From: Parabacteroides distasonis
GTDB taxonomy: Bacteria > Bacteroidota > Bacteroidia > Bacteroidales > Tannerellaceae
Assembly (NCBI RefSeq): GCF_004793765.1
Contig: NZ_SRYM01000048.1
Location: forward strand, 1-33,293
Length of the DNA stretch: 33,293 bases
Direction of reading: 5' to 3'
The notes under the pieces were generated by a model. It worked only from the letters and a program-made list of their open reading frames with translations, did no database searches and had not been told where the DNA came from. Within the stretch, counting starts at the first letter, position 1. Each line of letters opens with the position of its first letter. This document shows positions 1 through 33,293 of this stretch, one piece after another. The position numbers were made by a program, and so were the translations under genes.

Positions 1-27
1 CTGAAAATTGCCATACCTTGAAATATC

Positions 28-48
28 AGGCTACTTGGGGAGTAGCCT
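28..48. repeat. Left inverted repeat of invertible segment
   Basis: This 21-bp repeat has palindromic arms AGGCTACT and AGTAGCCT around a TGGGG centre. Its reverse complement recurs at 370-390 with one mismatch. Short palindromic arms around an asymmetric centre are typical of a tyrosine-recombinase crossover site. Confidence 0.9.
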
Positions 49-143
49 AAAAGGTCCGAGACGGCTGTTAACCGGCCGTCGAGACGGAGCACGCTCCGTA
101 TACGGCCGTCTGGGAGTAACTCTAAATACCATGGGGAGAAGGG

Positions 144-165
144 GAGACTGGGCATGCCCTGTCTC
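144..165. other. Hairpin within invertible segment
   Basis: GAGAC (144-148) pairs with GTCTC (161-165), and GGG/CCC pairs inside around CATG, with one T-T mismatch. It is one of several hairpins in 60-170. Its role is unknown. It may be part of an untranslated leader or small RNA that flips with the promoter. Confidence 0.5.
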
Positions 166-306
166 TACTGGAATACACACAGGTTATAAGGCATGGTGGA
201 ATGACACAGGGAACAAGAGGTCGTTTCACCAGCATCACCATGTCTGTACGTCTAGGACAAAATGGAAAAATCAAAGAATAGAGAGGATCTAACGCAAACA
301 ATGAGT

Positions 307-345
307 AAACAAGCGTAGTTGTTTGCTTGTTTTTACTTATTTTTT
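307..345 (+). terminator. Terminator-like hairpin inside invertible segment
   Basis: AAACAAGC (307-314) and GCTTGTTT (325-332) form an 8-bp stem with a 10-nt loop, followed by a T-rich tract. It would stop rightward transcription just before the promoter at 348. In the flipped state it would separate the promoter from transcription entering from the other side. Confidence 0.55.
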
Positions 346-355
346 ACTACATTTG
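322..355 (+). promoter_or_regulatory. Outward promoter of the invertible segment
   Basis: The -7 box TACATTTG (348-355) matches the Bacteroidales consensus TAnnTTTG. TTTG at 322-325 or TTG at 327-329 could be the -33 element; neither spacing is ideal. Transcription would leave the segment over the right inverted repeat. Confidence 0.65.
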
Positions 356-369
356 CGCCGTGAAAGAAT

Positions 370-390
370 ACGCTACTCCCCAAGTAGCCT
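370..390. repeat. Right inverted repeat of invertible segment
   Basis: This is the reverse complement of 28-48, differing only at 371 (C where a perfect match needs G). It lies 7 bp from the end of the recombinase gene. Confidence 0.9.
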
Positions 391-397
391 ACTCCCT

Positions 398-1330
398 TTA
401 CCCTACTTTCGGTACATGATTGTACACACTCTCAAAACAAATTTTATTCACCGCAGACATCTTTTCTAACGAGAAACTTTTCAAATAGATTTGTGTAGTC
501 TTGATCGATTTATGGCCCAATAGTTCGCTGATCATCTCGATCGGGACATCCTGTTCCTTCAAAATCATCGCAAAAGAATGACGGATCGAATATGAGGTGA
601 TCGGGATAGACACACCACAGGCTCTCGCCAACCTCTTCAAGTTCCGATTAAAATGGGCCAAAGCGGAAGTGTACTCCTTATAGGCTTCTTTTCCCACTTT
701 CATCCCCTTCAAGAAAGGAAACAAATAGGGTGAGTCCTTACCTACATCACTTGACAGTTCCCTCAGCGACTCCCATGCGGTAGATTGTACCTCTATAAGC
801 ATCGGAGTACCCGTTTTCTGGCGTTTATATTCCAAAACCCCACCCCGGACATTCTCCTTTTTCAGATGAGCGAAATCCACGAATGCCATACCGCAAAACT
901 GGAACATCAGGCATAATGCCTGCCGTGTTTTTCTGAGTTCCGGATCATCTAATGGTGCCGTCATCAGAGAACGTAATAAATCCTGTGGCAACGCCTTTTT
1001 GCGCTTGCTCTCTATACCCGTGAAAACTCCCTTAAATAAATAAGGGATATAGGGGGTCAGCCCTTCCTCCACCGCCATGTTGTACACACAACGGATCCGG
1101 CGCATATAAGTCGACACCGTGTTCCATGTACATCCTCTATTCAACAAAAAGACCTGATAACGCCGAAGGTTCTCCTTATTGACATAGATATAGGGAATTA
1201 CCTCCAACCCATAAAACCGCATGAATGAGTTTAATGCATCCTGATAGCTCTTCGCCGTGGAATAACGTCCATCCATACGCAACTTATAAATATACAGCCT
1301 CATTCCTTCTACTAAATCCTTTTTCTCCAT
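398..1330 (-). CDS. Tyrosine site-specific recombinase (invertase type)
   Basis: This 310-residue tyrosine recombinase has an N-terminal SAM-like core-binding domain (about 1-105) and a C-terminal catalytic domain. Catalytic-domain signatures are RHSFA, LLGHKSIKTTQIYL and the nucleophile Tyr in QIYLK. The first catalytic Arg position reads CGMAFVDF, so it is not Arg, and the His of HxxR is Tyr (YSIRH). Both changes are common in Bacteroidota recombinases. Its 3' end almost touches the right inverted repeat, so it most likely inverts the adjacent 28-390 segment. It is transcribed from a box at 1362-1369. An integrase of a decayed element is possible, but the paired repeats favour an invertase. 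Confidence 0.9.
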   Translation of the reverse strand: MEKKDLVEGMRLYIYKLRMDGRYSTAKSYQDALNSFMRFYGLEVIPYIYVNKENLRRYQVFLLNRGCTWNTVSTYMRRIRCVYNMAVEEGLTPYIPYLFKGVFTGIESKRKKALPQDLLRSLMTAPLDDPELRKTRQALCLMFQFCGMAFVDFAHLKKENVRGGVLEYKRQKTGTPMLIEVQSTAWESLRELSSDVGKDSPYLFPFLKGMKVGKEAYKEYTSALAHFNRNLKRLARACGVSIPITSYSIRHSFAMILKEQDVPIEMISELLGHKSIKTTQIYLKSFSLEKMSAVNKICFESVYNHVPKVG

Positions 1331-1361
1331 ACTATCGCTATTTTTACGTGATAAAACTCAG

Positions 1362-1369
1362 CAAATGTA
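1362..1369 (-). promoter_or_regulatory. -7 box of recombinase promoter
   Basis: TACATTTG on the minus strand, about 30 nt upstream of the recombinase start, matches TAnnTTTG. It is identical to the -7 box inside the invertible segment. No clear -33 element is seen. Confidence 0.6.
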
Positions 1370-1393
1370 ATACAGATCCGGGAAGCTAAGCAT

Positions 1394-1427
1394 ATACAAA
1401 AAAGGCGAACCAACCGGTCCGCCTTTA
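1394..1427 (-). terminator. Rho-independent terminator after first M3 peptidase
   Basis: On the minus strand a 7-bp stem AAAGGCG/CGCCTTT (1420-1426 with 1401-1407) closes a loop with CCGG and is followed by a T run. It lies 20 nt past the peptidase stop and upstream of the recombinase promoter. Confidence 0.8.
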
Positions 1428-1446
1428 TAAAATCTCCATTTCTAGA

Positions 1447-3606
1447 TTATTTCAGTCCTCTATTCTTCAGCAACGGATCCGTACCCGGTTCTTTGCCACG
1501 GAAGTTTTTGTACATATCCATAGCGTCGTCGATACCACCCGGGGTCAGGACATATTTACGGAATTTATCGGCACATTCTTGGTTAAAGATGTCGCCGGTT
1601 TCCTTAAATGCCTCGAAAGCGTCGCAATCCAATACCTCGGCCCAGATGTAGCTATAATAGCCGGCGGTGTAGCCGCCCCCCATCGTATGGTTGAAGTAAG
1701 TCGTACGGTAACGGGAAGGGATTTGCTTCAGCAAACCACGACGGCCTAACGTCTGTTGTTCGAAATCCATCACGTTCAAGTTGGCCGGAACATTATTCGT
1801 CTGGTCAACAAACTTGATCACTTTCTTATCCGCCGCATCACCACTGACCGCATGGAAATCCATATCCAGATAAGAAGCCGCCAGATACTCCGTCGTAGCG
1901 AAACCTTGTCCGTACTTACCGCTCTTATCCAGCTTCTCGATCAACTCGGCCGGAATCACCTCGCCAGTCTGGTAATGCTTAGCGTACACCTTCAATACTT
2001 CCGGCTCGAATACCCAATGCTCCATCACCTGTGAAGGCAACTCCACGAAATCACGGGGAACACCGGAAACACCCGAGTAATGCACGTCACGGAACAAGCC
2101 ATGCAAACCATGACCGAACTCATGGAACAATGTATTCGCCTCATCGGCACTCAACAACGCAGGTTGTCCCGGAGCCGGCTGGCTAAAGTTGCAAACGATC
2201 GTTACGACCGGAGCCACACGCTTGCCATCCTTATAAGCCTGCGGACGATAAGAACCGCACCATGCGCCACCACGCTTGCTGGCACGAGGGAAGAAGTCAA
2301 AATAAATAACGCCTAAATGAGAGCCATCCTTATCTTTGCACTCAAAAGCCTGCGCTTCCGGATAAGGCAACGGGATATTACGGATCGGGGTGAACGTGAT
2401 ACCATATAACTTATTAGCTACATAGAAAGCACCCTCGCGCACATTATCCAACTTCAAGTAAGGACGAACCTCATTCTCATCCAAATTGAATTTAGCCTTC
2501 TTGGCCTTCTCGAAATAATAACGCCAATCCCAGCCCTCGGCCTCGAAATCGCCGCCTTCTTTCTTGATCTCGGCGTTTATATCGGCCAACTCATCTTTCG
2601 CTTTCGCCAAAGCAGGCTTCCAAACCTCATCTAACAATTGATAAACCTTATCCGAGCTTTTCGCCATACGATCCTCCAACACGAAAGAAGCGTAATCATC
2701 ATAGCCCATCAACTTCGCTTTCGCCAAACGAGCGGCAACCAAATCACGAACCACTTCCTTGTTATCGTTCTCGTTATTGTTATTGCCACGGTTGATATAA
2801 GCGTTGAAGATTTTCTCACGCAACTCACGTTTATCGGAATATTGCAAGAACGGCATCACGCTCGGGTTCTGCAAGGTAAATACCCATTTACCTTCCATAC
2901 CGGCATCCTTAGCCGCTTGAGCGGCGTTAGCGATCAAGGTCTCGGGCAAACCGGAAAGATCCTCCTGCTTGTCGATCACCAATTTGAAAGCGTTCGTCTC
3001 CTTCAGCATATTCTGTCCGAAAGTAAGCTGTAACATGGAGATCTTGCTATTCAACTCACGCAATTTAGCCTGATCCTCAGCGGAAAGATTAGCGCCACCC
3101 CGGACGAAGTCCTTATAAGTCTCCTCCAACAATTTCGTTTGCTCCTTATCGAGACCTAACTCATCCTTCTTATCGTATACCGCCTTCACACGAGCGAATA
3201 ATTTCGGATTCAAGTTGATATCATCACTATATTTTGACAATAGCGGCGACATCTCACGGCTTAACGCCTGCATCTCATCATTCGTATTCACGCTATTCTG
3301 TCCACCGAAAACGATCTGGACCTTCCGCAGCAACGCACCCTGCTCATCCAAAGCGACAATCGTATTCTCGAATGTCGGTTCCTCCGGGTTATTCACGATC
3401 GCCTCGATCTCCTTACGTCCCTCCTCCATACCTTGCAATAGGGCCGGTTTGTAATGCTCGAACTTGATTTGATCAAAAGGAGGAACACCAAACGGGGTCG
3501 TATATTCCGCAAAGAACGGGTTCTCCCCTTCCACAGTCTTCTTTTCGGAAGTACCGCAGGCAGTAAGCATAACAGCTAATCCTGCTACCATAATTAATTG
3601 TTTCAT
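1447..3606 (-). CDS. dcp: M3 family peptidyl-dipeptidase lipoprotein (Dcp-like), copy 1
   Basis: This 719-residue zinc metallopeptidase of family M3 (oligopeptidase A/Dcp type) would remove dipeptides from peptide C-termini. The N-terminus is a lipoprotein signal with lipobox LTAC, so it is anchored at the periplasmic or outer membrane. HEFGH, near residue 492, supplies two zinc His ligands and the catalytic Glu. The Glu of FVELPSQ, about 25 residues on, is the expected third ligand. Length fits the family. It is a tandem paralogue of the gene at 3654-5774, with only 47 bp between them. It carries an insertion (VSGDAADKKVIKFVDQTNN) after YLDMDFHA that the other copy lacks. Confidence 0.93.
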   Translation of the reverse strand: MKQLIMVAGLAVMLTACGTSEKKTVEGENPFFAEYTTPFGVPPFDQIKFEHYKPALLQGMEEGRKEIEAIVNNPEEPTFENTIVALDEQGALLRKVQIVFGGQNSVNTNDEMQALSREMSPLLSKYSDDINLNPKLFARVKAVYDKKDELGLDKEQTKLLEETYKDFVRGGANLSAEDQAKLRELNSKISMLQLTFGQNMLKETNAFKLVIDKQEDLSGLPETLIANAAQAAKDAGMEGKWVFTLQNPSVMPFLQYSDKRELREKIFNAYINRGNNNNENDNKEVVRDLVAARLAKAKLMGYDDYASFVLEDRMAKSSDKVYQLLDEVWKPALAKAKDELADINAEIKKEGGDFEAEGWDWRYYFEKAKKAKFNLDENEVRPYLKLDNVREGAFYVANKLYGITFTPIRNIPLPYPEAQAFECKDKDGSHLGVIYFDFFPRASKRGGAWCGSYRPQAYKDGKRVAPVVTIVCNFSQPAPGQPALLSADEANTLFHEFGHGLHGLFRDVHYSGVSGVPRDFVELPSQVMEHWVFEPEVLKVYAKHYQTGEVIPAELIEKLDKSGKYGQGFATTEYLAASYLDMDFHAVSGDAADKKVIKFVDQTNNVPANLNVMDFEQQTLGRRGLLKQIPSRYRTTYFNHTMGGGYTAGYYSYIWAEVLDCDAFEAFKETGDIFNQECADKFRKYVLTPGGIDDAMDMYKNFRGKEPGTDPLLKNRGLK

Positions 3607-3620
3607 CTTTACTGATTTTT

Positions 3621-3648
3621 GATTTATGAGTTATGATTTATGAGTTAT
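3621..3648. repeat. Two tandem copies of a 14-bp AT-rich repeat
   Basis: GATTTATGAGTTAT is present twice head to tail, at 3621-3634 and 3635-3648. It lies in the short gap between the two peptidase genes and falls in the 5' leader of the downstream copy. Similar short AT-rich repeats occur between genes in Bacteroidales. I can assign no function. Confidence 0.85.
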
Positions 3649-3653
3649 TCTTC

Positions 3654-5774
3654 TCATTTTAGCCCTCTGTTCTCCAACAACGGATCGATACTTGGTTGTT
3701 TACCACGGAAATTCACGTACATGTCCATAGCGTCTTCGATGCCGCCCGGGGCCAGTACGTATTTACGGAATTTAGAGGCAACCTCCGGGTTGAAGATATC
3801 ACCCGTCTCCTTATAAGCTTGGAAAGCGTCGCAATCCAACACTTCCGCCCAGATATAGCTATAATAGCCGGCGGTATATCCACCTTCCATCGTATGCCCG
3901 AAATAAGTGGAGCGATAACGAGACGGTATCTGACGGATCAAGCCACGCTCGCCCAATACATAAGCCTCGAACTTCTCGATATCGGCTCCCTCATGAACTT
4001 CTTTCAATACATGATAATCCATATCCAGATAAGAGGCGGCCAAATACTCCGTCGTAGCGAAGCCTTGTCCATACTTCCCACTCTTGATCATCTTGTCTAC
4101 AAGAGCTTGCGGTATAACCTCGCCGGTCTGGTAATGTTTAGCGTACACTTTCAACACCTCCGGCTCTACGGCCCAATGCTCATCTACTTGCGAGGGTAAC
4201 TCCACGAAATCACGAGGCACGTCGGACACGCCATAATAATGAACGTCGCAGAATAAACCGTGCAAGGCATGACCGAACTCATGGAATACGGTCTCGGTCT
4301 CGTCAGCCGTCAAAAGCGCCGGTTGTCCCTCCGCCGGTTTACTGAAATTAAATACGGTAGTAACCACCGGGGCTACCCGTTTCCCATCTTTATACGTTTG
4401 CGAACGGTAACCGCCGCACCATGCGCCACCTCCTTTGCCCGGACGGGTAAAGAAATCCATATACAGCACGCCCAGATGCGTACCCCCTTTATCCTTGCAC
4501 TCGAAAGCGAGAGCGTCGGGGTCCGGTTTCGGGATGTCCTTGATCTCGGTAAACGTGATACCGTATAACTTATTGGCTACATAGAAGATACCCTCACGTA
4601 CATGTCCCAACTCAAAATAAGGACGCATCTCGTTCTCATCCAAGTTATATTTCGCTTTCTTGGCTTTCTCGAAATAATAACGCCAGTCCCAGCCCTCGGC
4701 CTCGAAATTACCGCCTTCTTTCTTGATCTCGGCGTTGATATCGGCCAATTCCTCTTTCGCTTTCGCCAAGGCGGACGGCCAGATCTTATCGAGCAAGTCG
4801 TACACGTTCTTCTCGTTCTTCGCCATATTCTCTTCCAATACGAATGCGGCATAATCCTCATATCCCATCAATCGGGCTTTCTCCAGACGAGCGGTAACCA
4901 ATTGCTTAACGACCTCTTTATTATCATTCTCATTATTATTGTTGCCCCGATTCGTATATGCCTTAAAGATCTTCTCTCGCAAATCACGCTTATCGGCGTA
5001 TTGAAGAAAAGGCATCACACTCGGATTATGAAGGGTAAACACCCACTTACCATCCAAACCACTCTCTTGGGCCGTTTGCGCCGCCTTGACGATCACGTCC
5101 TCCGGAAGGCCAGATAAGTCCTCTTTATTATCGATCACCAATTGGAAAGCGTTGGTCTCTTTCAAGGTATTCTGTCCGAAAGTAAGTTGGAGCATAGATA
5201 TTTTCTCGTTCAGCTCACGCAACTTCGCCTGCTTATCCTCCGGCAGATTGGCTCCTCCTCGGACAAAGCTCTTATAGGTTTCTTCCAGCAGCTTCTTCTG
5301 TTCCTTATCCAGATGGAAGCTCGCCTGATTCTCATATACGGATTTCACCCTAGCGAAAAGTTTGGGATTTAAACTGATATCATCCGAATGCTTGGATAAT
5401 AGGGGATAAAGCTCACGTTCGAGCTCTTGGATCTCGTCTGTGGTATTCACACTGGATTGACCACCGAAAGCATACATTACTTTAGTAAGCAACTCTCCAC
5501 TTCGATCTAAGGCCACGATCGTATTCTCGAATGTCGGCGCATCCGGATTTGTCACGATCGCCTCGATCTCCTTCGACTGCTCTTCCATGCCTTTCAAAAG
5601 AGCCGGCTTGTAATGAGCCACCTCTATTTGGTCAAACGGAGGCACCCCGAACGGTGTCGTATACTCCGCAAAAAACGGATTGGGTGTAGCGCTTTCCACT
5701 ACATCGCTTTTCCTTGAGGAGGAGCAAGCTCCCAAAACAACCGCTAAACCTGCGGCCATAAGCGTTTTATTCAT
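3654..5774 (-). CDS. dcp: M3 family peptidyl-dipeptidase lipoprotein (Dcp-like), copy 2
   Basis: This 706-residue M3 zinc peptidase lipoprotein has lipobox LGAC, HEFGH near residue 497 and FVELPSQ downstream. It aligns with the neighbouring copy over almost its whole length, with most positions identical by eye, so the pair arose by tandem duplication. It differs at the extreme N-terminus and in a shorter loop after YLDMDYHV, where it reads LKEVHEGADIEKFEAY. It is the upstream gene of the pair. A -7 box at 5803-5810 probably drives both genes, since no promoter is evident in the 47-bp gap. Substrates are probably dietary or host peptides imported to the periplasm (inference). Confidence 0.93.
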   Translation of the reverse strand: MNKTLMAAGLAVVLGACSSSRKSDVVESATPNPFFAEYTTPFGVPPFDQIEVAHYKPALLKGMEEQSKEIEAIVTNPDAPTFENTIVALDRSGELLTKVMYAFGGQSSVNTTDEIQELERELYPLLSKHSDDISLNPKLFARVKSVYENQASFHLDKEQKKLLEETYKSFVRGGANLPEDKQAKLRELNEKISMLQLTFGQNTLKETNAFQLVIDNKEDLSGLPEDVIVKAAQTAQESGLDGKWVFTLHNPSVMPFLQYADKRDLREKIFKAYTNRGNNNNENDNKEVVKQLVTARLEKARLMGYEDYAAFVLEENMAKNEKNVYDLLDKIWPSALAKAKEELADINAEIKKEGGNFEAEGWDWRYYFEKAKKAKYNLDENEMRPYFELGHVREGIFYVANKLYGITFTEIKDIPKPDPDALAFECKDKGGTHLGVLYMDFFTRPGKGGGAWCGGYRSQTYKDGKRVAPVVTTVFNFSKPAEGQPALLTADETETVFHEFGHALHGLFCDVHYYGVSDVPRDFVELPSQVDEHWAVEPEVLKVYAKHYQTGEVIPQALVDKMIKSGKYGQGFATTEYLAASYLDMDYHVLKEVHEGADIEKFEAYVLGERGLIRQIPSRYRSTYFGHTMEGGYTAGYYSYIWAEVLDCDAFQAYKETGDIFNPEVASKFRKYVLAPGGIEDAMDMYVNFRGKQPSIDPLLENRGLK

Positions 5775-5802
5775 GCCATTGTTATATTAGAATTACAATG
5801 GA

Positions 5803-5810
5803 CAAAGATA
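5803..5810 (-). promoter_or_regulatory. -7 box of peptidase operon promoter
   Basis: TATCTTTG on the minus strand (TAnnTTTG) lies about 29 nt upstream of the second peptidase's start codon, in the divergent 153-bp gap. No clear -33 box is seen. Confidence 0.6.
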
Positions 5811-5927
5811 ACGAAGTTTTGCGTTACAATTCTATTTCAATATGCCTATTCGACAACCTTGGCAAAGAAAATGTTGTTCCAATAAAAATAGTTCACTAAT
5901 TTTAGCGAGATTAACGCAAGAAATAAT

Positions 5928-6875
5928 ATGAATCGAATTTGTAGTCTTTTGGGTATTCAGTATCCGATCATACAGGGGGGGATGGTATGGTGTAGTGGTT
6001 GGCGGCTGGCCTCAGCGGTTAGTAACGCAGGTGGATTAGGGTTGATCGGGGCAGGTTCCATGCATCCTGAAGTGCTTCGGGAACATATCCGTAAGTGCGA
6101 GGCGGCGACCGACAAGCCTTTTGGCGTGAATGTCCCGCTGATGTACCCGGAAATCGATACCTTGATGCGAATATTGGTGGAGGAAAAAGTGAAGATCGTA
6201 TTTACCTCCGCCGGCAACCCGAAAACATGGACAAAGTATTTGAAGGATCAGGGCATGACGGTCGCTCACGTGGTAAGCAGCTCTAAATTCGCCATGAAAT
6301 GCGAAGAGGCCGGAGTGGACGCCATCGTTGCCGAAGGCTTCGAGGCTGGCGGACACAACGGACGGGAGGAAACAACCACGATGTGCCTGATCCCCGCTGT
6401 CCGGAAAGCGACCTCTCTCCCACTTCTGGCGGCAGGAGGTATCGGAAACGGTCAAGCGATGCTGGCGGCACTCGCACTAGGGGCCGATGGCGTACAGATA
6501 GGTACTCGTTTTGCCCTGACCAAAGAAAGCTCGGCACACGAGAATTTCAAGAAACTGTGCTTAAATCTTAAGGAAGGCGATACGAAGTTATTATTAAAGA
6601 AACTGTCTCCTACCCGTCTGGTAAAAGGAGATTTCGCCACGGCTGTGGAAGAAGCGGAAGCCCGGGGAGCGTCCGTGGAAGAATTACGTGAGTTATTGGG
6701 CAAAGGACGTGCCAAGAAAGGAATCTTCGAGGGCGACCTAAAGGAAGGCGAGCTAGAGATCGGACAGGTAGCGTCTTTATTCTGGGAGGAATTATCCGTG
6801 GAAGAGGTGATGATAGAATTGATCCGTGACTTTAAGCTATCCTTAGAGAACGTAAAAACACAGTTGTGTTCGTGA
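5928..6875 (+). CDS. FMN-dependent nitronate monooxygenase / FabK-like oxidoreductase
   Basis: This 315-residue single-domain TIM-barrel flavoprotein belongs to the nitronate monooxygenase/enoyl-ACP reductase II family. Family signatures are PIIQGGMVW near the N-terminus, NAGGLGLIGAG, EGFEAGGHNG (the His of AGGH is the expected catalytic residue of class I nitronate monooxygenases), AAGGIGNG and GADGVQIGTRF (FMN phosphate binding). Sequence alone does not separate detoxification of alkyl nitronates from a FabK-type enoyl reduction. No fatty-acid genes lie nearby. It is divergent from the peptidase pair and convergent with the efflux operon. Its last codons run into the 22-bp repeat array at 6857-6944. 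Confidence 0.88.
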   Translation: MNRICSLLGIQYPIIQGGMVWCSGWRLASAVSNAGGLGLIGAGSMHPEVLREHIRKCEAATDKPFGVNVPLMYPEIDTLMRILVEEKVKIVFTSAGNPKTWTKYLKDQGMTVAHVVSSSKFAMKCEEAGVDAIVAEGFEAGGHNGREETTTMCLIPAVRKATSLPLLAAGGIGNGQAMLAALALGADGVQIGTRFALTKESSAHENFKKLCLNLKEGDTKLLLKKLSPTRLVKGDFATAVEEAEARGASVEELRELLGKGRAKKGIFEGDLKEGELEIGQVASLFWEELSVEEVMIELIRDFKLSLENVKTQLCS

Positions 6876-6944
6876 GAAAACACAACTGTATCTGTGGATA
6901 AACACAACTGTGTTCAAGAGAAAACTCAGTTGTGTTCCCTATCA
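6857..6944. repeat. Four 22-bp tandem repeats between convergent genes
   Basis: Copies start at 6857, 6879, 6901 and 6923, at an exact 22-bp period. Each begins with AACACA (AACTCA in the last) followed by GTTGTGTTC or AACTGTGTTC (AACTGTATC in the second). Copies 1 and 4 have centre GTT and copies 2 and 3 have AAC, so opposite-type copies can pair. Copies 3 and 4 could form a 14-bp stem with one mismatch and an 8-nt loop, and copies 1 and 3 a longer hairpin. The array covers the end of the oxidoreductase gene and reaches the stop of the channel gene. It may act as a bidirectional terminator. Confidence 0.85.
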
Positions 6945-8126
6945 TAATCGATACTTATACAATTGCGCCATGACCTTTTGGTATTCGTTTTGCAATTGCA
7001 GGTAGTTTTGCACGCTTTGGTAATAGGTCGTCACATCTACGAAATACTCGATCATAGATATTTGCCCGGCCTGTATAGCCTTGTTCAACAAGACCAAGCT
7101 ATTCTGCCTTTTCAGCACATCCTTATACTCATCGATCGATTTCTTTAAGGAGACAGACTGGTCATACAGCTGCCTCAAGCCATTCTCTACCGTGAAAGAA
7201 GCGCTCTCCAACTGTATCTCCGTATAACGGGCCTGTGCCTTCGCCTGTTTCACGTTATTACGGTTCGAGAACAACGGGATCGTGATTCCCACCAAGAAAC
7301 CATTGAAACGCTCTCCACCCGAGGCGGGATTCATACGATACCCCAGCTCAAAGCCGGGCAGACCTTTCGCCTTATTCACGCTCACCTGCCGAAGGGCTGT
7401 CGTCTGGTCGCTGCGCAAAGTCTGTAATTGCGGATCGGATTGCATCGCCTCCGTTCGCAGCTCGTCAAAGGAAAGCACCTCCCTATCCGGCAAGGTGTAA
7501 ACCGTATCCGTAAACTCGATAGCGATACCGCCGTTCAGGGTCGCCAGCTCCTGCAACTTGGCAATACGGGAAGTCTCGTTCATCCGGGCCTCTGTCCGGG
7601 CGTTCAATAATTCCAGATCGATCTTGTTTGTCTCAAGGATATTCGCATCTCCTTTCTCCAAACGAGTCGCATAAAAAGCGGAAAGTTGCTCAGCGTTCCT
7701 AAGACGGGTATCCAATAGGTTCTTCTGCTGGTTCAACAGCACCAAATCTAGGCAAACCTCTTTCACCTGCAACAAGATTTGCTGACGAAAAGCCATCCCT
7801 TGACGATCCAAACCCGCGGATTTCGCTTTCGTCAGTTTATGCTTCCGGACATATACGGACGGGAAATCAAAGCTTTGGGAAGCCACGAACTCGCCCGTGA
7901 ATCCCATCCCTTCTTTATTCCCCCAGAAATGCGAATAAGAGACCGAAGGGTCCGGCAAATTATTATCCAACTTCGCCTCCAGCTTCTGCGACTGGACCAA
8001 CTGGCTGTTCGCCTGTAAATCCTTATTGTTCGCCTCCACGCTCCGGAGCACATCCTCTATAGAAGTCTGGGCGGAAAGGCCGCCTGTCAATACAGACAAG
8101 GCGGCGACTATAATATATGATTTCAT
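6942..8126 (-). CDS. TolC-family outer-membrane efflux channel (CusC/CzcC-like)
   Basis: This 394-residue outer-membrane factor starts with a Sec signal peptide ending at about LSAQ, followed by two long, mostly helical halves typical of TolC trimers. Examples are the SVEANNKDLQANSQLVQSQK helix and the Q-rich C-terminal helix ending QNEYQKVMAQLYKYRL. It has no lipobox. It is the last gene of a four-gene leftward operon, 5 bp after the RND pump gene. It should form the outer-membrane exit duct of a tripartite metal efflux complex. At about 394 residues it is slightly shorter than E. coli TolC but normal for CzcC-like members. Confidence 0.9.
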   Translation of the reverse strand: MKSYIIVAALSVLTGGLSAQTSIEDVLRSVEANNKDLQANSQLVQSQKLEAKLDNNLPDPSVSYSHFWGNKEGMGFTGEFVASQSFDFPSVYVRKHKLTKAKSAGLDRQGMAFRQQILLQVKEVCLDLVLLNQQKNLLDTRLRNAEQLSAFYATRLEKGDANILETNKIDLELLNARTEARMNETSRIAKLQELATLNGGIAIEFTDTVYTLPDREVLSFDELRTEAMQSDPQLQTLRSDQTTALRQVSVNKAKGLPGFELGYRMNPASGGERFNGFLVGITIPLFSNRNNVKQAKAQARYTEIQLESASFTVENGLRQLYDQSVSLKKSIDEYKDVLKRQNSLVLLNKAIQAGQISMIEYFVDVTTYYQSVQNYLQLQNEYQKVMAQLYKYRL

Positions 8127-8131
8127 AAAAC

Positions 8132-11100
8132 TTATTCTTTATTCTTGTTCATTATCAGATAAACAATCGGGATGATGAATCCGTTTAAGAACGTAGAGGT
8201 CAATAAACCACCCAAGATCACCGTCGCCATCGGGCTTTGGATCTCATTTCCGGGAAGATCGCCATTCAACGCCAACGGGATCAACGCCAAGGCGGAACTC
8301 AACGCCGTCATCAGGATCGGGTTCAAACGGTCAAGGGAACCTTGTATCACGGACTCACGCAATCCCATTCCCTCTCCACGCAAATGCGTATAGTGGCTGA
8401 TCAGCAGCATACCGTTTCGGGTAGCGATACCGAACAAGGAAATGAAACCGATAATCGCCGGGATACTGATCTCGCCGGAAGTTAGCCATAGGATAATCAC
8501 GCCACCGATCAACGCCAACGGCAGGTTCAACAAGATCACGCCACTCTCCTTTACGTTCTTGAACTCATTGTACAGTAACATGAAGATCACCAATAACGAC
8601 ATAAGAGACGTCAATAACAGCGTACGGCTAGCCGCCTCCTCGCTCTCGAACTGACCGCCATACTCAATGTGATAACCCTCGGGAAGCTTAATACTCTCAT
8701 CCACTTTGTTCCGAATATCGTTCACGACACCCCGCAAGTCACGTTCCGATACATTGGCGCTAATCACGATCTTACGTTGCACATTCTCACGGTTGATCGT
8801 ATTCGGACCGGTCACGGAACGGATATCGGCCACATAGCTTAGCGGCACTTTCTGTCCGGCGGCATCGATCATCAGATTGCTAATATCATCCATCGTGGCA
8901 CGACTGGCATCGGAGGTCTTCACGGTCAGGTCGAAGCTCTTGCCGTCGTCGTACACCTGACTTACAGCCTCGCCTCCCAACATCACATTGATATATTCCT
9001 CGAACTCCGGCAGGGGAATGCCATATTTAGCCAACAACTCACGTTTCGGGGTGATCGTCAACTGCGGACGCTCGATCTGCTGCTCCACCTTCAAGTCCAC
9101 CAGACCCGGAATCGTCTGGATAGCGGCTTTGATCTGGTTACCGACCGTAAACATCAGGTTCAAGTCCGTACCAAACAGTTTGATAGCGATATTCGCCTCC
9201 GTACCGGAAAGCATAGCGTCGATACGGTGGGAAATCGGTTGTCCGATCTCTATATTAGCGCCGCTGATCGTAGATAACTTCTTGCGGACATCATTCATCA
9301 CCTCATCCCGGCTACGGTCTCGCAATTCGAAAGGAGCCTCGATCTCGGAGACATTCACGCCCAAGGCATGCTCATCCAATTCCGCACGACCGGTCTTCCG
9401 GGCCACGGTCTTTATTTCGGGCACTTGCAACAGCAACGCTTCCGCACGGCGTCCGATCTGGTCTGACTCATCCAAGGAAATTCCCGGAAGCGAGCTTACG
9501 TTGATCGTAAAAGAACCCTCATTGAACGGGGGCAAGAAACTACGTCCCAAATGAAAGAAGATCACCAAGGCGACCACAAACAAAGCGATCGTGGTACCAA
9601 GCACCTCTTTCTGATAAGCTAGCGCAAACTCCAAGGCCCGTTTATAGACCACTTTCAATTTCCGGGCTACCCAAGCCTCACGCAGTTCCTTCATTCCCGT
9701 CGCCTTCCGGTTCAGCAAATAGCTACAAAGTACCGGTGTCAAGGTAAGCGCCACCACCGTAGAGGCAAACAAAGCCACGATAAAAGCGATCCCCAGCGGA
9801 ACCAACATACGACCTTCCATACCACTCAAGAAGAACAAGGGCACGAAACTCACCACGATAATCAAGGTAGAATTCAAGATCGGCATACGCACCTCACGGG
9901 AAGCGTCGTAAACCACCTCCAAGGTAGAGCGTTGCTGATCCGGAGGCAAAAGCCGGTTTTCCCGGATTCGTTTATACACGTTCTCCACGTCTACGATGGC
10001 GTCGTCCACCAAGGAGCCGATGGCGATCGCCATACCGCCCAAGCTCATCGTGTTAATCGTCAAGCCCATGTAGTGCAATACGATAATAGAGACCAGCAAG
10101 GATAACGGCAAGGCTACCAACGAGATCACCGTCGTACGTATATTCATCAAGAATAGGAACAAGACGATCACCACGAAGAAGCTACCCTCGAACAAACTGT
10201 TCTTTACGTTATTAATAGAGTTATCAATAAAATGGCTCTGGCGGAATATATCCGTAGATACATGTACATCCGCCGGCAGGTTCTTTCGCAAATCAACGAC
10301 AATCTCGTCCAGCTTCTCCGTCAACTTCTCCGTACTCGTATCCGGCTGTTTAGTCACGGTAATCAATACGGCCGGCTTCGTTCGCTCGGAAGCGGTTCCC
10401 AACTTCGGGCTTTTACCGCCGATCTTAACCGTAGCGATATCACCCAGCGTAATCGGATACTCATTCACGGTCTTCACCACGCCCTGAGCGATCTCCTCCG
10501 CCTTCGAAGTCGATAAGACACCTCGGATGATGTATTCGTTCGAGAACTCATACAATACACCACCATTGGCGTTCCGGTTCATATTCCGGCAAACATCCAA
10601 TACCTCGTTCAACCCCACGCCGTAGTGTTTCATGCGGGCCGGGTCCAACAAGATCTGGTATTCCTTGATATCGCCACCGATCACGGCAACCTGCGCCACA
10701 CCGCCCGTAGACAACAAACGGGGACGGATCGTCCAGTCGGCGATCGTACGTAAATCCAGCAAAGAAGTGGAATCGGCGGTCAGACCGAGAATCATCATCT
10801 CACCCAAGATGGATGACTGCGGACCCAAGGTCGGTTTACCTACGTTCCCGGGAAGGCTCTCACCCAAGACAGCCAGTTTTTCGGACACGATCTGACGAGC
10901 CCGGTAAATATCCGTACCCCAATCAAACTCTACCCAAACCACGGAGAATCCGGTGGTAGACGAGGAGCGTACACGCCGTACATCCATCGCACCGTTCACG
11001 GCAGTCTCTACAGGGAATGTCACCAAGCGTTCCACTTCCTCGGGAGCCATACCGTTCGCCTCGGTCATGATCACGACCGTTGGGGCGTTCAAGTCCGGGA

Positions 11101-11215
11101 ACACATCCACGTCCGTATTAAACGCCGTGTACGTACCCCAGATCATCAGCAATAGCGCACAAACCAAGATAACTAACCGGTTGTGCAATGAATAATAAAT
11201 TATCTTATTTAACAT
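8132..11215 (-). CDS. CusA/CzcA family heavy-metal efflux RND pump
   Basis: This 1027-residue inner-membrane RND transporter would be the proton-driven pump of a heavy-metal tripartite exporter. It has the usual layout: a TM helix at 10-30, a large periplasmic loop, a TM cluster at about 340-540, a second loop, and a TM cluster at about 865-1020. HME-RND signatures include VFPDLNAPTV, RVRSSSTTGFSVV, GSLVDDAIVDVENVYKR (the DD pair in TM4 for proton relay) and GIATRNGMLLISHY. Its position between the His-rich adaptor and the TolC-like gene supports metal export. Copper/silver versus zinc/cobalt/cadmium cannot be settled from these motifs; the His-rich partners lean towards the latter. Confidence 0.95.
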   Translation of the reverse strand: MLNKIIYYSLHNRLVILVCALLLMIWGTYTAFNTDVDVFPDLNAPTVVIMTEANGMAPEEVERLVTFPVETAVNGAMDVRRVRSSSTTGFSVVWVEFDWGTDIYRARQIVSEKLAVLGESLPGNVGKPTLGPQSSILGEMMILGLTADSTSLLDLRTIADWTIRPRLLSTGGVAQVAVIGGDIKEYQILLDPARMKHYGVGLNEVLDVCRNMNRNANGGVLYEFSNEYIIRGVLSTSKAEEIAQGVVKTVNEYPITLGDIATVKIGGKSPKLGTASERTKPAVLITVTKQPDTSTEKLTEKLDEIVVDLRKNLPADVHVSTDIFRQSHFIDNSINNVKNSLFEGSFFVVIVLFLFLMNIRTTVISLVALPLSLLVSIIVLHYMGLTINTMSLGGMAIAIGSLVDDAIVDVENVYKRIRENRLLPPDQQRSTLEVVYDASREVRMPILNSTLIIVVSFVPLFFLSGMEGRMLVPLGIAFIVALFASTVVALTLTPVLCSYLLNRKATGMKELREAWVARKLKVVYKRALEFALAYQKEVLGTTIALFVVALVIFFHLGRSFLPPFNEGSFTINVSSLPGISLDESDQIGRRAEALLLQVPEIKTVARKTGRAELDEHALGVNVSEIEAPFELRDRSRDEVMNDVRKKLSTISGANIEIGQPISHRIDAMLSGTEANIAIKLFGTDLNLMFTVGNQIKAAIQTIPGLVDLKVEQQIERPQLTITPKRELLAKYGIPLPEFEEYINVMLGGEAVSQVYDDGKSFDLTVKTSDASRATMDDISNLMIDAAGQKVPLSYVADIRSVTGPNTINRENVQRKIVISANVSERDLRGVVNDIRNKVDESIKLPEGYHIEYGGQFESEEAASRTLLLTSLMSLLVIFMLLYNEFKNVKESGVILLNLPLALIGGVIILWLTSGEISIPAIIGFISLFGIATRNGMLLISHYTHLRGEGMGLRESVIQGSLDRLNPILMTALSSALALIPLALNGDLPGNEIQSPMATVILGGLLTSTFLNGFIIPIVYLIMNKNKE

Positions 11216-11230
11216 GCAACGTCCCTCCCA

Positions 11231-12445
11231 TTAATGGCTATGGCTATGAGCCGGTATCGCATTAGAAGCGGAAGACAACTTGATCTGGTAAGCACCACGG
11301 GTCACGACCTCATCGCCCGGCTTCAATCCGGAAAGGATCTGCACCTCCGAGCCGTTATTCGCTCCCAACGTCACCCATTGCTTCTTATAGCCTTCCTCAT
11401 CCAGACGGATAAATACCGAATAAATGCCCTGCTCCTCGATAAGGGCGGAGACAGGCACGCTCAAGACATTCTCCATCGGCTTTGTCAGCAAAAAGATCTC
11501 GACGAAAGAACCGGGGATAACCGCTCCTTTATTATCGAACTCGAAAGTCACCGGTACATAGAAAGAGTTCATATCGGAAGCCTTTCCATACGATAACAAC
11601 CGTCCACGCAAATCAGACAATTTATAGAGAGCGTTATCATACGGAGTCATGAAATTAGCGGTTTGGATCATGGGAAGATCGTTGTAATACCTCTCAGACA
11701 CGTCCGCACGCAATACCAAACGATTGTTTTGCGAGATCGTAGCCAAAGGCTGGCCTACGGATACATAATCACCCTCTTTCACTTGGATGTTCTTCAAGTA
11801 ACCGTTCAAGGGAGAGACTACAGACACGCCTTTCGCCGTCTGTTTTCCCGCTATCGCCTCATAAGCGACCTTGGCGTTCTCGTAATTCAAGCGGGCCTGC
11901 TCGAAATCCTTGGCGGATACGATCTTATCGCCTACCAAGGCTTGCATACGCTCGTATTCCTTTTTCGCTGTCTCATAAGCGAATTTAGCCCTTGCCGCCA
12001 CGTCTCCATCCGAGAGAGCGTTGGAAGCGATACTCAACACGGCCTGTCCCTTACGTACCGCCGTACCATCCACGAACGGCAAGCTGCCAAACGAGATCAC
12101 GCCGGGGACGGTAGCGACGATCACGGACTCCTCCCCTTGCGCCGCCATCACTCGTCCGCTCGTCTTGATCACATCCGTGAAAGGAGCGGGATTAACCGTT
12201 ACGGTTTGTAAACCAACAGCCTCGGCCAAGGCTTTCTTAAAAACGATCTCATCGGGATGGGTACCACCGGCCTCATGTTCATGATCGTGACCTTCGTGGT
12301 CGTGGTCATGGCCTTCGTGGTCATGATCGTGATCGTGAGCCTCTGCTTCATGATTATGCTCATCGTATCCGGCTTGCGACGCATTTCCCGCACAACCGGC
12401 AAACAGGTAAGCGCACATCGCACCTACCAAATATATTTTCTTCAT
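11231..12445 (-). CDS. Efflux adaptor lipoprotein with His-rich N-terminus (CusB/CzcB-like)
   Basis: This 404-residue membrane-fusion protein joins the RND pump to the outer-membrane channel. It has a lipoprotein signal with lipobox FAGC. Residues about 28-64 are a low-complexity His/Asp/Glu tract built from repeats such as HDHDHDHEGHDHDHEGHDH. After this come the usual lipoyl/barrel-sandwich, coiled-coil hairpin (about 150-195) and beta-barrel domains, and it ends in SHSH. The His tract is a plausible divalent-metal sensor or loading site (inference). It lies 15 bp upstream of the pump gene and is cotranscribed with it. Confidence 0.93.
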   Translation of the reverse strand: MKKIYLVGAMCAYLFAGCAGNASQAGYDEHNHEAEAHDHDHDHEGHDHDHEGHDHEHEAGGTHPDEIVFKKALAEAVGLQTVTVNPAPFTDVIKTSGRVMAAQGEESVIVATVPGVISFGSLPFVDGTAVRKGQAVLSIASNALSDGDVAARAKFAYETAKKEYERMQALVGDKIVSAKDFEQARLNYENAKVAYEAIAGKQTAKGVSVVSPLNGYLKNIQVKEGDYVSVGQPLATISQNNRLVLRADVSERYYNDLPMIQTANFMTPYDNALYKLSDLRGRLLSYGKASDMNSFYVPVTFEFDNKGAVIPGSFVEIFLLTKPMENVLSVPVSALIEEQGIYSVFIRLDEEGYKKQWVTLGANNGSEVQILSGLKPGDEVVTRGAYQIKLSSASNAIPAHSHSH

Positions 12446-12523
12446 TGTGTAAAAAATCTTGATATCGTTAATACTAAATAGATAGGGGCAAGTCGATCCT
12501 CACCCGCTCTCACAAACGAGGTA

Positions 12524-12928
12524 TCAAGACATAGGAGGGGCACGAAGTCCCGAGGCACTCACTATCCAAGTGTCGTGCAGCGACTCAATATATGGGGCGT
12601 TCTCATGCTCAAGGAGCTGTCCGCAAAACGCCGGTTCTGGTGGATAAATGTAATCAAATAAGACAAGTAACGGCATCAGATGTATATCCACATCTCCATC
12701 CGTAAAGTGAGAAATATGCGTACTGAAATAGGCCAAATTATGCCCGTCGCAACCGCAATCATGCGTATCAGTGCTTTTATCGCCATGCGCTTGCTCCGAG
12801 GTCAAGGATTGATAACAGGGCATCCCGTCCCGGTGATGATGGTGAGGGATAACCACAGAAAGCAATACCAAGATGCCGGCCATCAGCACCACGTATTGTA
12901 CAACCCTATGTTTCATTTTCTCACGCAT
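12524..12928 (-). CDS. Small His/Cys-rich exported protein heading metal-efflux operon
   Basis: This 134-residue protein has an N-terminal hydrophobic signal or anchor (about residues 9-28) immediately followed by HHHH. It then has HGDKSTDTHDCGCDGH and further His residues. The His/Cys pattern and its place as first gene of the efflux operon suggest a periplasmic metal-binding accessory protein (inference). Such small genes often precede Czc/Cus operons in Bacteroidota. The promoter box at 12933-12940 would start RNA at about 12928-12930, so Met5 (ATG at 12914-12916) is a likelier start, giving 130 residues. The 78-bp gap to the adaptor gene has no clear terminator. Confidence 0.75.
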   Translation of the reverse strand: MREKMKHRVVQYVVLMAGILVLLSVVIPHHHHRDGMPCYQSLTSEQAHGDKSTDTHDCGCDGHNLAYFSTHISHFTDGDVDIHLMPLLVLFDYIYPPEPAFCGQLLEHENAPYIESLHDTWIVSASGLRAPPMS

Positions 12929-12932
12929 GGTA

Positions 12933-12940
12933 CAAAGATA
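12933..12940 (-). promoter_or_regulatory. -7 box of metal-efflux operon
   Basis: TATCTTTG on the minus strand lies directly ahead of the His-rich gene. It is the same octamer used by the peptidase operon at 5803-5810. A palindrome ACATGCATGT (12961-12970) lies 20 bp upstream of the box and could be an operator; that is speculative. Confidence 0.55.
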
Positions 12941-13107
12941 AGGATATTTTTCCGTTTTTTACATGCATGTTGTAAGTTTGCGTTAAATAGAATCACGATC
13001 GTGTGTTCATTTACTGCCGAATTCTTTTATTTCCGTATTCTATACGGGATTATCCACGGCGTTGATCATAGCGGGATTTTATTCTTGAGACAAGGAAAAA
13101 CCATTAG

Positions 13108-13149
13108 GAATTGAGAATTAAAGATACAACAATCAATAATTCTCAATTC
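13108..13149. repeat. Perfect 13-bp inverted repeat downstream of thi4
   Basis: 13108-13120 and 13137-13149 are perfect reverse complements (GAATTGAGAATTA type) separated by 16 nt. The motif TCTCAATT then recurs in tandem up to 13160. It follows the thi4 stop codon on the minus strand and could end that transcript, although no T run follows the stem. Such CTCAATT repeats are seen between genes in Bacteroidales. Confidence 0.75.
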
Positions 13150-13156
13150 TCAATTT

Positions 13157-13927
13157 TCAATTCCCAAGTTTTTCGCAGATCAACTCAGCCGCCTTCTTAC
13201 CGCTCATCAGCATGCCGCCAAAGATCGGTCCCATACGGAAGCTACCGCTTACACCATTAGCAGCCATACCGGAAACGAATAATCCGGGGTAGATCTCCTT
13301 CGTATTCTCCACCGTTGTCTGTTCACCCAGCTCCACGTTCAAAGAACGCTCACCAATCACTCCTCCGGTCGGTGTATTCAATTGGATATCATTCTTACGG
13401 GCTACCACACGGGCGATCTCACAATCATGGCCCGTACCTTCCAAGACCGTCTTTGCCATGATCGTCAACGGATCCACGTGCATTCCCTCACGGATTACCG
13501 GAGCCCAGTTTACTACCACACCGGCTACGGCATCGTTATGAAACACCACGTCCTCTACCGAATAGCAGTTAAAGATCGTAGCGCCCGCCTTCGTCGCCTG
13601 ATAAATCAAAGCGGAAGTAGTATGTACCGAATCCATGATATACGTACCGTTGGCACCCTCCTTATAGCTTACGCCCAATTCCTTGATGATCGGCATAGCC
13701 TCTTCCTGCACCACGATATCGTTGAACATCATAGCGCCGCCCCACATACCTCCACCGGGAGCCAGCTTACGATCAAACAACGCCACCTTCTTACCGTTTT
13801 TCGCCAAGAAATAAGCGGCCACGATACCGGAAGGTCCCCCTCCCACGATCGCTACATCCACAGACAAATTGCTCTTCAACTTCTCGAAGTAAGAGTCAAT
13901 GATTCCACTTGAAACAATCTGTTCCAT
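13157..13927 (-). CDS. thi4: Sulfide-dependent adenosine thiazole synthase (Thi4)
   Basis: This 256-residue enzyme makes the adenylated thiazole precursor of thiamine from NAD and glycine. The N-terminus has an FAD/NAD-type Rossmann motif (VAIVGGGPSGIVAAYFLAK), then GGGMWGGAM, and a C-terminal GMAANGVSGSFRMGPIFGGM. At the sulfur-donor site the sequence is EGMHVDPLTI: His replaces the Cys that yeast THI4 sacrifices, as in archaeal enzymes that use free sulfide catalytically. This predicts a multi-turnover, sulfide-dependent enzyme suited to an anoxic gut. A TPP riboswitch in the leader shows feedback control by thiamine pyrophosphate. It appears monocistronic. Confidence 0.95.
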   Translation of the reverse strand: MEQIVSSGIIDSYFEKLKSNLSVDVAIVGGGPSGIVAAYFLAKNGKKVALFDRKLAPGGGMWGGAMMFNDIVVQEEAMPIIKELGVSYKEGANGTYIMDSVHTTSALIYQATKAGATIFNCYSVEDVVFHNDAVAGVVVNWAPVIREGMHVDPLTIMAKTVLEGTGHDCEIARVVARKNDIQLNTPTGGVIGERSLNVELGEQTTVENTKEIYPGLFVSGMAANGVSGSFRMGPIFGGMLMSGKKAAELICEKLGN

Positions 13928-13962
13928 CTTAAATAACTAATTAAAGTTTAAACATCAGGGAG

Positions 13963-13972
13963 CACATAGAGG
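13963..13972 (-). promoter_or_regulatory. Sequence complementary to the TPP aptamer 5' strand
   Basis: On the RNA this reads CCUCUAUGUG. It is complementary over all 10 positions (one G-U pair) to CACAUAGGGG at the aptamer's 5' end (14082-14073). It lies between the aptamer and thi4, so it is either a distant P1-closing strand or the switching strand of the expression platform. Confidence 0.55.
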
Positions 13973-14002
13973 TAACGCCCCCTTTATTTCCTGGTTCTAC
14001 CT

Positions 14003-14082
14003 TATTTTCCCTTCGCCGGCATTACCCGGATCAGGTTCGATGGGTATAATCTCAGCCCGTACGAACCGGGCACCCCTATGTG
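14003..14082 (-). promoter_or_regulatory. TPP riboswitch (THI box) upstream of thi4
   Basis: Read on the minus strand, the conserved aptamer elements occur in order: AGGGGTGCC, a CCCG/CGGG hairpin, GGCTGAGAT, TACCC, GAACCTGATCCGGGTAATGCC and GCGAAGGGAA. It should bind thiamine pyrophosphate and lower thi4 expression when thiamine is plentiful. The usual short P1 partner directly after GGGAA is weak. A better partner lies at 13963-13972. Confidence 0.96.
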
Positions 14083-14094
14083 AAAAGTCGGGGG

Positions 14095-14102
14095 CAAATG
14101 TA
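14095..14102 (-). promoter_or_regulatory. -7 box of thi4 leader promoter
   Basis: TACATTTG on the minus strand lies 13 nt upstream of the aptamer's first paired base. The RNA would therefore begin just before the riboswitch. Confidence 0.7.
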
Positions 14103-14142
14103 CAAAAAATTCAGCCAAGAATGTAATTGCCCCATTGTATAT

Positions 14143-14790
14143 TTAGCCGAAATGAGGCGGACGTTTGTTCAATCTGCGTTCGATAAAGCTTTTCATAAAT
14201 TCTACGGTCTCGTCAATCCCCAATACGGATACATCAATCGAGAAATTATAAGAAGAAGCCATTCCCCATGTCTTATTCGTATAATAATTATAGTAAGCCG
14301 CACGGGATTTATCCGTCTTCTCCATCATGTTCTTCGCCTCTTCCACCGTCACACCATGCCTTTCCACGATCTTTTGGATCCGGCTCTCCACCGAGTTATG
14401 GATAAAGAAACTCAAACAAGCCGGATCATCCCGGAGGATATAATCGGCACAACGCCCTACCAACACACACGACTCCGTCTCCGCCAACTTACGGATAGCG
14501 TCACTCTGTATCTTAAAAAGACCGTCATTAGACAAAATATCATTATAAGGCGTAAACATCCCTCCCATAAAAGAAGAGTACCCCATCGTAAAAGCATACG
14601 ACAAACCACTGGAGGCACGTTCGTCCGCCTTCTCGAAAACATCCTCGCATAATCCACTCTCACGGGCCGCCACGGAAATCAGCTCCTTATCATAGTAACC
14701 GATACCCAACTCCTTCGCCAAACGCTGTCCAATCTCACGGCCACCGCTTCCGAACTGGCGACCTATCGTCAATATAATCTTATTATCCAT
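14143..14790 (-). CDS. Cytidylate kinase-like family protein
   Basis: This 215-residue P-loop kinase-like protein belongs to the cytidylate-kinase-like family found widely in gut anaerobes. The N-terminus IILTIGRQFGSGGREIGQRLAKELGI carries an atypical nucleotide-binding loop (GRQFGSGG). It is followed by YYDKELI and a central CVLVGRCADYILRD strand. The true substrate is unknown, since these proteins are separate from housekeeping Cmk. I start at ATG 14790; an in-frame TTG three codons upstream is less likely. A -7 box lies at 14818-14825. It is a single gene, and its stop lies about 40 bp upstream of the thi4 promoter. Confidence 0.85.
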   Translation of the reverse strand: MDNKIILTIGRQFGSGGREIGQRLAKELGIGYYDKELISVAARESGLCEDVFEKADERASSGLSYAFTMGYSSFMGGMFTPYNDILSNDGLFKIQSDAIRKLAETESCVLVGRCADYILRDDPACLSFFIHNSVESRIQKIVERHGVTVEEAKNMMEKTDKSRAAYYNYYTNKTWGMASSYNFSIDVSVLGIDETVEFMKSFIERRLNKRPPHFG

Positions 14791-14817
14791 AAATTTCAAG
14801 TTTGATTCAACTGTCTA

Positions 14818-14825
14818 CAAACGTA
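14818..14825 (-). promoter_or_regulatory. -7 box of kinase-like gene
   Basis: TACGTTTG on the minus strand, 28 nt upstream of ATG 14790, matches TAnnTTTG. Confidence 0.55.
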
Positions 14826-14997
14826 CAAAATTATTTTAAAGCCACGGTAATTATAATAAACACAAAAACAAATAATAATCAAAGTTTATACTCACTTTTG
14901 TTTTCAAATAAATTTGGAATAGAAAATAGCCGAGAATGTTTATGAACATTATTTCCTTTTGGAAACCTTGTTTGACAAGCAATATCAACTTTATCAT

Positions 14998-15038
14998 AAA
15001 AAAAGGGGGTGTGTCACTGTGTGAACTGACCCCCTTTT
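14998..15038 (-). terminator. Rho-independent terminator of GH92 operon
   Basis: On the minus strand AAAAGGGGGT pairs perfectly with ACCCCCTTTT over 10 bp (15029-15038 with 15001-15010), followed by a run of seven T. It starts 4 nt past the last GH92 stop codon. Confidence 0.88.
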
Positions 15039-15041
15039 TAT

Positions 15042-17318
15042 TTATTTAGGCATCGGAGCGGCAGAAGGAGGAGGGGTTCCCAGTCCCCATTCCTTGTTCG
15101 CTTTCGGGCCCATCTCTAACTCTAACAAACCACCAGCGGCGATATCGCTATGATTAAACCAAGGCTGGTTCAAGATTACACCGTTCAACTTAGCGGATTG
15201 TACGTATTTATTTTCATCGGACGCATTATTCGCACGGATCTCGAACGTATTGCCGTTACCCATATCCACTTTCACGTCGGTAAACATCGGGCTACCGATA
15301 TTATAGGAAGGAGAACCCGGAGTCACCGGATAGAACCCCATTTGGCTGAAGACAACGAAAGCGGACATACCGCCACCGTCCTCATCACCCGGCACACCCA
15401 TCAAATCATTACGGAACCATTGATTCAATAAAGTACGGATACGTTTCTGAGTCATCCAAGGCTTACCCGCATAATTATACAAGTACGGGATATGCAAACT
15501 CGGCTCATTCGCCATAGAGAACATACCTACGTTACCCGTATGATCCGGAAGCGTGGAATAGAATTGCCATTTAGACATACCCAGCGGCGTATTGAACATG
15601 GAATCCAAGGCAGAGGTAAACGCCTCATTACCCCCGATCAAGGAGATCAAGTCACCGATATTATGCTGTACGTCCCAACGATAGACATATCCGTTATTCT
15701 CATCATAATAATCACGGGCACCTAGGCCGCCATCATAACGGTAGTCCAACGGATAGATAAACTTACCGTCCTTATCTTTCGGATGGAAGAAACCTGTCTC
15801 CGGATTAAATACATTCCGGTAGTTGTAAGAACGACGCAGATAATAATCCGCCTCGTCTTTCTTTCCCAATTCTTGAGCGATCTGAGACAAACACCATTCA
15901 TCATAAGAAGTACCTAAAGTCACAGCGATCGGCTGACGTTTTTCCCAAATGGATACGTTAGGCACCGTCTCTTTCTCTCCTGGTCTCAATGCGGGAATAT
16001 AGCCATGTTCCTTGTAGAAATCATCCAACCAACCGGCGGGAGCGGCAGACCACGGGATCAGGGTCTTTTCCTCGATGCCTTTCTTGCAAGCGATATAAGC
16101 CTTTTCCAACTCAAACCCGCGCAAGCCCTTGCGGTAAGCGTCGATCACGGTAGCGACGGCATGGTTTGAGTTCATACGGCGTGTATCTCCTGTCACCTCC
16201 GGGAAGGTAGGCATCCAGTCGGTACCCATCTGCTCCGCCATCAAAAGGAAAGAGTTGATAATATCATTCTCTCGTTCGGTATCGATCATGGCACGCAAGG
16301 GATGCGTAGCACGGTAGGTATCCCAAATCCAGTCGTCCGTATAGAAAGGCCGTCCGCCATCCTCATGGATCTTTCCATCGAAAGCACTATAATAGTGTCC
16401 GTCCTCACTCAAGTTTATCGGGCGTTCGTAACAACGATATAAAGAGGTATAGAATACGGTCTTCTCATCCTTGGTGCCGCCTTGTACTTGTATTTTACCT
16501 AAAGCATCATTCCAATCATTGTGAGCGATCTTCGCTACCACATCCACGTCGTAAGCGGCAATCTCACGCTCCAAGTTCTTCTTCGCTTGTTCCTCGCTGA
16601 TAAAAGAGATACCGTAACGAACACCAAGTTTCTTCACGTCATCCCCGAAGGAAAGGGCGACAGCGGCATTGGTACCTTCCACGGAGGTCTCATTATATTT
16701 GACACTGCCGTCCGACAATACACCCGCTTTCACAGGCTTCTGGTTCGTCTCGGCATATAAAAAGACTTTCGTTTTCTTATCTATATATTGATAACCGCTT
16801 ACAGCGTTACCATTTACTTGTAGCTGTCCGTTACGGCTGTTAAATACCAAATAAGCTGGCCCCTCTTTCTCGAAAGTGAGCGAATATACGGCACTTTGAT
16901 GGGATGGGGCAAAATCTACGTCGATTTCCTCGTTATCCAAATATACCTGATAACGGTATGGCAGGATCTTCTCCCGGTCATAGCTATAAGCGATCACGGA
17001 GCGCAAGCCGGATTCGTCACCTTGATAAGGGCATAAATTGAACGCAGAACGCTCACGATGGTTTGTCACGATAATAGGTAAACCACCCAGACGGTCGCCC
17101 GTGAAGTCCGCACGTTCCGGATATACACGTAGCATACTGTTCGGCAAATGCACGGTCGGGAAAGTAGGCACCAATAAATGGCTGATGTTTCCCATATAAG
17201 GATTCACGTAATCCACCGGGTCCATCGCAGAAGGAGAAGTCCCTCCCCCACTGGTACATGATACCCATAGGAAGACGGAAGCCAAAAGGGCCATCGAAGT
17301 TTTAAACTTTGTCTTCAT
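15042..17318 (-). CDS. GH92 alpha-mannosidase lipoprotein (third in operon)
   Basis: This 758-residue calcium-dependent exo-alpha-mannosidase of family GH92 has a lipoprotein signal (WVSC). The N-terminal beta-sandwich domain begins VDYVNPYMGN, and the C-terminal (alpha/alpha)6 domain carries the active site. YDENNGYVY (about 533-541) holds the likely acid Glu, and GDEDGGGMSAF (about 637-647) holds acidic residues expected to be the base. It is the most divergent of the three. ENNGYVYRW replaces the EGNGWHY/EGNSWHY of its neighbours, and MSAFVVFSQ replaces the Trp version. This suggests a different linkage or substrate. It follows the middle gene by 119 bp, a gap containing a GCCGGG/CCCGGC hairpin (17359-17377). 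Confidence 0.93.
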   Translation of the reverse strand: MKTKFKTSMALLASVFLWVSCTSGGGTSPSAMDPVDYVNPYMGNISHLLVPTFPTVHLPNSMLRVYPERADFTGDRLGGLPIIVTNHRERSAFNLCPYQGDESGLRSVIAYSYDREKILPYRYQVYLDNEEIDVDFAPSHQSAVYSLTFEKEGPAYLVFNSRNGQLQVNGNAVSGYQYIDKKTKVFLYAETNQKPVKAGVLSDGSVKYNETSVEGTNAAVALSFGDDVKKLGVRYGISFISEEQAKKNLEREIAAYDVDVVAKIAHNDWNDALGKIQVQGGTKDEKTVFYTSLYRCYERPINLSEDGHYYSAFDGKIHEDGGRPFYTDDWIWDTYRATHPLRAMIDTERENDIINSFLLMAEQMGTDWMPTFPEVTGDTRRMNSNHAVATVIDAYRKGLRGFELEKAYIACKKGIEEKTLIPWSAAPAGWLDDFYKEHGYIPALRPGEKETVPNVSIWEKRQPIAVTLGTSYDEWCLSQIAQELGKKDEADYYLRRSYNYRNVFNPETGFFHPKDKDGKFIYPLDYRYDGGLGARDYYDENNGYVYRWDVQHNIGDLISLIGGNEAFTSALDSMFNTPLGMSKWQFYSTLPDHTGNVGMFSMANEPSLHIPYLYNYAGKPWMTQKRIRTLLNQWFRNDLMGVPGDEDGGGMSAFVVFSQMGFYPVTPGSPSYNIGSPMFTDVKVDMGNGNTFEIRANNASDENKYVQSAKLNGVILNQPWFNHSDIAAGGLLELEMGPKANKEWGLGTPPPSAAPMPK

Positions 17319-17437
17319 TTTGTCGATTATTAATTCGTTAATTATTCTTTGCTTCTCAGCCGGGTACTTTCCCCGGCAATCCGTGAGACAACGTCTAACG
17401 GGTAACAGAGCAAACCGCTCACTGGTAAGGGAGCTAG

Positions 17438-19708
17438 TTACTCAGCCGTCTTCGGACGACTTTCCGGGGCAGCTCCGAATTCCTTATTCGGCGTGTTGCC
17501 CATCACAAAGGTAAGATTTCCTCCCTTCATGATATCATCATACAGAATATAAGAATTGTTATAAGGTTTACCATTTAACAACACGGATTGGATATATACA
17601 TTCTCCTTGCTGTTGTTTTGGGCTACGACCTCAAAAGTCTTACCTTCCGGCAAATGAACGGAAGCCTTATCGAATAACGGGCTACCGAACACGAACACGC
17701 CATTGGAAGGATTCACTTGGTAAAATCCCAAAGCAGACATGATATGCCAAGCGGACATCTGGCCACAGTCCTCATTTCCAATCACGCCCTCAGGCTGGTC
17801 GGTATAGAACACATCTTGAATGTAACGAACTTTCTCGGCTGTCTTCCATTGTTCGCCGGCATAAGGATACAAGTAAGTAACATGATGGCTCGGCTCATTT
17901 CCATGGGCATACATACCGATCAAGCCACTGATATCCGGAGAGGCGTTCTCTCCCAACTCACCTTCCACCAAGAACAAAGAATCCAGTTTCGAGATAAACG
18001 GAGCGTCGCCACCCATCAACTCGATCAAGCCTTCCGGATGCTGAGGTACGAAGAATGTATAATGCCAGCCATTTCCCTCACAGAAATCACCTACGCTATG
18101 TACGGACTGGATCGGATCGTACGGCGTACGCCAGCTACCATCATCCATTTTCGGACGGATAAAGTTGATATCCTTATCAAAATACTGCGTATAGTACTTA
18201 CCCCGTTTCAAGTAATTCTGATAATCCTCCGTTTTTCCCATTTTTTTCGCCATCAAAGCGATACCCCAATCATCGGCGGCGTATTCCATCGCAATAGAAG
18301 TAGCCTCGCGCACCTTATCACAAGGGATATAACCTTTTTCCAACACGTACGGCACCCCATTTTGTTTCTCATAAACAGAGGAAGCAATCATATAACGATA
18401 CGCACGGTCGGCATCAAAGCCGGTAAAACCTTTCAGATAAGCATCCGCAATAATAGGCACAGCACTATATCCCGGCATTTGGTTCGTCTCACCACCAATC
18501 AACGGCCAGATCGGTAATTTCTCTTGCTGGTCATAAATGCTCAACATCGAGTTTACCAAATCCGACACATATTGAGGCTTGATAATCGTGAACAACGGAT
18601 GCAAGGTACGATAGGTATCCCATAAAGAGAAAGTAGAATAGTTCTTCCAAGTATTGTTCGTATACACCTTATCATCATGGCCACGGAAATCACCATTCAC
18701 ATCGCAATACAATGTCGGAGCGATAAACGCATGGTACATGGCGGTATAGAAAATTTTCTTGGCACGCTCATCTTTCGTATCGATGGAGACACAAGATAAT
18801 TGATCATTCCATTTATCAATAGCCTCGTTACGAACCTTGTCGAAATCCCAATGAGAAAGCTCCGCACGTAAGTTAGCCAAAGCATTCTCGCAACTCACGG
18901 AAGAGATAGCGACCTTTACCAAGGCGGTCGGGGCATCTCCCTTAAAGGTAATCACTCCCTTAACGGACTTGCCCGTCAACTCATCATTACCTACGACCTC
19001 ATCATCATTGAATACAGCTAAGAACTCGATCGGTTGATCACATTTCAAAGTAAAAAACACTTTGTGACGTGGGCTCCAACCTTTGGAAAAACGGTACCCC
19101 TCGATCGTGTACTCATCAATCTTCTTCAAATAAGTGTCATACGCTTTATCACCGATACCTTCCTTCAAGTTGATCAAGAGGCGATGCTCGCTTCCCGACG
19201 GATACGTATAACGATGTAAGGCTACACGCTCGGTTGCCGTCAACTCCGCTTTTACGCCATTATCCATCAGCAAAGAGTAATATCCCGGAGCTACGGCTTC
19301 GTTGGCATGTTTATAATAGGAAGAAGCGGCTCCCTCTATATTATCTTGCTCGCCACGGGCGGTACGTACCTCGCCCGTATAAGGCATCAGAAGGATATCC
19401 CCCAGATCAGAACATCCGGTTCCGCTCAAATGCGTATGACTAAATCCGATAATGATACTATCGGAGTAATGATAACCGGAACACCAGTCCCATCCCTTAA
19501 AAATATTCTGAGGACCTACTTGAACCGCTCCAAATGGAACGTTCGCCCCGACAAATACGTGTCCGTGTTCTCCCGATCCGATATAAGGATCTACATATGC
19601 GGTAAAGTCTGTCTTGTTTTCCGTCTTCTCCGGTGTAGCACAGGAGTATGCGAAAAATGTCAGGCATATCGCTATGCCTGACATTAATGGTTTGTGAATG
19701 AAATTCAT
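17438..19708 (-). CDS. GH92 alpha-mannosidase lipoprotein (second in operon)
   Basis: This 756-residue GH92 exo-alpha-mannosidase has a lipoprotein signal with lipobox AYSC, so it is probably a periplasmic or surface-anchored enzyme acting on mannose-rich N-glycans or yeast mannan. The beta-sandwich domain starts YVDPYIGSGEHGHVFVGA. The catalytic domain has CEGNGWHYTFF (about 537-547, acid Glu), HGNEPSHHVTYLY (sugar-binding loop) and GNEDCGQMSAWH (about 641-652, base region). Its arrangement resembles characterised Bacteroides GH92 enzymes; the exact linkage cannot be read from sequence. It lies 9 bp downstream of the first GH92 gene, clearly in one operon. Confidence 0.95.
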   Translation of the reverse strand: MNFIHKPLMSGIAICLTFFAYSCATPEKTENKTDFTAYVDPYIGSGEHGHVFVGANVPFGAVQVGPQNIFKGWDWCSGYHYSDSIIIGFSHTHLSGTGCSDLGDILLMPYTGEVRTARGEQDNIEGAASSYYKHANEAVAPGYYSLLMDNGVKAELTATERVALHRYTYPSGSEHRLLINLKEGIGDKAYDTYLKKIDEYTIEGYRFSKGWSPRHKVFFTLKCDQPIEFLAVFNDDEVVGNDELTGKSVKGVITFKGDAPTALVKVAISSVSCENALANLRAELSHWDFDKVRNEAIDKWNDQLSCVSIDTKDERAKKIFYTAMYHAFIAPTLYCDVNGDFRGHDDKVYTNNTWKNYSTFSLWDTYRTLHPLFTIIKPQYVSDLVNSMLSIYDQQEKLPIWPLIGGETNQMPGYSAVPIIADAYLKGFTGFDADRAYRYMIASSVYEKQNGVPYVLEKGYIPCDKVREATSIAMEYAADDWGIALMAKKMGKTEDYQNYLKRGKYYTQYFDKDINFIRPKMDDGSWRTPYDPIQSVHSVGDFCEGNGWHYTFFVPQHPEGLIELMGGDAPFISKLDSLFLVEGELGENASPDISGLIGMYAHGNEPSHHVTYLYPYAGEQWKTAEKVRYIQDVFYTDQPEGVIGNEDCGQMSAWHIMSALGFYQVNPSNGVFVFGSPLFDKASVHLPEGKTFEVVAQNNSKENVYIQSVLLNGKPYNNSYILYDDIMKGGNLTFVMGNTPNKEFGAAPESRPKTAE

Positions 19709-19717
19709 CTTAATTGC

Positions 19718-22072
19718 TTATTTCTTCTTTTTACTAGGTTTTACTGAAATAGGGGAAAGTTTATTGATCCCTTCCTCGTTTACGGAGAATGAGTAAGGCA
19801 TATCCTCCGGATTAATACCACGATTCATATTCGGCTTGTCACCCATCTTGAAGTCGATCACGCCACCCTTAAACAAATCGTTATGATCCAGATAATTCTT
19901 AGTGTAGTTCTTGCCGTTGAACGTCATGGATTCGATATAGATATTTTTATCGCTGTTGTTCGGGGCATTGATCACCAAGTTGTTTCCATTCTCAAAATGG
20001 ATCGTAACCTTCTTGAACAACGGAGCACCCAACACATATTGGGTCGTACCCGGAGCGACCGGATAGAATCCTAACGCTGAGAATACATACCAAGCGGAAG
20101 TCTGGCCATTATCCTCATCACCGCAATAACCATCCGGACCCGGAGTATACATCTTATTCATTACTTGACGCAACCAATATTGAGCCTTCCAAGGTTGACC
20201 CGCATAGTTGTATAAATAAATCATATGCTGGATCGGCTGGTTACCGTGAGCGTAGTTACCCATATTCATCACGGTCATCTCGCGGATCTCGTGGATCACA
20301 CCACCGTAGTAGCTATCATCGAACAAAGGCGGTACAGCAAATACGGAGTCAAGCATCATCACAAATGAATCCTTACCGCCCATCAAGTCGATCAATCCCT
20401 GAGGATCGTGGAATACAGACCATGAATAGTGCCAGCTATTACCTTCCGTGAAAGCGTCACCCCATTTCAGCGGAGAGAACGGAGCCATGAACTCGCCATT
20501 CTCATTCTTGCCACGCATCAACTTGGTTTCCTTGTCGTACAGGTTCTTATAGTTCAACGCACGACGGGCATATAATTCCAACTCCTTTTTCGGACGGCCT
20601 AGTTGTTTAGCGATCTGCCAGATACACCAGTCATTGTAAGCATATTCTAATGTACGGGCAGCATTCTCGTTAATCTTCACATCGTAAGGAACATATCCTA
20701 ACTTATTATAATATTCATGCCCCAGACGTCCTGTAGAGGAGATCTTCGGATGAACATTTTCCGTACCATGAATCAAACCTTTATATAGAGTCTCCAAATC
20801 GTCAACTTTCACGCCTTTCATATAAGCGTCTACCAAGATAGATGCCGAGTTATTACCGATCATACAACCACGATGGCCCGGACTTGCCCATTCCGGGAAG
20901 AAGCCGCTTTCCTTATACGTATTAATCAAGCCCTCTTGCATTTCCTTGTTTACAGACGGGAACATCAAGTTCAAGAATGGGAACAAACTACGGAACGTAT
21001 CCCAAAAGCCGGTATCGGTAAACATATAACCCAGTAATACCTCACCATTATACGGACTGTAATGAACCACCTCGCCTTGAGCGTTGATCTCATAGAACTT
21101 ACGAGGGAACAACAATGAACGATAAAAGCAAGAATAGAAAGTACGGTATTGATCCAAATCTCCCCCTTCAACCTCGATCTTGCTCAGATGCTCATTCCAA
21201 ACATCCTTACCTTTCTGAACCAAGGTATCAAAGTTATCGTTACCTAATTCCTTCATATTGATAGCGGCCTGATCAAAGCTAATAAATGAGGAAGCCACCT
21301 TAGCGTGGACGATCTCACCTTTCTTCGTCTTGAAACCGATAACGGCTCCTACATGATCACTCGTTTGTTCTTTCGTACCCTCCTTCAAGGAAGCGTCGGC
21401 AAATGTAGCTTCGTACGTGAAAGGTTTATCAAACTCAATCACAAAGTAATTCTTGAAATTATCGGGAACCCCACCGCTATTCTTCGTTGAATAACCGATG
21501 ATCTTATTTTCCTCCGGAATAACCTTGATATAAGAGCCCTTATTCAAGGCATCCACAACGATGTATGAATGATCATTCTCCGGGAATGTGAAACGAAACA
21601 TAGCCGCACGATCTGTCGGAGTTAATTCCGTCACCACATCATGCTCCGCCAAATATACCTTATAATAATAAGCCTTGGCGATCTCTCCTTTGTGAGAGAA
21701 CCAGCTCGCACGTTTATCTTGGTCGAACTCTGGTTTACCAACCACCGGCATGATTGCGAATTGTCCATAATCATTGATCCACGGACTTGGTTGATGGGTT
21801 TGTTTAAAACCACGGATCTTGTTTGCCGTATATACATACTGCCATCCATCTCCCATCTTACCTGTCTGAGGAGTCCAGAAATTCATACCCCACGGACGAG
21901 CGATCGCTGGATAGGTATTTCCTGTAGACAACTCAAAGGTAGACTGTGTACCCATTAATGGGTTCACATACTCCACTGGATCAAAAGTCTCTTTCTCAGC
22001 CGCTTCCGCAGGTTTTCCAACCCACACCAGCATCGTCGCTAAAGCCAAAGCCCAAACGCTTTTTTTCTTCAT
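19718..22072 (-). CDS. GH92 alpha-mannosidase (first in operon)
   Basis: This 784-residue GH92 enzyme has a Sec signal peptide (cleavage probably after PAEA) and no lipobox, unlike its two neighbours, so it is probably soluble in the periplasm. Motifs include VEYVNPLMGT at the start of the beta-sandwich domain, TEGNSWHYSW (about 538-548), HGNQPIQHMIYLYNYAGQPW and GDEDNGQTSAWYVFSALGFY (about 646-665). NQPIQH here versus NEPSHH in the second gene may change linkage preference (inference). The C-terminus is Lys-rich (PSKKKK). Its promoter coincides with the edge of a mobile element at 22242-22251, so the insertion may have altered control of the operon. Confidence 0.94.
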   Translation of the reverse strand: MKKKSVWALALATMLVWVGKPAEAAEKETFDPVEYVNPLMGTQSTFELSTGNTYPAIARPWGMNFWTPQTGKMGDGWQYVYTANKIRGFKQTHQPSPWINDYGQFAIMPVVGKPEFDQDKRASWFSHKGEIAKAYYYKVYLAEHDVVTELTPTDRAAMFRFTFPENDHSYIVVDALNKGSYIKVIPEENKIIGYSTKNSGGVPDNFKNYFVIEFDKPFTYEATFADASLKEGTKEQTSDHVGAVIGFKTKKGEIVHAKVASSFISFDQAAINMKELGNDNFDTLVQKGKDVWNEHLSKIEVEGGDLDQYRTFYSCFYRSLLFPRKFYEINAQGEVVHYSPYNGEVLLGYMFTDTGFWDTFRSLFPFLNLMFPSVNKEMQEGLINTYKESGFFPEWASPGHRGCMIGNNSASILVDAYMKGVKVDDLETLYKGLIHGTENVHPKISSTGRLGHEYYNKLGYVPYDVKINENAARTLEYAYNDWCIWQIAKQLGRPKKELELYARRALNYKNLYDKETKLMRGKNENGEFMAPFSPLKWGDAFTEGNSWHYSWSVFHDPQGLIDLMGGKDSFVMMLDSVFAVPPLFDDSYYGGVIHEIREMTVMNMGNYAHGNQPIQHMIYLYNYAGQPWKAQYWLRQVMNKMYTPGPDGYCGDEDNGQTSAWYVFSALGFYPVAPGTTQYVLGAPLFKKVTIHFENGNNLVINAPNNSDKNIYIESMTFNGKNYTKNYLDHNDLFKGGVIDFKMGDKPNMNRGINPEDMPYSFSVNEEGINKLSPISVKPSKKKK

Positions 22073-22241
22073 GATATAGCTATTAAATTAATAATATAAT
22101 TTATCCGTTTTTGTGTTTTATATTCATAGTTAGATTATGAATATCCATTTAATTAACATGAATAGAAAGTGATTCTCGTGTCATTTATTTAGAAATATCC
22201 CTTTCTTTCTTATGAATTTCTAGCATTATACAAATTTCTTT

Positions 22242-22251
22242 GCAAAGTTAC
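22242..22251 (-). promoter_or_regulatory. GH92 operon -7 box overlapping a CTnDOT-like attachment core
   Basis: On the minus strand this reads GTAACTTTGC. It contains a TAACTTTG -7 box for the GH92 operon. It also fits the GTANNTTTGC core used by IntDOT-family conjugative transposons. Sequence to its right has an element-like organisation leading into an integrase gene, so it is proposed as the left junction of element A. Confidence 0.6.
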
Positions 22252-22570
22252 TACAAAAAAGTGAAATGCGGAAAGATATAGCGATAGAATTGAGTTACAG
22301 TGGTTTCAGTCGTGCTTCCGATTATTCGTGAAGCCATTGCAATCACCGCTGAAGCCAAATCAGGACGCCGCTACGTTACTTATCCGTAACCATGTCCGAA
22401 AGGGCGACAGACGGACACGGATGGCGAAACAAGGCGTTAAGGGTTAGTGAATTACTGACAACTCACGCAACAAATCCGGTTACGAAAAAAGATTGCGCCG
22501 TTCCTCCCCGTTTTGCGTACCGGCAACGGACTCTTCACCAACTAATTTTGAACCTAAAAAATTAAGGACG
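22252..22570. other. Left end of element A, 5' region of its integrase
   Basis: About 320 bp lie between the proposed attachment core and the integrase ATG. They hold a short open stretch ending REAIAITAEAKSGRRYVTYP (stop at 22387-22389), a TGTCCG/CGGACA hairpin (about 22393-22417), a 57-codon ORF and a -7 box TAATTTTG (22543-22550) for the integrase. The base composition is richer in G+C than the AT-rich stretch just left of it. Confidence 0.5.
22392..22565 (+). CDS. Possible 57-codon ORF upstream of integrase
   Basis: ATG at 22392 opens a 57-residue reading frame (MSERATDGHGWRNKALRVSE...) ending TAA at 22565, only 5 nt before the integrase ATG and 2 nt after the stop of the preceding open stretch. 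The tight packing is suggestive. However, the integrase -7 box lies inside it and I recognise no family, so it may be a chance frame. Confidence 0.25.
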   Translation: MSERATDGHGWRNKALRVSELLTTHATNPVTKKDCAVPPRFAYRQRTLHQLILNLKN

Positions 22571-22615
22571 ATGAAGAGTACATTTTCAGTAATCTACTAC
22601 CTCAAAAGAGCTTGA
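22571..22615 (+). pseudogene. 5' fragment of element A integrase
   Basis: ATG at 22571 begins MKSTFSVIYYLK, the usual start of IntDOT-like integrases. After 12 codons the frame enters element B and stops (R, A, stop). The matching remainder is at 32172-33192. Joining the two at the shared CTACCTCAAA restores MKSTFSVIYYLKRQVVKKDG without a frameshift. Confidence 0.85.
22597..22606 (+). repeat. Left direct repeat (attL core) of element B
   Basis: CTACCTCAAA here is repeated exactly at 32172-32181. The two copies bound the 9.6-kb element and lie at the same codons of the interrupted integrase gene (Tyr-Leu-Lys). Confidence 0.8.
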
Positions 22616-22892
22616 CACCAAATTATGTGCTGACGTTGAGTAATTTACATTAATGTTACGCTCTGTCGGGTTACGATTTGCCAACTTGCAGATTTCATCG
22701 GATTTCTCAGTCTTGCTTTTTTCAAATAACGCTTTAACTGTGCAAAAATACAAAATGTAATCAAAAAATTCTTTCAGTCAGCTAAACTTTGACTGTATTT
22801 AACTGTTTCGAATTCCCTATTATTTGTTTCTCACTATTTGCTGGATGGATTTTGTTATCCAATAATTAACTGTTTTTTTATAATTGGATATA
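22607..22892. other. Left noncoding end of element B
   Basis: About 290 AT-rich bases have no convincing gene. GGGTTACGATTTG lies at 22668-22680. A leftward box TATTTTTG (22743-22750) would transcribe out of the element. A CAGTCA/TGACTG hairpin lies at about 22777-22796, and a TATCCAAT/ATTGGATA stem past the stop of the neighbouring gene may act as its terminator. Confidence 0.5.
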
Positions 22893-23288
22893 TCATTCAA
22901 TTGGCACGATGATTCTTTTATCAGGTTCTTGAGACCATTGCACTTGGTATGTTTTTCCATTAATTTGGTCAAGCATGATGAAATTATAATTATTGGTTGT
23001 TGGATATAAAATAAAGCGTCCATTGACTTCTTCGTCTTTCCATACAACTGAATATAAAGATAGTGCTGTTTCAAAACGTTTGTCATCTTCAAACGACCAT
23101 TGCACTTGCCAAATACGACCATTCCTTGTATCAAGTTTCAGAAATGTCCACATATTAGTTGTCGGATATAGTTTATATCTTGCAACTTCATCAACACTTC
23201 TAACAACTGTTGCAGAGTCTGTAACAGTTTGTGCGTATAATGTGTAAAACATCATCAAGAAAGCACTTATGATAAATAGTCTTTTCAT
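22893..23288 (-). CDS. Secreted protein with two 40-residue repeats
   Basis: This 131-residue protein has a signal peptide (MKRLFIISAFLMMFYTLYAQ). Two internal repeats follow: YKLYPTTNMWTFLKLDTRNG...QVQWSFEDDKR and FILYPTTNNYNFIMLDQING...QVQWSQEPDKR. The shared pattern is LYPTTN-x3-F-x2-LD-x2-NG-x3-QVQWS-x-E-x-DKR, suggesting two small beta-sheet units. I know similar proteins only as uncharacterised Bacteroidales proteins. I start at the second ATG because the first (23312) overlaps the upstream gene and precedes the signal peptide. It is the last gene of the regulator-HNH operon, 10 bp after the HNH gene. Confidence 0.75.
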   Translation of the reverse strand: MKRLFIISAFLMMFYTLYAQTVTDSATVVRSVDEVARYKLYPTTNMWTFLKLDTRNGRIWQVQWSFEDDKRFETALSLYSVVWKDEEVNGRFILYPTTNNYNFIMLDQINGKTYQVQWSQEPDKRIIVPIE

Positions 23289-23298
23289 ATCATGTCTA

Positions 23299-24354
23299 TT
23301 AACAATAATCATCTATTCCGTCTTCACCTTCCCATTTAAGTCCCTGAGCCAAAGTAAGAGCCTTTTGCGCACCTTGTTCCTCAAAGAACGTTGTTCCTTC
23401 ATGCACGTATTTCCCGTCCTCAAATGTTATAGTAATCATTGAGAACTTCTTTATTCCATCATCTGCATGTGTGATTATCACAAGGCGATTATCATTACAT
23501 GATGCAAAATCATCTATAAAATGTGTGGCATATTGATTTTTAGTTATGACAGCACCTTTTTTCAAGTTGTTCAGATAAGTGGTCAGTGGCCTATCTCCAA
23601 CTTCAGAAGGACAGAGTGGGAATTCTGTTGGTGTACGCCAATATCTTTGCATGGCATTAGGTGTTAATGATTCGGTCAGGCTATCTGTGTGCGAATCAAT
23701 ACTAATCATATTGCCAATTTGTTCCGAAGTTACATTTATATTATGTTGTTCTCTCTCAAAAGGAGATTTCTTCTCTTCCCTTCCATAAGGAGTATAAATC
23801 CATTCTCCAATAGCTCCGCCTAAAGATTTCTCATTATTTTTTGTTTCTGCCCAGGCGCACAATCTTTCGTAAGAGGCTTTTGCTTCTTCCGGTGTTACGG
23901 TTCTCATCCATTCATAATTTGGATTGTCATCGACAAACTCCTGTATTATTGAAGGGTCATTCACAAAAGCCTCAATGCTCCCACAAAGATATTCTATTTT
24001 CTTTCTTGTTATCGGATTGTTCAACGCATTTTCTAACTTTGTCAGCCATCTGAGGTTTTGAGGTCTGTTGTTCCTGCGGTTGGTATCAATGTGATCAACG
24101 ATGTGCTGAGGTGTGGGAGGTTCGCCAAGAAAAGCGAAAGCCACAATTCGATGTACCCGTTCTGTCCCAATTTCCATATATCCAGTATTCTCATTTGGCT
24201 TTCCGAAAGTCCACGTATTATCATCTTTCCTTATACGCTTTCCTTCTCGTGCATGGCGTAATACAGCTCCGTTATCACGAACGGAATAATGTTCTCCTTT
24301 ATAAGAACATTCTTTTATTTCCGTATAATCATTCAGAATAGAATGTATATTCAT
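23299..24354 (-). CDS. HNH endonuclease-domain protein
   Basis: This 351-residue protein has an N-terminal HNH module of the phage/homing type: VHRIVAFAFLG, then HIVDHIDTNRRNNRPQNLRWLT (about 67-106). The His-Asn-rich core would bind one metal ion and nick DNA. The rest (about 120-351) matches no domain I know; it includes an acidic/polar middle and a C-terminal DDGIKKFSMITITFEDGKYVHEG stretch. It sits 3 bp after an XRE-like regulator and 10 bp before the secreted repeat protein, in the cargo zone of element B. A role in defence, element competition or DNA processing is possible, but nothing here proves one. Confidence 0.75.
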   Translation of the reverse strand: MNIHSILNDYTEIKECSYKGEHYSVRDNGAVLRHAREGKRIRKDDNTWTFGKPNENTGYMEIGTERVHRIVAFAFLGEPPTPQHIVDHIDTNRRNNRPQNLRWLTKLENALNNPITRKKIEYLCGSIEAFVNDPSIIQEFVDDNPNYEWMRTVTPEEAKASYERLCAWAETKNNEKSLGGAIGEWIYTPYGREEKKSPFEREQHNINVTSEQIGNMISIDSHTDSLTESLTPNAMQRYWRTPTEFPLCPSEVGDRPLTTYLNNLKKGAVITKNQYATHFIDDFASCNDNRLVIITHADDGIKKFSMITITFEDGKYVHEGTTFFEEQGAQKALTLAQGLKWEGEDGIDDYC

Positions 24355-24357
24355 TGT

Positions 24358-24978
24358 TTATTTCCTCCCAAATCTTGTATAAGTTTCAAATGCAAAAGCT
24401 AAAAATTTGTACCATTCATCGGCTGTTTTATAATCCAATTTTACATTTACACATACTGACCTATAAACAACATTAGTGCATACTTCTACCATACAGCCAT
24501 CATCGCTAAAGGCAGGAGCTATCGGAAGTGCAGCGCAATTACCTATACGCTCTTTTAGGGTTTCACCTATAGTGAAAGTAATAAAATAGTCAGACAATCC
24601 AAAATCAGGTGTAGGGCAATCCTCATATCCAGGTTCATCTAATTTACTGAAAACTATAGCTGAAGACTTTCCTAATTTGCGCAGTATATCTGGTACGACA
24701 TTTAAGAACTGCGATACAGCTTTTTGCTTCATTACCTCTTCTTCAGATTCTTTGCTGTCGTTTATCAGTTCCACATCCTCGGCAAGTTCCTTAAAGAAAT
24801 TGCGGTTCAGTACTTTTGAAATTTGCTTCAACTGAGCAATATCCATTTTGCTGCGTTTAAAAATGTCATAAACATTATTTCTTTGGCAGCAAATCATCTT
24901 AGCAAATTCAGTAATCGGAATTTGTTGTTTGCGAACTTCATTTTCTATGAGTTCTCCTATAGTTCTTTTGTTTGTCAT
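24358..24978 (-). CDS. XRE-like helix-turn-helix regulator with unknown C-terminal domain
   Basis: This 206-residue protein has an N-terminal Cro/CI-type HTH (about 1-65): ITEFAKMICCQRNNVYDIFKRSKMDIAQLKQISKVLN. A Glu/Lys linker and a C-terminal domain of about 110 residues with several Cys follow; the latter could sense a signal. It is the first gene of a three-gene leftward operon and may autoregulate it. An upstream in-frame ATG (25005) lies inside the promoter's -7 box at 25003-25010, so 24978 is the better start. Confidence 0.8.
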   Translation of the reverse strand: MTNKRTIGELIENEVRKQQIPITEFAKMICCQRNNVYDIFKRSKMDIAQLKQISKVLNRNFFKELAEDVELINDSKESEEEVMKQKAVSQFLNVVPDILRKLGKSSAIVFSKLDEPGYEDCPTPDFGLSDYFITFTIGETLKERIGNCAALPIAPAFSDDGCMVEVCTNVVYRSVCVNVKLDYKTADEWYKFLAFAFETYTRFGRK

Positions 24979-25002
24979 ATTAACAGTTTTGATTTTACAA
25001 TG

Positions 25003-25010
25003 CAAAGTTA
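25003..25010 (-). promoter_or_regulatory. -7 box of regulator-HNH operon
   Basis: TAACTTTG on the minus strand lies 25 nt upstream of ATG 24978. It decides the start codon, because a start at 25005 would fall within the promoter. Confidence 0.6.
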
Positions 25011-25064
25011 TATGACATCCGACAAAACATCGTAAAACGTGTGTATCATCTTATTGTACAACTT

Positions 25065-25724
25065 TTATTCTTCCAATACTTCGTCATCATCGAAATTTTC
25101 GCCCTCAATCTGAACATCTTCGCCAAGCATCTGCTTATAAACAATTTGCACGGTCTTATATTCGTCATCATCCATGTCGTATGATGCTACAATCTTGTTC
25201 ATGTCCTTGTCAAACAGATACTTCATTTCCCCGAAAACGATTTGCCCAGCATTGTTGTTGGCACGAAAACGATGTCGAGCTTTAAAACCTATAAACAACT
25301 GTTCTTTATCCAGCATGGTTTTCAGTTCGTCTGCAAGTTTCTTTGCTTTTTTCTCCGCATTTTTTTTATTCTGTGCGTTCTCGTCATATTCATCTTTTGC
25401 TTCTTGATATTCATTCTTGCTATAAGCAGATTGGTATGGTCCGCTCCAAATAGACATTGAAGATTTTGCACTCTTCATCTTTCTGTCATATTCATCAATA
25501 GACATCCCTATTTTGCATAATTGTATTGTTTTTTCATAAAATACAGGATCATCAAAAGGAGTAAATGCGCTATCAACCTGAGTTTCCGCCGGGTCGTACG
25601 TTTCAGGATGATACAATGTTTTCTTTATATCCTCTTCTATCAATGTGTTCGCCTTATCTTCCAGCGATTTGCTGCATGATGCAAACAATGTAACGAGCAA
25701 AGCTCCTAATAATATTCTTCTCAT
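25065..25724 (-). CDS. Lipoprotein of unknown function with coiled coil
   Basis: This 219-residue protein has a lipoprotein signal, lipobox FASC. A charged helical stretch (about 100-140, rich in Lys, Glu and Ala, e.g. NAQNKKNAEKKAKKLADELK) looks like a coiled coil. It is followed by a compact domain and an acidic tail ending EGENFDDDEVLEE. I recognise no family. It lies between the relaxase and the regulator operon in element B, behind a structured leader (25745-25922). A surface or entry-exclusion role would be a guess. Confidence 0.7.
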   Translation of the reverse strand: MRRILLGALLVTLFASCSKSLEDKANTLIEEDIKKTLYHPETYDPAETQVDSAFTPFDDPVFYEKTIQLCKIGMSIDEYDRKMKSAKSSMSIWSGPYQSAYSKNEYQEAKDEYDENAQNKKNAEKKAKKLADELKTMLDKEQLFIGFKARHRFRANNNAGQIVFGEMKYLFDKDMNKIVASYDMDDDEYKTVQIVYKQMLGEDVQIEGENFDDDEVLEE

Positions 25725-25744
25725 ATTCTTTGTTTTTTAGTTAC

Positions 25745-25922
25745 AAAAAAGCGCAGACATACGCCATACGCTTCACGGTTCACCACAAACCATCATCAAA
25801 TATGGGATGCCTGCGCCCGTATGGGTGCAGTCCCAATATTGATGATTTGCTCTTTTACTTGCGGTGGTGATTGTGAAGCTATTGAGCAATATGTCTTGGA
25901 AAGAGTCACCTCAATCCAAGTG
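25745..25922 (-). ncRNA. Structured leader or small RNA upstream of the lipoprotein
   Basis: About 180 nt lie between a -7 box (25923-25930) and the lipoprotein gene. A 10-bp stem (25807-25816 with 25751-25760, one G-U) is followed by six U, as in a terminator. Alternative pairings overlap it: CCAUACG (25824-25818) with CGUAUGG (25770-25764), and AUCAUCAA with UUGAUGAU. The layout fits an attenuated leader or a stand-alone small RNA. I know no Rfam family for it. Confidence 0.5.
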
Positions 25923-25930
25923 CAAAAGTA
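25923..25930 (-). promoter_or_regulatory. -7 box of leader RNA/lipoprotein
   Basis: TACTTTTG on the minus strand matches TAnnTTTG. It directly follows the relaxase terminator. Confidence 0.5.
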
Positions 25931-25966
25931 CAAAAAATCCGTGATATGGCATTCAACTATCACGGA
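25930..25966 (-). terminator. Rho-independent terminator of relaxase gene
   Basis: A perfect 9-bp stem TCCGTGATA/TATCACGGA (25958-25966 with 25938-25946 on the minus strand) is followed by six T. It begins about 11 nt past the relaxase stop. Confidence 0.85.
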
Positions 25967-25977
25967 CTTTATTTGAT

Positions 25978-27282
25978 TTACAACTGAATACCCCTGTTTT
26001 GTTTCCTTGTCGGCAATCCCAACGCTTCCATAAACTCATCTTTCCTGCGTCTGAACCAACTTACATGCGAAACTCCGTCTATCTTGAAATCGAAATTACC
26101 TTCCGTATTCTGTTTGAGAGAGCAAACCGCACCGTCAGCCTTAAAGTGCTGCCTGAACTCGGGAGAATAAAGGTCGCCTTTAATTGAAACGTCCTTGAAT
26201 GCACACAGTTTCCTGATAAGCCCATCGCCAAAATTCAGAGTGTCACGCAAGAACTTTATTGTCGGCATCAGCTTTTCAACATACGGGAAATAGCGTTTGA
26301 CGAAATTCACGAACTCTGACAGCTTGCGATGCCGCTGTTCATATGCATCCGTTATCTCCTGTATGCGCTTTGCCTGTTGCTGTTCCCTTTGTCGGGCTTC
26401 TTCTTCAAGCTCAAATATACGCTCATGCAGATTCCTGTTCCCCCTCTCCAATGTCCTGACTTTATTGCTGCCGAAAAGAGAGCCGACACTCTCGGCGATG
26501 TTGGCAGCTGCGGTTGTTGCCGCACCTTTCAGCTTTTCAGTCTGTATCTCCCTTTTCGCCCGTCTGAGTTCCTCCTGTGCCGTTTCCCTGCGGTCTTGAA
26601 GTTGCTCTATATCTGTCTGTAACTGCTCTGTCTGTTGCACCAAATCACGATAATACTGCCGTGTGGAAATGTGCTTTGCTTCAGAACCGTCTATGCCACG
26701 TTGCAATCCGTATCTGCTCATGGCTTGGGCGTATGTGTCCTGATAGGATTTGAGTTTGGTACGTGTCATTATATCATCGGCACACAATCGGACTGTGTCT
26801 GTCGGTTTCTTGCGGTATCGCATCTTCACCTGTTCCTCCTTCTTCTTGCGTTTGCGTTCTCCTCTGACAATGGGAACAAGTGTAGCATGTATGTGCGGTG
26901 TCTGCTCGTCCATGTGCAGGACTGCCGACACGATATTCTCCTTGCCGAATGTGTCAGCGAGGTATTTCAGATTGTCGCTGCACCATTCATCAAGCCTCCC
27001 ATCATTGGTGATACGTTCCATATCCTCGTGGGTTCCCGTAAGCAGGATACGGATTGCCCTCACTTGATTGTTGCCGATTTTGCGTGTCAGTCCTGCGGTG
27101 TCCAACCGGTGCTGTATAGCCTGTGTCCTGTTTTCAATACCGTCAGGAAAACTTATCAATTCCCGATTGAGATGCGTCCTGCCTGCATCCGCATTCTTCG
27201 GTCGGATGGTGCGCTCTATGTGCGCTGACATGGCGGCATCCGTTCCGCTTGTTTTCTCCATGTGTAATACTGCGTAGCCCAT
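25978..27282 (-). CDS. MobV-family relaxase (Mob/Pre)
   Basis: This 434-residue relaxase would nick the element's oriT and lead the strand into a recipient. The N-terminus GYAVLHMEK...HIERTIRP is typical of Mob/Pre proteins. The metal-binding motif LHMDEQTPHIHATLVPI (about 120-136) is the MobV hallmark. A long coiled coil (about 210-340, Gln/Glu/Arg-rich) follows, then a C-terminal domain ending in a basic tail. I start at ATG 27282; the ten extra upstream residues in frame do not look native. With no type IV secretion genes in the window, it must rely on a helper conjugative system. A hairpin-rich oriT candidate lies just upstream. Confidence 0.92.
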   Translation of the reverse strand: MGYAVLHMEKTSGTDAAMSAHIERTIRPKNADAGRTHLNRELISFPDGIENRTQAIQHRLDTAGLTRKIGNNQVRAIRILLTGTHEDMERITNDGRLDEWCSDNLKYLADTFGKENIVSAVLHMDEQTPHIHATLVPIVRGERKRKKKEEQVKMRYRKKPTDTVRLCADDIMTRTKLKSYQDTYAQAMSRYGLQRGIDGSEAKHISTRQYYRDLVQQTEQLQTDIEQLQDRRETAQEELRRAKREIQTEKLKGAATTAAANIAESVGSLFGSNKVRTLERGNRNLHERIFELEEEARQREQQQAKRIQEITDAYEQRHRKLSEFVNFVKRYFPYVEKLMPTIKFLRDTLNFGDGLIRKLCAFKDVSIKGDLYSPEFRQHFKADGAVCSLKQNTEGNFDFKIDGVSHVSWFRRRKDEFMEALGLPTRKQNRGIQL

Positions 27283-27332
27283 ATATGACTTCTTTTTTAG
27301 TTTGTGAAACAATGATTGATGATTGCTTTTGT

Positions 27333-27440
27333 ACGGCTTCTGCCGTTGGTCGGGAGAGTCCAGAGAGGTGCAACCTCTTTGGCTTATTGGGGAATTTTCA
27401 GCGTTGCTTGCAATGCGGTTCGGAAAATTCCCTAATAAGC
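27333..27440. other. Candidate oriT: nested hairpins upstream of relaxase
   Basis: The non-coding gap before the relaxase holds an 18-bp inverted repeat with one mismatch (27382-27399 with 27423-27440). Its inner loop can itself fold (GCGTTGC/GCAATGC). Two smaller hairpins lie to the left: ACGGC-TTCT-GCCGT (27333-27346) and AGAGGT-GCA-ACCTCT (27364-27378). MobV relaxases act on hairpins next to their own gene, so oriT is the best reading. The nick site cannot be placed. Confidence 0.65.
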
Positions 27441-27490
27441 TATGGTATTTTCCGCCGGTAAATATCCGTGTGGCTGCTGAGTCCCTCTCC

Positions 27491-27601
27491 CTACATTTTC
27501 AGCCCTCGCTTCTTCGGTGGCTGCATTATCCGCCTTGCGGATTGGACTTGCGGCTCCTGCTTCATCGGCTCTGCCGATTGGGACAAAGGCTTACCGCACA
27601 G
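27491..27601 (-). pseudogene. In-frame relic of the primase C-terminus
   Basis: After the primase TAA (27602-27604) the same frame stays open for 36 codons, starting LCGKPLSQSAEPMKQEPQVQ and ending GLKM followed by TAG at 27491-27493. It is a Pro/Lys-rich tail. One base change (TAA to TAC or TAT, Tyr) would rejoin it to the primase. Confidence 0.6.
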
Positions 27602-28456
27602 TTAATCGTTCAAATCCTTGTAGCCCCTGTAATTGTCGGAGAAGTCACGGAGGCGTCCGGAAAACTCTTTTCTCAGTTCCTGATATGCCCTTATCCCTGC
27701 CTCGTCATTGTCGAGCAGGCAGTGGATGCGCTCATATCCGTGCAGCGTATCTATGGCTTTGGAAACATTGGAAACCGAATTGAGGACAACGTAATCCTGC
27801 CTGTCAAGGTCAGGCATGGTCGGGCAGTTCTTCATCCGTAACGTGAGAAATGAAAGATAGTCCGTCATGCCCTCGAACACGAGGCATTTTTCTCGCCGCT
27901 CTCCCCGCTGCCGGATATGGCTGATGTCCTTCGGTGCTATGCAGCCTTTGAAGAATCGGTTGCGCACCTCGTAGCCTCCTGCCACATTAGGGAAGCCGAT
28001 AGCGAAATAAGGCTTGCCGTTGTTGATAAAATGCAGTTCCTTGCACTCCGGCTTTGCAAGAGCTGTGTTTATCCCACGTTCCTGCAAGTAGCGCAGTAAT
28101 GCCGGATGCGAAAGTTCCCGTACCTCCAAATGTTGGAAACTCGGCTCGTATGGTTGCCGGCGAAAAGAGAAAGATACAGGTCGGATGTGCGGTGCCTGTT
28201 CCGCAATCCTGTCGAGCAAATAGGGAACATAATCCGAGCCATATAGTTCCTGTGCCAAAGTGATGATGTTGCCGCCTCTACCCAGCCCGTAATCGAACCA
28301 CAGGTTACGGTCGGTGTTCACCTTGAACGATGCTTCCGTTTCCCGGCGGAACGGGGATTTATACCACAGGCTGCCGCTTTGCTGTTTCACGGGCGAGTAG
28401 CCCAGACTTTGCAGGTAGTCTGCAATCTTGATTTGTTTTGCATCTTGGATGTTCAT
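27602..28456 (-). CDS. TOPRIM-domain DNA primase (C-terminally truncated)
   Basis: This 284-residue plasmid/element-type primase has an N-terminal DnaG-like region (about 1-70: KIADYLQSLGY...LWYKSPFRRETEASFKV...WFDYGLGRGGNIITLA) without the usual zinc Cys residues. A C-terminal TOPRIM domain carries CLVFEGMTDYLSFLTL (catalytic Glu, about 191) and HCLLDNDEAG (DxD-type acidic residues, about 243-249). It would prime lagging-strand or conversion synthesis of the excised or transferred element together with the helicase two genes upstream. It ends early at KDLND, and an in-frame tail of 36 codons continues beyond the stop. The catalytic domain is complete, so it may still work. Confidence 0.88.
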   Translation of the reverse strand: MNIQDAKQIKIADYLQSLGYSPVKQQSGSLWYKSPFRRETEASFKVNTDRNLWFDYGLGRGGNIITLAQELYGSDYVPYLLDRIAEQAPHIRPVSFSFRRQPYEPSFQHLEVRELSHPALLRYLQERGINTALAKPECKELHFINNGKPYFAIGFPNVAGGYEVRNRFFKGCIAPKDISHIRQRGERREKCLVFEGMTDYLSFLTLRMKNCPTMPDLDRQDYVVLNSVSNVSKAIDTLHGYERIHCLLDNDEAGIRAYQELRKEFSGRLRDFSDNYRGYKDLND

Positions 28457-28459
28457 ATT

Positions 28460-28708
28460 TCAGTCTTTTAATTGGTTTAGTATTATAGTGGGGTTGATGA
28501 TGGTTGGAAAAACGTTGATTTGATGAATGGATAGTTTAATATCCTTATATACAGTATTATACTTCCTCAACGGCTTCTCAACAAACCACTCGCCAAAAGA
28601 GAAATCAACAGTCGGACGGTGTGTTATCCTCAACTCCTCTTTTGGAGTGTTGAGATTTTGTTGAGAGTGTATATCACTTGTTATCAGCATAGTTATATTC
28701 CTATTCAT
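28460..28708 (-). CDS. Small hypothetical protein between helicase and primase
   Basis: This 82-residue frame starts at ATG 28708. It fills the gap between helicase and primase tightly: 24 bp after the helicase stop and 3 bp before the primase start. No signal peptide or known motif is visible; a central RPTVDFSFGEWFVEKPLRKY is the most structured-looking part. The spacing supports a real, cotranscribed gene. A and T content is higher than in its neighbours, so it is not certain. Confidence 0.5.
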   Translation of the reverse strand: MNRNITMLITSDIHSQQNLNTPKEELRITHRPTVDFSFGEWFVEKPLRKYNTVYKDIKLSIHQINVFPTIINPTIILNQLKD

Positions 28709-28732
28709 CAATTCAACAAAAAAATAATAGAA

Positions 28733-29974
28733 TTACAGAGATTCAAGCTGTTCCCTTGTGATGGTGTAATAGCGTCCCACCCTCCTTATCGGCTCATACC
28801 GACATTCCCGATTGTAGTTCAACTGGTAGGTGGTATATGTCAGACCGTTGGGCGCAGGCGTCAGTTTCCAGCACTCCTGCAATACCTTTCTCACTTGGTG
28901 CTTTTCCGCTTTGACCTGCGTGTTTACCAACAGCACAAGAATATCATTCGGGCAGAAGGAAAATGTGTCTGTGCCGACACTTTCCATGATGTCAAGGATA
29001 AGTTCGTGTATCTCTATCTCCAACCGATTGCGGTTGCTGCGGATAATCTTACGCAAGGCTTCGGTATGCAGAAGCGATGGAGCAAACCACATACGGCTCT
29101 CTTTTTCGGTGGATAGGTTTCTGCGTTGCAGGAAATGGAGAAAGGCGGGTATCTCCGCTTTCAGCTTTTGCAGGAAGTCGGTATCATCGGACTGCAGGCG
29201 GTCTATCTTACGCACCCAATAACGTGTTTCCCCTGCGTCGATGATGACTGGCAGATACTCATTGTTGGAACACAACACGAATTTGGCAAAGAAAGCTATC
29301 TCGTCACGGTCTTTGCCTTTGGCTTCCATCTTGTAGGAGAGCGTGGTGCTGAGATTCTTCAACCGCTCGCTGTCTTCCCTGCGGTTGAGCAGCACCTCGT
29401 CCACGAGGATAAGCAGCTTGCCTGCCCAGTCTGAATTGAACTGGCTGCGGAAATCCTCGTTGGTGTTGAATGTGACATTGTTTTGAAACAGGGCTTTCAG
29501 AAAGTTAAGGAACGTGCTTTTGCCGGTGTTGCGCTCCTCCGATACCAACAGCAGGATGGGCAACTTCTGGACGGGATGCAGATAGAGCAGCTGCAAGTAG
29601 TCCATGCCCAATTCGTACTGTTCCCCGAAGATGTGCCGTACCAAAGATTGGATATGCGTGAAATCGCCCTCTTCCGGTCTGTGGTCTATCGGCTCATAGA
29701 GGTTCAGGAACTTGCCGATTACAGGCTGATACCTGGCGTGTTCGGGTACGGTGCAGAAGCCGTCATACTTCGGCACCGTAGCGAGATAGTCCCTGCCATA
29801 GTCCTGCCGCAGCGTCTCGTTGTTCCATACGATACGCTTCTTCACATAGCCTCCGTTCAGTCGGGGCTGGTTCACTAACTTGTAGAGGGTCGTACCCACA
29901 CGGATAAACTCCTCCTTTGCCATGACGCTGTCCGATGGCGGTCGCTGGCTGTCTTTTTCTTCTTTGGCTGTCAT
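28733..29974 (-). CDS. SF3-type replicative helicase (DUF5906/VirE-like ATPase)
   Basis: This 413-residue AAA+ ATPase resembles phage and plasmid superfamily 3 helicases. It has a P-loop SEERNTGKST (about 144-153), Walker B LLILVDEVLL (about 184-193), and a sensor region FVLCSNNEYLPV followed by an Arg-rich ETRYWVRKID. The C-terminal part (about 310-413) looks like a winged-helix DNA-binding domain. Together with the downstream primase it forms a replication module for the circular form. It heads the helicase-small ORF-primase transcript, driven from a box at 30009-30016. Confidence 0.88.
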   Translation of the reverse strand: MTAKEEKDSQRPPSDSVMAKEEFIRVGTTLYKLVNQPRLNGGYVKKRIVWNNETLRQDYGRDYLATVPKYDGFCTVPEHARYQPVIGKFLNLYEPIDHRPEEGDFTHIQSLVRHIFGEQYELGMDYLQLLYLHPVQKLPILLLVSEERNTGKSTFLNFLKALFQNNVTFNTNEDFRSQFNSDWAGKLLILVDEVLLNRREDSERLKNLSTTLSYKMEAKGKDRDEIAFFAKFVLCSNNEYLPVIIDAGETRYWVRKIDRLQSDDTDFLQKLKAEIPAFLHFLQRRNLSTEKESRMWFAPSLLHTEALRKIIRSNRNRLEIEIHELILDIMESVGTDTFSFCPNDILVLLVNTQVKAEKHQVRKVLQECWKLTPAPNGLTYTTYQLNYNRECRYEPIRRVGRYYTITREQLESL

Positions 29975-30008
29975 ATTATTCGATTTTAGTTTGATAAAAT
30001 GTCAGCCA

Positions 30009-30016
30009 CAAAAGTA
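30009..30016 (-). promoter_or_regulatory. -7 box of helicase-primase transcript
   Basis: TACTTTTG on the minus strand lies 34 nt upstream of the helicase ATG and matches TAnnTTTG. Confidence 0.5.
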
Positions 30017-30120
30017 TAATCAATTATCGTACAGCCTGTTAAGCAAAACGCAGCAGAACGCAGAAAAAAGCGAATCGAGACAGGAAAATCAATGGTTCGT
30101 GGTTGAAAACAGATGTAAAA

Positions 30121-30167
30121 ACAAAAAATCCCGAAGAAGCAGGTCTGAAACAGTTGATTCTTCGGGA
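30121..30167 (-). terminator. Rho-independent terminator of integrase transcript
   Basis: A perfect 10-bp stem TCCCGAAGAA/TTCTTCGGGA (30158-30167 with 30129-30138 on the minus strand) is followed by a T-rich tract. It separates the integrase module from the replication module. Confidence 0.85.
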
Positions 30168-30172
30168 CTGAA

Positions 30173-30235
30173 TATAAATACATTAATACGAATGAATGGC
30201 AACACACCTATGTGGTTATCCGTATAAATACATTA
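30173..30235. repeat. Pair of 13-bp direct repeats between integrase and replication modules
   Basis: TATAAATACATTA occurs at 30173-30185 and 30223-30235, starts 50 bp apart. A CTATGTG/CACATAG inverted pair lies nearby. This fits a regulator or replication-initiator binding site, but two copies are weak evidence. Confidence 0.5.
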
Positions 30236-30291
30236 TTGACAATGGGAATACACATAGATTTAACTACTTCATGTCGCCATCTTAATAGGCT

Positions 30292-30684
30292 TTACGCCTG
30301 ATAATTAAATGAATCCATATTGTTGGATACCAGCGAAAAGAAGATGCTTGTTTTCTCTTTTCGCAAGTACAGCCTTTCAAATATGGCTTTGCGCACCTGT
30401 TCCGCACCTAAGCTGTTGATACGGAAAGCGAGTGCCGCTATCATTGGAAAGCCGAACACATCGGCATAACAACCGTTTTCCAAGCAAACATATTTCTGCA
30501 CCTCGTATTCTTTCAGGACACCGCTTTTATACACGGCTCTGACAGCGGCACGGAGTGTCGGGGCGATTACCCCGAACAGCTCCACCAATTCCGGTTCAGA
30601 CATCCAAACATTTTCATTCGGTATATCAGGCAGTATTACCTTACCATATTCTGTTGTGGTTATGATAACTCTTTCCATACTCAT
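30292..30684 (-). CDS. Small DNA-binding-like protein downstream of integrase
   Basis: This protein of about 130 residues contains MSEPELVELFGVIAPTLRAAVRAVYKSGVLKEYEVQKY, resembling a winged helix or HTH and the N-terminal part of RhuM-like proteins. It starts 10 bp after the integrase stop and is followed by a terminator, so it is cotranscribed with the integrase. A role in excision or recombination directionality is plausible from context only. An in-frame TTG at 30702 is a less likely start than ATG 30684 (or 30678). Confidence 0.7.
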   Translation of the reverse strand: MSMERVIITTTEYGKVILPDIPNENVWMSEPELVELFGVIAPTLRAAVRAVYKSGVLKEYEVQKYVCLENGCYADVFGFPMIAALAFRINSLGAEQVRKAIFERLYLRKEKTSIFFSLVSNNMDSFNYQA

Positions 30685-30694
30685 GCTTTCAAGT

Positions 30695-31906
30695 TCATAC
30701 AAGTTTCATCTTGTCGCTAATTTTGCTTTCCAGCATGGAAAAATCCTTGTCCAGCTTTTCCGTGGTTATCTTGGCGTAATGCTGTGTGGTGGTAATCTTC
30801 GTATGCCCCAGCACCTTGCTCACGCTCTCTATCGGCATACCGTTCGAAATAGCCATCACCGCATACGAGTGGCGGCTCATGTGGAAGGTCAGATGCTTGT
30901 TTATCCCACATTCCGCTGCAATCTGTTTCAGCAGAACATTCGTCCAGCCGTTCCGATAGAAATTGAACAGGCGTTTTCCTCTGCGGAACGGTTCGTAACG
31001 GTCTATGATTTTACATGCACTCTCCATCAGCTTCACACGGAAGGGGATATTCGTCTTTTGCCGTACCGATGAAATCCACAGGCTGCCGTTTATAGTGACA
31101 AGGTTGTCGGTAGTGAGGTTCTTGATGTCGATGAACGATATTCCCGTCAGGCATCCGAAGATGAAAACATCCCTGACAACCGTCATTGCAGGGTCATCGA
31201 AACGGTGCGACATGAGCGTCTGCACTTCTTTCTCCGTTAGAAATTCTCGCTCCTTTGTGCCGCCGCTGACATAACAGTTGGCAAACGGGTCTCTCGGTAT
31301 CAGACCATTCTTGTGTGCATGGGTCACGATAGACCTCAGCGGAGCACAATACAGTCTGATTGTGGATTGTTGCACACCCACTTCATTGCGGAGATAGATG
31401 CAGTACTGGTTCAGAAAATCCTCTGTGAGTTCGTTCATGCCGATGTCGTTCCGCTTGTAGTAATACTTGATGAAGTTAGCCACATGGGTGCGGGATATGG
31501 TATGCTTGTATAAGGTTTCCTTTGTCCTGTCCTTGCCCACACGTCTGGCGAAGTCTGCATTATGCTTGTCGAAGGCACGGAGCAGCGTTTCATACTCCGT
31601 ACCGATGCCCTGATAAGCATTGCGTACCATTTCCGCCGTCACGAAAGCCTCACGGTCGGAAATGCGTTGGTAGTGCTTGATGATTTGCGCCTTGATGTTG
31701 TCAAGGGCAAAGTTGATGTCCCGAGCCTCCTTGCTTTTTCCTTTCACCTTGTTGGCTTTGGTGTCCCATAACTCCACCGCTACGGAATACTTGCAGCTGA
31801 ACTGCGCCTGCGTCCCGTTGATTGTCACCCGTCCCATGATGGGAACAATACCGTTTTTCTCCTTGCTCCTGTTCACGAAGAACAGCACTTTGAATGTCGC
31901 TCTCAT
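30695..31906 (-). CDS. IntDOT-like tyrosine integrase of element B
   Basis: This 403-residue integrase has an N-terminal arm-binding region (MRATFKVLFFVNRSKEKNGIVPIMGRVTING), a SAM-like core-binding domain (about 105-200) and a catalytic domain. LTGISFIDIKNL has Ser where most recombinases have the first catalytic Arg, as in IntDOT. It then has FHMSRHSYA (His and Arg of HxxR), VLGHTKITTTQHYAKI with the second His, and Tyr as nucleophile. I start at ATG 31906 because a -7 box (31927-31934) lies just upstream of it and inside the longer frame. It should integrate element B at CTACCTCAAA-type sites and, with partners, excise it. Confidence 0.92.
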   Translation of the reverse strand: MRATFKVLFFVNRSKEKNGIVPIMGRVTINGTQAQFSCKYSVAVELWDTKANKVKGKSKEARDINFALDNIKAQIIKHYQRISDREAFVTAEMVRNAYQGIGTEYETLLRAFDKHNADFARRVGKDRTKETLYKHTISRTHVANFIKYYYKRNDIGMNELTEDFLNQYCIYLRNEVGVQQSTIRLYCAPLRSIVTHAHKNGLIPRDPFANCYVSGGTKEREFLTEKEVQTLMSHRFDDPAMTVVRDVFIFGCLTGISFIDIKNLTTDNLVTINGSLWISSVRQKTNIPFRVKLMESACKIIDRYEPFRRGKRLFNFYRNGWTNVLLKQIAAECGINKHLTFHMSRHSYAVMAISNGMPIESVSKVLGHTKITTTQHYAKITTEKLDKDFSMLESKISDKMKLV

Positions 31907-31926
31907 ACTGTCTGCTTTTTTGGTTG

Positions 31927-31934
31927 CAAAATTA
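31927..31934 (-). promoter_or_regulatory. -7 box of element B integrase
   Basis: TAATTTTG on the minus strand lies 20 nt upstream of ATG 31906 and matches TAnnTTTG. It supports that start. Confidence 0.6.
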
Positions 31935-32020
31935 GTTTCACATGCGCCAAATGGCTGAAAGCAAACCTCTGCAGAACAGCGCAAAATCAGTATTGGGTTG
32001 TTAAAAATGCAGGTTTGTCG

Positions 32021-32033
32021 GGGTTACGATTTG
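32021..32033 (+). repeat. Element-end motif GGGTTACGATTTG, right copy
   Basis: This exact 13-mer also occurs at 22668-22680 in the same orientation, with similar flanks (TTTGTCG here, TCTGTCG there). A variant, GGGTAACGATTTA, occurs at 33248-33260. It may be an integrase arm-type binding site. Confidence 0.7.
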
Positions 32034-32060
32034 GAAACCTAACTATTTCTACAATCCGCG

Positions 32061-32068
32061 TAATTTTG
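32061..32068 (+). promoter_or_regulatory. Outward -7 box at right end of element B
   Basis: TAATTTTG on the plus strand matches TAnnTTTG and points out of element B into the interrupted integrase. The flanking 31985-32171 region is otherwise noncoding. Confidence 0.4.
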
Positions 32069-32171
32069 CTTTTTTGCCTATTCTGCAAAGCTATGAGAAA
32101 TACCGCATAAATCACTATCTGTTAAATAATTGTCCTCCGTTGGCTTCGTGTGGCTTCTATCGAGGATTTTT

Positions 32172-32181
32172 CTACCTCAAA
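32172..32181 (+). repeat. Right direct repeat (attR core) of element B
   Basis: CTACCTCAAA is identical to 22597-22606 and lies at the same codon phase of the interrupted integrase. Confidence 0.8.
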
Positions 32182-33192
32182 CGTCAGGTAGTGAAAAAGG
32201 ACGGGACAGTGCCCGTCATGGGACGCATCACGGTGGACGGCAGCCAGACGCAGTTCAGTTGCAAACTGACCGTCGATCCCAAGCAGTGGGACACCAAAGG
32301 GGGACGTGTCACGGGCAGAAGCGCGGCGGCACTCGAAACGAACCGCATGCTCGACAGGATGCGTGTGCGCATCAACGGACATTATCAGGAAATCATGGAG
32401 CGTGACAACTTCGTCACAGCGGAAAAGGTCAAGAACGCCTTTCTCGGACTTGAACACCGTTATCACACGTTGATGCAGGTATTTCGCCAGCACAACGAAG
32501 ACTACGAGAAACAGGTGGAGGCAGGCATGAAAGCCAAAGGCACGCTCTTGAAATACAAGACCGTTTACAAGCACCTGCAAGAGTTCCTCACCATCCGCTA
32601 CCGCGTGAAGGACATCGCCCTGAAAGAGCTTACGCCCGCTTTCATCTCCGACTTCGAGATGTTCCTGCGCACGGACAAGCACTGCTGCACCAATACCGTG
32701 TGGCTGTATGTCTGCCCGCTCCGGACGATGGTGTTCATCGCCATCAACAACGAGTGGCTCACGCGCGACCCGTTCAGGGAGTATGAAATCAAGAAGGAAG
32801 AAACGACCCGCAGCTTCCTGACGAAAGAGGAAATCCGGCTGCTGATGGAGGGCAGGCTGAAGAACGCCAAGCAGGAGCTATACCGTGATTTATACCTGTT
32901 CTGCGCATTCACGGGCCTGTCGTTCGCCGACATGCGCAACCTGACGGAAGAGAATATCCGCACCTATTTCGACGAACATGAGTGGATAAACATCAACCGC
33001 CAGAAAACAGGTGTCGTTTCCAATATCCGGCTGCTTGACATAGCCAAGCGCATCATCGACAAATACCGGGGTCTGTGCGGGGACGGGAGGATATTCCCCG
33101 TGCCGCACTACATGACCTGCCTGTACGGAATCCGTGCCGTCGCCAAGCGTTGTGGCATCACCAAGCATATCACGTGGCATATCGGAAGACAT
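32172..33192 (+). pseudogene. Body of element A integrase, broken at both ends
   Basis: From YLKRQVVKKDGTVPVMGRIT onward this is an IntDOT-like integrase: arm-binding domain, core-binding domain, and a catalytic domain with CAFTGLSFADM (Ser at the first Arg position) and ITWHIGRH (HxxR). The first 9 codons are at 22571, beyond element B. After RH at 33192 the protein diverges to an unrelated tail and stop (33246). The GH...Y segment with the nucleophile, roughly 50 residues, is therefore missing. The gene has lost its own promoter and start, so it is inactive unless both interruptions excise. It is richer in G+C than element B. Confidence 0.85.
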
Positions 33193-33293
33193 TACGAATT
33201 GTCTTTATCGCTGAATTTGAATAGTTTGCAAAGATTTGTTTCTTGATGGGTAACGATTTAGAAACAAGCGAAGTTCTGTATTTTACCTCGTTT
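33193..33293. other. Possible end of a third mobile element (C)
   Basis: Sequence after the RH codons is not integrase. GGGTAACGATTTAGAAAC (33248-33265) closely matches the right end of element B (GGGTTACGATTTGGAAAC). It lies 56 bp past the break; the left copy in element B lies 62 bp past its junction. The window stops before this can be confirmed. Confidence 0.45.

Follow-up and report, generated by a model that had tools for sequence, protein, structure and literature searches.

Two probable site-specific insertions nested in one ICE integrase gene of Parabacteroides distasonis

The window analysed here, a stretch of 33,293 bp, is the entire contig C120 of a draft assembly of Parabacteroides distasonis in 177 contigs. 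It contains the left end of an ICE (22242 to 22570, forward strand), delimited by a homology to relatives that begins at about 22235-22243 (86-96% nucleotide identity in L106-L111, L114 and L117), the chromosome to the left of this end being different. The integrase gene of the ICE opens at 22571 on the forward strand, where the open reading frame is translated as MKSTFSVIYYLKRA*, and its first 12 codons (22571 to 22606) close on the left core CTACCTCAAA (22597 to 22606). The same sequence recurs exactly as the right core at 32172 to 32181, and the main piece of the gene, carrying PF13102 and PF17293, extends on the forward strand from 32173 to 33180, the codon for His in the catalytic HxxR box. 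The window holds no third copy of CTACCTCAAA; two copies compare with a chance mean of 0.02, and none of 100 shuffles contained two. Codon phase relative to the core was identical at both breaks, with TAC at 22598 and at 32173, confirming the preliminary description of a frame broken after codon 12 with the core on either side.

Homology searches returned 15 matches besides the window's own, and in all 14 that were fetched the insertion site was uninterrupted, the predicted junction thus being found in natural form. The piece starting at 32173 shared 96% amino acid identity over 336 residues with the intact 411-residue integrase of L106. Its proposed identity as the rest of the gene held as far as frame and similarity are concerned, but not to the end of the gene. 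Because the gene gives way to another sequence at 33178-33192, on its catalytic HxxRH codons, it is broken twice in the window; the foreign sequence is the left end of a second element, referred to as element C, and about 62 last codons are missing from the contig. This 3′ break is neither a natural gene end nor the att site of the gene's own ICE, since 11 of the 14 fetched relatives read on beyond the box into normal C-terminal sequence; the remaining three are split by a C end (L109) or stop earlier (L114 and L115). Removing the first element alone would not repair the gene, because the latter is also cut at the catalytic box, and the earlier expectation that a precise excision would restore it fails in this window. 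The interrupted gene does belong to another mobile element, as had been claimed: relaxase, coupling protein and channel genes (PF03432, PF02534, PF19044 and DUF4138) mark it as an ICE, in the relative G043 only, the window's ICE extending past the contig. The helper role assigned earlier to this ICE is a candidate one.

The first element, element B, occupies the 9,565 bp between the cores (22607 to 32171), its extent being set by these and by the homologous copies L002 and L147. Encoded on its reverse strand are an HNH endonuclease-domain protein (23299 to 24354; PF13392, 58.8 bits), a MobV family relaxase (25978 to 27312; NF041497, 219.7 bits; PF01076), a primase-like Toprim protein (27602 to 28456; PF13155, PF01807), a helicase-like DUF5906 protein (28733 to 29974; PF19263, 82.8 bits), a small protein with no family match whose role in directionality would be a guess (30292 to 30702) and, beside it, the 403-residue tyrosine integrase intB (30695 to 31906; PF00589 at 61.1 bits, PF17293, PF13102). 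The arm-binding, core-binding and catalytic domains of the IntCTnDOT type (PF17293, PF13102 and PF00589) are present in intB as well as in the two integrases of element C, int1 and int2. Two records match intB at 58% in the plasmid collection. Possible arm sites are a left-end repeat, GGGTTACGATTTGCCAAC... (22668 to 22689, forward strand), and a right-end repeat, CGGGGTTACGATTTGGAAACC (32016 to 32037, forward strand); a repeat resembling GGGTTACGATTTGCCAAC was seen near the right end of B and in relatives. None of the nine element B proteins scanned matched conjugation-channel families. With its own integrase, a relaxase, a primase and the DUF5906 protein in the absence of mating-pore genes, B is an integrative mobilizable element (IME) by content, in agreement with its description as mobilizable.

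The insertion of B is precise, and its site is known in both the empty and the occupied state. In L002, from Phocaeicola faecicola, a related B fills the same integrase site between flanks 100% identical to those of the empty L108, L110 and L117, the ICE being identical over 1.34 kb. A copy 99.5% identical to B over 7,161 bp lies in L147, in another integrase (40% amino acid identity) but at the same codons, and B-type insertions lie likewise at these codons of integrase genes in L006 and L151. Four different integrase genes are thus struck at YLKR or YFKR codons by B or by elements with intB relatives (62-95%), which bears out the proposal of a reusable integrase target but only in part: of seven distinct B-lineage sites, three are integrase genes and four lie elsewhere, which goes some way towards what the preliminary description had itself set against its proposal. 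(The flank set of 36 excludes L007, L145, L149 and L150, with L149 and L150 carrying the right end of L148.) The exact core was dismissed as the sole determinant, as it occurs 25 times in the genome (12 times for a reversed-pattern control), and only five of these copies fall by coordinates inside integrase genes, namely the two of the window and those on C89, C140 and C175. Targeting of integrase genes by B is a preference and is not exclusive.

To state that B disables the host integrase is, moreover, too strong. An in-frame TTG at 32140 to 32142 on the forward strand could give the host integrase a restart within the B right end, and an open in-frame NTG (ATG, GTG or TTG) 4-10 codons 5′ of FYLKR or FYFKR is provided by this end in 5/5 integrase insertions, NTG being found at this position in 7/7 B-lineage right ends. 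Instead of disabling the host gene, B may give it a different start, and loss of the host integrase from B alone is uncertain because the right end offers this replacement start codon. IMEs targeting the 5′ end of genes, such as ebfC or tatD, are among the examples listed in PMC5704250. Yet the frame stops at once in L003 and L004, two of the seven sites and both outside integrase genes; the stretch is short, the related copies are not independent (window and L147 are near-identical sequences), and the window's gene is broken further downstream regardless. That B leaves its target active, lending it a new start codon, perhaps a promoter, and a slightly altered N-terminus, is on balance a tentative reading that we place somewhat below even odds.

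Element C is represented in the window by its left end only (33187 to 33293, forward strand), cut off by the end of the contig and preceded by six variable, coupling-like bases, ATCGGA (33181 to 33186, forward strand), delimited by junction alignment. The terminal 106 bp (33188-33293) recur at 100% identity in C159, C6 and C104, at 81% in C97 and at 75% in C126; in C159, C6 and C104 each copy stands after another truncated integrase. On C124, a further sequence resembling this left end (86% over 43 bp) has no integrase before it. Eight integrase genes of this genome, sharing 21-59% amino acid identity where comparable, are cut at the HxxRH box. The pattern CAY N6 AG[AC]CAY was found in 11/11 aligned left junctions, a chosen set to which C124 does not belong, and the core of element C was read as CAY N6 (C/A)G N CAY. 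Short variable junction bases, differing between left and right ends as they do at C junctions, are a feature of CTnDOT/Tn916-type coupling-sequence recombination. Two tandem integrases, int1 and int2, were found in element C on C96 and in G034b; six records in the plasmid collection match int1. An intron at conserved codons, an idea raised by the placement, is unsupported given the two integrases and the variable junction bases. As read from the junctions, element C takes away the C-terminal part of the integrase with its catalytic tyrosine. The contig stops 106 bp into a sequence common to four contigs, as might a draft contig ending in a repeat, but the junctions recur independently: those of B in the records L002 and L147, and that of C, with this integrase cut once more, in the two-contig genome G034, which has both gene halves; we regard an assembly artefact as the origin of the double break as highly improbable.

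A survey of the family comprised 99 int1-type loci, from which 15 with less than 430 bp of flank were dropped and in which L266 (35% int1) was retained, leaving 84. The C right end adjoined the C-terminal half of an integrase at 74 of the 84 loci, compared to 0/33 in the control and 0/84 for shuffled flanks (single-base shuffles), the case scores leaning on a motif model built from nine C-termini, several of which came from loci later tested. Fixed peptide queries, used in a previous test, had given 18/22 against 0/36. The C-halves formed 63 groups at 90% nucleotide identity. No recognisable C-half was found at the other ten loci (L123, L130, L134, L137, L193, L248, L249, L262, L263 and L265), of which L137 is an int1 fragment and L123, L130 and L193 show, by eye, near-matches of the C core outside clear integrases. 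The C-half is not a fixed part of element C, since int1 copies 99-100% identical (L120, L204 and L205) adjoin C-halves of different groups, and the C-halves at L139 and L205 share 96-99% amino acid identity with the host integrase. In G034, the two halves of the same host-type integrase lie 22.3 kb apart; paired halves also occur in G034a and G040, where the origin of each pair from a single gene is a candidate interpretation, and searches out to 60 kb in G034c and G043 yielded no N-half. Both codon blocks are reused in unrelated integrases, and the element C family is strongly specific. Judged from sequence, DNA encoding the integrase active site is an attachment site of a widespread Bacteroidales element family.

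Taken together, we favor, with a probability of roughly 0.88, the nesting of two site-specific elements in one ICE integrase gene. For B, recombination would have taken place on the YLKR codons near the gene start, at a core that is short and loosely specified, and for C, with its two tandem tyrosine integrases, at the HxxRH-box codons, leaving about six coupling bases; the cutting was presumably done by each element's own integrase. With these codons conserved, both elements would find targets in a great number of further mobile elements, and the host ICE would then be mobile only with another integrase acting in trans. Parasitism or control between elements is plausible. A broader reading, towards which we lean slightly, is that of a Bacteroidales-wide two-integrase family that would use tyrosine-integrase active-site codons as a general attachment site, removing the catalytic C-terminus from integrases that belong to competing ICEs and IMEs or to its own relatives and so freezing them in the chromosome, while B-types use the start of these same genes, in a layered hyperparasitism whose landing pad would be the best conserved part of the mobility enzyme. 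A rival reading, at just under an even chance, is a degenerate, neutral landing place, whereby the elements read a short DNA word and strike integrase genes because genes of ICEs are many and dispensable, with no benefit from disarming them. The B-lineage sites outside integrase genes fit this alternative, as do the simple requirement of C, chiefly for its core, and the three near-matches noted by eye; 74/84 insertions at one codon box with 63 distinct C-halves, on the other hand, go far beyond what dispensability alone would give, although the same bias shows no benefit to the element itself.

Site-specific elements usually leave their target gene unharmed or use tRNA genes. In the nesting proposed here, the enzymes that move elements in gut bacteria would double as landing pads for others, and a family reading integrase active-site codons would have targets in very many mobile elements and could follow them into new hosts. 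It is predicted that many integrases deemed degraded in gut genomes are cut and not decayed, that live elements are miscounted in ICE inventories, and that elements may govern one another's mobility; whether hosts are locked or freed by the elements nested in them becomes testable.

In the literature, as far as the text available to us extends, one published ICE is reported to lie inside an integrase gene, and no element family doing so was found. The former, a copy of CTnPi2-a within II_0226, an integrase gene belonging to a degraded mobilizable transposon of Prevotella intermedia OMA14, resembles the present case as a Bacteroidales conjugative transposon inside an integrase gene; unlike B and C, it is a single case, another copy residing in a tRNA gene, and the portion of the source available does not state codon-level or family-wide targeting (PMC4755523). 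MTnPi1-3 of P. intermedia, compared with C by description, are likewise Bacteroidales elements with two tandem tyrosine integrases; they carry relaxase/mobilization genes (PMC4755523, PMC5704250), and their reported 11-bp core, TTAC/TTGC N5 AA, differs from that of C. NBU1, Tn4555 and further mobilizable transposons of Bacteroides share with B a relaxase and a tyrosine integrase with IntCTnDOT-type domains, but they are known from tRNA genes or from other sites in the chromosome, and their relaxases are listed as MobP, B having MobV (PMC5704250). Strand-biased circularizing elements, likened to C by description, combine two integrases with variable junction bases that differ between left and right; they are described from Gammaproteobacteria, with an IntA-Tfp-IntB-Srap arrangement (PMC10214605). 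A transposon in the integrase of a Streptomyces AICE (PMC9513070) and an insertion in the integrase gene of an excision-deficient CTnERL, with Hfr-type transfer as the reported result (cited in PMC5729914), both exemplify, like the present case, an ICE without an intact integrase, recurrent or codon-specific targeting not being described in the parts of these sources available. Finally, IMEs fixed in ICE oriT, traG, SNF2 or Maff2 genes and Tn1806-like ICEs in ICESa2603 (PMC5704250, PMC12942858) are Firmicute elements and target transfer or methylase genes, not integrases, but share with B and C site-specific nesting in a conserved site of another element.

The window entirely covers one contig (C120) of the 177 making up a 4.2-Mb draft genome. 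Bases 1 to ~22,100 we take to be ordinary chromosome, the encoded proteins being putative peptidases, a metal efflux set and GH92-like enzymes; profile searches identified CusA and TolC in this part, in keeping with a CusA-type metal efflux set. A short tyrosine recombinase of 310 amino acids, unrelated to the nested elements, is encoded on the same left side (398-1330). The left end of the host ICE runs from ~22,242 and is followed by its integrase gene, which starts at 22571. The 12 initial codons of this gene finish with CTACCTCAAA at 22597-22606, and the gene picks up again, with codon phase unchanged, at CTACCTCAAA at 32172-32181; the window holds just these two copies, against a mean of 0.02 in shuffled sequence. 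The preliminary description of an integrase frame broken after codon 12 and resumed in frame at 32172 thus stands on the core pair and codon phase seen in the sequence. The intervening 9,565 bp, element B, encodes an integrase (intB, 30695-31906), a MobV relaxase (25978-27312), a DUF5906 protein, a Toprim primase and an HNH protein, all assigned by profile search, and four proteins without a family match in that search.

The uninterrupted gene that the preliminary description had predicted was looked for in relatives. The host integrase is present in 12 of 123 family genomes, own included (E<=1e-50), and all 14 fetched matches, out of 15 besides that of the window, were intact at the gene start. 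An occupied site was found in Phocaeicola faecicola (L002), where a related element B (integrase 95% identical at the amino acid level) sits at the same bases of an ICE in another chromosomal place. Its flanks are 100% identical to three empty loci (L108, L110 and L117) over 1,000 nt of the gene and 339 nt upstream, and its gene piece is just 90% identical to that of the window, so that the two insertions look independent, as judged from sequence. The cores in L002 read CTACCTCAAA on the left and CTACCTCAAG on the right; since the right core matches the empty site and the left one differs, the last left-core base was brought in by the element. In the same locus (1-150), close to the contig end, the host integrase sequence switches past QIYA, toward the 3′ end of the gene; this may be an interruption of yet another, third kind. 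Integrases ending early for other reasons were seen in L114, L115 (transposase-like by eye) and L006 (after ~115 codons).

Element B also enters other integrases. A copy 99.5% identical to that of the window over 7,161 bp lies on IMG/VR contig L147, inside an integrase of 40% amino acid identity that is entered at its YFKR codons and runs on to a full C-terminus. L006 (Dysgonomonas) and L151, whose element integrases are 62-63% identical to intB, occupy the same codons of two further targets. Altogether, an integrase N-terminus was detected at 5 of 36 flanks tested (window, L002, L147, L006 and L151), a sample including integrases merely 41-43% identical. An order-wide search of 393 genomes (E<=1e-160) added two relatives only. 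The earlier proposal of a reusable integrase site was therefore right in kind, other integrases being occupied at the same codons, but did not hold as a strict rule: within the B lineage (at least 83% identity), 3 of 7 distinct sites lie inside integrases and the other four (L003, L004, L005 and L148) elsewhere, some with cores such as TTGCCTSAAT (L005) and TGTCCTCAAA (L148). The core seems, from these sites, to be short and loose and often supplied by conserved YLKR codons. One B-like element with an identical right end was also observed outside integrases on three metagenome contigs (L148, L149 and L150), the last of which stops at the junction.

Whether the insertion silences its target is less straightforward. 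The left piece of the host gene encodes 14 residues and then a stop, whereas the right end of element B provides an open frame leading into the gene. A live alternative to disruption is thus that the element replaces the start of the host integrase gene: TTG, GTG or ATG stands exactly 10 codons ahead of the core codon at 7/7 B-lineage right ends, and TTG precedes it by 4-5 codons in L006 and 5 codons in L151. In L003 and L004, however, the right-end frame stops at the junction.

Beyond the break made by element B, the host gene is broken a second time before its end: CAT (33178-33180) is followed by ATCGGA and then by AGACATTACGAATTGTC onward to the contig end. This is the left end (33187-33293) of element C, a second element with two tandem integrases (int1 and int2), cutting the gene at its HxxRH box; it lies at the right border (33192) drawn in the preliminary description, where it went unrecognised. 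Searching the own genome with the last 106 bp of the window returned seven matching places besides the window. Those on C159, C6, C104 (100%), C97 (81%), C126 (75%) and C44 (94% over 32 bp) each lie right behind a further integrase that is broken at this box; C124 (16654-16696) is left-end-like (86% over 43 bp) without a preceding integrase. With C110, found via its integrase piece, the own genome totals eight cut integrases. Junctions read CAY N6 AG[AC]CAY in 11/11 aligned (eight own-genome, three other-genome), and because the eight genes are only 21-59% identical in amino acids where comparable, a single codon box is hit across many genes. The own genome gave 54 Phage_integrase matches; six of these end at profile position 134-137, and three, located at element C right ends, begin at 124-125, while two others begin at 119-120 (C141 and C124), neither at such an end.

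On the other side, the C-halves on C89, C96 and C175 come after a common right end (e.g. CAGCCTATCACTTTCCAC) located ~300 bp from int1 and int2. Relatives of int1 were drawn from 18/123 family genomes, 14/393 order genomes (partly the same) and 64 IMG/VR loci, yielding 99 loci, 84 of them with at least 430 bp past the gene. An integrase C-half followed int1 in 74 of these 84, compared to 0/33 control flanks and 0/84 shuffled flanks (cut-off 10 bits; top control 2.8, top shuffle 3.8). Clustering the 74 C-halves gives 63 groups at 90% nucleotide and 31 at 70% amino acid identity. Their His codon is CAY in 62 and TAY in nine, and past six variable bases the motif (C/A)G N CA(C/T) follows (G in 72/74, C in 72/74, A in 73/74). 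Some resemble element C's own integrases (int1-like in L135, 82%, and L266, 92%; int2-like in L221, 71%), indicating that relatives of these are also targets. Element C is the strongest case for a reusable integrase site.

Both halves of one gene were recovered in another genome, G034, where an element C of ~22.3 kb interrupts the same host-type integrase as in the window (contig C2; N-half 2681148-2680129, 95% amino acid identity; C-half around 2657862-2657674, 96% identical to the host C-terminus). Further candidate pairs, of putative one-gene origin, lie 16 kb apart in G034 and 20 kb apart in G040; in every pair the left and right junctions have different six-base stretches, in the fashion of coupling sequences. 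For G034c and G043, six queries detected no N-half up to 60 kb away. The ~22-kb element of G034 carries a MobC-like gene, an RND efflux set and, by eye, regulator-like genes. The cargo of the element C copies at G034:C2:2657600-2681300 and L050 460-9784 includes transport genes of RND type, along with a sensor kinase/regulator pair. One ICE integrase, identical over ~1 kb, occurs in five genomes, empty in L108 (G046), L110 (G033) and L117 (G043), holding element C in L109 (G034) and element B in L002, a distribution that suggests recent spread.

The relative of the host ICE in G043 bears relaxase, coupling protein, TraG ATPase, DUF4138 and topoisomerase genes, so that the host ICE would, by content, be conjugative. 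The nesting may be read as parasitism or control between elements. Our literature search, most subscription papers being outside its reach, found no report of an element family using integrase active-site codons. In published work, the IntCTnDOT group is described with catalytic residues RKHRH (PMC8138268), one CTn copy sits in an integrase gene (PMC4755523), an AICE integrase is interrupted by a transposon (PMC9513070), and some elements have their fixed sites in oriT or in ICE genes of other kinds (PMC5704250, PMC12942858); other kinds of nesting are also on record (PMC6907783, PMC10214605). Finally, Hfr-type transfer was still obtained from a CTnERL whose integrase gene carried an insertion (cited in PMC5729914).
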